The translations under genes and the position numbers were made by a program. A DNA stretch of 64,000 bases from Anaeramoeba flamelloides (Eukaryota > Metamonada > Anaeramoebidae), in the NCBI GenBank assembly GCA_027625915.1, contig JANTQA010000057.1:8494001-8558000 (forward strand). Direction: 5' to 3'. Positions 1-64,000 of the stretch are shown one piece after another; the stretch's first letter is position 1, and every line of letters starts with the position of its first letter. Below the pieces are notes generated by a model, which was given only the letters and a program-made list of their open reading frames with translations, was not told the origin of the DNA and searched no databases.

Positions 1-93
1 AGTAGGAAAGTGTCGCAAAGTGTTCTAGAGTACATGTTATTCCAGAAATCAAAAGGTTGGGAAGGATCAGAGATTTTATTTATATTCTTTTAA
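1..93 (+). CDS. possible clipped 3' end of a gene (unrecognised)
   Basis: The first ~75 bases have a more balanced composition than the flanking DNA and read openly in frame 1 to a TAA at 91-93, giving about 30 residues containing SRKVSQSVLEYMLFQKSKGW. This could be the last coding piece of a gene that begins outside the window. I recognise no family. The last few residues (ILFIFF) look like read-through into AT-rich DNA, so the true end may be an intron boundary instead. It may equally be chance. Confidence 0.25.
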   Translation, partial: SRKVSQSVLEYMLFQKSKGWEGSEILFIFF

Positions 94-2080
94 ATTCTCG
101 AAAAGCAAATGGATTTTTTTTAATTTTTGTTTTTGTTTTGAAAATCTCTTGATTTTCTATTCAGAGCAAAAATTAGAAAAAAAAACTTGATTCAAATAAG
201 AGGAATTCAAAGAATCTCCCTTATTTTTATGAATTAAACTCTTTTTCAATCAACTAGTGGTGGTTTTATTGGATAAATAGAATAAATTATCAGAGTTTAA
301 TCCAGTATTCTTCTACAATATGTTCATAATTTGTAGATCAGATCATTTTTTCTAATTTAGCATTTTTTTTTTTTTTTTCTTTTTGATTTTTGCTTTTTTT
401 TTCTGTTTTCTTTCTTCTTCCTTTTTTTGAGTAAGCTAATTCAAAACAAAAATGTTTAAAGCTCCAAATTAACACACAGAAAAATCAAGAAATTGAGACA
501 ATATAATTTCTATTAAAATGAATAAAATTATCATTAAAAAAATCTTATTGTCAACAATTTTAATTTGCCAAGAGAAATTGGGATTTTTTACATGACATAG
601 TTCAAAGAAAGGTGACTAATATTTTTCGAAACATTTAATTTTTTTAAAAAAAGCAATAGTTTATTCAGGTATTTCTTTTATGAATATCAACTCTAATCTG
701 AATTTTTTTATTTCTCATTATTAACAAGCAATCGTAGTTGATTGGTTCTTAAAAAAAAAAAATGAATTTTTCATTTTTTATCTGTCCTTTTTGAGTGAAA
801 TGGAGTTTATATATATATAGATATCGAAGGAAAAATAAAAAGAAATTAGAGATTTTTTTTGTATTTTTTCTTGATCGGTTTTTTTTTTAATTATTTTGAT
901 TTCCATTTTTTACAACAATACCAAACTTGGCTAGATGGAAGTTTACTTTACTTAAACTGTTAAATCCTATTAAACTTTCTTTCAACCCATTCAAAGTAAA
1001 ATACATGTTAAAATTGAATTCCGTTTTTAACCCCAAAACAAACTATAGCGAGTGAAACAACCATCTTGAACAACTTTGTCCTTCTAGTACTAATTTTTAA
1101 AAAAATTAAAAAAATTCCTTTTTGTAAAGGATCCTCGATCTTTGTACAATACTCTTATTTTCCAATTAAAAAATGAAAATTTTTAGTTCTCACTTCGTAA
1201 TATTTTTCTAGTTTATAAGTTGAAGAATATCCAAAGATCTTTACAAGCATCGTTTAGAAATGAGATTTTTAGACAATAAATTAAACTTCATTAGTTAACC
1301 CTAAGACAAAATTTTGACTCTGCTATTTTGATTGTAACGGTAATAATTAATATTCATTTTGGAACTTGAAATAAAAATTTTCATTTATTAATTGGAAAAT
1401 AACAGTATTAGAAGATTTGGGAATCATGAAATAACATTGATTATTTCAATTGAAATGAGTTTCAATAAAGTTTAATTCAAATTAAAAGTTCATTCAAAGT
1501 TAACTCGTGTGCACAAGGTTTGAAATTTCTGAAATTGGTATTTAAATAAATTATAAAAAAACACATCCCGCTATCCTTTTTCTTTTTTAAACACTCAAGT
1601 ATTTGTTTGGTTAAAGAAATGATTTTAGTGATTCAATTTCTTAGAAACTCTGGCACTCAAAATTGTTAAAAAATGTACCTACCTCCTTAACATTCTTTTA
1701 AGTAAATAAATATGCTGTTGGCAATAAAAGTAATCTGTCAGTGATCATAAAATACAGACAGTCCTAGGCAAGATCCCTTGGTTCAGCATTCTTTTAAATC
1801 AACAAATATGTTGTTGGTCATAAAACTAAACGTCAGTGACCATGAAATTTGGATAGTCCTTCTGCCAAAAAAAAAAAAAAAAAAAAAAAATCAAAAGTAA
1901 AGAATTAAAAAATAAGGAAAAAAATTTCATCAAGAAAAAAGGTTTGCAATTTAAGATTTTGTTTTTTAGAATTTTATTTTAATTATACCATTATTTTGAT
2001 TTGTTAGATAAAAATAAAAAGCAAAAAAAAAAGATCCATTTTTATTTTTAAATTAGACACCCTCTAAAATAAAATTCTGT
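94..2080. other. AT-rich intergenic stretch without a gene
   Basis: No convincing reading frame on either strand. The stretch consists of poly-T and poly-A runs, scattered AT repeats and one imperfect tandem duplication listed separately at 1691-1865. A segment at about 295-360 resembles 26525-26600 (both contain a CCAGTATTCTT block followed by GATCAGA and TTTTTTCTAATTT), which suggests a further dispersed repeat that I could not delimit. Confidence 0.6.
1691..1865. repeat. imperfect two-unit tandem repeat, period about 96 bp
   Basis: The block starting CATTCTTTTAA at 1691 recurs at 1787. Each unit continues with AATAAATATG-type sequence, TGTTGG, CATAAAA, GTCAGTGA-CAT and ends AGTCCT. About 75 bp is shared at roughly 80 percent identity. 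The first unit alone has a GGCAAGATCCCTTGG extension. No function is evident. Confidence 0.6.
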
Positions 2081-2789
2081 TTAAAGGATTGTGACTTCAA
2101 CGTCAACTCCTGTTTCAACACTTAATCGAGCCTTTAGGAATGTGAATAAAAAGTTTTTCGAAAAGAAAAGAATTATGAAAAAAAAGAATAAAAAAAAAAA
2201 TAAAAAATAAAAAACAAAAAAGCAAAAAAACGAATTTTTTAGTATTAGCCTTGTGAAAAAAGTGAACAAAAAGGAAAGAGAAAAATGAAAAATGGTTATT
2301 CCAAAGACTTACAATTCTTTTTACAACAGTTGATTGGCAATAAAGATCGATTATTCTTTTGTAAATTCTCATTTCAAATCTATCCCAGGTTTTTGTACCT
2401 AATTAATTAACAAAACATTCAAGAAAAAAAAAAGAAAAAAACAAATAAACAAAGAAAAAAAGCAAAAAAAAAAAGAAAAAGAAAAGTAACGAATAAAAAA
2501 AACACGAGGCTTTTAGTTTTTTTGTTTTTTGTCGAAGCCAATGAAAAGGATAAAAATTTTTAAAATGTAACAAACCTTCTCCACAAGGTGATTTTCTTGT
2601 TGTGATACATAATCTTTTTGTTGGTAATCGGATTGGTCCTTTAACTTTCAAGTCATGTTCTTTAGCAGCGTCAATGAAATTTTTTGAGACCTTTTCTACA
2701 GGGAGAACGTTAGTTCCACTTAACGTAATTCGGATGTGTTTAACCTTTTCTTGTTCGGTCTGTTGTGGCTTTTTGATTATTTGACTCAT
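2081..2789 (-). CDS. RPS20: 40S ribosomal protein uS10 (S20e), three exons
   Basis: Small-subunit ribosomal protein of the 40S head, the eukaryotic homologue of bacterial S10. Exons on the minus strand are 2789-2576, 2398-2313 and 2131-2081, joined by introns of 177 nt (GTTTGT...AG) and 181 nt (GTAAGT...AG). The joined frame is 351 nt, 116 residues, against 119 in human. Exon 1 carries [25 protein letters not shown] and [10 protein letters not shown]. Exon 2 supplies [18 protein letters not shown], completing the split Gly codon. Exon 3 supplies [15 protein letters not shown], the usual C-terminal strand. The start at 2789 is an ATG 21 residues before the conserved HIRITL strand, matching family length. 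Splice phases agree exactly with the family alignment, so the intron calls are firm. Nothing suggests decay. Confidence 0.96.
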
Positions 2790-3837
2790 TTGGTAAAGTA
2801 AGTTATATTAAAGGTGAAGAATAAAAAAAAAAATGATTTCCAGCCAATTTCAACACAAAAATAAGAGCACAAAAATTGACTTCACTTTTTTTACTTGAGA
2901 ATACTTTTTGTTTTTTAAAAATTGTTACAAATTTTGAAAGGAACCACAAGATCAAAATTCAATAACTTTCAATTTTGAAGTTTTTAAAAAGCCCAACTTT
3001 TAAAAACATGTAATTTCAACAACTTTACACTTTTTGGTTTTTGTAAATAGAGTTTCAGGTGATTGAACGATAACAAACATTTTTCTTTTAAATAACTTTC
3101 TAAAATTTTATGGAAATTTCAAAATTTTATCATTTGTTAATTAATTATTTTTTAACCTTTTTTGGCTTTTAAAAGTTTTGTTTTTAGGTCTTTGAAATTT
3201 GAAAAAATATGAAAGAATTTCAGAAACTGAAATTTTGCAGACTGTTGATCTGAAAGTTTGAAAAAGTATTATAAATATTTACTGATATTTGAATTATAAA
3301 TGGTTAATATTTTTACTTGATTTTCTATATTTTTCTTGTGCAAATAGAGAGTCCTAAGAAGTAGATTGGAATATAAAAACTTTATTTGAAAAAGGAAATT
3401 GAAAACGAAGTGACAAGTAATCCCATTTGTAATTCAAATACCAGTATATGGATTATCCTTTCTTGTCATGAAATAATCATCTGGTTTGTGGTTGCAAGAG
3501 AAGAAGTAGATTGGAAAGAATTCTTTGGTCAAAAATAGGTCAATAATATGAGTTTTAGTAATTTGTTTCTAATAAAAATTCAAATGATAAATTCTTTTTT
3601 TCCATTTTTTAATCTAACTTCCTTTTGTGCTGTTATCTCCGAGAGTAGATAACTGGTATTAATAAAAGAAGTCAAACAAATAAAATAAGAAATCTCAAAC
3701 ATCACATTAAACTTTTGTTGGTTTTTGAACATAAACTTTGGGTAAAATATTTACGATACTTTTATTTTTTTCTTTTGCAAATAGAGCCACAAATTTCAAT
3801 CAAGTTTCTACGAACAAATCAAACGAGATATATTCCA
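2790..3837. other. intergenic stretch with one small DNA element
   Basis: Between uS10 and the HSP90 relic. It holds the small TA-target element at 3282-3444. A part-copy of that element may lie at about 3645-3795 (ACTGGTATTAATAA and CTTTTGCAAATAGAG blocks). The remainder is AT-rich filler with no supported gene. Confidence 0.5.
3282..3444. mobile_element. 163-bp palindromic MITE, TA target (family T163)
   Basis: Non-autonomous DNA element with imperfect terminal inverted repeats: left CTGATATTTGAATTATAAAT, right ATTTGTAATTCAAATACCAG. It is flanked by TA at 3280-3281 and 3445-3446. The interior is itself loosely palindromic, with TATATTTTTCTT on one side and GAAAAAGGAAATTGAAAA on the other. 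Related copies lie at 39831-40009, 13233-13394 and 51322-51484. TA duplication and CTGG...CCAG ends fit the Tc1/mariner group, but no transposase is present to confirm it. Confidence 0.7.
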
Positions 3838-5325
3838 AAAGATACGAATTTCAAGATGAGATCACTCAAATATAAGCTTGATCATCAACACTTTTTATTC
3901 TCATAAAGATACTGCCGTCAGAGAACTTATTAGTAATACCTATGATGTTTTAGATAAAATTAGATATCAAGGACTCAAAGACAAAACAAAACTTGTAAAA
4001 GAACCAGAACTTTTTGTTAAAATTACCCAAGACAGTGAAAACAAAACACTTACTCTTCACGATTCTGTAAATTTTTTACTTTTTTTTCTTTTTTCTTTTT
4101 TTTTGTATTTTTTTTGATGAAAAACATTTTCAATTTACACTTTTTCTTTATCAACAAATCCAAATATTTTGTTCAAAATTCAATTTTAATCTCTCAGTAG
4201 GGTATTGGTATGACCAAATTGATTTAGTCAATAGTTTAGGTAAAATTCCATGAAATGGTACCAAGTCTTTTATGGAAATGATCCAATCACGAGCTGATAT
4301 TTCTATGATTGGCCAATTTGGTGTTGGTTTTTCCACTGTTTATTTAATTGCCATCAAAGTTACTGTTGTCACCAAACACAATGGTGACTAATAGTAAATA
4401 TTTTCCCTTCTTTACTTTTTCACATCCTTTGTTTTTAACAAAAAACAAAAAAAAAATAACTGACTTTTTTTTGTTCTCCTCTCATAAAAAAACAAACAAT
4501 AAAAAAAAAAAAAAGATATATATGGGGATCTAAAGCATGTGAAACGTTTACCATTACTAAAAACACCACTGGATAACAACTTGGAAGAGGGACCATAATC
4601 GTTCTCCACTAAAAGAAGATCAACTCGATTTCCTTGAAGAAAAATAAATCAAGAAAGTTGTCAAGAAGCATTCAGTATTTATTGCATACCTAATTTCCTT
4701 CTGGATAGAAAAAGAAGTTGAAGAAGAAATTTATGATGACGAAGAAGAAAAAAAAGAAGAAAAAACAGACGAAAATGGTGAAGAAAGTAAAATCAAAAAA
4801 ATCATAGACAAAGAAGAGCAAAAAATCGAAGAAATTGACGAACAAGAAGAAACCAAAGAAAAAAAAATCAAAAAGGACCAAGCAAATAGTTCATGAATAT
4901 GAACAAAGGATCAAACAAAAACCAATCTAGCTTAGAAACCCAAAGTACGCTACCAACTAAGAATAATAACAATTCTATAAGGCCACCAGTAACGAATGGG
5001 AAGAACACCTTGCTGTCCAACGTTTCAGTATTGAAGGAAAACTTAATTTCCGTGCCATCCTATTTGTACCAAAGAGAGCCCATTCGATTTGTTTGAGCCA
5101 AACAAAAAATCGAAAGGTATCAAGCTTTATATCAGAAGAGTTTTCATCACTGAAGAATCAAAGGAATTACTCCCAGAATAGTTGAACTTTGTTAAGGGTA
5201 TTGTTGATTCCGAAGATCTCCCATTGAACATCACTCGTGAAACACTTCAAAAGAACAGAGTAATGAAAATGATAAAAAAATCCTTGATTAAAAAATCACT
5301 TGAAATGTTTGATGAAATTTCATAG
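3838..5325 (+). pseudogene. HSP90: HSP90 pseudogene, N-terminal and middle domains only
   Basis: Decayed copy of cytosolic HSP90, an ATP-dependent chaperone. Clear blocks in order: EFQDEITQI, then AVRELISNTYDVLDKIRYQG (ATP-binding helix), [35 protein letters not shown], the charged linker, [36 protein letters not shown], and [20 protein letters not shown], ending at SLEMFDEIS. The C-terminal dimerisation domain (about 300 residues) is missing. At least eight stops and three frame changes break it; for example TGA at 4251 and TAG for the Trp of the PIW motif. Intron positions remain: 4067-4200 (GTAAAT...TAG) restores the DSGIGMT motif exactly, and a second begins at about 4394. It is therefore a decayed duplicate of an intron-bearing gene, not a processed retrocopy. 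Confidence 0.93.
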
Positions 5326-5351
5326 AGATATTTTTTTAATAACTCAAGAAT

Positions 5352-5687
5352 GTGATTATTATACTTTGTTTAGTTAATGTTTGTTGTAAAATAATTTACA
5401 TTTTTATATTTATTTCTCTTATACTGATAAATTCAAATATATTTAATAAAATTTCTAGTTCAATTTCCCTTTTTGTAAATCTCTCATCTCAACTTTTAAA
5501 AAAACTCATAGAGAAAGAAAATTTTGAATCACAATCAATTTTAAAAAGTTATTTAATATTTAAAAGAATAAAATATTTATTACATAGCTTGTGTAAAAAA
5601 AATCGAAAAATGAAAAATGAAGACAAAATTTTCAAATATTTATTTGAATTTATCAATATAACCTTTCAAAATTTGAAAATACGTTGA
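5352..5687 (+). CDS. AT-rich open frame of unknown origin, possibly a gene relic
   Basis: An open frame of about 110 codons directly after the HSP90 relic, rich in Ile, Leu, Lys and Asn, with segments LLKKLIEKENFESQS and RKMKNEDKIFKYLFEFI. The initiating codon at 5352 is an ATG. The last 110 nt recur at about 45025-45130 at roughly 80 percent identity, with the protein reading conserved (KMENEDKIFKNLFEFIS). That indicates a fragment of a multi-copy, once-coding sequence. No family is recognised. It may be a broken exon instead of an active gene. Confidence 0.3.
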   Translation: MIIILCLVNVCCKIIYIFIFISLILINSNIFNKISSSISLFVNLSSQLLKKLIEKENFESQSILKSYLIFKRIKYLLHSLCKKNRKMKNEDKIFKYLFEFINITFQNLKIR

Positions 5688-5817
5688 AAGAAAAAAATGT
5701 CAATAATTACAGTACTAATCAAAGAGATATATATTTAATTGTGAATTTTTAAGAATGGATTTTAACATATTAAAAAAATATAGTTTTTACTAACAAAAAC
5801 TTTTGATAACTTTTTTG

Positions 5818-6358
5818 AACTAAACCCCAATTCAAAATTTTTAACACACCAAAATTCGATTTGTGAAAAAAAAAACTTATTTAATCAATTCAAGAAGATT
5901 TACCAAATTAGACTCATTTACTAATTGAAATTTTAACACTTGTTTATATTTTACAATACTCACCAAATAATAAATAAATAAATATCAATACAAATAAATC
6001 AAGGGTGTGTTAAAAATTTTGGATAGTTAAAAACAAAAAAAAATGAATTAGTAAATTTGTTGAAATTCTATTTGGATTATTGATCGATCAAAGGTTAGAA
6101 ACTACCAACTAATTTTATTTGAGTTCTTCTATTGGGAACAACCCAACTTTAACCTAATATCAATTGTTAAAAAAAAAAATTGATCCAACGAAACAAATTA
6201 CGTAATTCAAACAATGAAATGAAAACAAAAACTAAAAGATGAAAAAATGATTTTCATATTTTACAAGAATCAAAAATTATCTCCAATTTCAATGAAATTT
6301 TATTATTATGATTGTTTGGAACTTTTTAGCTATGTGGAAAATTTTGAATTTTAGTTTA
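5818..6358 (+). mobile_element. 541-bp MITE, TAAACT family subfamily A, copy 1
   Basis: Terminal inverted repeats: left ACTAAACCCCAATTCAAAAT, right end reading TTTTGAATTTTAGTTTA (reverse complement TAAACTAAAATTCAAAA). An inner pair, TTTTTAACACACC at the left end and GGGTGTGTTAAAAA near 6005, adds a second foldback. The central core carries ATTGATCGATCAAAGG and a conserved AAACAAATTACGTAA block. There is no coding capacity. It is close to 90 percent identical to 50159-50695, with older copies at 33725-34163 and 52031-52568. I could not define the target duplication. Confidence 0.8.
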
Positions 6359-7478
6359 TATTTATTTGTATTTTTTTTTTTTTTTTTTGATGGGTGCTAT
6401 TGGAGTTTATTAAACACAGTTTTGATGAAAATTTAAAACTCTTTTGAGAGAAATTTCAATTATAATCTTAAATAAAGAATATACTTGAAAAACTTAAAAC
6501 CGAAAAGTTATTAATTTACTGTGTGCTATTTTTTATTAACTGAATGATCTGAACACTTCTGTTTTTTTTGGGTACATTTGTAACAATTGGCACCACCCAC
6601 CAAGATTAAACTATTTTTTATTAATAAAATTTCAACTTTAAATTAATAAAATAATTCTATATTGGCTTTATGTAACATCATTTATTTACAAGTTAATCAA
6701 AGAGACAGGTTATAAACTTTATTATTTTTATTTAGTATTTATTTTCGATTTAAAAAATTAAAAATCTTGTTGAAAATTTTCAATAGTTTGTTGATCATTA
6801 GATAATGATAATGGAAGGGCCAATATCTGAATTTGAAAATAAATTAGTAATGATAAATAAAATTATTCTTATATTTTGAATGAATCCAGATACAGATAAA
6901 ACAATAAAATCAAATAATTTAAAAATAATTGAAGAAATTGATTATTTTCTTTGTAAACATTTTCTCAAAAAAAGAGAGATTTTTTTAAAGATCTAAAATT
7001 TGTAGAAAAATAACAAATGTAATAACAAAAAATTTTTTTCAATTATTTTCCTACTTTTTTAAATTTAAAGATAATCATAAATAGTGGTATTCTAGTATTG
7101 AAAAATTAAAAATTCAGAATTTATATAATCAATATTTCTATTTTTTTCCAAGTTTTACACAATAATTATTATGATTTAAACAACCTAGAGATTTATTATT
7201 TTCATTTTCTTTGTATAAAAACCCTTCTATTTTGTTTTCTTTTCGATTTATGAATATAAGATAAAAAATAATCTGTGTAACTAATTTTTAATTATTTAAA
7301 TAAAAATAAATTGTTTCTCTAATAATTTTACGATTCTAAACAAAAATAAAGAATTTTTTTTAATTTGAAAAGTCTAAAGGATTGAAAATTACCCCTTAAA
7401 TTTGTCAAGAAATATACCTTTTTTAAATAACTTGTTGAAATTTCTAAAAATAAAAGGATAATTTTTAATCTATTGTAG
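6359..7478. other. AT-rich stretch with a coding-like relic
   Basis: Between two repeat elements. From about 6801 to 7000 one frame reads MIMEGPISEFENKLVMINK, a stop, then MNPDTDKTIKSNNLKIIEE and IDYFLCKHFLKKREIFLKI. This looks more protein-like than its surroundings, but it is broken and matches no family I know. The rest is AT filler. Confidence 0.35.
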
Positions 7479-7960
7479 TCAAAAAAAAACGTGCAAAAAA
7501 ATTTAATGCGTGTTTCAAAATAAAAAGCGCGTTTTTTTGTTATAGTTGACCTATACATTAATCAATCAAAGAAACCAATAATAAACCCTAAAAAAATATG
7601 GTACTGGTTTCTTAAAGTTCTATTATTTAAAAATAAATTCTAAAAATGAAGGATCAAATTGGAAAATTTATCTTAAAAAATAGAGCAAATTTTTCAGACA
7701 ATTTTAATCATCAAAAAAACAAAAAAATTCAAAAAGAACTGAGTGAACAATGAAAAATTATCAACTATTTGCATGAATAATTTAAATTCTAACAAAAATA
7801 ACCAGACCTTTACTTTCAAAATTGATTTGTACTTAGGTATACTATTTAGTAGTAGATTGGACGTTGCCTTGGAGTAAGAATAAAAAAAAGCACGGATAAT
7901 ATTTTGAAACACGGATTATAGTCGTTGTGCACGCATTATTTTGATCACTGTATAAAAACT
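7479..7960. mobile_element. foldback element, about 450-480 bp
   Basis: The left arm near 7490 (CGTGCAAA...GCGTGTTTCAAAAT) is the imperfect reverse complement of the right arm near 7890-7940 (ATTTTGAAACACGGAT...GTGCACG). The left half, reversed, also aligns with 39500-39740 in the E2 intron, sharing TTTGATCCTTCATTTTTAG, AACTTTAAGAAACCA, TACCATAT and TTAATGTATAGG blocks. It is a non-autonomous inverted-repeat element of unassigned superfamily. The boundaries are approximate. Confidence 0.5.
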
Positions 7961-8270
7961 AACATATGTTAAATTTTACTAAAAAGAGGATTTTAAGAGA
8001 CATTAGAACCATGGGTTACTAATACCATTTACACTCAATAGCAACATACTATAATATTAGACTTCAATTTAATCACACGAAACCCTTAAGCGGAAAAATA
8101 AAATAGTTTTTAATTTAACGGTTAGTATAATCTGTCTTATTTCAGAAAAGAAAACACAATTTCGGAACTGCCATTCTAAAACTCAAAACAAATCGAAATA
8201 TATTTGGATCAAAGGATGTAAAAATAAATTATTTTTTCATAATTCTTTTCAAAAAACAAAAACTTTCAAA
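7961..8270. other. RFC2 upstream region
   Basis: About 310 bp between the foldback element and the RFC2 start. The segment at 8008-8060 (TTAC-AATACCATTTACACTCAATA and ACATACT) resembles the ends of the element at 56566-57248, so part of it is probably repeat-derived. No clear TATA box is visible. Confidence 0.35.
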
Positions 8271-9236
8271 ATGAAAAAACAAAAAAAAAACTTGCCATTT
8301 GTTGAAAAATATCGACCAAGAACTTTGGATAAAGTTGTTGGAAACACACAAACAATTCAAAGGCTGGAAGTCATTTCAAAGGAGGGGAATTGTCCAAATT
8401 TAATTCTTTCTGGACCACCAGGAACTGGCAAAACAACATCGATAATGTGCCTTGCACGTGCGCTTTTAGGTGAAAGAGTTAAGGACTGTGTCTTGGAATT
8501 GAATGCGTCCGACAAAAGGGGGATCGATGTTGTAAGGAACACGATCAAAATGTTTTCGAAAAAGAAAGTCACCTTGCCAAAAGGAAGGCACAAGATCATT
8601 ATTCTTGACGAAGCAGATTCGATGACCTCAGCCGCACAGCAAGCGCTGAGAAGAATTATGGAGATTTACTCTTCCACGACAAGGTTTGCGTTAGCATGTA
8701 ACTTTTCGAACAAGATCATTGAACCGATCCAGTCACGTTGTGCGGTCCTCAAGTTTTCGAGGTTGTCAAACGACGAGATGGCATTTCGCCTCCAACAAAT
8801 TTCCAACTATGAAAAAATTACAGTCACGGAAAAGGGGTATGAGGCGTTACTCTTTACAGCCGATGGCGATATGAGACAAGCAATTAATAACCTCCAGGCT
8901 ACCTTTGTTGGCTTTGTATTGGTCGACGACAAGAACGTTTTAAAGGCTTGTGACCAGCCTCACCCCGAAACTTTAAAAAAAATGATCGCCTTCTGTGTGA
9001 GGGGCGACGTGCACTCGGCCCTCGAGCTTATTGTTGGAATTTACAATGAAGGGTTTTCCTCTTCCGATATCGTATCTGCTTTATTTAAAGTCGTAAAGGC
9101 AAGCAGATTAGAAGAAACTTTGCTATTAGAGTTCTTAAAGATCATTGGATTAACGCATATGAGAATCACAACAGGCATTTCATCCCTGATACAATTAACA
9201 GGAATGGTTGCTCAATTGTGTTCAGTCAAAAAGTAA
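8271..9236 (+). CDS. RFC2: replication factor C subunit 2 (RFC2; yeast Rfc4 type)
   Basis: Small subunit of the RFC clamp loader, an AAA+ ATPase complex that opens PCNA and loads it on primer-template junctions in the nucleus. Intact single-exon frame of 321 residues, close to the yeast protein. Seen in order: RFC box II VEKYRPRTLDKVVGN, Walker A GPPGTGKTT at residues 48-56, Walker B ILDEAD at 111-116, the SRC arginine-finger motif at 155-157, and sensor-2 GDMRQAINNLQ. RGIDVVRNTIKMF, KVTLPKGRHKIIILDEADSM and EIYSSTTRFALACN point to RFC2 over the other small subunits. The NAS-DKRGID segment lacks one Asn of the usual NASNDRGID. The start is the ATG at 8271, eight residues before the conserved PFVEKYRP. 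Its codons are noticeably less AT-rich than the surroundings. No disruption is seen. Confidence 0.96.
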   Translation: MKKQKKNLPFVEKYRPRTLDKVVGNTQTIQRLEVISKEGNCPNLILSGPPGTGKTTSIMCLARALLGERVKDCVLELNASDKRGIDVVRNTIKMFSKKKVTLPKGRHKIIILDEADSMTSAAQQALRRIMEIYSSTTRFALACNFSNKIIEPIQSRCAVLKFSRLSNDEMAFRLQQISNYEKITVTEKGYEALLFTADGDMRQAINNLQATFVGFVLVDDKNVLKACDQPHPETLKKMIAFCVRGDVHSALELIVGIYNEGFSSSDIVSALFKVVKASRLEETLLLEFLKIIGLTHMRITTGISSLIQLTGMVAQLCSVKK

Positions 9237-9699
9237 GAACAAGAATTGAATGAACAATAGAAATACAAACTTTTATCTTCAATTATAAATTCTTCATTAA
9301 TAATAAGTGAATAAAAAAATTTTTTTCTATTATTTGAATTCCTTATTTTAATAAAAGAAAATTTCATTAAAAAAAAAATTAAAATAAACAGTGAGCTAAA
9401 TTTTGAAATATTTAATTATTTCAAAGTTGCTGCTGGCATTTCATTTTTTTTCTTTAATTTTTTTTTCTTTTTCTTTTTATTATTAAGGGTTTGTTTTACA
9501 GATTATCATCTTGAAAAATTTTTTTCAAAAAATAATTAAACAATTGGCTATTTTTTCTCTTTTTAATAACTTGACTTCTCAAAAACATAATTGCTAATTA
9601 GAGATCTTTGATCAAAAACTTGTTTTTAAAGATTGCTTCTCATTTAAGTTGGAAAATCCAATTTTCAGGTTCTATTAAGATTTTTTTTCAAATTTAATA

Positions 9700-9894
9700 C
9701 AGCCAGTTTTAAATTTAAGTCACAAACTTTAAACGAAATTTAAGGCACAAAAAAATCTTAAATTAAGGCAAAGTTATTTGGAATTTTTTTTTTTACAAAT
9801 TATTTTACTAGATACTGAATTTTGTGCCTTAATTTGAGATTTTTTTTGTGCCTTAAATTTCCTAGCATTTTGTCATTAAATGTGGAACTAACTG
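9700..9894. mobile_element. 195-bp MITE with TA duplication (family T195), copy 1
   Basis: Imperfect long inverted repeat. The left half has GAAATTTAAGGCACAAAAAA and the right half TTTTTTGTGCCTTAAATTTC. Outer ends are CAGCCAGTTTTAAAT and GTGGAACTAACTG, with TA at 9698-9699 and 9895-9896. The whole element can fold into one hairpin. Copies at 11181-11372 and 57249-57444. The ends and TA target resemble Tc1/mariner/pogo elements (inference). Confidence 0.8.
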
Positions 9895-10038
9895 TAGTAA
9901 AAAATTTGAATAATTATTTCTTAACAGTTAAGAGATCATTTTATTATATTTTAACAGCATTTTAAATTAAATAATTATCTTTCAAAGAGAGAATCAATTA
10001 TTTTGAAAATAAAAGAATTAATTATTGATTATAAATTG

Positions 10039-10040
<2 letters not shown>

Positions 10041-10070
<30 letters not shown>
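10041..10070. repeat. (AT)n microsatellite
   Basis: About 14 uninterrupted AT units. Confidence 0.9.
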
Positions 10071-10073
<3 letters not shown>

Positions 10074-10679
10074 ATTTTTCCATTGGCTCATTTCAAAATG
10101 GGTTAAAACAGTAATTATTTAATTAGAATATTAATTATTTATAAAAGAAAATTCTTGAAAACCAATCATATTGTATTTTTTATTTTATAACTTAATTTTT
10201 TCAAACATATTTCATCTGATCTTTTATTATAAGAAATTATTTTATAATTTTGAAAATTGAATTCTTAGAAGTAAAATTTAACGCAATTGATTGAATTTTA
10301 AGATAAATTTCTTAGATTTTTTCATTCTTAGAATGAAAATTATTGTTAAAAAAATTAAGATTATTTTCAAGAAAGAAAAATGGGGCAAATTGAAGACCAT
10401 TCTTTTATCCCCCCCCCCCATTACAACTTTTAAGAACTGTAATTATTGAAAGGTGTTTTTTTTTTTTTTTTTTGATTAACATTTGTAAATTAGAGTGATT
10501 GTGATGTTTATACCAGTTTTTAATAGTATGATAACTCGATTTTATTAAAAATGATTTGAAATATCAATATTTAATAATTATTTTAGAAGTTATATTCTTT
10601 TAAAATAAAATTAAAAAACACTAAGTTTTGTTTTTTTAAACCACAAAATTGAAAAAAATAATTAATCCGTTAATTTGAT

Positions 10680-12005
10680 TATGCTATCTTCAAATTTATT
10701 TTTCAAAAAAATTTAAAACAAAATAATTTTTGATCCAAGATCTTTAATTAACCAATCGTGTTTATTTTAAGTAAAGTTATTAAAAAATGTAAAATTATCA
10801 TGATTTAGGATATTTAACAATTTAAGTTGAAAAATCCAATATTCAGGTTATATTAATATTTTTTTCACATCTATAAGTAAAAAATTTTAATATATTTTTT
10901 TTTAAAGTCTAGAAATTAAAATTATATATTTTAAAAATATTTTAAATTTAATAAATATATTATAAATGGATTAATAATCATTTTAACCTTGAAAGAATTA
11001 GTTATTGATATAAATTGAAAAAAATATTTTTTTTTTTGATTTTCCGTTAGGTTTTTAGTAATTTTTGAAATAAACAGAAAATTTAAAGAAAATTTCAGTT
11101 TATTTTAAAAAGTAAAATAAACCTAGGACACTTACAGGAATTTTTTCCAGAATTTAAAGAATTGAGTGAAATCATATATAGTCAGTTCCACTTTTAAGGC
11201 ACAAATTTTCGACGAAATTTAAGGCACAAAAAAATCTCAAATTCAAGGCACAAAATACAAATTCCAGTAAAATAAGTTGTAAAAAAAAAAATTCCAAATT
11301 TTGTGCCTTAATTTGAGATTTTTTTGTGCCTTAAATTTCGTTGAAAGTTTTTACATTAGAAGTGGAACTTACTATATATATATATTACTCTATTATTCTA
11401 AAAACTGGAAAATGTAGGATACTTTCTTTTTTTTTTTTAAATAATGTTATAAACAGAAAATTTATTATTATTTCAGTTTATTCCAAAAAGTAAAAAAAAA
11501 ACCATGTTAATTTTTCCAGAATTTAGAAGAATTGAGTAAAATAAAAGATTTTTCACTATTCTTTCTAATTCTGGAAAACTGTCATTGACCTTTCTTGAGC
11601 TTTCTGTATATTTTGGAAAATCAATAGAAAACTTCATAAATCAAACAGAAAACCTTAAGAAAAGGGATGTACTTGACGGCATTCTACTGAAACTTATAAT
11701 ATTTACCCTAATATTTTTTTTCTCTATTTCAATTTAATTAGATAGGTACAAAATTTTCAAAACTATTCCATATTATCTATCAAAGTTAACGTCTACAAGT
11801 TGTTTTAAACTAAAATTCATCCTTCAGTTTATTTGGAAGTTTTTACCTAAAATACACCTTTTTTCTTCTAGAATAGAGAATTTTTAAAAGGGTAGTTATA
11901 CTAAGAACAATAAATACAATAATGCAATGAATTTGAAGGTTTAAAAATTTGATTATATTGGGAATAAACTTTTTTATTCTAAACGTTAGATTAACTAAGG
12001 TGATA
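10680..12005 (+). repeat. long dispersed repeat, copy 2 (approximate bounds)
   Basis: Aligns in blocks with copy 1 and with 42840-43590, including AATTTAAGTTGAAAAATCCA, ATAAACAGAAAATTTA, GTTTATTCCAAAAAGTAAAA and, near the end, AATAAATTCAA or AATGAATTTGAA followed by TTGATTATATT-TGAATAAA. The motif AATAAACAGAAAATTTA...GTTTATT(C)CAAAAAGTAAA occurs twice in this copy, so it may contain an internal duplication. It is interrupted by the element at 11181-11372. Confidence 0.45.
11181..11372. mobile_element. 195-bp MITE with TA duplication (family T195), copy 2
   Basis: Ends GTCAGTTCCACTTTTAAGGC and AGAAGTGGAACTTAC inside TATATA sequence. Internal arms GACGAAATTTAAGGCACAAA and TTTGTGCCTTAAATTTCGTT. 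It is inserted in the long dispersed repeat. Confidence 0.8.
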
Positions 12006-12962
12006 GTTTCGTCTAAATTTTTTTTTTTATTTTATTTTTTCATGCGAGTGTAGTACCAAGTATTTCAGGATTAAATTGATAAAAAATGATGGAATTTTTG
12101 AGGGGTAGTGTATGCGACTAATAAATTTAAAAAGAGCCAGTAGGGTGATTTTTATTTTTGAAATAAATTGAAAATTAAATAAATTTTCTATTTACTAGGA
12201 AAATTAAAAAAGAATACTTGTAATTTCTCTTTAGGATTTCTCTGAATGTCGAAGAAATAAGTAAAAACTATGTGTTTATCTTATTTTTCTGAAAATATGC
12301 AATCATAACACCTAATTTTAATCTTTATATTTTTCGATATTTTGGTTCTAGAAGAAAAGAAAAGAATTTTTAAAACTTTTAATTAAAATATATTCAAGCA
12401 ATTCTCTCAATATTTGATACAAATAAAATTCATTCCTAACAACCAAGAAAAAAAAAACAAGAAAAAAGAAAACACAACTGGTTTTTCACAACTAAAAATT
12501 TATAATCGTATGAGACTTCTAACAATAAAAAACACAATACCTCAAAAATATTAAAGTTTTCAAAATTGGTAATAATTATAAATAAACTTTATATCATTCA
12601 ATACCATTTTTTTTTTAAATTTTGGTTTTATCCAGCTCAAAATTTTCATTATATGTTTTGTATATAATAATTTTGAAAGAAAATTGCCAATTGTAAATTT
12701 ACCATATTTTCACAAGAAAAGACTATAACAAATACAATTTAGAATCCAATAAAATGATATTCTGTAAGGGTAAAATTATTTCACTTTAAAAGTATTTTTT
12801 TTTTTCAGGGGTTAATTTTTATGAAGTTAAAAAAGTCTAAATTTTAAAAAAAAACAAATTAAACAATTCAATTTACATTATTATCACTTTGTAAATTTTG
12901 AACAATAACTTTGAGAAATAAAACTAGGGATATTCTTCTTCAACCTCCTAAAAAAATTTTTA

Positions 12963-12965
<3 letters not shown>

Positions 12966-13004
<39 letters not shown>
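12966..13004. repeat. (AT)n microsatellite abutting an element end
   Basis: About 19 AT units immediately before the TAAACT end of the element starting at 13004, consistent with insertion into an AT-repeat target. Confidence 0.9.
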
Positions 13005-13009
<5 letters not shown>

Positions 13010-13708
13010 TTGTTTCAGTCCAAGGTCCCTAATGCTTTTTTCAAATATCAATTATTTTATATAATTGACCTTTGAAAAACAAATAGGAAGTAAACATAAT
13101 AATACACATCAAATAATTTTTGATATATGTCTGAAAGAAAACGAATTAATTAATAAATTTTCTTAAAAATTGTAAAACTCAAATTCTTTGTTCCCTTTTG
13201 AGAAAAACAAGAATGTCCGTTTTGAACTTCTACTGGTATTAGAATAATAAATAGAAAACAATTTTCACTAAATTTTTCATACTTTTCTTTTACAAATCAA
13301 GTCCCCAAAAGAAGTTTGTTGGTATTTGTGGTCTCTATTGGAAAAAGGATATAAAAATAAAGTGGAAAATTTTCACATTTATTAAACAAATATCAAGATC
13401 AAAGAATGAATAGAATTCCAATAGAAATCAATATAATTTCTCAACAATCATTTTCATGGTTTCAATAACCTGGGAATAACACACTTTTACCAAGTGACTA
13501 TTGATCTTGCAATAAAAAATTTTTTTACAACTGAATTAAGTTTTATAAAAAACTGGAAAAATAAAACAAAAATGTACAAAAATGTGAAAAAATGATTTCA
13601 ATTTTGAAAATTTCCAAAAGTTAATTTTTCTTCTAATATCTATGCAAATCCTTTAAACACTTGTATTTAACCATTAAAACGGGTACTCTTTGAATGGAAA
13701 ATAGTTTA
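13004..13708 (+). mobile_element. TAAACT-ended element, second family (T540b), copy 1, carrying a nested MITE
   Basis: Ends TAAACTTTGTTTCAGTCCAA and, at the right, ACTCTTTGAATGGAAAATAGTTTA. The best end is seen in the copy at 51024-51713 (TAAACTATTTTTCAGTCAAA). The body matches 23985-24507 and 51024-51713. It contains a 162-bp nested element at 13233-13394. Without the insert it is about 543 bp, the same size as the other TAAACT family. No coding capacity. Confidence 0.75.
13233..13394. mobile_element. T163 MITE nested in T540b
   Basis: Left end CTGGTATTAGAATAATAAAT after TA at 13231-13232; right end TTAAACAAATATC. The copy at 51322-51484 sits at the same place in its host element and in the same relative orientation. 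The third host copy lacks it and shows CATCTATTGAAGATCC at the corresponding point, a natural empty site with the TA target. Confidence 0.75.
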
Positions 13709-15340
13709 TTTATTTTTATATTTATTTATTTATTTATTTATATATATATATAGAATCTGGAATAAAACAAAGTATTTCAATTAAAAGATAAAAGAAAAAA
13801 AATACTAAATTATTTTTAAATGTTAAATCAATTTTTTAAATATTCTAAACCAACTTATAAGTGAAATTTTCGTATTTCAATACCCTGAAAGACATTTTAT
13901 TTTATTCTTTTGATTTATTTTTTGATCTAAAATACCCCTTATACCTTTGAAATAATAAATAAAATTTCCATTTTCAAAATATTCTTGTATTTTTACAAAA
14001 ATTTTTAAATCTAAAAAGTTTTTCACTCTTTTTCTTAAATAATAAACTCCCTAAAGGACATGTAATTCTTATTATTGTTTTCCTGTTAGGCAATATCATC
14101 ATTATTTACACAAGAATTCAATTAAACCCAATAATAAAAACCATTTAGCAATTATAGAGTGATAAGTTATCATTTTTAAAATAGAGAATTTATTTACCCC
14201 AATGAATTTTTATAAAAAAATTTTTATCATTTTTGCTTGGAATTTTTTAATTGAAAAAATAAAAATAAATATATATAAAATATTTTTATTTTATACGATC
14301 ACACTTTTAATATTTTTAAGAGTTTAAAAGAGTAAATAACTTTCTAATTTTAATCTTATTTTAGAAACAAAAGTAAAATAAATCAAATATTGAAACCTCA
14401 ATAATCACAAAAAAAACATCATTTATTTCATTCAATAATTTAATAAACAAATTAATATTTGATAAATTAATTAATAGTTTTATTCCTAGTATAAAAAATG
14501 AATTTTTATTTTTTTAACTAATTTTTTGAGAAAATTTATTACTTTTTTATATTTTAATTAATAATTTTATTGATTTTTTTTTTTTAAAAAAAGTGTAAAA
14601 ACATTGAAGAATAAGAATAAAAATAAAATCTTTTAATACTTTTAATATTTCTATTATCATTATCTCCACAAAAATGATAAAGATTAGATAATTAATTATT
14701 ATATTAAAAATAATCAAATTTGAAATTATTTCTTGATATTATCAGTAGAATTTAAACCATCAGAAAAAAATTTAATTTAGATAATTGTTAATTTAATTAT
14801 TTCGTTATTTTTCTTATATTTTTTTAATTAATAAAAAAGAAAAAATTGTTTTGGATTAACATTTGAATTAACAAATTATATTTTTTCAAATTTATTCTCA
14901 TTATTGCAATTTATTTTGAAATTAAACCAATTTTTTAAACTGAGTTATATTAAAATATAATTTTTTATCTTTACAAACTTTATTTTTTAAACTTTTTTCA
15001 CAAACAAAAAGATTTCTTTATTCTCTTCAGAAAATAATATTTTTTGGAAATAATTTGGTAAGTATGTTAGAATTTAGATCTTGTTCAAAAATGTTAAAAA
15101 TGGATCAAAAGTTTAAAAACAATAATTCATTTCAAGAAATAACATTATAAGTGATTTGGTTTTATATAAATCATATTTTTAATTCGTTTTTCAATTTCAA
15201 GACACCCTAATTTTTTTACTGATTTTTACTATTAAATTTATTACAGATTGTTTTTTTGGTTAACGTACCACTGTAATACCATGAATTTTTTATGATCTAA
15301 TATCGTAGGGTGATTGGTTCAGAATGGTATGTCTCAAGCT
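13709..15340. other. AT-rich intergenic stretch, nothing recognised
   Basis: Extremely AT-rich sequence with ATTT and AT short repeats near 13710-13750. I see no reading frame, RNA gene or delimitable repeat. Confidence 0.5.
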
Positions 15341-15350
15341 ATATAAAAAG
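15341..15350 (+). promoter_or_regulatory. possible TATA box of TOP3
   Basis: ATATAAAAAG lies 111 nt before the chosen ATG, at the end of a less AT-rich 100-bp segment (15255-15370). In so AT-rich a genome such a match is weak evidence by itself. Confidence 0.25.
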
Positions 15351-15460
15351 CCAAATCCTTGTTCTCGGATCAGAAATAAATCTGATAATAACTCATTTTT
15401 TTTAAATTGTTTTTACTATTCAATTTCTTTTTGGTTTTTAATGATCAAAAAAAGAGAAAT

Positions 15461-18400
15461 ATGAACAAGGTCGACAAAACAAGAAAAATACTTCTTTTAA
15501 CCTCAACAGAACAAACCTCAAACCGTCTTACAAAAATTTTAGGGGATGATCTCGAACAACCAATAATCAAACAAATGCAAGGTCTGAGGATTTACAACTT
15601 TAAAAAAGTATATAAAAGAGAAAAGCGTCAAATGATGTGTACAACCATTTGTGGCCCCTTAAAGATCCCTGGCTTTGCTAACAACTACAACAAAAACAAC
15701 CGAAGGTGGGATCGCTATTTTAAAAAATACATTGAAAAAAGGGTAAGTCAAGAAAATTATTCGTTAAGTCAATATTTGATAGCAAACATTCACAACATCT
15801 CTTTCATTATATTTTGTTTTCATTATTGCCCATTAAATGAAGCCATTTGTCAGCAATTCGTAAATTTTGTTGATACCTTGCAAAACAAACAACAAAACTT
15901 AAAATATTTACGAATGAAATACCATGATCTGAATGCCAAACACATTATGGAGAATTTCAATAAACTGGAGAACTTTCAGATTAATCAAATTCATTACAAA
16001 ATTCATAATCTGAAAAGTGAATTCAATTTAAGGGTTTCGAAAGCCTTTACAGATTGGCAAACAAGATTCCTTCAAAAATATTTCCGTGATCTTCGTCAAT
16101 GTAAAAAAATCTTCTTTTCCCCAACCCTGTTGCCAATTTTAAAGCAAATTGTGACTTCTTATGCCAAACAACTAAATTTCATCCAAGAACCATATTATAC
16201 TTTGAATTTTGAACAAAATACTTTGGATGGACCAATCAAATTTAAATGGAAACGAAAAAGATTGCGTGACAGATATGTTATGGCGATCTTAATGGAGAAA
16301 TGTACTATCAAAGAAGCAGAGAATTTTCTCTTTAAAGCAAAAATGACAAAACAAACCACGAAGGATGTTATCCTCGAAAGGCCATTGCCTTTAAATTTGC
16401 CAACACTGCTCATCAAGGCTACAAAGTATCTTAAATTATCAGCCAAAAGAGTTTTGACAATTGCTGAGCATTTATACCAAGAAGGCTATATTTCATACCC
16501 GAGAACAAGAACCAATTGTTTCCCCAAGGATTTCGACTTCCTCAACCTAATTGCCCTGCAAGTTTCAAATCCAACTTATGGGCTATATGCAAATGACCTT
16601 TTACAAGAAAATTCAAAAATCATTCCGAGAAACGGGACAATTGTTGACCATTTTTTGCATCCCATATACCCCACACAAGAGGGATCGCACTTAAAAAAAG
16701 ACAATCGGCTGGTGTTTGATTTTATTGCAAAATATTTTTTGGCCGCTTGTTCAAATGATGCCCTAATGTCAAAAACAACTATTACAATGATGGTCAAAGG
16801 TAAGATTCAATAACACCCCCATTTTAAAACTATTAACAATGCTTATTTTTGAATAACCCTTACAACCCAGAAAAGACTCAAAATTTTTCAGAGAGATAAA
16901 TCTTACTACTTTGCAAGTAAACGTTTAAAAGAAATTTACCTTTGAGAGGTTTTGAAATTACTTATTTGGAAAAAAAGGTTCAGCACACTTTTTAATTGTA
17001 AACCTTAATAGAATCACAGAAACCTGAAAATGAAAATTAATTTCAATTAAAAGAAGAAATAAATTAAATTCAAAGGGGAATCCGTTATTTTGTTATCAAC
17101 CAAAAACAACAAAGCCATATGAGATCTTTCTTTTATATTGAGATCCAGAGATAAGTACTGATAAATTTCAAAATATGATTAAAAATTTTTCGTTGAATTT
17201 CCATTTTTTAAATTTTTTTTAACTCGTCTTTGAATAAAGAATGTTTTTACTTTAATTGTCAGGAAACCCTGAAAAGTTAAATGATCTTCAAAAGATTCTT
17301 TGTCAATAACTGTTTTGAATGTTGAGTTTTTACATTTATAAAATGGAATGTGAACGAGAAATATTTTTAACATTTTTTGGAATTTATCAGTACTTTTGGA
17401 GATATCAAAAATAGTCAAATTTTTTCAACAAATTTTTAAGAATACATCAACCAAAGAAAAAACCCAAAATAAAAGATATCTTTGTAAAAATTGTTGTTGG
17501 GCTTAATCCCCCATTTTGGATTTAATCATTTATTTTTTCTTTTATTGGTCGATCTTACTTTTCATTATCAGTTTATATTAATGTTTCAAATTACAAAGCG
17601 TGTTTAGTTCTTTTTTCCAAAACAGTTAATAATACTTTATCGGATTTCTTTCTTTTCTTTACTTTTTTTTTTGTTCATGTATTAACAGATTTTTGGCAAA
17701 AAATAATTTTTGAGAAAAATTCAAAAATTACATTTTTTTTGTTGTATTTATTTTGATCATTTTTGTACAAATAAATCGAAGGAAATTGAGAACTATTTTG
17801 AATTAATAATTAATATTTAAAAAAAAAAAAAAAAAAATTGGAAAGAGAATTCTTATCACAATTTATTTATTTTTTATTAAAAAAATTAAAAATTTAAGGG
17901 ACTGGTCTATATTCAATTTTTTTAGGTAAATTTAATAGAGATTTAGAATTTTTTTTGCCAATTACTTAGATTTGAAATCAAAGTGAAAAACTACTTAGTA
18001 TAGTAATGTAATCTCGATAAATGGCATTCATTAAATTTAGTTATTGTTTTTATAGAAATAAAAAATTTTTCCTTTTTTTCACTTTTTTGAAAGTTGCTTT
18101 TTTTCAACTTTTTGCAAAAATACAAAAAATAAAAAAAAATATGAGCAAGAACGCAAAACTTTGTTGTGTTTGTGTAAGACCAACAAAAAATAGTTTGAAA
18201 AATAAACCTGAAAAGGTTTTTTTGGATTTGCATGAAAAAATAGTTTGATTCGAAAAAAATATACAATTTATGCTTTACTCTTAATAAAAGATTTTCTTTC
18301 TTTTCTTGTGCCATTCTTTTTTTTTATGAATCTACTTTTTGAGTTTACATCCTTTTGTTTTTGTTGAATTTAAAGTTTTTTAAAGTATTACCAAATTATC

Positions 18401-21400
18401 ATTCCAAAAGTTTTTGTCAGAGTCAAAAAAAAATCAAAGAAAAGAATAAGAACTATTTTTTTAAAAAGTAATTATTGACAAAACAAATTGAGTACTTTAT
18501 AGAGTCAATTTGGATGAACAGAAGTGAATGAGAAAACATTCACCAGTTTTAAATTATTTTTTCGTTTTTCAAAATGAGAATAAATATTATTTTTGAGAAA
18601 ATAATTAAATCAAAAATTAATCAAAAAATTCTCATTCATTAAAGATATTTTTTTTAAAATAAATTTTTAAAAGTCACTTTTTTTGACTAGAATTGTAAAT
18701 TTTTAAAAAAACAAGAACTAAAAGTTCTAACATTGAAAAAACCGGTCTATTTTCAATTTTAAACCTATTTCAATATAAGGATTCCTTATTTAGTTATTGG
18801 TCAAAAAAAAAAAAAATAATAAATACTAGTCCCTTAAAATATAAATCTTAAAAAGGTATTTCTTTTTCACTTAATTATTAAAATATTCAAGTTTATCTTA
18901 CAACAAAAAAAAGAGTTTTTTTTTTTCTTTAAATTGAAGCATTGATTTTTCATATTTTTATCTTTGATAAAACTTTTGTTAACTTTGGATCTTTTTATAA
19001 TGGAAAAATACACAATTAGATTTTAAATTTGAAATTAAAAAATTATTTTTAAAAACATGTATCATATGATTTAACATTAATTATAAAAAAATAAAGTATC
19101 CTGAGAAAAAAAATCACCAAAGAACTTATGAAATAGAACATAAATAGTGAAAATGATATAACTGTCAAATCTAAAACCCAGAAATTTTCAAAAACCCGGT
19201 AATTCCATTTTTCTGATCAATTGAAAATATTAGTAAAGAGTTATAATCGTCATTATCATTTACTAATGACAAAATAAATAATGATTCTTTTTTTTGAATA
19301 ATACTAAATATATTATACTTTAGTTTTTTATTGTTTTTGTTTCTTTGGATCAAGTATTTAATCAATTTTTTTCGATTGTTTTCATATCGGATGAATGATC
19401 CCAAAAAAAGTATTGATATCTTCAATAATTTCGAAAATTAGAGTGATTTTTGCATAAGTTGCAAAGTTATGATTCTAATTTTTTTTTTTTTTTTTACCAA
19501 CATAAGAATATCTGTTTAGGTAATTTGTGAAATTTCCTTAATTTTAAAATGAAAGTTGATCCTTTCCATTTTAAATATTTTTTATACTTTGATTTTTTTT
19601 AAAAAAAAAATAAGAAGTAAACATAAAAATTAATGATTTTTCTGTTTATTTATTAAATTAAAAAAACTTATGTAGACCTTTCCGATAATTAAAAGAAGAG
19701 AGTAAAATCTTTGATTTCACTCAATTCTTTTTTATTTTCGAAATCAAAGATTTTTCTCCATCCTTTATAACCCTTGAAAAGTTTTTTTCATTTTTTTTTT
19801 AATTTTTGTTTTGATGGGAAAATTAATAGATTTTAGAAACAAAAATAAGTATTAAAAAAAAAAATCTACTGCACTTAACAGAACCTTGTGTTACTATACG
19901 ATGTAACTTTTTTTAATGTTATTATTATACCAAATAATTTTTTAAATAATCCTGAGCCTTTCAATCCATAACTATTAATTATTAAATTTTCTCTTAAATT
20001 GGTTTAGATTTTTATTTAAAGTTATCTATTTTCCGGTTGATATTTCCATTATCTTTTTTCTTGAAAATTTTAAATTTTTTGATATGTGTTTAAAGCCAGA
20101 AATTTCTAATTTTTTTTTTTTTTGAGTTTAAATCTTCTTTTATATATCGAAATTCTGACTTGATCAAGTTTTACTTCATTTTTATAAATTATTCAAGGAG
20201 TGTGGATTTATTTTTAAAATTTTATTACTTTTTTATTTATCCAAACATCAATTGAGTCGAAATCTTTTTGTTTTAGATTAAAAAGTTACTAATCCATACA
20301 ATAACTGGCTAATCCATATAGATTTAAACATTTGTTATTTTACTCCATTATCCAAATTTTATTAACTAAAAATCATCTTGATTTTTTTGAAATTAGCTTT
20401 TGACTTTTTTGAAAGTTTTTTTTTAAATGTTTTTCTTTTTCACCAAATTCCCAAATATTTTATTTTGGATAAATTATTTTTAATTTTAGTTTTTTGTTAG
20501 TGTTTGTATTCATTCCAATTTCTTGAATAAATTTATCTAATATTAATAATTTTTTATCAATAAAATTTATTATTCGTATTCATATTTTAACTACAATAGA
20601 AGAAGAATTTACATTTAGTAGTAAAAAAATAATTGCAAAAAATTTTTTCGAAATACACCCTTATAAAAAATGGAAAGATATACCATTACCAAACTTCATG
20701 TTAAATGTTGAAATTGTTTGTTACAAATTCACTTTAGATACGATACCACCCAAGAAACCAACTCTAATATCCGAAGCAAAATTAATTAAGGTGTTAGAAA
20801 ATCAAGGAATCGGAATTGATTGCAAAATAGTGGACCATTTATCAGATTTAGAACGAAATAATTACACCACTTTAAAAAATAATAAATATTTAGAACCGAC
20901 CGAACTAGGGAGGGCACTTATTGAAGGATATGATAGGATTGATCAACAATTATCATCCCCAAACCATTATTTAGAATTCGAATCGGCATTGTTCATATTA
21001 GCAAATGAAATCATACATAATAATCGGGTTATAAATAATAATGGGGTCTTACCCGAAATTTTGAATAACAATCTTCAAAAGTATAGTGATTTTTTAAAAA
21101 AAGTAACGCAAAGAAAACGAGGATTACTATATTCTTTTCAAAAAAATAAATTTACAATTGAAAAAAACCCAAATCGTAAACAATGCAAAGATTTATACAG
21201 ACCAATATTTTCATGTACTAGATGTGGTATAAAAAAAAAAATGTCAATAAAATTAACAAAAGATAATAGACTAATGTTTGGATGTGCAGGATGGAAGGAC
21301 TGCCATACTGCAATCTACTGCCATGACTGTATTACCAAAATTGATGTTATGAATGAAAAATGTTCTATTTGTAAAACAAAAGGTCTTGATGTAGTGCTTT

Positions 21401-21879
21401 GTAATTTTTTTTTTGAACCCGGTTATTTACCCGTATTTTTACAACCTTCCCCATACAAAGGTTGTCCGTGTTGTGATGGAAATCTAAACGAATTTTTAAA
21501 ACGGGATATATTAAAAAAGGAAGAGGAAAGTGAGGAAAGCGACGAAAGCGACGAAAGTGAGGAAAGTGAAGAGAGCGATGAAATAAATGATAATAATGCC
21601 TTAATTCCTCAAAAAAATTCCCAAAAACAAAGTCAAAGTCGTTCACAGAGGCTTACGAGAAACAGGAGAAGTGGACAAGGATCACATATTTTTCATCCAT
21701 TTTCTCATTCAGTTATTGACAATAGATTAAATGAAAATTCTAATCAAACAATAATAAATTTAAATAATAATAAACAAAACCTCACAAGCAGTAACCATGA
21801 TGAACAAAGAAAAAGAAGAGGGCAAGTTACTTTGAACACAAATTTACAAAAAAGAAAATACAATAATTCAAAAAAATAA
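15461..21879 (+). CDS. TOP3A: DNA topoisomerase III alpha homologue with altered TOPRIM site, two exons
   Basis: Type IA topoisomerase, in other eukaryotes the BLM/RMI partner that dissolves Holliday junctions. Exons 15461-16799 and 20600-21879, 872 residues. The join (phase 1, GTAAGA...TAG) aligns without gaps to the human protein across TTITMMVKEEEFTF to EIHPYKKW. The catalytic Tyr346 is present in EGYISYPRTRTN, with Arg for the usual Glu (SYPRTETN). In the TOPRIM domain the family D.D.E of TDCDREGE reads H121, C123, L125, and only the following E127 is kept. The first-strand VAEK reads TST. GIGTDAT reads GIGIDCK. The C-terminus has paired CxxC zinc ribbons from residue 652, PYKGCPCCDGNLNE, a Ser/Glu tract and a basic tail. 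Both exons are open throughout. The ATG at 15461 is preferred over a TTG 18 codons upstream. Either an inactive or divergent paralogue, or an unusual active enzyme. Confidence 0.9.
16960..17100 (-). repeat. fragment of inverted-repeat family related to 30355-30775 and 41530-41965
   Basis: Reads AGCACACTTTTTAATTGTAA, CCTTAATAGAATC, CCTGAAAATGAAAA and CAATTAAAAGAAGAAA, matching the reverse complement of the right end of 30355-30775. Only one end is visible. Confidence 0.45.
17898..18833. mobile_element. possible TTAA-flanked element, 936 bp
   Basis: GGGACTGGT follows TTAA at 17894-17897, and ACTAGTCCC precedes TTAA at 18834-18837. That is a 9-bp inverted end with one mismatch and a TTAA at each side, as in piggyBac-type insertions. 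The inverted ends are short and the flanking AT content is high, so chance is possible. A GGTCTAT-TTCAATTTT block near the left end recurs as a direct repeat at about 18741. No transposase frame is present. Confidence 0.35.
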
Positions 21880-22883
21880 TTGTTGATCATTATATTATTC
21901 ATTACTTTTACAAACACTTGAAAAAAATCCATAATTAATTATTCAAAACAAACAAGTCTATTTTTAATATTGTATTTATAAAATTTAATACAAATATAAA
22001 ATGTTGAATATATACTCATCGCAAGTTTTTTTAATACTAAAAAAAAAAAAAAAAGTGCAAATTTTTTACCTTGACAATAAATAATAAAATATTTAATAAA
22101 TAAATGATTTATTAATTTTTTTAAAAAGTTCTCAAACTTTATAATTATTTTAATTAATTTTTTTTATTATTATTATTGAATTTAAGTAATTATATTTAAT
22201 CAAACGATTTAATTATTTAAAAAAAAAAATTGTTTTCATTCCTGATAAATATAGAAGTAAAAGTAAATCTAGTACATGTGATTTATAATCTAAAAGATTT
22301 TTTACAAAGTTTATATTTGCAAAAAAATGAAGAAAAAAAAAGTAGGGGGGGGGGAGAAGAATTATAATTTATTTTTTAATTAATTAACAAATAACAAAGC
22401 AAATACCTGTTTATTAAAGTAAATTGAATTTCTCATCATTTGTTCAAATACTTTAATAAATGTATAATACGTTAATATATTGATTGAAAATAAGGAGTAA
22501 ATCAAAAAAAAAAAAATATCAAAATGAAAAAGGAGAAGAGAAAAAATAATTAAGATATTTTAATAATTAATAACATCATTAGTTCGAACAAAATGACAAT
22601 TATACACTTGTCTAAATTAACAGGGGGATTCAAGATAAAAAGATTATAATATAAAAATGTTTAATAAGTTCTAATTTAATTAACATTATTTTTTTTAGTA
22701 TATATTTTTTGTTAAGTTAAAATAAATATTTTTTCGATATATAAGATTATTTTTTACAAAAGTTTGTTTTATCTCCAAAATATCATTTTTTGAGATTATT
22801 TCACTTTTTTAAGAATTTTCTTCGGCTAAATTTCTGATTTACAAAATTCATTGTTTAGGCATTCTTTCAAAATATAATATATA
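21880..22883. other. AT-rich region downstream of TOP3
   Basis: No gene. It holds A-runs and a run of 10 G at 22345-22354, striking in such AT-rich DNA. Confidence 0.55.
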
Positions 22884-23413
22884 TAAACCTCTTTCAAAAA
22901 ATTTGGACATGCCCAAAATCAAAAATAAGCAAAAAATAAAAACCAAATTTATTATATTTTTCCAATCATAATATTAAACCACATTTAATTTACCGAGAAT
23001 TGATGTTTTTCAAAGTAATCATTTTTATCCAAATAAAAAAAAAATAAGAAGAAAAAAAAACCGGTGTATCCAAAATAATGAAACGAGTGGAGCAAATAAA
23101 TTGCATTGGTAAATTTGTTGTAATTTCACCAAGAATTGTTGATCAATCAATTGATAAGATACCATCAACCAATTTTCTTTGATTTTTCAATTAAAAAACT
23201 CAACAATAACCATCTATCAGCAATTGAAAAAAAAAATACTGATCTAAAGAAACAGATTACGTAACTTGAAAAAATGAAATGAAAACAAAACCAAAGAAGA
23301 AAAAAAATGAAAATAGTTTTAAAATCAAAATTCTTCCCAAATTGAATGTAAATTATAGTATTGTTATTCTTTCAACCTTTTAAACTGTGTCCAAATTTAT
23401 GGAATTTAGTTTA
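22884..23413 (+). mobile_element. TAAACT-family MITE, subfamily B, copy 1 (530 bp)
   Basis: Ends TAAACCTCTTTCAAAAAATT and GTCCAAATTTATGGAATTTAGTTTA. The interior keeps ACCGGTGTATCCAAAATAAT, GTAAATTTGTTG and ACAGATTACGTAACTTG, all shared with the copies at 37505-38041 and 58210-58743. Subfamilies A and B share the GTAAATTTGTTGAAATT and ATTACGTAA core blocks. Confidence 0.75.
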
Positions 23414-23984
23414 TATATATATATACTTTATACCTATTTTTTAATAAAAAATTGTAATAAATAATTATTTCAAACAATAATTTAAAATAATTCCTAAAAC
23501 ATTTTAATTGTAGAGTTATTTGTCTATCATTTTACTAGAATTATTTTTAAAATCTAATGAAAAATTTTTCTTATTATTCATTTGGATATTAGTAACCGTT
23601 TTATTGAAATATTGTTTCATAAAAGTAAAAAAAAATGAGTTGTTTTTTTTTGGCTTTTTCCTACAATAAAATATCCATGAATTCATTGATACTTGAAATA
23701 ATCAGAAAAAATTGAATTTTTGGATTGAAATGTATTTTTTTTGAATATTTCTCAAAAATTTTTAACATTTAAAAGAGCATTTTTACAAGGAATTTTGTTT
23801 CGATTTATTTTTTTAAGGGGTTTTCTTTTAATTTTTACCAATAAATCTGTATTTGATGAGAAAATATAAGAAAATTAAAATCAATATTCCTAAATATAAA
23901 TTCAAAAATTTTAATAAATTATATATGAATTAATTAATTTTATTTTTTTTTTTTTTATTTTTAAATTTTATTCTTATTCTTTTT
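23414..23984. other. AT-rich stretch, nothing recognised
   Basis: No frame, RNA gene or delimitable repeat seen. Confidence 0.5.
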
Positions 23985-24507
23985 ATCTATGTTTCAGTAA
24001 TAGGAGAAATACGTTTTTTTCAAATATCAAATATTTTTAATTATTAGCATTTGAAGAACAAATCATAAATTAAGCAAAATAATATTTATTAAAAATTAGG
24101 AGTACTAGTATAAAGTAAAACTAAAAAATCATTATATTTACTTAAAAATTGAAATATCAAAATTCTTTTGGGACTATTGAGAAAAAGAACAATTTTTAAT
24201 TTGACCATCTATTGAAGATCCAAAGAACATTCCTATAGAAATCAATATATGATTTTTCTAAAACAATTTTCTCACTGTTCAATAACCATAAAATAACACC
24301 TTTTTACCAAGTAACACTCGATCTTGTAATAAAAAAAAAAAATTTGTAACTCAATTAGGTGTCAAAAAAAAATCGAAAAAAATGTGAAAAAATTATTTCA
24401 ATTTTGGAATTTCAAAAATAATTTTTTTTTAATAAGAGCCATCGAACTTTGAAAATATATGTAATTCGTCGCCCTTCAACTGGGACACTTTGACTGCTAA
24501 ATTTTTA
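23985..24507 (+). mobile_element. T540b element, copy 2, without the nested MITE
   Basis: Shares GTTTCAGT, TTTTTTCAAATATCAA, ACTATTGAGAAAAA, CTATAGAAATCAATAT, AATAACACCTTTTTACCAAG and GATCTTGTAATAAAAAA with 13004-13708. It lacks the T163 insertion and serves as the empty site. Its ends are more eroded than those of the other copies. Confidence 0.7.
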
Positions 24508-26643
24508 ATGTTCTAAATAAAAAAATATGAGAATTAGTAATAGAACAAAATCTTCAAATATATAATAAAATGATTTTACAAAAAAATGAACATTTAATGA
24601 GAAGGAATTTTAATTAAACAAATTATTTACATTTTTTTTTTTTTTGGCGAAATTTCAGATAGTGAATTCAAATAAAAATTTCTACAAACACATCAGTTGC
24701 TGGGGATACCTTGAAATTTTAGTTTTGAATTGATACCAATCAACAAATTTACACAATTTATTTTGTTATTAATCTTATTGTTAAAAAAATTCTCAAGATC
24801 AGAAAATATTATTATTTGGTAACATTTGAAAATGAAAATTCATGTAAAACAATTTAAGGTGGATAAATCTGAAAAAATAAATTTACTTAGTTACTATTAG
24901 TTGAAACCGGAATTTTAAAATTTTGTTGTTCGAATGGTTTTTTTTTTACACTTTAATCAAATATTTTTATTTTTTATTTTTTTACTTATTGTTGAAAATC
25001 TTTCCAGATAAATGTATATGAAATTTTAGTTAGGGTTTATCATTTTGGAAAAAATTACCTTTCCATGATTTTAAAAAATATTTCCACTACATTTCAACAA
25101 TATTATTACTATCAAACGGGTTGATGAATCAGAACAAAGATGAAAAGTGCAAATATTAAATGAAAATATAAAGATTAACAATTTAAAGAAAAAGTGTTTT
25201 AGGTTGTGTGAAAAAAGTTAAAAAAAGAAAAAAAAATCCTTTTTTTAATTCAAAATATGATTTTTTATGATTTTTTAGAACGTCCAAAACATATCAATAA
25301 AAAAAGAGCTTCTTATAAATATAAATATTAAATTATAATCTATTCCTATGAAAACTCTAATTCTACAAGAATAATGAAAAATATTTATTTTTACAAGTTA
25401 TTATAAAAATATCAATATTTTAACTGCTCAAGAACAATTAAGAAAAATAGAATGGATAATTGCTAAAACACATAGGAATGAAAAAATGAAAAATGTTATT
25501 AATTATTGAAAATATTTTTTACCCCCCCCCAAAAAAAAAAAAAAAAAAAAAAAGATAGAGAATAGGTAAATTGTTATTTTATAGGTATTGTGAATCAAAA
25601 AGGTGGAATATTTGATATTTCTGTTCAACTTTCTGTTTATATTTTCACCCGTTAATTATTAAGAGTAAGGTGTACAATTATGAATTAATTATGATTATTT
25701 AAAAATGGTTTCTGAAAATTATCTCGAGGTCTTTCTTTTTTTCATCCTTGTTTATAAAACAAATATTATATGCATGAAAACTTGTGATAAAATTAATTGA
25801 TTTATTTAATTTAATACTCAAAAACAAAATAAATAGATCAAAATGCAATTAGGATTATAAAATTGTAATTTTTTCAAAAATAAAAAAACAACTGTAATGA
25901 AAATAACAAGTGTAGACACTTTAAAAATGGGTATTTCAAATTAAAAGATATGTTTATAATTTCTAAAACGTTTATAAACGAAATGAGCAAATAAACCAAC
26001 AATTACCAATAAATATATATGATGTGCCTTTTATAGAGTTCTGCTGTTTTAAAAAGGGAACTTATAAAAAAGAGATTACCAATTATAAAAATATTATCAA
26101 GAACTAGATAATTATTAAAGAATATATTTGTTAAAATTCTTCAACAAATTCAAATATTCTTTATCATTTTCACAAAAATAACAAGGATTTTACTTTCAAA
26201 AATGATATAATATTGTAGAAACGTTTGAATATCAAATTAGATCTTATAATTGTAGAAGAAAAAAAAACACCATTTTAATATAAAAATAGGGTCTTATGTT
26301 CGAAGTAATGGTTCTTTTTCTGAATGTAAGTTTAGCCATTTTTAAAAAATGTGACCAAAAAGTTCAGAAAAATATCAATAAAATAATGAGAAAATCCTCT
26401 ATAGAAACAACTTTCAACTGTAAAATAAAAACATATTTTGTCTACTTTAGTAAAGCAACAATCTTTGTAAACTATTTTTCATAAATTTTGACTCACTTTA
26501 TGATGTTAATGGAAGTTGTTTTGAGGGTTTATTCCAGTATTCTTAACAAAAAATATTTTTAAATTTTTGGATCAGAATCATTTTTTCTAATTTTACAAAT
26601 TTTTGTTTTTGTTTTTCTTTTTCTTTTTCTTTTTTTTTGAAAA

Positions 26644-26676
<33 letters not shown>

Positions 26677-27475
26677 GATGATGTGGAAAAAAAAAAGATC
26701 TTCGAAAAGACAAATAATCACTAAGAAAATTCAGACTGTAATGTCTTTGAAAATGGATTTAATTATTCATAAAAAATATTGTTGTTCAACTTTTTTTCAG
26801 TGAAAGTTCAGTAATAAAAAATGGGTAATGCTCATTTCAAAAATTGAGACTTACTTTTTTTTAGTATTTGGTTTTATTTTTTTGAATTTTTAATATATCA
26901 GGCTTTTATAGATTTAGAATGACTTAAAAGTGAATTACCAATCATATTTAGTTATTAATTGTTATTGAATACTAAAGGATATTTTTTTTTTTCAATTTAT
27001 TATTTCAGGTGAGTCACAATTTTTGAAAAAGAGTTTATAATATTCTCTAATATAAAGTATATTATACTCTAAATACCAAAGTTATTTTTAAAATAAAAAT
27101 TTGAAAGAGATCATATAAATATTAAAAATTTACAATTTTATTTTACAGTATTAGATTACGAATCCCAAAAATCTAAAACAAAAAACAAAAAAGAAGAAAA
27201 TATTTCAATTAGCAAAAAAAAAATACATAAAAAAAGAAGATATATTTCGTAAATATAAAAATTGAAAGGATTTTTAATATTTATTATCTAAAAAAAAAAA
27301 GAAAAGAAACAGATATAGAAAAAGAAAAGGAAAAAAAACAAAGATGGAAAGAGAGAGAATTAAAATTAAAATTCCATCATGATAAAAAAAAAAAAAATAA
27401 TGGAAATTTTAAATATAAAAAATCAAAAAAAAAAATAAAATCGAATCCAAATAGTTTTAATTTTTAAAAAATGTT
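24508..27475. other. AT-rich intergenic stretch with homopolymers
   Basis: No supported gene. Notable items are C9 followed by A23 at 25522-25553, long poly-T at 26630-26670, and the segment near 26525-26600 that resembles 295-360. Short frames at 26296-26484 and 26603-26803 have homopolymer-derived composition and no family resemblance. Confidence 0.5.
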
Positions 27476-29204
27476 TTAATAATAATAATCGTATTGTCTT
27501 GGTCGATAGTAATTAATGTTTCTGGGTCTAGGCTTATTTTCGTTCACCTTTAATTTGTTTCTTTTGATAAAAATACTTGATTTTTTTAAACTGTTTAACA
27601 TGCCTGATCTATTTTTAAATGTTATATAAGCAAAATTTCTGCCGTTGGGAATAAATACATTTGTGATTTCACCAAATTCTTTAAATTTGTCTTTTAAACG
27701 AATGGTGGAAGTGCTATAAGGCAGATTTCCAACCCAAATTGTATTTTTTTTCTCATTTTTTGGTTTAAAAGTTTTTTTTGGCTTGAATTTATTTATTTTT
27801 GAATGGTTATTTTTGAGAGGTTTTTTTGTTTGTTTTGATCCGACTCTTTTTTTTTTGACGATCTTTTTTTTGTTCTTTGTTTCTTCTTGTTCTTCCTGCT
27901 CTTCTTCTTCGTTTTCTTCGTCATCATCATCTTCCTCCTCCTCCTCCTCTTCTTCTTCCTCTTCTTCCTCTTCTTCCTCTTCTTCTTCGCTACTCTCGCC
28001 TTCTTCGCCTTCTTCGCTTTCTTCTTCACCACTTTCTTCTTCTTCTCCTGATTCATCTTCTTCGCTTTCCTCACTTTCTTCCTCTCCTGACTCATCATCC
28101 GATCCTTCTTCTCCTTCTTCTTCTTCGCTTTCTTCTTCAGATTCATCTTCCTCGCTTTCATTGTCTTCTTCTTCTTCTTCTTCTTCTTCTTCTCCTGACT
28201 CGTCTTCGTCGCTTTCCTCACTTATTTCTTCACCAGAAACCTCTTCACTTTCCTCTCCAGAAACCTCTTCACTTTCTTCTTCTCCACTATCTTCTTCTTC
28301 ATCATCATCATCATCTTCTTCTTCTTCTTCTTCAGATTCATCTTCTTCTTCGCTTTCATTGTCTTCTTCATATTCTTCTTCGTCTTCTTCTTCGTCTTCT
28401 TCTTCTTTGTCATTGACAAAAGTCCTATTTTCATTAACCAAATTTTGTTCTAATTCATTTGCGTAATATCCATTTTGGTTTTGGAAAGTAGGAATAAATT
28501 CTTGTTTTTGATCGTTTTTTGGTATAGAATTTTGATAGTTTAAATAGTCATCGTTAAGGTATCTCATAATATCATTCCTGATAAAGTATTGATTCTTGTT
28601 GGTTGAATTTTTTTTTTGTTCAAGGATAAAGGTTCTTGAAAATTTTGAGGGCTTGGATCCTGCGTTGGAGATCCACCCTAAAATGCAAATCACAACACTT
28701 CCATTAACACTGTCGTGTGAGACAATATCAGAAATGTGTGTTCTGCATTGGAGATACTTTTCGTTATGGATCTTTTCTTTAATCACCTGAAAGAAACCAA
28801 AAAGGAAATTATTGTTGGAAATTGCAACACAAAAAAAAGATTTGTTTTTTATTAAGGTTTTGAATTTAGAAGAATAACGTTTGGACGATTTGTTTTAATG
28901 AAAAGTTGGTTTTTGTTTTAATTTTTTTTTTTTTATTTTTTTTTTATTTTTTATTTTTTAGTTTGGGAAGACCTTGAAAAATTTAAATAAAAAAAGCAAA
29001 GAATAAAATAAAAAAAAAAAATTGGGAAAAATTTACCTCTCCAACATAAGGGTAATCTATTTCCCCTTCAAATCCTGAAGACAACGAAGAGTTTAAATCA
29101 AAATATTCATAAAGCCTTTCAGGATCGCGATAAAGACGAGTAAAGAATAATTCGAGAAATGACCGTGCAATTTTCGAAGAGTGTGTTACGAATTGTTGTT
29201 CCAT
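27476..29204 (-). CDS. G3BP-like protein: NTF2 domain, acidic tract, RRM; two exons
   Basis: Cytoplasmic RNA-binding scaffold of the G3BP/Rasputin type, which nucleates stress granules in animals (family knowledge). Exons on the minus strand are 29204-29037 and 28786-27476, with a 250-nt intron (GTAAAT...CAG), 492 residues. The N-terminal NTF2-like domain (about 1-145) has FLELFFTRLYRDPERLYEYF, then across the splice YVGE-VIKEKI, VNGSVVICILGWISN and the hallmark NQYFIRNDIMRY. Residues about 183-353 are almost pure Glu/Asp/Ser, then a Lys-rich stretch. The RRM at about 405-474 has RNP2 IWVGNL and RNP1 RNFAYITF. The tail is NYYRPRQYDYYY, shorter and less Arg-Gly-rich than animal G3BP. Exon 2 begins with GTG, so splicing is needed to supply the start. 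Confidence 0.88.
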
Positions 29205-30354
29205 GTCAATGAAAAGATAATTTGGAAATTAACTTGAGAGATTTGTTTAAAATAAATAATGAGGAAAGATTTTAAGAAATCTAAAAAAAAATGAAAAAAA
29301 GTCTGTTTATCAAGTCCAAGAATTGTTCAAAAAAGAGAAACACATTTTAAAAATCACACCTCTTTTGGTTTTTTGAGAACTTATTTCAAAGTTTGAATGT
29401 AAGGAATAAACCCAATAACTCGCAGTTTAAAAATTCTGATAATTGAAAATTTAAGAAAAACTTAAAATTTCTTAAACATCTACTTGGTTTTGAGAGTTTC
29501 ATAAAAACAGTTTCAGGTTTTTGAAAGATGACAATTATTTTTGATTAGAGACAGAAAAAAATTCCGACAATTAGAAATATTAGATTTAATTAAATCAATG
29601 TTTTATGAAAACTTTAAGAGATTTAAAAAACTTTCATAAAGACTTTAGCCTTTGAAAAAATTTCAAAGAAAAGAAAAAAATAGAAGGGGTAAGGTTAAAA
29701 GTTTGACTCTCATTAATGATTTTGTTGATTCAGTAAGAAGTATTACAAATAAATAATTAATTTAAACTTTTTGAGGATCTTATTTTTCTGTTCAAAAAAT
29801 TTTAATACTGTGATTCTCTTTTAGTTAAATAAATTCTTTTCTTTTATTTGGAAAACTCTCAAAAAGAATTAGAAAGTTTTGACAATAAAAAACAACCTTT
29901 GTTCAAACTCTAAAATGTCAAAGATATTCTGCAAAAAATACAAAAAGCGGAAAAAAAAAAAATCAAAAAAACCTTTTAACTGGTATTGGACTTTTAAATG
30001 GGATAATAATCTTGTTTGATTTTCTTTTTTCTTTCTGAAATTTGACTTTCACTGGGAATTCTTAGATACATTTTAATTTAATAACAAGGTGTTTTGTCGA
30101 AAAAAGAAAGAAATAAACAGAGATAATAAATAAAAATCTTTTTCTTAAAAAAAAAAGAAAATGGGGAAGTTAAAACAATTTATTCACTATCATTTTTAAA
30201 CCAATTGTATCTTTTTGGATAAATTTTTATTCTATAACATTTAAACTTTGTGAGTTTAGTACTATTGAGCAAAAAAAAATTCATTCTTCTTGTTTTTTTG
30301 AAAATTTAAGGTGGAACAGTATTGGTTGTAAAAGTAAAAAAGATTAAAGAATTA
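29205..30354. other. intergenic stretch upstream of the G3BP-like gene
   Basis: No gene or clear repeat. T-rich and A-rich runs only. Confidence 0.5.
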
Positions 30355-30775
30355 TTAACAGTTTTGTTTAAAAAGATCAATACAGTTTTTCATTGGGAAG
30401 GTTACGAGAACCTGAAAACAAAAATTAAGTCAATTAATAAAAGAATTAATTAATAAATAAATACAAAAATAAGAATTTCGCACAATATCAGTTTTTTAAA
30501 TACTATCTTTTGGTAAGGTCTGGGTTTTTCTTTGATTGACAAATTAATATAAATTTGTGCAATAAATTGATTATTTTTGAGGATCTCCAAAACCACTCTA
30601 ACAATTTCAATACAAAAATAGAAATGAATTGTGTTTGTTGGTTTGATTGAAAATAATATAATATATTATTATTTGAAATTAATTGGTTTCTTCTTTTAAT
30701 TGATTTTGTTTTTCATTTTCAGTTTCGATCAAGGTTTTAAATGTAAAATCGTGTTTCACTTTTTTTCTCGAACCG
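30355..30775. mobile_element. inverted-repeat element, family R4, copy 1 (approximate)
   Basis: The left end region ACAGTTTTTCATTGGGAA...CCTGAAAACAAAAATTAAG...CAATTAATAAAAG is the imperfect inverse of the right end region CTTTTAATTGATTTTG...CATTTTCAGTTTCGATCAAGG...CGTGTTTCACT. The middle (TGATTATTTTTGAG, CCAAAACCACTCTA) matches 41530-41965. Confidence 0.55.
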
Positions 30776-31212
30776 TAAATTATATTTGTGATAATATTGA
30801 CCTTATGAAGCGATGTAGGATTCCAATAATTGACCTTTGTGGTTTCTATTGTTTATTTTATATTACTATGTAAGGTACTATTAAATGATTGGTTAGTTTT
30901 GTTTTAATTTTATAAGCTAGTTTTGTTATATAAATATAAACCAAATTTCAAAATTATTGGCAAACTTTTTTTTTAATATTTGTTTCTTTTTTCATTTGCC
31001 TTTCAAATAATAAAGTGATTACACTATATTTTTATTTAGTAATCTATTTTGGTTATTATCTCTAAAAACACTTCAGTAAAATACATTATTATTAAAAAAA
31101 AAAAACAATTAAACAAATTTTTTTAGGATGAAAAATCTGTACCTATTTTTGAAATTTAGCTTACTTTCTAAGATGTGACAATAATTTGTCAAAATAATCT
31201 TTGAGTTAATTA

Positions 31213-31660
31213 CAGCTGTTCCAAGTCTACCATAAAATTTTAAATAAAACACAATTGCTTTTTCTATTCTTATTTCCCATTTTCAAAAAATTCGGAAATA
31301 AGAGTTATTATTCAAATAAAAAAATTTCAATAAATGAGCTATTATTCAAATTTAGGAAAATCAAAAAAAAATTAAAGATTCAATGAAACTTAAAAATTAT
31401 TGTTCCAAAATAGCTCAAAAAAAAAAAAAAACAATATCTACGAATCTTTAAAAATTTACCTTTTTGTGAACTATATTTTGAGGTACTTCAAGAATCTTTA
31501 ATTTTTTTTTGATTTTCCTAAATTTGAATAATAGCTCATTTATTGAAATTTTTTTATTTGAATAATAACTCTTATTTCCGAATTTTTTGAAAATGGGAAA
31601 TAAGAATAGAAAAAGCAATTGTGTTTTATTTAAAGTTTTATTTTAGACTTGAAAAAACTG
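31213..31660. mobile_element. 448-bp foldback MITE with TA duplication (family F), copy 1
   Basis: Ends CAGCTGTTCCAAGTCTACCA and TTTAGACTTGAAAAAACTG, flanked by TA at 31211-31212 and 31661-31662. The arms are long and nearly perfect inverses: AAATAAGAGTTATTATTCAA and AATAAATGAGCTATTATTCAA on the left, their complements on the right. Each arm is over 150 bp. No coding capacity. Related copies at 31895-32029 and 47587-48026. Confidence 0.85.
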
Positions 31661-31894
31661 TAGATTATGGTATGAATACCTAATGATAAAAAAACAAAAG
31701 AACTTTAATTCTAAAAGAAAATTTATATCTGGGTATTTGGTTAGATAAATCAATTCATTTAAATTTTAATCAAGTTAAAAGATGTTTCAATAAACTTACC
31801 AATATACTACAACAAAAAATCTTTAACTATGGGATTAAAAATTCAATTTTTTAAAGTTGTTTTACACAGTAAATTGATGTCTGGATTGAGAATA

Positions 31895-32029
31895 CAGCAG
31901 TTCCAAAGCCACTATAATTTTTTTTTTTTGAATAATAACTCTTATTTCCAAAATTTTTGAAAATGGAAATTAAGAATAAAAAACTAAATTGCATTTTATT
32001 TAGAATTTTATCGTAGCCTTGAAACACTG
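31895..32029. mobile_element. family F MITE, internally deleted copy (135 bp)
   Basis: Ends CAGCAGTTCCAAAGCCAC and CGTAGCCTTGAAACACTG with TA at both sides. It keeps the TTGAATAATAACTCTTATTT segment but has lost the whole left arm interior. Confidence 0.75.
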
Positions 32030-32031
32030 TA

Positions 32032-33724
32032 TTTAATTTTTTAAATCAAATTGGATCTATTAGTGACTAACCCACATCCTAAGATAAATTTAATAGAAAT
32101 AATTAATAGTTGAGAATTCTTTGCATTACTATTTGTACCTTTAATTTTATCTAGACCTGCAGTTTTTTATTTAATTCTTGATGATTTTTTATGTATACAC
32201 GGATATTTTTTACTTAATTTTTTTAACTTTTTGTCATAATTTATGAATCAATATTGTTGAAGTCAAGAACTTAAGTCCATGAATATAATTTAAAACAACC
32301 TTTTACATTTTTTTCTCCGATCAGGTGTTTAGAAGATTCCAATATTTTAATTTCAAAAAAAAAAACTTTCCAGAATTATAATTAAAATAATGAATTCGAG
32401 AAAAGTGTAATATTTTTTTTTTTCTATTTCAAATGAGATTTTCTTTGCAAGTATTTCTATTTGTAAATTGATAATATAATTCTAACCAAATTACCGTCTA
32501 TGATTTGTAATAATTTCAAAATATTTATAAAATTGATAAAAAACATAAACACTACTTTTTGTTGAAAAAGGGAACACACAATAAATTTCAATACGATACA
32601 GGTACATAATCCAGAAATAATTTTTTTTTTTAACAATAAAATGTAGTTATCAGTTTTTCCTTTCAATTGGAAAATTTATCATGATTAAAACTCTTAGGAA
32701 AAAATTTTTTTTTATGATATACAATAAAACAATAAACCAAATAAACAAAAATTCACTATTTTCCACATAGTACACACATTTCAAAGAATCAATATAATAT
32801 ATTTACATTCAAATTGGAAATAATGTTGATGATTATCAAATATGAAAAACATTTTAAAAAGAGTTCAAAATTCGATTCTTTTTTTTCTAATAAAATCAAA
32901 TAATTCTTTTTTGGATTCCATGTAATCAACTGATTCTTTTTCTTTGAATGACTAGTCTCGACTTATTTCTTTTTTTCATTCGGTTTTTTATTGAATTACA
33001 GCATTCTCGAAATTTAATCAATTATTTTTGTTTTTTTATTTTCAAAAAGAATTTAATATTCCTTATTAAAATAAAAAATTGTGGTTTTTCTTCTTGTGAT
33101 TTTAGTTTTAATCATCTTTTTGCCAATCCTGATGCTTTTAAGTTTATTCCTAATCAGAAAATTATTTTACTTTGAAACTGGATCAAAAGATTCTTTTTTT
33201 GATTTTTTACTTTATGTTTAAAATATGAACAGAAGGAAATAATAGAAAATATTGATCATGTTTAATGAGTATGCACTTTCCTATGAAAAAGATAGATTGA
33301 TTTTTCTGAATAAACTAAAAGAATTAAATTTTAATGAAATAATTTTAAATTATGATAGATTAAAATTATTTTCGTTAATTAATAATCGTAAAATCTATTA
33401 TTTTACGTTTAAATTTCTGAAAGGGAATTTAAGTAAAAGGGAACTTCGAGTGTAATTTACACTTCTCTGACAATAAAAAAATAAAAAAAAGAGAATCTTT
33501 TTTTATTTAATAGAGTTTTGGTTCCAAATTATAATTCTGTTTTTAATTCTGTGTGAGTGAAATAAAATAATTTTTAATGTTATTGAAAAATTATTCTACA
33601 AAGCGGCTTTAACAAGCCGATAATGTTGATAAAAAATCATTCCATTAGAACATTTTAATATTATGATTTGAAATTTTAAATTTTTGAGGTTCCATAAAAT
33701 CTAAAAATGGAATCTTTTTGAAAA
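32032..33724. other. AT-rich region with two weak coding-like frames
   Basis: A frame at 32948-33175 (containing CGFSSCDFSFNHLFANPDAF) and one at 33252-33455 (YALSYEKDRLIFLNKLKELN, ending LSKRELRV) lie in tandem on the plus strand. They look somewhat protein-like and could be remains of one gene, but I recognise no family and see no shared splice logic. Confidence 0.3.
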
Positions 33725-34163
33725 ATATCTGATCATTTTTTCATCTTTTATTTTTTTATTTTCATTTTATTTTTTGAATTAGTTGACCTGTTTAGTTTGA
33801 TCAATAATTTTTTTCAAAAGATTGGTATTAGGCTTATGTTGAGTTCTTCAAGATAGGCAAACCCAGATAGATTAAATTGATGATATCTAACCATTTGATC
33901 CATCAATAATCCTAATAGCATTTTTACAAATTTACCAATAAATTATTCTGTTTTGATCTCTACAAAATTTTTAACACACCGATAATTTAGTAGTATTGAG
34001 AATTATTTATTTGTTGTGTGTGAGTATTGTTATTTATAAATTAATTTTTAATATTTCAATTAAAGGATAGTTCTAATTTGGCATTTCTAATAGAATTGAT
34101 TAAATAAGTATTTTTTATTTCAAAAATTAAATTGTGATGTTCAAAATTTTGAATTGGAGTTTA
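33725..34163 (-). mobile_element. TAAACT-family MITE, subfamily A, copy 3 (partial)
   Basis: Reverse-oriented relative to 5818-6358. The end at 34163 reads (reversed) TAAACTCCAATTCAAAATTT. The interior keeps the GGATTATTGATGGATCAAAT and CGGTGTGTTAAAAATTTTG blocks in reverse. The other end is eroded; bounds there are approximate. Confidence 0.65.
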
Positions 34164-34769
34164 ATTTTCCCACATAAAAAAATATCATATAAAATTGTGT
34201 TCAAAAACTCTGATATCTTTAGTTAAAATTTATCTCTTACAAATAAACTAATGGAACTATGATGAACAATTAATGAATGACAAATAATAATTTTGGATAT
34301 TTATATAGTGATATTAGAATTAAGTTTAATAAAGACATTTTATAAATAAATTTTCTCACATTTTTGGAAATAACTGAGATGCAATAAAACAATTTATTGC
34401 TTTACACAATTGGCATTAAATTGACATCCGTTTTAAGTCCACTTTGAATTTAATATCTATGGAATTTTGATGCTGATATATATTTTTAAAAAGTTGAAAA
34501 CAGGGGGATAAGAAAGCTTGATTGAAAAAAAATCAAAAATTGTGAGTAATTGTTTTTTTTTATTATTTGAAGGCTAAAAATGACATTTTTGTTTTGATCA
34601 AACCTACAAATTATTCTTTGTTTGAGAATTTTTTGCTGTTACTTTTTGATTTATATAGCCAAATAGGTTTTTTTTTTTTTTTTTCCTATTTCTCTTTACT
34701 CTGTCCATAGTTGTTTTTCTTTTCATTGGTTAAATTTGGAGAAGAAGGGGGTTGTACTATCCTGTCTTT
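34164..34769. other. 3' flank of the Alba gene, nothing recognised
   Basis: AT-rich sequence without a frame or delimitable repeat; T16 near 34669. Confidence 0.5.
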
Positions 34770-35519
34770 TTACCATTCTCTGTAGTCATAATAATAATTA
34801 TTTGGGTAATATGAATCGTAATTATTATAACTGCGTTGTTCCCAATTTGTTCTATATTGTGGCCTAAAGCCTCTGCCTCTGCCTCTGCCCCTTCTCCGTC
34901 CTCTACCCCAACTTCTACGACTTCTATAATTTGGGTTATATCTGATGCGGGTTTTTTTATTTAGGAAATTGTTTGTTTTTTTCTTTTTGGTGAATTTTTT
35001 TTTTGTTTTTCTTTTTTCTTCTTCTTCAGATTCTTCATCCTGATCATCATCATCGTCACCGTCTTCTTCTTCCCCGTCTTGTTCTTGTTCTTCTGATTCT
35101 TCGTTTTCTTCTTCTTCGGACTTTTCGTTATCTTGTTCTTGTTCATGATCTTCTTCTTCTTCTTCTTCTTCTTCTTCTTCTTGTACATTTTTTTCTTCTT
35201 TCTTCTTTTTTCTCTGGTTTTTGTTTGTAAAAATTATTTCAATCTTTGAGATTTTCTTCGTATTGTTATTTGTTCGATACTTATTTCTTTTTTCTTTAGG
35301 ATTTTTAATTGAGCTAATATCACAAACGTAGTGAATCTTTGGCTTCCTTCTCTTGATCCCTTCTGCGAGGTTTACAGCATTGGCAATTGCAATTCCAGTG
35401 GCTTGGATTGTTAAGGTTTTAAATTTTTTCGAAGAAATACAATTAATCGCAAAATTTAAGTAAGTACTTAATTTTCCAGTGTTCATCACTCGGATGTTGT
35501 TGTGAGAGTAGTTTGACAT
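34770..35519 (-). CDS. Alba-domain nucleic-acid-binding protein with acidic linker and RG-rich tail
   Basis: Single-exon protein of 249 residues. Residues about 8-75 form an Alba domain: NNIRVMNTGKLSTYLNFAI, FKTLTIQATGIAIANAVNL and AEGIKRRKPKIHYVCDISS match the eukaryotic Alba/Rpp25/MDP2-type pattern, including the conserved Gly-Lys near the first loop. Members bind RNA or DNA and sit in RNase P/MRP or in cytoplasmic mRNPs. This follows from the family and is not shown here. A 60-residue Glu/Asp/Gln tract and a Lys stretch follow, then an Arg-Gly tail (SWGRGRRRGRGRGRGF) and a Tyr/Asn-rich end (NNYYYDYREW). The RG tail favours an Rpp25-like or mRNP Alba protein over archaeal-type chromatin protein. 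The start at 35519 is an ATG nine residues before the first strand. Confidence 0.88.
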   Translation of the reverse strand: MSNYSHNNIRVMNTGKLSTYLNFAINCISSKKFKTLTIQATGIAIANAVNLAEGIKRRKPKIHYVCDISSIKNPKEKRNKYRTNNNTKKISKIEIIFTNKNQRKKKKEEKNVQEEEEEEEEEEDHEQEQDNEKSEEEENEESEEQEQDGEEEDGDDDDDQDEESEEEEKRKTKKKFTKKKKTNNFLNKKTRIRYNPNYRSRRSWGRGRRRGRGRGRGFRPQYRTNWEQRSYNNYDSYYPNNYYYDYREW

Positions 35520-37504
35520 TTGTTTACTGTAATTTTATTTTGAAGACGTTTACAATAAATTTTAGATAAAAAAAAATGAATCATTTTCAACAAAATTTTG
35601 TATTTTTTAGTAAAGTCTTGTGATAAATTCCTCTGAATAATTACAAAAAGACACTATATTATTTTTCACACTCAGAGTCTGATTATTATTCTTGCTGAAT
35701 ACAAAAAAGAATAAACTAACAATATCCTTAATTTTATTTGATAACGAATGACTCATTGTTTTTTTTATCATATTGCACAATTGTTTGAAGAATTAAATTC
35801 TATGTATTATGGTAATCTGTTTTCAAGCTTATTACAAAGTTATTGTCTATAATTAATTTGAATTTCTTTTGTAGTGTTTGGGGAATAAATGAGAAAAAAA
35901 TTTCACTTACATTTTTCTTTGTTTTTCTTTTATAAATAGAGTTTTCAAAGAAAATGATTGTAATTGATGAGTCTATTTGAAAAAGGAAAAAAGAAAATAA
36001 GGAAAAAGTCTTCCCTTTATTAGGTAAATATAAATCGTGAAAAGACAAAAATCAAATGGTATTTTTGTCTTTTTAATTCTTCAAATACGTTTTAGATTTT
36101 TTACTCAAAATTTGATTGTAAGTCTAAAATTTTCGAATAATGGATTTAATTATTGATTTGCAAAGTGAAAGTTAAGAGGACTTGAGGTGAGAAAAAAGAT
36201 TATTTGTTTATCTTTTTTTTAACAATCTATCTATACCTTAGAAAACTACTATATATAAAAAGTTTAAAAAATATTCAATTAATAAAAAAAAGAAGAAATT
36301 ATTCAAAATATTATGATCTTTTTTCTTTCAAATAAGATTTATGAGACTTTACATTCTTTAAATCTGTTCAAAAACAAAAAAGAATTTTTTTTTATATTTA
36401 GTTGGATATTATTTTCAAAAAAAGAATTTTTTCTAGAACCCCTTATAAATTTTTAAAGAAACAATTAAAATGCTTCTCAAAATTTCTTTAAATAATTCAA
36501 AACTTCAATCAAATAAAAAATAAAAAGAAGATAAAGTTTTTTGTAATTCAAGACAATTTTAAAAATAGGGTCAGATTTTTCATCAGAAAAAAAATTGTTT
36601 ATTTATTTTTTTTTTTGAATGATAAATATTAAACTTGTGTTTAGAGATAATATCCAAATTAATAAAAATATAGTGAAAAGTTTTATTTTATAAAAGACAA
36701 ATGAAAAAGAAAAAAATAATAATAAAAAAGTTTGCCACTAATTTTGAAATTTGGCAAATTGTAAAATAATACAAACTGAATTTTTAAACCGAAGAGATAT
36801 GAGTATAAATATATTAGTTTAAAATTAAAGTATTTTGTAATTGGGTATCAATAATATTAGTAATAAAGGATTTAAATTACTCTAAAAAATCTATTATTAA
36901 TCTTATTGCAAAATAAATTAGGCGTGTTTCTTACTATATAAGAACAATTAAAAATTGTAATTTTGAAAAATATTTTTTTAATTCGATTTTCCAAAGATAA
37001 TTTGAGAAACCCAACAATTAATATTTCAGTTTTTACAAAAATATATATTAGAACTACCCAGAAGTAATTATTATGATTTTTTCATTTCAAGTTTTTCTCT
37101 AATATTAATTATTCTAAAAACACAATTTTGATTATTTTTGTTTCATTTTTTTTTAATTAGTTGTTTGATAAATATTTTTGAGTTATTTGGAAATGATGTG
37201 TCAAGATAATCTTATTGTTAATTAAAAAATTTTTTTAATAAGATTTATTTTTTCCTTTTTTTTTCAATTTACTTTTTTGAATTTCATCTTTTCTTTTTAA
37301 AAAAACAATTATTAATTTTTGTACTTTAATTATGAAGTTGGGAAGAATAATAATTGACAACTGGAAGGTACTAATTAGATAGATATAAATTATTGAAGAA
37401 GGGAATATGTGGCAAAAATTTAGCTTCCTCTCGTATGTAATTACTATGTACAATGTAAACTTCTGTTTATTATAGTAATAATGTCTTGTGATCTGATTAA
37501 CCTT
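35520..37504. other. intergenic region, repeats only
   Basis: About 35880-36050 resembles family T163 (ATTTTTCTTTG...TTTCTTTTATAAATAGAG and TTTGAAAAAGGAAAAAAGAAAATAAGG). About 36822-37240 aligns in blocks with 56566-57000 (AATTAAAGTAT-TGTAATTGGGT, AAAAAATCTATTAT, ATATTAGAACT-CC-GAAGTAA). No gene seen. Confidence 0.5.
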
Positions 37505-38041
37505 TATCTAAACCACATTCCAAAAATTTCAACACACCAAAAATTAAAAATAGGAAAAAAAAAAACCCAATTTATTATATTTTTTATAACATAAGATAAA
37601 ACCTCATTTATGTTACACATTATTAATGTTTTAATAAGTAATCATTTCCATACAAATAAAAGAAAAAAATATAAAACTCAAAAATAAAAACAGGTGTATC
37701 CAAAATTATGAAACAAATGAAACAAAAAATGTATTTGTAAATTTGTTGAAATTTCACCAACAATTGTAGATGATCAAATGCGTGACAAATATCTACAAAT
37801 TGTATGTTATTTTCAAATTTAACAAACTCAACGCTAACCTTCGATCAACCATTGAAAAAAATAATTCGAGATCTAACCAAACAGATTACGTAACTTGTAA
37901 AAAGGAAATGAAAACAAAACAAAAAAGATAAAAAATAAAATCATTTGTAAAATCAAAAGTATTCCCAAATTGGATGTAAAGTGGAGTATTACTATTCTTT
38001 CAACTGTTTAAACTGTGTCCAATTTTTTGGAATTTAGTTTA
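37505..38041 (+). mobile_element. TAAACT-family MITE, subfamily B, copy 2 (537 bp)
   Basis: Ends TATCTAAACCACATTCCAAA and CCAATTTTTTGGAATTTAGTTTA. Keeps CAGGTGTATCCAAAATTATG, GTAAATTTGTTGAAATTTCA and ACAGATTACGTAACTTGT. No coding capacity. Confidence 0.75.
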
Positions 38042-38385
38042 GTTGTATTTTCAATATAATTTCAGATATCAAAATTATAAATACAAATAATCTCAAAGTT
38101 AATTATTGATTTTTTTTTTTTCAATGTTTTTAAGCAAATGAATTTCTTTTACTAGAAATAATAATTACAAATAGAAAAAAAAAAAAAAAAAATGGTTACT
38201 TCCAAATACTGGTCTACTAAAATATAACAATATGTGTAACTTGACAAAAAAAAAAAAAAAAAAGAAGATTTTCAAAATAGAATAAATCAAAACTTTTTTT
38301 ATTTTTAAAAATTAAATCTTTTAATTTTGATCTCATACTAAAAAAAAATCATAAATTTCTAAGTTAGCCTAAAGAAAAGATGTTA

Positions 38386-40493
38386 TTACATTGCATATCT
38401 TCTTGTATATTCTTTTGCAATTTTATCATGTTTCGCTTTATTTTTTTTATATTGTTGAGCAATTGAAAGGACAAGAGGATCATCGGGATTTGGTTCACAT
38501 AATAAAGCGCTTATTGACAAAAGAACTGAAAGTTTGAGAAGAAAAAAAAAAAAAAAAAAAAAAATAGAAAATTTTAACATAATGCAAGAAAGATCAAACA
38601 AATTATTAATAATAAGAATAATTGATTTACCTTTTGAAATGGTCAACGCAGCTGACCAATTATCTTTCAAAATGTCCAGACAAATTTGTCCCTTGCTGTT
38701 GATATTACAATGATATATTTTTGTCCGAAAAATCACCTGGGATGTAGAAAAATGTATGATAATTAATATATAAAAAGTCAATAAATATAATTTAAGGGGG
38801 GATGAGATTAAGAAAAAGAAAATATGAAAAGTTAAAAAAAAAAAAAAAATGGGTACTGTTGGTGGCTTAAAGGGATACTCTTTTGGGAATGTTACATTCA
38901 AAAAAAAGACTCCTCCTTCATATGGTGTTTCTATTGTTTTTGATAATAAAAGAGAGCAAATAACAAATATAAGGAAAATATCAACATTTTTTTTTGGAAT
39001 GTTTTGATTGGGAGCAACTAACATAATAATGTTTTCAAACACGACACTTGCATTTGTCTAAGAAATAGGAACAAATTTTAGCTTCTTTTTAATTACTTTT
39101 TTAAAAAACTATTACAAATTTCAATCTTTTTCTTTGAAAAATCGATTAGCAAAAGAAAAATAAAAAGGAAAAAGAAAATGAAGTGAATTTTTTTTCCCAT
39201 TTATTTGGCAAATACTCTTATTATTTGGAACTACCCTGATCAAAATAGTGAATGCCCAAAGTCCATAATCCATGTTTCAAAAAATAATCCATTCTTTTTT
39301 TTCTTCTTGTTTCAATGTAAAATCTAATTCACTTTCTAATAGTTTGCATAAGGATAAATCAATTTTGAAGGTAAAGATCTTGAGGTTTTCAGTAAAATTT
39401 AAATTATTCAAGCAAATAGTTGAAAATTTTTCTTAATTTTCTCAATTTTTGTGAAATTTTTTTTGTTTTTTTGATATAAAAATTTCAAAAAAATTAACTC
39501 TATTTTTTGAGATAAATTTTGCAATTTGATCCTTCATTTTTAGGATTTCTTTTTTTATTTTAGAACTTTAAGAAACCACTACCATATTTATTTATCGTTT
39601 ATTACCGCTTCTTTGAGCGTTTAATGTATAGGCCTTTTATAAAAAAGAAACACGGTTTTTCTTTTGAAGTGAGGATTAAACTTTTCTACACGTATTATTT
39701 TGACAACAGCCGAGTTTAAAAATTTCCATAATAACAAACAATTTATATTATTAGTGTGTACGTCTTAGCCTTACGTTTTTTCAGGCATGCTTTGAAATGA
39801 AAATAATATACTATTAGTCACAAGTATTTACTGGCATTTGAATTCTAAATGGGAAAAACTTTTCACTTAATTTACTATATTTTTCTTTTATAAATTGATT
39901 TCTCAAAGAAGTGGGATTGTAATTTAAGGTTCTCGATCTACCCTCTTTGAAAAAGGAAATTGAAAAGGAAGTGAAAATTTTTCAAATTTGTATAGAATTC
40001 GAATACCAGTAAAATATAAATTTTTTCTCAAAATTTCTCAAAGCAAGAGTTAATTAAAACTCTAGAATCTTCTTGACCAATTAATTTAGAGAAGAACTTT
40101 CATTTTTTTCAACAAAATTGTTGCGTAACAATTTGAGATCTTGGAATTAAAAATTTTTCTTTCATTAAAGGTGAAATGGCAGTAATTTTCAAGATCAATT
40201 TTTTGATAAGAATTAGGAATAAAAAGATTTTATGTGAACTTACCATCAGGCCCCATAATTGTTGCACTCCACTTATAAATATCGTTTGAACTTGGGCCAC
40301 CACTACAGTTCTTGAAAAAACAAGAATTAGATCAAGATAAAGTTCAAGAGAAGAGAAGAAAGCAGATATAAGGAGAATTTAGCTTTTTTGTTTTCTTTCT
40401 TTTTGCAGAAAAAATCAAATAAAGAATTACTGTTGGTGGATCTTGAGTTATTTCGTTAAACTCTTTTTGAATTCTAAGTGTTGGGTTTGTCAT
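38386..40493 (-). CDS. UBE2E: ubiquitin-conjugating enzyme E2 (UBE2E/UBE2D class), five exons
   Basis: E2 enzyme that accepts ubiquitin from E1 as a Cys thioester and passes it on with a RING or U-box E3. Exons on the minus strand: 40493-40431, 40310-40244, 38930-38857, 38736-38631, 38525-38386; introns of 120, 1,313, 120 and 105 nt, all GT...AG with consistent phases. The product is 149 residues: N-terminal helix [54 protein letters not shown], then the active-site Cys87 in [13 protein letters not shown], and PNPDDPLV. The YHCNIN and LDILKDNW wording matches UBE2E more than UBE2D, but the Ser-rich N-terminal extension of animal UBE2E is absent. The 1,313-nt second intron is swollen by repeats. 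No disruption is seen. Confidence 0.94.
38931..40243 (-). other. 1,313-nt E2 intron enlarged by mobile elements
   Basis: The second E2 intron is about ten times longer than its three siblings. It contains the T163 MITE at 39831-40009, a T163-like fragment near 39110-39235, and a segment (39500-39740) homologous to half of the foldback element at 7479-7960. The excess length is thus largely explained by insertions. Confidence 0.75.
39831..40009. mobile_element. T163-family MITE in the E2 intron (179 bp)
   Basis: Ends CTGGCATTTGAATTCTAAAT and ATAGAATTCGAATACCAG with TA at 39829-39830 and 40010-40011. Inner arms AACTTTTCACTTAATTT and GAAATTGAAAAGGAAGTGAAAA are near inverses, so an RNA copy would fold back. 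Confidence 0.8.
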
Positions 40494-40836
40494 ATTATGA
40501 GCACAAAGCTGATCAAATGTTGAGAATTAAAAAGATATTTGATTAATAAATAATCAGAATATTTTGAAATCTCTGCTTTAAAAGTATTTTTAATGAAAAG
40601 GATCTTCTTGATTGGAATTTTGGTTTTGGTTTGAGTTGTGTTGAAGATCAACTTGGGAACAGTAATTACTTTTTTTTTTATTTTAATTTTGTTTTTGATT
40701 TTGAAATTTTTCACTCGATAATACCAATTATGAAAAGGAGTCAGTGTATTTTTTGATTCTGTTCACCCTCACTTTGTCTACGTCTGCATGACTTTTCAAA
40801 AAAATTTTTAAAAAATGATTTGAGAAATAGAAATTT

Positions 40837-40974
40837 CACTACAAAAAATCTCCTGACTTTTATCAAGCTTTCAGCCTTTTCAAACACTTTCAAACAATTT
40901 AAAAAGCTTTCAAACACTTCCCAACGCTTTTAAAGGGGAAATACTTTGTAAAAGTCACGAGTTTTTTTGTAGTG
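40837..40974. mobile_element. 138-bp CACTA-type MITE
   Basis: Ends CACTACAAAAAATCTCCTGA and TCACGAGTTTTTTTGTAGTG form a terminal inverted repeat of about 26 bp with very few mismatches. TTT flanks both sides (40834-40836, 40975-40977), the 3-bp duplication expected of the CACTA/EnSpm (CMC) superfamily. The interior has short repeats of CTTTCAAACACTT. It lies about 340 bp upstream of the E2 start. Confidence 0.75.
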
Positions 40975-40977
40975 TTT

Positions 40978-41529
40978 TTACAACCAGATTAAGGTGCATG
41001 TAACTCTTATATATTTTTTATCCCCAAGGCGAAAAAGATCAAATAACCAAAGGTGTAAAATTAAACCTGTTTAACAAAGCACATTTATCAACTTTAGAGA
41101 ACGGAATTCTTATTTTTAAAAGAATTCATTTTAACCAATTAATTTTCGGTCAAAAGATCTTCAGATACTTTTTGTCGGATTTTTGGATCAAAGAAGAAAT
41201 GAAAAATTTGTCAAACATTTTTGTTTTTATGAAATCTCAACTTTCGCAATTTCTGAGTGTTTGGTTGAACAAAATAGCATTATAAGTTTAATATTTTTTT
41301 AACTATTCAAGAAAAATCAATCAAATATTGAATCCTTGAAGATCATGAAGAAATTGATCTGTTCTATGAATAGTAATTGTGAAAAAATTAAAGATGATTT
41401 TTAAAAGAGAATTTGAAAATGAAAAGAAAGAGTATAAATTAATATTATTAATATGGATCTATTTATATTTAAATCAGTTATTTGGTAAACTTTCTTATTT
41501 TTTTTTACTTTGAATTATTATTTTCACCG
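40978..41529. other. AT-rich stretch, nothing recognised
   Basis: Slightly less AT-rich around 41000-41300, but all frames are broken on both strands and no repeat could be delimited. Confidence 0.45.
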
Positions 41530-41965
41530 CACTGAAAAAAAAAGTGAAACGCGGTTTTTAATTGGGAACATTAATAGAACTGAAAATTCAAAGTAAGATC
41601 AATTAATAAAAGAAACAATAATCAGCTTATAAAGACAAATTTGAGGATTCTACACAATAATAGCCTTTTTAATGTATTTTTTAATCTGGATTTTTGCTTT
41701 GATTGAGATTATTATTCTAAATTTGTTAAAAAAATTGATTATTTTTGAGATTACCCAAAACCACCTCTATAAAAATTTTGATAACCCTGTAGATTTAGAT
41801 TTTGTTTTAGTATTTTGATTGGTTTGATTGATTTGATATAACATAATCTAATGAATTCTTCTTTAAAGTTAATTTGTTTTTTCTCTTACTTGATTTTACT
41901 TTACCGTTTTCAGTTCTATTAATACATACAATTAAAAATCGTGTATAACTTTTTTTACTTGTTGA
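41530..41965. mobile_element. inverted-repeat element, family R4, copy 2 (approximate)
   Basis: The left end GTGAAACGCGGTTTTTAATT, GGAACATTAATAGAACTGAAAA is inverted at the right end as TTTTCAGTTCTATTAATACA, CAATTAAAAATCGTGTATAAC. The interior matches 30355-30775 (ATTGATTATTTTTGAGAT, CCAAAACCACCTCTA). Confidence 0.6.
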
Positions 41966-42179
41966 CCTTTTAGACCAAACGATAACAATTAATCTTTTAA
42001 ATTTCAAGAAATTAAAGAGATTAAAGAATATTCTTTTCCAATTACTAGTAAGAAAAAAAGAATTGTTAGTATTGAAATCAGTTATATGATAATATCTATT
42101 TTTGTATTTTATTAGAATTATTAATTTGAATTTGTTTTATTTGTTTGAAAATATTTAAAAAATTAAGAAATACTAATAA

Positions 42180-42636
42180 CTGTTGAGAGAAAAATGTTGG
42201 ACACAGAAAAATGGTTGGACACCATTTTTAATTGGGAACATTAGTAAAATTGAAAATCAAATCCTATTGATAACTCGGTGAATTTTATATAAATCCAGGT
42301 TTAAAGGTGTTAAAAGTCCATTAATCTGTGGTGTGTGTAGAATATTCATTTAAATGGTTGATAACTAAATTAGATCATGCTATTTTAACAAAAATCATAA
42401 TTTTATTAGAGTTTACTATTAATTCTGAAAATGGCAATTTTTAAACTTGCTTTAGATTATGAGAGATATGTTTTGAAAAGGTAGAATTACATGAATACAT
42501 ATTCTGATAAGTGGATTATTGTTATTTTCTTTAGTTATTTCACAAACGATTGAAATTAAAAATCATTTTCAGTAATGTTCCCAATTAAAATTGCTACTAA
42601 AATATTTTTCTCTGTCAAGCATTTTTCTCTCAACAG
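42180..42636. mobile_element. 457-bp MITE with TAA duplication, related to family R4
   Basis: Ends CTGTTGAGAGAAAAATGTTG and CAAGCATTTTTCTCTCAACAG are inverses over about 18 bp. Inner blocks TTTTTAATTGGGAACATTAG and GTAATGTTCCCAATTAAAAT extend the inverted repeat. TAA precedes (42177-42179) and follows (42637-42639), a 3-bp duplication as in PIF/Harbinger elements. The shared AATTGGGAACATTA block ties it to 41530-41965. Confidence 0.7.
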
Positions 42637-42839
42637 TAAAGTCTAGTGATAAATTTTAATCCAAGGGTTATTAATAACTCATTAGAGTAATTAAGATCCG
42701 TTTAATAATTATTTTTAAAAATACTCAAAGTAAAAAGTATTAATTTAGGTTATAAAATATGTTATTTTCCAAGGTTTTTAAAAAAGTATTCTGGTAGACT
42801 TTTTATTTTAATTGTTTGGGTTTTTTTTCTCTCCTACAC

Positions 42840-43590
42840 AACATGATCATCAAAAAATTTCTTCAAAAAAAAATTAAATATTTTATAATTTTACCCTTTT
42901 TAATAACTTCAATTCGAATAAATACTTTTGGTTAATAAAAGATCTTTGATCAAAAAATATTTTTCAAGATATGTTATAATTTAAGTTGAAAAATCCACTT
43001 TTGCAGTTTCTATTAAGATTTTTTTTTCCATTTAATTGTAAAAAATTTGATTAAATTTTTTCTTCACAGTTAAGAGGGAATTTTATTAAATTTTAAAAGT
43101 ATTTTAAATCTGATGAATACCTTTCAAATAGTAAATCAATTATTTTGACTATTAAAGAATTATTTGTTTTTTTATATTAGAAAAAATATTTTTTCTTTGA
43201 TTTTCTATTAGGTTTGTTTTACTTTTTGAAATAAACAGAAAATTTAATAAATTTTCGGTTTATTCCAAAAAGTAAAAAAAAAACCTAGGGACTTGAGGGA
43301 CACTTTCAATATTTATCATCGGTTATTTTTTTGGGTGTTTGGATTTTTTTAGATACAAGTGTTTTCAAAACTATTAGTTATTATCTATTCAACTAATTTC
43401 TTAAATTTGAATTTAAATAAAATTCATTTTTTACTTATTCATTTAAAAATTTTTACCAAAAACGCTTGTTTTTCTCCATCAGTTAGATTGAATATTTGAA
43501 TATAATATTAAAACCAATAAATTCAATAGTCCCAAGATTATTAAGAACTGTAACGTTGATTATATTATGAATAAAATCTATTATCAGGGG
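42840..43590 (+). repeat. long dispersed repeat, copy 3 (approximate bounds)
   Basis: Matches 9490-10170 and 10680-12005 in blocks and lacks the 195-bp TA element. A further tail-like fragment follows at about 44040-44200 (ATAAATCCATAGGCCTGAAG...GATTATATTGTCAATAAACTT). Confidence 0.45.
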
Positions 43591-45340
43591 TGGAATGATA
43601 ATTAAAGTAAAGTAGTGAAAAAAATCCCTGGAATGAAAAAATACCTTAAAAGGTACTAAAATCTTGATGATACGAAATTTGTTGTAAAAATGGTAAACAA
43701 TTTCTTTTATTCAAGAACCAAACTTTTAAAATTTTAGATCACTCACTTATTAGAATATTGATTAACAAAATTACACTTGTTCAAAACACTTTTCAATCAA
43801 CCAAAAAACAAGAATAAAAATAATCATTTTCCAAACTCATAGTAAAACTCTCTAAAACCTCTATTATTTTTTCAAAATAGATAGATCTACGAAAGGTTAC
43901 CAAACAATTAAACGAGTATTCTGGAGGCCCCACTTTAGTGAACTTCAGGTAGGTTTATTACAAAGTTCATAAATAATTATTTAGTTTTAGATCAATAGGA
44001 TTTGATTTTAAATTTAAGCAATTAAACAGCAATTTTCGGAATATTCAAAATTAAAAATCTTTTCCTGGATTATTTTTGTGGGGGTATTTTTTTCAAGATT
44101 ATAAGCCTAATAACAATAAATCCATAGGCCTGAAGAATTTGAGGTATTGAAACGTGATTATATTGTCAATAAACTTCAGTAATAAAGAGAAAACATTATT
44201 AAAGGATTATTTTTATTTAAAATTTTCAATTTTCTTTTTTGAGACTAGTGAAATCAGAATTTTCAAATTAAAGAATTTGAATTTCTGTTTCAAAAGCAAT
44301 TAACAGAACAAAAACGATTTAGAAATATAAACTGTTTTAATTTTCAAATTTTTATGTATGGAAATAGTTCGATTTTCCACTTTTATCCTCAATTGGTTTT
44401 GGAATTCTTTCTGTAAAAAATTTTCACTTCATTTTCTATTTCCTTTTTCAAAATGAGTTTCAAAATTAAATTCTTCTTCTTTGAAAACCCTCTTTAAGAA
44501 CTTAATTTAGGAAAGATCCTATCTTGGAAAAGAAAGTGAATATTTTTTCCCCTTTATTATTTAAATACCCAAATAATAACTAAAAAATCAACTTTACCAA
44601 CTAAGGAATGGAACAATATAAAACCTGATAGAATTGAATTTATAAACTCTATAATGTAAATGGTCATCATTTTATTTCTTTAGTCTATAATAACATCTTG
44701 ATTAAATCAAAATAATGTTTTACAAATAATTGATTATTGGGATGTTTATTCAACACCTATTTACTGTTCAAGGAGAGCACTTTTGAATTTCAAAAACCGA
44801 GGATTCGTGTTGTTCCGATAAAATTCGTTATAAATTGTTCCTCTTTTACAATTTTAGTAGATGGGCTTATATTTGAAAAAACTTTTTGATAAAGTCAAAT
44901 AAAATGAATAAAATTTTTACTTGAATTTCCTTTTTTTCCATCTTCTATACCCACAATTAAAACAACTCAAGAAAAATATCTTTTTGATACGAAACTAATT
45001 TTACAGAGTTTTTCAACATTTAAACCAATAAAATATTTATTCAAAGATCGTAAAAAAATTTGTAAAATGGAAAATGAAGATAAAATTTTCAAAAATTTAT
45101 TTGAATTTATCAGTAATACAATATATTATTCTCTTGTTTTTGTGAAAATTTTTTTGCGTGACTATAAGAGATCTAACCTTTTTACTTCACCCTAATACAA
45201 AAAATAAGCGTTACTTTGAAGAGAAAAATAATAAAATTTATTTCTTAAATGAATAGTTTTCATTTTTTCAAAATTTGTTTATTTTCGACTTTTTTTGAGT
45301 TTTGAAATCTCAATTCCACCAAACTTTAAAAACAATTTAA
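43591..45340. other. upstream region of the 537-residue gene, fragments only
   Basis: About 44405-44575 resembles T163 (TTTTCACTTCATTTTCTATTT...TTTCCCCTTTATTATTTAAATACC). 45025-45130 is the coding-like block also found at 5547-5670. Near 44740-44830 one frame reads YWDVYSTPIYCSRRALLNFK, which may be a broken exon of unknown origin. Confidence 0.45.
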
Positions 45341-45693
45341 ATGGTTCAAACGAAGGATACTTCATCTTCAGACTCTAATTCCTCTGATACTTCTAATCCT
45401 TCTAGTTCTAGTTCTAATTCTTCAAATTCAAGTTCTAATTCTTCATCAGAAAAACAAGAAACGACAAACAAAAAACAAAATGAAAAAAAAAAGGAAATAA
45501 AAATCGCAAGCTCTGATAGCGAAAAAGAAAAAGAAAGAAAAAAATCAAAAAAAACGAAAAAGAGTAAAAGAGAGAGTGAAAAAGAACAAGAACAAGAACA
45601 AGAACAAGAGCAAGAACAAAAACAAGAAAAAGAAAAAGAAAAAGAAAAAGAAAAAAAAATAGAAATAGAAAAAGAAAGTGACAGTGAAGACAG

Positions 45694-45726
<33 letters not shown>

Positions 45727-46954
45727 CAGCGAGAGTGATAGTGACAACTCTAGTGACAGTGGCAGCGACAACGAAAACGACAGCAACAGTGATAGCAATA
45801 GCAATAATGAAAGCGGAAGCGAAGGAAAAAGTAATACAAAAGAGGACGACTCAAAAAAAACTGTAAAAAAAAAAGAGATCGAAAAAGAATCGTTTGTCGA
45901 AGTGGATCCATTTGACACGACAAGCTTTTATATGACACAAACCTTTTATGAGCTTTATAAAAAAAAGGAAAAAAGGGAAAAGTCTTATGAATATGATTTG
46001 TTTTATTTGCAGCACTCGTTAATCCTGAAAAGTGACAAGCCAGAGGAGTATATGCACAGGAAGTTAAAAGAAGTAGCAAACCCATATAAGGAAAAGATGA
46101 AATTGGCACAGACCATTTCTTTAAAATATGTGCAATTGGGACGAACTTCATTTAAAATCTTAATTGACACAGAAACAAAGCAAAGCAAAAGCAAGCAAAA
46201 GAAGGGCACGGGCAAAGAATCTGGCCAGGGCTTTATGAAGGGTGATCTTTATTTGGACAAAAAACTGATTACAATTGAAGACGAAGAAAAGAAAACGATC
46301 TTTAAACAGAAATGGAAAGACTTAAAATTCTTTATTCACAACAAAAAGAAAAAAGCAATAAAAATCGAATGCTCCAATTCGATGAAAAGTATCCAGTTTT
46401 ATACAAATAATCATAAAAAGCGAAATGTCTGTATACTTAGTTTATTATTTTTCTATAAATGGGCTCATGATAAAAATAAAATTGGCTGGAATCCACCTGT
46501 AGATGTGATAGATGTGGAAAGGTTAGACTTTTCGACACTACCGCCCATTGAAAGGGATTCCACAAAATCATTTAACAAATATTTGGTTAATTACCAATCC
46601 TTTGTTGATTCCAAGAAAACCGGGGAAGAGTATTATAAATACCTTTATAGCGTGGGTACTGTAAACTTTTGGATTACACTTATTAAAAAGCATAAATATC
46701 CATTTGTTTGTGCCAAACTAATGATCAACAATAAAAAAATTACCATTGTGAGAGAAGATGGAAAAAAATATAAATTATACTGGAAAAATAAAATTAAACT
46801 TTATCAAAATAATAAAATTAAAAAATTATTCTTATTATCATGGGAAAATAAAAAACTTCAACAGGACGGTATTTATATGCTTACCAAAACAAAAAAAGAA
46901 ACAAATTTAATTTTTAATACACTTATTTTTTTTCAAAATAAATTTGAAAAGTAA
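45341..46954 (+). CDS. unrecognised protein with Ser/Lys/Glu-repeat head and possible PH-like modules
   Basis: Intact single-exon frame of 537 residues starting at an ATG. Residues 1-185 are low-complexity in blocks: Ser/Asn-rich, then (EQ)n, (KE)n, then (SE)n and (SD)n. From about 187 the sequence is ordered and carries no repeats: VDPFDTTSFYMTQTFYELYK, KLKEVANPYKEKMKLAQTIS. Two further segments each look like beta-rich lipid or protein-binding modules: GFMKGDLYLDKKLITIEDEE through VCILSLLFFYKWAHD, and YPFVCAKLMINNKKITIVRE through LIFNTLIFFQNKFEK. Each ends in an amphipathic helix, as a PH fold would. That fold is inference only. No catalytic motif, signal peptide or membrane span is visible. 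The ordered part has balanced codons and no stops, so it is a real gene of unknown function. Confidence 0.7.
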
Positions 46955-46997
46955 AATATTTAAAACTTTTAAAAAAAAATAAAATAACAATGGAAAT

Positions 46998-47039
<42 letters not shown>

Positions 47040-47586
47040 AACTTGTTTTTAAAAACATTTTCAAAAAATTAATAATGAAAATTAAAAAAATAACAGTATA
47101 TTTTTTTTTTAATTGTTTCAAAATAAAATTTATTTTTATTTTTAATTTTACCTTCATTTTCAATTATTTTCGTTCTGGCTGAAGTCATTATGGCAAAAAA
47201 TAATTTTTTAAAATGGAAAAAACTGTTTTTGTTATCTTTTTTTATAGATGATGAATATCAATTAAAAATAAATTAGCATGTGGAATATGATAGATTTCTA
47301 AAAATCAATCATAAAAAATCAAGTAAATGTTTTGAAAAAAGAGACAAAGAGCAACCCTTGATCTTCGATTTAAATTGGTTGTGAATTATAATTTTGAATA
47401 TAACTGTGTTGTTTTCGAAGTTTTGTCTTTTTTTGGTACTTTTGTAGATCTACATTATTTTTTTTCCTTTATTTTCATTTATGAAATATGTTTACTTTGG
47501 TATGAGAAACAACAAAAATCATTTTATGGTAGATATAGAAAGTGAAAGAAAAAGTTTAATTGAATTTATATTAGTAGATATACTTA
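46955..47586. other. 3' flank with a 36-A run
   Basis: A run of about 36 A near 47000-47034 follows the stop by about 45 bp, and T11 lies at 47100. No gene seen. Confidence 0.5.
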
Positions 47587-48026
47587 CTGTCTTTCCAAGT
47601 CTACCATAAAATTTTAAATAAAACAGATTTAATTTTTCTATTCTTATGTTCTATTTTCAAAAAATTTGGAAATAAGAGTTATTATTCAAAAAAAAATTTC
47701 AATAAATGAGCTATTATTCAAATTTTGAAACAATAAAAAAAATTTTTGAAGATTAATGAAGCACTTGAAAATATTGTTCAAAAAAGGTAAATTTTTAAAG
47801 ATCAGTCAATATTGATATTTTTTTGGGCTCTTTTGGAACAATAATTTTTAAGTTTTAATGGGATCTTGAATTTTTTTTATTGTTTCAAAATTTGAATAAT
47901 AGCTCATTTATTGAAATTTTTTTTTGAATAATAACTCTTATTTCCAAATTTTTTGAAAATAGAAAATCAGAATAGAAAAATTAATTGTGTTTTATTTAAA
48001 ATTTTATGGTAGCCTTGGAACGGCTG
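47587..48026. mobile_element. foldback MITE family F, copy 3 (440 bp)
   Basis: Ends CTGTCTTTCCAAGTCTACCA and TGGTAGCCTTGGAACGGCTG with TA on both sides. Long inverse arms include AATAAGAGTTATTATTCAAA and TTGAATAATAGCTCATTTAT. The centre differs from copy 1. Confidence 0.8.
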
Positions 48027-48028
48027 TA

Positions 48029-50158
48029 ACCAATCTATGTACCTTGGTTTACTCGAAATTAAATCATTCAAATTATTTCTTTAACTAAATACGCTTTTTC
48101 CAAAAAAAAAAATATTTATATTTATTTTGAAATATCTTGATTATACCAAATCCTTGCGAAAATTTATCAATATCCAAAATTGATATTGATGTTTTATTAA
48201 TATTTAATTGTTAATAATAATCTTATTTGTTTGTTAGATATGGTAATACATAAATAAAAGATAAATGATGTTTTCAGGTCCAAATTTTTTATTAAAATTT
48301 CTTTAAAGAGTGAAGATAGATGATTATTTTTTTCTTTTTGATGGGGTAAAATTGTTTTCTAAAGATGTAGAATCATCTATAATATTTATCAGAGAATTAA
48401 AAACTTATAAATGTATTTTTTTATTTAAAAAATAACCAATTAATTTCCATTATTTAAGTTTTTTATTAAAATTGGTAGTGGATTTTTTTCTCCAGAAAAA
48501 AAGTAATAACATATTTTTTCTCCTTTTTTCAAAAAATTTTGATTAGTGTATTTTGAAAAAAAAATACAATATAAAAGTTAATTCGATTCGTATACTATTC
48601 TTCTTAATTTTATATTAAAAATTTATAAATAGAAATACTTGTAAAAAAAAAAATATTTTATATATAAAAAATAATCACTTTGTTTTTAGAAATAAGCCAA
48701 GTTTCAAAATTTACGTCTCACTTAAAATAATAAATTGAAAAAAAAAAGTAATAAATAATTATTCTTTAGTATTTAAGAAAAACAAATTATTAAATCTTAT
48801 TAATAATTCACTTTAAAAATAATCGTAAACATGCATAAAAACCATATCTTTCTAAAATTAAAAAAAAAAGGAAATCAAAAACTAAAAAAAAAAAATGAAT
48901 CGCAATATGAGAAATCACCATTACAGAGTTTTTTTTACCTAAAATTTCACTGAAAAAAATACAAACACCAAGATTTTTTATAAATAATTCAATTCCTGTT
49001 AAAAGAAATTACATATTATCAATTTTTTTAGTGGTTATTTGACTTTAAAAAAATCTCTTTTTTTTTCCACTTGATCTTTTGCAAAAGAAAAATTAAAAAA
49101 AAATAGAAAAAAATATATAAAAAAAAAAGAAAAAAATAAGAATAAAAAAATAAAATTAAAAAAAAACTAAAACATCTAAAAATTTAAAAAGCAAAACAAA
49201 ATTTTGAAAAAAATCCTTAAAAATGATTCCGTTCTCAAAAATTTGAAAATAAAGTTTTGAGAAAAATTATGGGATAAAACTACATAGAAATACTTACACT
49301 GGCATTATAAAGTGATTCAAAAATTTTAAAAAATAGTATATTTTCAAATAAAAGGTAAAAGAGGGTTTTGTGTGATATATATTTGTATAATACAAGTTAT
49401 ACAATAATTCTAAAATTGTTAAAGTAAAAAAATCTACAATTTCTTGATTAAATGTAGAAATTTTAATCTAATTATTTCAGCTTTGATAAGTTTTATTTTT
49501 AATTCTAAATGGAATTATTTCAATCAAAAAATCAACAAAACACTTTAATAAACATTTATTTCGGTATAAAAATTTTAAAAATTCCAATTTTCTTGTCCCA
49601 AATCTAAAATTAGATTAATTTAATAATAATTGAAATTTGAATGTATTTTATTAATTGATTGGGAATATAGAGTAATTTGTTACTCAAAAGTTTTTCATAA
49701 GTGTTTTTTATTTTAGAATTAAAAATAAAAATTATCAAAGCTGAAATAATTGACTTAAAATTTTACAGATAAGAACCGGGAATAAATGTTTTTATTAAAT
49801 TTTTTATTGATTAATTTATTATTTTTTATGGTTTCCTTTTTTTCAATGATGTGGAAATATAATGTACATGGATCTATTTAACTCTCCTAGTTTCATTAAA
49901 AGTATAATTTATTAAGTTAAAGAAATAATTTTAAATGTCAAGTTTAGAATAAAAATTGGTAATTATAATTTGTAAAATATACAAACCGTTTAGAACTTGG
50001 TATTTTATAAATTACCCCATTTTTTTCATTCTTTATTTTTCTTTTTTAGGTTCTGTTTATTGATTTTTATTTAATTTTTTTTTTATAACAGTTGGAAAAA
50101 ATCGAAATTTATTATGTCTTGAAATTTGATTAATCTAACTAATCAATGAAAAAAATTA
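48029..50158. other. long AT-rich stretch, nothing recognised
   Basis: Two kilobases with no frame above background. One weak inverted pair occurs around 49465-49760 (TTATTTCAGCTTTGATAAGT...ATTATCAAAGCTGAAATAAT), with AAATAAA-rich sequence between. This could be an old foldback element. Confidence 0.45.
49477..49750. repeat. inverted repeat pair, possible old foldback element
   Basis: The block ATTTCAGCTTTGATAAG at about 49477 is inverted as TTATCAAAGCTGAAAT near 49733, with further partial complementarity inward (AAACACTTTAATAAACATTTAT and its inverse). Bounds uncertain. Confidence 0.4.
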
Positions 50159-50695
50159 TACTAAACCCCAATTCAAAATTTTTAACACACCAAAATTCAA
50201 TTTGTAAAGAAAAAACTTATTTAATCAATTCAAGAAGATTTACCAAATTAGAACCATTCACTAATTGAAATGTTAACACTTCTTCATAAATTACAATACT
50301 CAAAAAACAATAAATAAATAATTATCAATACAAATAAATCATGGGTGTGTTAAAAATTTTGGAGAGAGCAAAACAAAAAAATACATTAGTAAATATGTTG
50401 AAATTCTATTAGGATTATTGATCGATCAAAGGTTAGATACTACCAACTAATTTTATTTGAGTTCTTCTATTTTGAACAACTTGACTTTAACCCTAATATC
50501 AATTGTTCAAAAAAATTTTGATCCAACGAAACAAATTACGTAATACAAACAATGAAATCAAAACAAAAACTAAAAGATGAAAAAATGATTTTCATATTTT
50601 ACAAAAATCAAAATTATCTCCAATTTCAATGAAATTGTATTATTGTGATTGTTTGGAACGTTTTAGCTGTGTGGAAAATTTTGAATTTTAGTTTA
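50159..50695 (+). mobile_element. TAAACT-family MITE, subfamily A, copy 2 (537 bp)
   Basis: Nearly the same sequence as 5818-6358 end to end (by eye about 90 percent), with the same ACTAAACCCCAATTCAAAAT start and TTTTGAATTTTAGTTTA end. These two are the youngest-looking members. Confidence 0.85.
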
Positions 50696-51023
50696 TTATA
50701 AAATATTGTTTAATAAAATAATATATTCTGTAATTATTTTAAAAAAAAAAATAAATAAAACTGCTAAACAATTTCTAAATAGAGGTATTATAAATATTGC
50801 TCTCATTTGGATCATATATTTAATATTTCAATTTATCATTGAAATTGATAATATTTTCTAAAAAAAAAATATTCTTATACCTTTTCATTGGCTTTTTTAT
50901 TTGGTGAAAAAAATATTTTTTTAAGGTTGAAAAAGAATGAGATTGTTAGAGATATTTAAAGCATACAGAGAAAATATGATATATCCTTCACGAAAACATA
51001 ATAAATTTTTGGCATTCCCAGGG

Positions 51024-51713
51024 TAAACTATTTTTCAGTCAAAGGGGTCCAATTGTAATGTGTGAAATACATGTGTTTAAAGGGTTTGCATAGATATTCG
51101 AAGAAAAATTTTATTTTGGAAATTTTCAAAATTGATTTTTTCATCGTTTTTTTTTTTTTTTCGATTTTTTTTTTTAAACGTCATTCAGTTGCAATAAAAT
51201 TTTTTATTGCAAGGTCAATGCCACTTTGTAAAAATGTGTTATTATAAGGTTATTAAAACCATAAAATGATTGTTGAGAAATCATATTGATTTCTATTGGA
51301 ATTCTATTCAATATTTGATCTTGATATTTGTTTAATAAATGTGAAAATTTTTAACTTCATTTTTATATCCTTTTTCAAATAGAGACCACAAATACCAACA
51401 CACTTCGTTTGGGGGCTTGATTTGTAAAAGAAAAGTATGGAAAATAAAGTGAAAATTGTTTCTTATTTATTATTCAAATACTAGTAGAAGTTCAAAACAA
51501 GCATCGTTGTTTTTCTCAATAGGGTACTAAGAATTTGAGTTTTGAAATTTTTAAGAAAATTTATTGATTAATTCGTTTTATTTCAGATAGATATTAACAA
51601 TTATTTGATTTGTATTATTCTGCTTATTTCTAATTCATTCAACAAAGGTCAATTATAGAAAATAATTTGTATTTGAAAAAATTTTTGGGCCAGTTTGACT
51701 CAAATAGAGTTTA
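51024..51713 (-). mobile_element. T540b element, copy 3, with nested T163 MITE
   Basis: The best-preserved ends of this family: TAAACTATTTTTCAGTCAAA at 51024 and, inverted, TTTGACTCAAATAGAGTTTA at the other end, giving a terminal inverted repeat of about 30 bp. It is in inverted orientation to 13004-13708 and carries the nested MITE at 51322-51484. Confidence 0.8.
51322..51484. mobile_element. T163 MITE nested in T540b copy 3
   Basis: Right end ATTATTCAAATACTAG followed by TA; left end TGATATTTGTTTAATAAATG. It sits at the same site within its host as the insert at 13233-13394. Confidence 0.75.
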
Positions 51714-52030
51714 GTTATGATTATTATAAAATTAATTATTTTTTTACAAAATTTTAGTTTAATATTTAAATATTGTAATAACTTTTATCACTTTTAAAGT
51801 ACAAATTTTGAATTAAAAAATCAAGAAACTAAAAAAATCCAAATTAAAACACATTTTTTTAGATTTTTTTGATTACTGGGTCAATTTTCAGAGAATCGGG
51901 CTTTTAAAGCTGAAATTTGAAATAAGTTGATTAATGAATTTCATTGAAAGTTTGTACCTTGATTCAAAAACTGGTCAATCAATAATAGTTTATTGAGAGA
52001 TAACAATAAAAGTGTTTTTGAATAATTAAT

Positions 52031-52568
52031 TAAACTAAAATTCCAAATTATACACACGTTAAAACTATTAAAAGAATCACAATAATACAATTTTATTCAA
52101 ATTGGAAATAATTTAAATTTTTCAAAAATATGAATATGATTTTTTCATCATTTAGTTTGTTGTTTTTATTATTATTTTTTGAATTAAGTAATATCTTTTG
52201 TTGATCGAAATATTTTTTCGAAATATTGATAACATGTTAAAGTTGAGTTGTTTAAAAAAGAAGAATTTTGATAAAATAAGTTGATAATATCTAACCATTT
52301 GATCGATCAATATTCCAAATAGAATTTTTACAAATTTACCAAATCTAATTATTTTATTTTCTCTCTCCAAAATTTTTAACACATCGATGATTTATTATTA
52401 TTGATAGTTATTAATATTTTTTATGTGTATATTTATAATTTGTAATCAACTTTTACTATTTCAATTAGTAAATGGTACGAATTTGGTATTTCTTTGTGAA
52501 TTGATTAAATAAGGTTTTGTTTTCAAAAATTGAATTTAGGTGCTTTAAAACTTTTGAATTGGAGTTTA
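52031..52568 (-). mobile_element. TAAACT-family MITE, subfamily A, copy 4 (538 bp)
   Basis: Starts TAAACTAAAATTCCAAATTA and ends TTTTGAATTGGAGTTTA. The interior has TTTGATCGATCAATATTCC and CCAAAATTTTTAACACATCG in inverse orientation to copy 1. Diverged but full length. Confidence 0.75.
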
Positions 52569-53752
52569 TATTCAAATTCCAAGATTGTGTTTCCTGTTAA
52601 AAGTTTATTTTTATTTGTTTATAATTTTCATAAAAAAAATTCAAAACACTTCAAAGTGTAATTTTAATTAACAACCAAACTTAGGATTCATACAATCACT
52701 TGTTCTTTGAAGAAATCCCCGGATCGGTTTGACTTTTTTTGAATATCATAAAAACTGAATTGAGAAAGGGGGATTTTGTTCACATTCTTATTAAGTTGTG
52801 TGATTCTTTGAAGAATTATACACATCTCACTCAATTTAGCAATATCTCTAAGTTGAATATAGAATTAGAGGATACAAGGGGTAAAGTGCACCTATTTTCC
52901 AGAAGTTAAAACGAATAGATTAAACTCGCATATTTCATTCTATTCTTGTAAACACATTAAAGCCCGGAAGTGGTTATTATTTGATTTAAGAAATTAATAT
53001 GAGTATTTCTTGAATTTTCTTTTTTTATTTGAAAAATAAAAAAAGCCAAACCCTATTTTTTTTGTGATTTTCGAATCAAAATAGAAAACTCTCCAAAAAC
53101 TAACAACAGTTTTTATTTAGTTTATGAGAATTGAGTCAAATCTGGTATTTTACAAAGTTCTTTAAATTTAAAAAACATCAAGACAAATAGATGAACCTTT
53201 ATCCTCACTTTTGAAGGAAAAAAAAAATAGGATTTTTTTGTGACATTTGAACCATGGAGCACAAAAATAATTAATTTCCAATGACAACATACTTTAATTT
53301 ACGTTGGGTGTAGGTCGCTTTAAATCTCTTGAATAGAAATAGGATTGGTATTAATGTCGGTTTTAAAATCGGAATTATTGGGGTTGTCTGATGAAGTTAA
53401 TAGTATATGAAAAGTGAAAAAAAAAAAAAAAAACTAAAATAAAGAATTGATCAGTCTTTAAAAAAAAAAATAATGAATAAAGTTATAATATTTAATATTA
53501 AAAGTAAAAAAGTAAAAAATAAATTATAATAAAAAAATAAAAAAAGAGGAAAAGAAATATAGAAGCTGAGGAAGAAGAAGAAGAAGAAGACGTAATAAAA
53601 GTGCACAAAGTAACATTAGAAAGATTCTTCTTCCATCTATGCGTTCTGCCATTCTATCCTTTTATCCAATAGTGTTTTCATCGATCCAATGGCACATGCA
53701 ACCATCCAGTAAATCGGATCTGAAAATGGATTATTTTTCTTTTGATCATAAC
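52569..53752. other. intergenic stretch, nothing firm
   Basis: Composition is slightly less AT-rich around 52680-53120 and 53590-53750, but every frame is broken. A GAAGAAGAAG run lies at 53569-53590. Near 53265-53340 a fragment (ACAACATACTTTAATT-ACG, GGGTGTAGG) recalls the element ends at 56566-57248. Confidence 0.4.
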
Positions 53753-53782
53753 GGATCGATCGATCGATCAATCGATCGATCA
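53753..53782. repeat. (GATC)n palindromic microsatellite
   Basis: GGATCGATCGATCGATCA then ATCGATCGATCA, immediately 3' of the stop codon of the minus-strand U-box gene. The unit is self-complementary, so the transcript's 3' UTR could form a short hairpin. Confidence 0.85.
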
Positions 53783-53797
53783 AAAAAAAAATTATAA

Positions 53798-55261
53798 TTA
53801 ATCATCAAGGTTGATCCCTAACATTGGTAAAGAATTAATAAACTCATTAATTTCCTGTCTTAGTTTTAAATTTTCAACCAATGTTTTGTTTTTGATTAGC
53901 TGTCTTGTTTTAGGGCTCGTGTCGTGTTTTTCAAACCACCAATCGATTTCTTCTCTTTCGTAAGTGATTCCATCTTTACAAATAACGGGATCAATCATAA
54001 TTTCAAGTGAGATTGGCCCAATAAATTCGCTTCTTAAATTGGTGTCGTCTAAAAGATCAAAGGCACGAAGACATTTCTTTCTCCATTCCCTTTCAGAAAT
54101 TAATTTGCCTTGGTAGTTAAATTTAAGACCATTTTCGTCATCGTCTGATGATGACGAGGAATACTCTTCTTCAGAGGATTGCCTTTTTTGAGAATATTGA
54201 TATTGTGGGCGGTTTTGAATTTCCATCGTCTGGAGGTATTCATTATTTTGATTTTGCTGGTTCCTATTGTTTTGGTTTTGGTTCTGCATTCGATTGATAT
54301 TTTGCTGTTGCTGTAAGAAGAATAGGCGTTGCTGCAGCTGCAGCTGCTGCTGTTGTAAATTAAAATTGTTTTGGTTTTGGTTCTGCATTCGATTGATATT
54401 TTGCTGTTGCTGTAAGAAGAATAGGCGTTGCTGCAGCTGCAGCTGCTGCTGTTGTAAATTAAAATTGTTTTGGTTTTGGTTGTTAAATGGTAATTGGTTT
54501 GGGTTCCATTGCTGTTGGTTATTTTGATTTTGATTTTGGTTGTTGGATTGTAATCGGGTGTTTTGGTTTTGGTTCTGTAAGTTATTCATTCTTTGTTGTT
54601 GCTGTTGCTGATGCCGTTGTTGTTGAAGCCGTTGTTGCTGAAGCCGTTGTTGCTGAAGCCGTTGTTGCTGAAGCCGTTGTTGTTGAAGCCGTTGTTGCTG
54701 AAGTTGCTGTTGCTGAAGTTGCTGTTGCTGTTGATTGTTTCGAACATTATTTATATTTAAATTTACGTTTTGGTTTTGGTTTTGGTTTTGACCTTGGTTT
54801 TGGTTTTGGCCTTGGTTTTGTTGAAAAAATTGGAAAATTTGCACTTTCTTGCTAAGATCAACATCTTGTATGTTCGTGAATTTATTGCCTTCGAGATTGA
54901 GGTATTCAAGATTTGACAAACGAGTGATTTTGGGCTCTAGTTCAGTAAGCATATTATGACGAATATCAAGGCTTTTCAAATTCTTCATTCGAAAAAGGAA
55001 AACTGGCAAGTTTTGTAACAAGTTGTTTTTGATTGAAAGGTTTTCCAATGACGAAAAATTTTTCAGTTTTTTTGGAAGCACCTTGAGAAAATTGTCATCG
55101 AGGATTAGTGTCTTTATTTTCTTGAGTCGAAATATTTTGTTAAAAACTTTCACTTGATCTTTTTTCGTAAGGTTCCCCAACAAGCTTGTTAAATCTAGTC
55201 GTTGTGTTTTTTTTGATTTCTTAATTTGTTGACTTATTTTTTTGATTTCTTTGTTACCCAT
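53798..55261 (-). CDS. leucine-rich-repeat, polyglutamine, U-box protein (putative E3 ubiquitin ligase)
   Basis: Intact single-exon frame of 487 residues from the ATG at 55261; an upstream TTG eight codons earlier is ignored. Residues about 45-135 hold four to five leucine-rich repeats (IKTLILDDNFLKVLPKKL, LENLSIKNNLLQNLPVFL, LKSLDIRHNMLTELEPKI, LEYLNLEGNKFTNIQDV). Residues about 147-350 are Gln/Asn-rich: (GQNQN), LQQQR pentads and two exact tandem copies of a 33-residue unit. Residues 412-477 form a U-box: FIGPISLEIMIDPVICKDGI, TYEREEIDWWF, TLVENLKLRQEINEFI. U-boxes recruit E2s to ubiquitinate targets. The LRRs would select substrate (inference). The neighbouring E2 gene 13 kb away is a conceivable partner, but nothing here shows it. 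Confidence 0.9.
   Translation of the reverse strand: MGNKEIKKISQQIKKSKKTQRLDLTSLLGNLTKKDQVKVFNKIFRLKKIKTLILDDNFLKVLPKKLKNFSSLENLSIKNNLLQNLPVFLFRMKNLKSLDIRHNMLTELEPKITRLSNLEYLNLEGNKFTNIQDVDLSKKVQIFQFFQQNQGQNQNQGQNQNQNQNVNLNINNVRNNQQQQQLQQQQLQQQRLQQQRLQQQRLQQQRLQQQRLQQQRHQQQQQQRMNNLQNQNQNTRLQSNNQNQNQNNQQQWNPNQLPFNNQNQNNFNLQQQQLQLQQRLFFLQQQQNINRMQNQNQNNFNLQQQQLQLQQRLFFLQQQQNINRMQNQNQNNRNQQNQNNEYLQTMEIQNRPQYQYSQKRQSSEEEYSSSSSDDDENGLKFNYQGKLISEREWRKKCLRAFDLLDDTNLRSEFIGPISLEIMIDPVICKDGITYEREEIDWWFEKHDTSPKTRQLIKNKTLVENLKLRQEINEFINSLPMLGINLDD
54267..54464 (-). repeat. 99-bp exact tandem duplication inside the U-box gene
   Basis: The unit beginning at 54267 recurs at 54366, with a partial third start at 54465. 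The two full units appear identical at the DNA level, encode NFNLQQQQLQLQQRLFFLQQ plus QQNINRMQNQNQN, and keep the frame. Exact identity implies a recent event. Confidence 0.9.
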
Positions 55262-56176
55262 CTTTTTTGAAAAGAAACAATGCAATTACAAAAGCGTTCT
55301 GGTTTTTTTTTTTTCAAACGTTTGTTGTTTGTTCCTTGAAAAGAATTTTTGGGAAAGTTTGTTTATTGAGAGTTTGGAGAAAATCTGGAAAAAATAAAAA
55401 AATTAGAAATTTAAAATATTACGATTTTGAAATTGTTTTAAGATCGGAGTTTGTGTTTTTTGAAAGAATTCAGGTCCTTTTTGGAATAAAATTTATTTTT
55501 GTAGTTTTCTTCTTTTTGGAATAGTTTTTGGCTTTTAGAATATTTTTACTTTTTTTATTTGGAAGATTTACAAAGTTTTACAGGAACAGTCAAATGAATT
55601 TTCTGAATGTTTTATATTTTTTTGTTTTTACAATACCTTTTCTTTTTTTGTTTAGATTAAAGATCTTTTCTTTCAAAAAACCAATTTGAAATCATCTACC
55701 ATCCTTGTTCGCTTTCAAAGAGGGCAATTTTTTTTCTTTTGTAGCGACTTAAAATCGATCTTTTTGTTGGTTGATTGTCTTCAATCCCAATGCTTGATCG
55801 GGAAATGAAGAATTTGTGTTGAATTTTCTACGGGACTAAACCATTTTTTTCAGTGTTATGGATTACGTTTAGGTTTTATGAAAACTATGTGATTATTGAA
55901 ATACTTTTTGCTTTCTTTTTATCAAAAGAATTATTTTCAAAAAAAAGATTTTCAGAAATTATGTAGATTTAATATTTAAGGTATCACAAAAGAAAAGCCA
56001 TTTTGGAAAAGGAAATTGAAAACAAAAAACAACAAAGTTTTTAGAATCAAAAATTTGCTTGGTGAGAAAACTTATCAATAATAACTCAAAATAAGAAAAG
56101 GAAATTGAACTTAAGGACTATCTAAAATAATTTTATTATGAGGGTCATGTGTGGCAAAATGTTGCGGAATTGTCCA
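55262..56176. other. upstream region of the U-box gene
   Basis: No gene. Fragments resembling T163 (TTTTGGAAAAGGAAATTGAAAA near 55998) occur. The open frame at 55267-55524 is a chance frame of Phe/Val/Lys codons starting at GTG or TTG-type codons. Confidence 0.45.
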
Positions 56177-56462
56177 CTTTATCTCTTGAGATATCGGAGA
56201 ATTCTATTGGATTTCAAAATTTTTGGAATTTTGTATGATCAGTTTCTTTGTTGCAAGTTGTTACTGAACACCAAAACCCAACCCTTTTTGTCCTAAGGCA
56301 AGTATTACTAAGTTTCCAATAAAAACCTCTGAAAAAATCAAGTTTTCTGAAAAAGGGTTGGGTTTTGGTGTTCAGTAACAACTTGCAACAAAGAAACTGA
56401 TCATACAAAATTCCAAAAATTTTGAAATCCAATAGAATTCTCCGATATCTCAAGAGATAAAG
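56177..56462. repeat. 113-nt perfect inverted repeat with 60-nt spacer
   Basis: The left arm 56177-56289 and right arm 56350-56462 are exact reverse complements over all 113 nt. The left arm runs from CTTTATCTCTTGAGATATCG to AACCCAACCCTTTTT and the right from AAAAAGGGTTGGGTTTTGG to GATATCTCAAGAGATAAAG. The spacer is 56290-56349. Transcribed from either strand it would form a 113-bp perfect hairpin. I see no target duplication, no other copy in the window and no relation to the MITE families. Identical arms mean recent origin or active homogenisation. Confidence 0.95.
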
Positions 56463-56565
56463 AAGTCACACCCACAACGCTTTGACCCAGAATTCCATCG
56501 TAATACTTCTTTTTGGAGAGCTCTTAAGGGAATAACCCCACCCCAAAATTTCCTATAATTAAAGT

Positions 56566-57248
56566 ATGCTGTAATTGGGTGTAAATGGTATTAGTGCAGT
56601 ACGGTTCACATGACTCAAATAGCTCAAAAAAATCTATTATAAATATGATTCAATAATAAATAATTATATTTTATATTTCTGATCACGATTAAAAATTTTC
56701 ATTTTGAAAAAAATATTTTTAATTACTTATCTAAAATCTAAAATTCGAATCCTGAATAATTGGTATTCCGGTATTTAATAAATCATATTTAGAACTTCCA
56801 AAAGTAACTATTTTTTTATTTTTTTTAATTACAAGGTTAACTCAGTAATCCACCGAATCAAAAACCTAAAGAACTATTATTTATGCTTCTTTCCATAAAA
56901 ATAGTTGTATTTCCAATTTTATTCGTATTTAAAAACAATTCGTAAATTAATCGATAAGTAAATTATTTCCCTTTTGTTAAAAAAATCAATTTTTTCGCTA
57001 CTAATCTACATTTGGCGAAAATTTTAAGAAAGATATTTTTACGACCCGAAATCAGAATATGATAATTTGATCTTTCAATATGTCTTGTAAATCAATTGTT
57101 TTTTCAAAAACCCTTGATTTTTACCTTAACAGAAGTATCTTTTTTAATTGATTTGAACAACTTTTAGTAAATATTTTTCTAATCAAACCCACTGAGATGT
57201 TTGGGCTATTATACACTAATATGAATTACACCCAATATAGACATACTA
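56566..57248. mobile_element. possible inverted-repeat element (family R7), about 680 bp
   Basis: Left AAGTATGCTGTAATTGGGTGTAAATGG...ATTAGT and right ACTAATATGAATTACACCCAATATAGACATACT are imperfect inverses. The left two thirds aligns in blocks with 36822-37240. A T195 MITE begins directly at its right end. Bounds are approximate. Confidence 0.45.
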
Positions 57249-57444
57249 CAGTCAGTTCCACTTTTAAGGCACAAACGTCCAACGAAATTTAAGGCACAAT
57301 AGAAATTTCAAAATAAGGCACAAAATTCAGTTTCTAGGAAAATAAATTGTAAAAAAAAAATATTTCAAAATTTGTTCGATATTGTGAGATTTATTGTGCC
57401 TTAAATCTTGTTGAAAGTTTGAGCTTAAAAAGTGGAACTGACTG
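57249..57444. mobile_element. 195-bp MITE with TA duplication (family T195), copy 3
   Basis: Best-preserved ends of the family: CAGTCAGTTCCACTTTTAAG and TTAAAAAGTGGAACTGACTG, with TA at 57247-57248 and 57445-57446. Internal arms ACGAAATTTAAGGCACAA and TTGTGCCTTAAATCTTGT. Confidence 0.85.
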
Positions 57445-57446
57445 TA

Positions 57447-58209
57447 AAATTTAAAGATTTCTCAATGATAAATGACAGTTCTAAAAGAAATGAGCCATTC
57501 TGAGGAATAACACCCTCTGAATATAAAAAACCACAAGTATTTTTTTTTAGTACTAAATGACAATTAAAAACAAATCAACATGTGTACACATGATCAGGTT
57601 CTCAAATTCAACCATGTAAAATTATAAGAATATTATAAGAAAAATATATTGAAAAAGATAACTCACTTTATAATTGCAAGTATCCCCGATAATGCCTTTA
57701 AATACAATTATGTTAGTTTCAAAGTACAACGCCCCAGGAATTTATTAAGATCCTCAAGTTTAGTATTTCCTTTTATTGATTTCCATTCAAAAAAAAACAA
57801 TTGTTATATTGTTAAATATAAAGTATTGTAAAAAAACCATGGATTAGACTAATTCATAATTCAATTAATTTTTCATTAAAAGGAAACACAATTTTTATAA
57901 TTAAAGAAAATTTTACAATGTGTAAAAAAAATAACAAAAAATGATTAATTTTAATTGTTTTAAAAATCAAATTTATTAAATTAAGTTTCCAAAAAATCTA
58001 TTTTTATTTAAATTACATTTTTAACTAATGAGATTCTTTGATCCCTTTTTTTTTTTTTTTTTTTTGATAAATTGAATTTTATTCAAAAAAAAAATACTAT
58101 TTCATAATTTTTTTTCTTGAGAAGCCGCCCTCAGATATGTCAAAAAATCACATCAAACAACTAAACCTAAAAATTCACATAAAAAAAAACGCAATACCAC
58201 CATCAAAAA
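57447..58209. other. AT-rich stretch with one weak frame
   Basis: The frame at 57649-57831 (containing SIPDNAFKYNYVSFKVQRPR) has a slightly coding-like composition, but it begins at a non-ATG codon and matches no family I know. The rest is AT filler. Confidence 0.35.
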
Positions 58210-58743
58210 TAAACTATATTCCAAAAATTTGGACACAGATTAAACGAATGAAAAGAATAACGATACTATAGATTAAATCTAATTTAGAAAGAATTTTGAT
58301 TTTACAACTATTTTCATTTTTTGTCTTTTTTGTTTTGTTTTCAATTTCTTTTTTCCAGTTACGAAATCTGTTTGGTAATTCTGTAATTTTTTTTTGATGG
58401 TTGATAGAATTTTAGTGTTAAGTTTGTTTAATTGAAAAATTACACAAAATTGGTTGATGATATCATATCATTTGATCGATCATCAATTGTTGGTGAAATT
58501 TCAATAAATTTACCAATACATTTTTTGTTCCGTTGTTTCATTATTTTGGTACACTTGTTTTTATTTTAGAGTTTTATATTTTTTTCTTTTATTTGGATTA
58601 AAATGATTAGTTATTACAACATTAATACTTGGTTACTTAAATCTGGTTTTGTATTAGGTTTGGAAAAACACAATAAATTGTTTTTTTTTTTTGCCTATTT
58701 TTCATTTTTGGTGTGTCGAAATTTTTGAAATGGATTTAGATAA
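58210..58743 (-). mobile_element. TAAACT-family MITE, subfamily B, copy 3 (534 bp)
   Basis: Starts TAAACTATATTCCAAAAATT and ends AAATTTTTGAAATGGATTTAGATA. Inverse of 37505-38041, keeping GTTACGAAATCTGTTTGG, AAATTTCAATAAATTTAC and TGGTACACTTGTTTTTA. Confidence 0.75.
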
Positions 58744-61098
58744 AATATAACTAACACATATAATAACTGGAAAATTCATATTAATTGAATATTTGTAGTT
58801 TTACCCCATTAGATACTTTTTGTTGGCTAAAAATAAGAAAAAATTAAATATTTCCAATAACCATTAATTATTAAATGTGATATATAATTCACAAAAAAAT
58901 CATTCTAAATGTATATAAACCTGAAATTTTAAAAATTAAATCAAATATAACTAAAAACACATACAGAATTAACCACACTTTTTGTAATACGAATTACAGA
59001 TTTTTTTATTACTGTACCTTTCACCAAAAGAAAATTAACAAGAAGAGTATTTATTCATAACTATCTAAATTTTAAAAGACATTTCATAGTCCTCTTTTTT
59101 TTAATGTTGATAAGTATTTAATAAGATTTTTTTTTTTTCGAACTGTCCATGGGATCAAAAAAAAGGGACCAAATTGAAAAAGAATAAAAAGAAAAAGAAA
59201 AAGAAAAGAAACGGAAAAACAAAGATTTGAAAAAGCAAAAATAAAAATTTGCAAAATTGGTATTGATAATTATAATCTCAAAAATTTGACAACATTTTTT
59301 TGATTAAAATATTTGTACAAAACCATATAAAAAAAGTTCCAATAACATAATAAAGTGATTCGACAAATTTTGGATAATATTTTATTATGTATAATTAAAT
59401 ATGGATATTAAAGCGAACTTTCTTAATTATCGACCTATACTAACCAATAAAACCTTATTTTTTTCAACTACAGTTTGATATTTATCAACATTGGAACTTG
59501 GGATTTATTAAATTAAAAAATTGGTTTTAGGTAAAAAAATATGGGAATAATAATTTCGAATTGATTCTAAACATATATATCTATATAAAATAATAGAAAT
59601 CAAAAAGATAATATTTCAAGCAAAAATTGCTCTTCAAATATATTTAAACACAATAAAGAATTATCCGAGTTATACATAAATATTTTTTTTCCCTAAAATA
59701 AATAATAAATTAAAGAGTTCAATCTTTTTTTATTTAAAAAAAGAATAAACATTTATCTATAAGATTGTTTTTTAAGTTCTTTATTTTTTCTTCTTATTCA
59801 TTTTCCTTCCTGAAAGACAAAATAAGTAACTAAACCAATCCAAATATTTTTCCTTACAATTCGATGTTAATAATTAAAGTAAATAATTCACTTGTAGAAA
59901 TAAAAATAAGTACCAGTGATACATAAAATACAAATAATCCTTAATTCTTACAATCACAAAAAAAAAAGTATTGACTTTTTTATACCATTATTTTCCAAAT
60001 AATAAATGAAAATTTTTAATTCAATTTCCAAAATGAATATTATTTATTGCTGTTACAGTAAAATTCACAAGAGTAAAAATTTTATATTAGAGTTAACTAA
60101 GGAAGTTTATAGTATTGTCTAAAAAAATCAATTCTAAAGAGGTTGTAAAGATCTTTGAATTTTCTTCAAATTATAAAACAGAAAAATATTATGGAATGTG
60201 AACTAAAAATTTTCATTTTTGAATTGGAAAATAATAGTAATAACCAAAATATAAAAAAAAACTTTTTAATTTTTAATAGTTCTTTGGATTGAAAAGAAAA
60301 AATTAGAGATCTAGAAATCTCTATAACGTGAAAGTATTCTGTTGACTAATATTTTGAGGTAAACAAATTCTTAATCCTGATTTGTGTGAAATCAAAAAAA
60401 CATTTTCTTTTTTTTAGTATTATAATTTGTTTGTATAACCAAAAAATTTCATATTTTTGTGCTCTATGGTTTATAAATCCAATTTTCTGAAGGTTTACAG
60501 AAATTAAATTGCTTTTGTAATTTTCTATGAAATTTTTCAGATAATCAAATCATAATTTCTTTGAATTATTATTTTAAAAAAGTGTGACAAAAAAGTTTTT
60601 AAAATTATTCGTAGTACAGCTAGCAAAATTCACTAGATCTATTTTTTAGAACTTTAATTCAAAAATTTTTTGTTCACACTTTTTTTAAAATTTCTTAGTA
60701 TTATTATTAATACTTTTTGTGTGGGTTAAATTTTCAAACAAAAACTAATAATTGTTTGATGAAACGAAAAATTTGTTTATCGCCAGATTTGCTTGGATAT
60801 TATCAAAAATAAAAAGAAAAGACGAATATCAAAATTATTAGCAAACAAAGAGGTACCTATTTGTGTGAAGTTGTTAATATTTTGAAAAAAAAAGATATAG
60901 GGAAATGATTGAAAAAAAAAAAAAAATAAAAAATATAAATATATTAATTATTTTGGGATTTAGCTAGTAATTTTATTGCCTCTTTGATAAAAAATCTAAT
61001 AAAATTATTAACACCATGAAAATTAATGAATTGTTAAAATAACTTCAACAATGCTCTTGGGGTTAGGATTTTAGATTGGGGGTTGATAATTACAACAA
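58744..61098. other. long AT-rich stretch, nothing recognised
   Basis: 2.3 kb without a supported frame, RNA gene or delimitable repeat; homopolymers throughout. Confidence 0.5.
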
Positions 61099-61560
61099 TT
61101 ATTTTGGATTTTTTAAAATGATGATAACAGAGTCCCCACGTATAAACAGTTTCTTGAGGAAACGATCTTTGTTTTGTGGTTGTTGTTGTTTGGCTTTATT
61201 ACTTTTTTTTTTTTTTTTTTTCTTCTTGGGTCTTTCTGTCCAAAGCTCGGTTACTTCTTCCATTAACAAATTAAAGTGTCGATCAAATGCTTTTAAATAA
61301 CCTAAAAGCTTTCGGTTGTTTCTACAACTTACAAGAACTTGGATTCGATTTCTTACACATTCTGTCAACATTGAGAGTGGGCCACTATCAAAACTTTCAT
61401 CTTCATTAGTTTCCTGTTTGGTTCGGTGTAAAAAAGAAAAAGAAAAAATTAAAAAAAAAAAATGGAAAAAGAAAAAGAAAAAACTAAATAACAGAAAGTT
61501 GAAAGATTAACAAATTTTAAAACTTACTCCAACACGATCTAATGCATAGGTTTCTGTCAT
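61099..61560 (-). CDS. SNRPD2: spliceosomal core protein SmD2, two exons
   Basis: Sm-fold protein of the seven-member ring on U1, U2, U4 and U5 snRNAs, needed for splicing. Exons on the minus strand are 61560-61528 and 61413-61099 with a 114-nt intron (GTAAGT...CAG), phase 0, giving 115 residues against 118 in human. Exon 1 encodes only [11 protein letters not shown]. Exon 2 carries [20 protein letters not shown], then the Sm1 motif [32 protein letters not shown], a Lys-rich loop ([18 protein letters not shown]) and the Sm2 motif [17 protein letters not shown]. The N-terminus is shorter than in animals, and the loop is a little longer and Lys/Gln biased. The splice join is supported by the conserved GPLS segment following directly. 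Its presence agrees with the many introns in this window. Confidence 0.95.
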
Positions 61561-63945
61561 TGAAATTTTAAAAGAAAATAAAGTAACAAAGAAAATGACA
61601 AAAAATAATTTATAATGTGATTTGGTTCTTCCTTGAATGAATATTTCCTTTCGAGACCAATCAGAAGAACAAATTTTGATGATACGTTGAAAATTCACAA
61701 TCAATAATTTTTAAGGTGGTTTGTATTTGTTTTTGATCAATTTCTTTTCAGTCATAAAATGTATTTTTAAGAGAAAGCAAATTAAAATTCAAAATGAATA
61801 AAAAAACAAAAAAATTTGACTTAAAAGTGATAGTTTATCTAACCAATCTCTTGAAAAAGTTTATAAAATTGTGATATTTTAATAAAAATCTCAATAATTG
61901 TTTTTTTTAATTTTATTAATTTAAGAGAGGTGTTTCCACAAAATTACCTCGAATTTGATTAAAAATTGAAATTTGTTTCTATTTTTTATCCTCTAGATAA
62001 TTTGTGTAAGATTACAACTCATAGAACACCTTGAGTTTTAATCATGAAAAGAAAAAAATCAGATTTAAAAGAAAGTAAAGGGAAATAACAAGAAAAACAA
62101 CAAATGAAAAAGAGTATAAAAATCGAAAAAAAAAAAAGACACAGTCTGAATATAAAAGGTTTTATTTTGTTGCCTTAGTGTTTCAGAAGTTATTGATTGT
62201 TTGATTTTATTGAAAATTTAAAGATCGTCATCATAATAAAACACTTTTAAATAATACAGAAATTAACATAATTTTAATTTTAGTTCAATACATTAATACT
62301 ATACTTGACAGAAGTTGATCCTGATCTATCTGAAATCTACTTTTTATATTACTCGGATATTTTTGAATATAATATTGATTCTTGGTCAACAAATCAATTA
62401 TCAACCCTACTTAAATACTGATAGCTTAAACTACTTTAAGAGACCTTTTTTTTTATTTATTTAAAAATTAATCAACACTATCATAAAATGAAAGATTATA
62501 AGCTAAAAATAATTATTTAGAAAAACCATATCTTAAATATTTATTCTTGATTCTTCTCATTTACTATTAATACACTATTGTTTCTTCCACTACAAGCTTT
62601 TAATCAATAAAAAAATTATCTTCACTTTTTGAATTACTATGAGTAATCAATTTCAAGAATTTAGATTCGAAATGGATTTTTAATCTGTTATCAAAAAGAG
62701 TATATTTGATTTTATCAGAAAAATTCCTGAAATACTTTTTTTAACAATAAATAATCACACCAAAAATTAATAATATTTATGAGTTTATTCAATCTCACCA
62801 CTTCTTTACAATTAGCGAATTTGTTTGAGATTATAATTAAGAAGAAACCAAACTATAACTCTTTAATCTAGGGAAAATTTAAACTATAATAGAAATTATC
62901 AAAATTCAATTAAAAACCTGTTTTTTTTCTTCTGAGAAATATCAAATCAATTTAACTCATCTAATTAAATATATGTTATTTTAATATAAAAAACATGATG
63001 AAAAGAATACTTAAATACTTTATTTAAACAATTTGAAAATATATATAAATTATCTTTTTTTTCCGGGATAGGTTAAAAAAATGATAAAAAATATTATATC
63101 TACAAAGATTTCTTAATTAGCTTATACTTTAGATCAAAGTCTTACCACTTGCTTACGCTCTTAATTAACACTATTTTCAAATTATAAATTATTATTTTTT
63201 GCAATTCAAAATAACTTTTAAGGATTATGAGAGAATTTCTAATTATTAAAATTAGAAGAGTAGTTGGATAAATCATATTGAAACTTTTATGTAGATCAAG
63301 TATAACAACTTATACTAATTTTCAAAAAAATGAAAATTAAATGAGTCTTCTAATCATCTGACTCATTTAATTTGAATGTTTTTAATAAAAAATAATAATA
63401 AAAAATACTAGTTGAAAATTTCAAGATCATTTTTATCAATTTGACTAAGTTTGGTAATTTAAAGTTGATTTTTTGAAAATTCTATATTCGAGAAAAATTT
63501 TCAAAATTAATAATAAAAATTGGTAGAATTTTTAACATTTTTTAATTTATTTTACAAAGAAAAATTGTAAATACCTTTATTTATTTTTTTAGTCTGTTTT
63601 GAAATTTTTATTTTAATTATAGGTATTAACTAGTCAGTTTCAAATAATAATTTGATCAATTTGGTTCATTTCTTCAATATAACTATTTTAATATTCTCTT
63701 GATGTTAATAAAAATATCACCTATCGATAATTATAATCAGTATTTTTTTTCGTCTTATCTGGAATTTTCACTTAAAAGCTCTTATGGTTAGAAAAATTAA
63801 GGTAATAAAGAAAAAATTATAAAAATAAAGTGAAAACAAAAAATACTTAAAATAGTAAAAAATATATAAATTCGGACACCCAGTACCCCACTCAGATAGT
63901 CATAAAATAATAATTATTAATCTCAGATTATGTAAGTTTTATCCA
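61561..63945. other. AT-rich stretch downstream-right of SmD2
   Basis: No supported gene. Near 62305-62415 one plus-strand frame reads LTEVDPDLSEIYFLYYSDIF, then EYNIDSWSTNQLSTLLKY and a stop, which is coding-like and may be a relic of an unknown gene. Otherwise filler. Confidence 0.4.
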
Positions 63946-64000
63946 TAATTGCTAATCTTTCTTTCGGGTTTTTGTTCCTCCTGTGTATTCTGGGGACGTG
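63946..64000. other. less AT-rich window edge, possibly a clipped exon
   Basis: The last 55 bases are clearly less AT-rich than what precedes. Several readings are open: minus strand TSPEYTGGTKTRKKD then stop, minus strand RPQNTQEEQKPERKISNYG then stop, or plus strand IANLSFGFLFLLCILGT. The sequence to the right is needed to choose, so I do not assign a gene. Confidence 0.25.

Follow-up and report, generated by a model that had tools for sequence, protein, structure and literature searches.

The window, a 64,000-nucleotide stretch of the Anaeramoeba flamelloides genome (assembly of 254 Mb in 76 contigs; window GC content 23.4%), carries a gene for a topoisomerase III (TOP3) homologue that has lost the catalytic metal site of its family. 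That the gene is a non-catalytic, TOP3-alpha-like paralogue is well supported. Its product is probably a non-cutting binding or regulatory protein, and the explanation that we prefer, held at somewhat less than even confidence, is an old TOP3-alpha-like pseudoenzyme that has been retained by selection and binds partners or junctions without cutting.

The gene begins with an ATG at 15461, and its two exons join in phase to encode 872 residues without a stop codon, which bears out the coordinates and the two-exon frame of the initial annotation:

15461..16799, plus strand: exon 1, open frame with splice and frame checked; match to the type IA core family PF01131 at E 2.9e-36.
16800..20599, plus strand: intron of 3800 bp, GT-AG (GTAAG...ACAATAG), 20.7% GC, in phase by splice check.
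20600..21879, plus strand: exon 2; match to PF01131 at E 2.7e-16.

Type IA core homology is present on both exons. Exon 1 encodes residues 1-446 and the first base of codon 447, and comprises the TOPRIM-like domain I, the first part of domain IV, domain III with the tyrosine, and parts of domain II. Exon 2 encodes the remainder of domains II and IV, the zinc-binding cysteines, and a tail that is first E/S-rich and then N/Q/K/R-rich. In the PDB, the protein matches human TOP3A best (4cgy, E 9e-71; its residues 44-746 align with 71-749), in keeping with the homology proposed at the outset.

Cleavage and religation by type IA topoisomerases are Mg-assisted and need the acidic site. To our knowledge, few enzymes are as conserved as these topoisomerases, whose acidic triad hardly ever varies. 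We aligned the window protein with two of the other TOP3 proteins of this genome (C1 and C41; a third is designated C70), human TOP3A and TOP3B, and 78 bacterial type IA loci. The following sites were identified from the alignment:

15503..15505, plus strand: Ser15 at the position of the type IA first-strand Glu; VAEK reads LTST.
15821..15835, plus strand: H121-Y-C123-P-L125 in place of D-C-D-R-E, the TOPRIM metal site; no Pfam Toprim match.
16496..16510, plus strand: Tyr346-Pro-Arg348-Thr-Arg350; nucleophilic Tyr and Arg kept, Glu of RTETN replaced by Arg.
16655..16657, plus strand: conserved active-site His replaced by Leu399; FLHP in place of SHPP.

Around the triad the window protein reads FHYCPLNE, versus LDCDREGE in C1 and C70 and LDCDLEGE in C41. 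The first-strand Lys is lost along with the first-strand Glu, the S-G-Q of SYGSCQ has become F-S-L, and the R-D of RRELDLR has become K-N. SYPRTETN reads SYPRTRTN, with Tyr346, Arg348 and Thr349 retained. The functions that we assign to single residues of the window protein are presumed ones. The initial annotation had described the loss of the D.D.E triad, the altered VAEK and the intact tyrosine, and the alignment agrees on all three, for VAEK column by column. It understated the loss, which also takes in Leu399 and the changes in SYGSCQ and RRELDLR. The retained gate function proposed there is only partly right, as residues of the ssDNA groove are lost besides the triad. Since the changes are spread over many separate motifs of an open frame, they do not reflect a single sequencing error, and an assembly or reading error as the cause of the motif loss can be ruled out.

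The bacterial sequences derive from 177 related loci, of which 80 were kept; we used the 78 that passed a filter requiring a D.D.EG motif in an open frame. By length and motifs, they look to be mostly topoisomerase I. Because this set was chosen by the motif, its 100% conservation there is partly by choice. The conservation of D.D.E in C1, C41, human TOP3A and TOP3B is independent of that filter. Since the Mg site is gone, as are both the Glu and the Lys of the first strand, the active-site His and residues of the ssDNA groove, type IA chemistry implies that the window protein very probably neither cleaves nor religates DNA.

A different catalytic activity, in which the Tyr and Arg of domain III would be paired with another acidic or metal site, could draw on the retained Tyr346, Arg348 and Thr349, and on Glu17 and Glu127, two acids that lie close in sequence to the lost positions. 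We consider it very improbable, as D.D.E and the first-strand Glu have been lost, together with the Glu that follows RT, the His, and the S-G-Q of the ssDNA groove, and a replacement acidic triad is not evident in the protein sequence. Moreover, the Tyr sits within the best preserved domain (see below), so its retention is not specific. Pfam Toprim finds no match on exon 1 even at E<=10, whereas it matches the other three TOP3 genes; a genome search with the same family scored eight places, none of them in the window gene. A splice form that restores a canonical TOPRIM motif, considered in the initial annotation, did not turn up either: tblastn of the C1 TOPRIM over positions 5000-32000 of the window returned a single match, at E 9.5.

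The loss is unevenly distributed along the protein. We defined as near-universal the 53 positions that are common to all eukaryotic sequences present and to 90% or more of the bacterial set. The window protein retains 28 of them, 6 of the 23 in residues 1-245 and 22 of the 30 in residues 246-746 (Fisher p=0.0009, with the split point chosen after the data were seen). For positions 1-42 the comparison consists of C1, C41 and the bacteria only, since the human chains used start later. Invariant eukaryotic positions are kept at 12 of 42 in domain I, 10 of 21 in the first part of domain IV, 36 of 58 in domains II and III, and 18 of 31 in the second part of domain IV; the domain borders, which we take over from E. 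coli topoisomerase I, are approximate. Identity to human TOP3A in domain I (residues 43-190) is 18% for the window protein versus 44% for C1, and the corresponding values are 24% versus 39% in domain II, 40% versus 52% in domain III, which is the best preserved, and 26% for both in the zinc region. The last of these contains one further feature, placed by alignment and Cys positions:

21214..21303, plus strand: zinc-ribbon-like stretch with four Cys kept (residues 652, 655, 675 and 681).

Although these cysteines are kept, Zn_ribbon_Top1 (PF01396) leaves the window protein unmatched at E<=10, and it matches the three other TOP3 genes. The domain-wise conservation thus indicates that the cleavage and ssDNA-groove residues have gone, and that the Tyr domain and the zinc Cys have stayed.

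A structure of exon 1 alone was predicted with AlphaFold2, using an alignment of 50 of the 78 bacterial relatives, a type IA alignment that biases the model to the type IA fold (mean pLDDT 68, pTM 0.65). A TOPRIM-like alternation of strands and helices is predicted from this alignment in residues 11-30 and 101-170 (block pLDDT 78-91), on an exon that Pfam Toprim leaves unmatched, and residues 50-80 fall below pLDDT 50. The top Foldseek match of the model is chain A of 4cgy, which is human TOP3A in complex with RMI1 (E 1.5e-19, TMq 0.63, rmsd 8.4).

A search of the genome for PF01131 identifies four genes, i.e. C1, C70, C41 and the window gene, and a search with the window protein yields no TOP3 copies beyond these four. 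Since the genome searches score the best candidates only, all copy numbers given here are lower bounds. The three other genes keep D.D.E intact, and their reading frame is uninterrupted, in contrast to the 3800-bp intron of the window gene. Over 705 core residues, C1 and C70 are identical at 692, C41 and C1 at 522, and the window protein and C1 at 211. The initial annotation had offered two readings, a structural, non-catalytic TOP3 or a diverged paralogue beside a normal TOP3, the latter calling for another TOP3 with an intact triad. Three such genes exist, which makes the window gene a non-catalytic paralogue beside normal enzymes; with the constraint described below, both readings hold together. 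The C41 gene (L003, contig 41) has the motif DCDLEGE, in which a Leu takes the place of the Arg of human TOP3A and the Lys of TOP3B, and it also contains a long low-complexity insertion; from its sequence, C41 may be altered too.

In a tree built from 390 columns with 14 of the 78 bacterial sequences, the window gene falls in one cluster with C1, C70 and C41; the split of these four from human TOP3A, TOP3B and bacteria has an ultrafast bootstrap of 93%. Placement with human TOP3A alone (AU 0.020, KH 0.055, SH 0.135) or with the bacterial enzymes (AU 0.017, KH 0.074, SH 0.080) is disfavoured by the AU test and not rejected by KH or SH, and neither placement outside the TOP3A-like group (AU 0.21) nor placement with TOP3B (AU 0.19) is rejected. 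The core of C1 is 49% identical to TOP3A and 36% to TOP3B. We base the TOP3A assignment on the zinc region, the paralogues and the tree, an assignment that leaves room for deeper positions in the tree. A search for viral relatives of the TOP3 alignment gave 54 pattern matches and none that was confirmed, and the Spo11/TP6A family produced no match.

According to the available text of a published account (PMC11550330), the A. flamelloides genome is AT-rich, with a massive expansion of ribosomal genes (>1100) and expanded families of DNA and RNA metabolism. For the ribosomal protein uS10, at least 14 places in the genome are matched from its start, two of them with an internal stop codon; positions 2403-2807 of the window are one of these places.

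To examine selection, we used a codon model of four sequences and 705 gap-free codons. On the window branch, omega is estimated at 0.04, but synonymous sites are saturated (the optimiser is at its bound), so this value is unreliable and should not be read as measured; what holds is the rejection of neutrality alone. Omega=1 is rejected on this branch with a 2dlnL of 83.0 for the whole gene, 48.1 for exon 1, 35.5 for exon 2 and 10.7 for residues 1-190. The neutral dN/dS that the initial annotation had weighed was therefore not obtained. An omega of 0.2 has a 2dlnL of 5.9 against it. For the whole gene, one omega for all branches versus two gives a 2dlnL of 1.1, which is not significant, so the window branch is constrained like the others as far as the data tell. 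The constraint covers the whole branch, including the time before the site was lost, and part of it could predate the loss.

These results bear on whether the gene is a recently dead pseudogene, long constrained and now drifting with its frame still unbroken. Consistent with such a history are the high divergence from C1, the abundance of gene copies in this genome, including the two uS10 places with internal stops, and the long intron, which harbours a high-copy element defined by its repeat copies and ends:

17893-18838, no strand assigned: 946-bp dispersed element of high copy number, within the intron, with terminal inverted repeats TTTAAGGGACTRGT.

With the whole intron as query, 40 of 9888 first-look candidates were scored, and among these the element has 39 further copies at 90-94% identity; possibly there are thousands. 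On the other hand, about two new stop codons are expected per 1% of neutral divergence and none occurs in 872 codons, while the number of active-site changes needs far more than 1% divergence. Constraint is found in both exons, and the splice sites are canonical and in phase. We therefore judge a recent pseudogene to be improbable, and the gene likely still encodes a working protein. Judged by its sequence, the gene combines an open frame under selection with the loss of its catalytic residues, the combination expected of a pseudoenzyme.

A more diverged dispersed repeat occupies positions 14074-15238 of the window, ending about 220 bp upstream of the ATG, with 68-73% identity to its scored copies and 2923 first-look candidates. 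A blastn match that had suggested an upstream flank shared with the C41 gene is this dispersed repeat, so we do not claim synteny with C41.

How a TOP3 pseudoenzyme might act is a more tentative matter. A possible mechanism, which we rate as less likely than not, is that it would contact RMI-like partners and/or recombination junctions through domains II and III and the zinc ribbon, that this contact would be made without cutting DNA, and that its occupancy would limit or position the active TOP3-RMI-BLM machinery. There are two RMI1-type OB genes in the genome (L015, 1165-1947, and L016, 1171-1869), both diverged. In the L015 protein, the loop between the two matched stretches lacks about 23 residues relative to human RMI1; this protein also matches TDRD3, the partner of TOP3B. 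In the human complex, as given in the available text of PMC4109787, the RMI1 OB fold docks on domain II of TOP3A, and its insertion loop reaches domain III and lines the TOP3 gate. In the window protein, domain II is only 24% identical to the human one (39% for C1), which counts against a specific RMI role, as the RMI1 dock is not specially preserved.

This weak conservation of domain II would equally fit a neofunctionalised scaffold acting outside recombination, e.g. a protein that binds RNA or chromatin by means of the TOP3 shell and its charged tail. The ssDNA-groove residues are lost, and the tail is E/S-rich and then basic, unlike the N-rich tails of the three other TOP3 proteins. Nevertheless, the overall core and the zinc Cys are retained, and no positive pointer to RNA or chromatin emerged from the analysis. 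We regard such a scaffold as somewhat unlikely, and keep a pseudoenzyme that binds partners or junctions as the preferred explanation.

A possible parallel comes from the type II enzymes. Of six TOP2-like places identified in the genome with PF00521, five have Toprim matches, EGDS and DQDLDG. The sixth, on contig 37 (C37), has a weak PF00521 match (E 1.2e-12) with three stop codons within the matched stretch. The locus consists of L107 1508-8919 and L109 5856-6170, at about 4982555-4995418 of the contig. No Pfam family matches either of its two long frames at E<=1, and a 50-base GT-AG stretch would join these frames into 2453 residues. Identities to an active TOP2 are 102 of 251 (41%) in the transducer, 77 of 276 in core parts and 52 of 212 (25%) in the coiled region. 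A long low-complexity stretch stands in place of TOPRIM; tblastn of the TOPRIM region of active TOP2 at the locus or upstream gave a best E of 1.7, and by eye the position of the catalytic Tyr falls in an alignment gap. An ATPase-like stretch, 40% identical, lies about 5.4 kb upstream of the frames and would appear to be part of the same gene; by eye, its usual Glu is Leu and the G-rich lid before KLCN is missing. Omega=1 is rejected for the C37 transducer (2dlnL 94.7), but, being pairwise and saturated, the test does not show that it is the C37 copy that is constrained.

Dead paralogues of topoisomerases may thus be a recurrent feature of this genome. A broader idea, which we think unlikely, is that non-cutting topoisomerases have evolved here as regulators, with a dead TOP3-alpha masking junctions or RMI-type partners and a dead TOP2 in parallel. 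If true, it would mean that binding by itself can be the selected role of a topoisomerase shell, a natural counterpart to the interfering, TOPRIM-less Arabidopsis TOP3-alpha discussed below. The dead TOP3 paralogue, if kept, would set what TOP3 does by binding apart from strand passage, and would serve as a natural tool for asking what TOP3-RMI does at junctions without cutting. The duplicate-rich genome lowers the surprise; it is raised by the fact that a gene under constraint has had a near-invariant site erased, and by the TOP2 parallel. A search of open-licence literature for catalytically dead type IA or TOP3 paralogues gave no such report among the titles and abstract openings listed, which is weak evidence of absence.

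Among known systems, human TOP3A (4cgy, with RMI1) is the closest match in both sequence and fold, and shares with the window protein the domain order, the SYPRT Tyr and Arg, and the four Cys of the first zinc ribbon. The window protein differs from it in having no D.D.E, first-strand Glu, RTE Glu or active-site His, and in its changed ssDNA-groove residues. Human TOP3B (5gvc, partner TDRD3) has the same type IA fold and is the next PDB match (E 3.8e-50). Core identity is about equal, 29% to TOP3B versus 30% to TOP3A, and TOP3B scores lower (174 versus 242 bits), in part since the zinc region is absent from most of the TOP3B chains in the PDB search.

The closest precedent in the available literature is engineered Arabidopsis TOP3-alpha, either TOPRIM-less or Tyr342Phe (PMC6160208). 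As far as the available text of that study goes, TOP3-alpha without TOPRIM or with Tyr changed to Phe is embryo-lethal in top3-alpha mutants and harmless in the wild type. When zinc fingers and TOPRIM are both deleted, embryo lethality is relieved, and seedlings show enhanced defects and die later. Its authors suggest a masking of repair intermediates; DNA binding by the zinc fingers could not be demonstrated there, as the proteins aggregated. Compared with these constructs, the window protein appears from its sequence to be likewise a TOP3 without catalysis that keeps zinc Cys and coexists with normal-type enzymes. It has one recognisable zinc ribbon motif, unlike Arabidopsis TOP3-alpha. Whereas the constructs described in that text are man-made, the window protein is the product of a natural gene, in which a TOPRIM-like domain is present with its site erased and the Tyr is kept.
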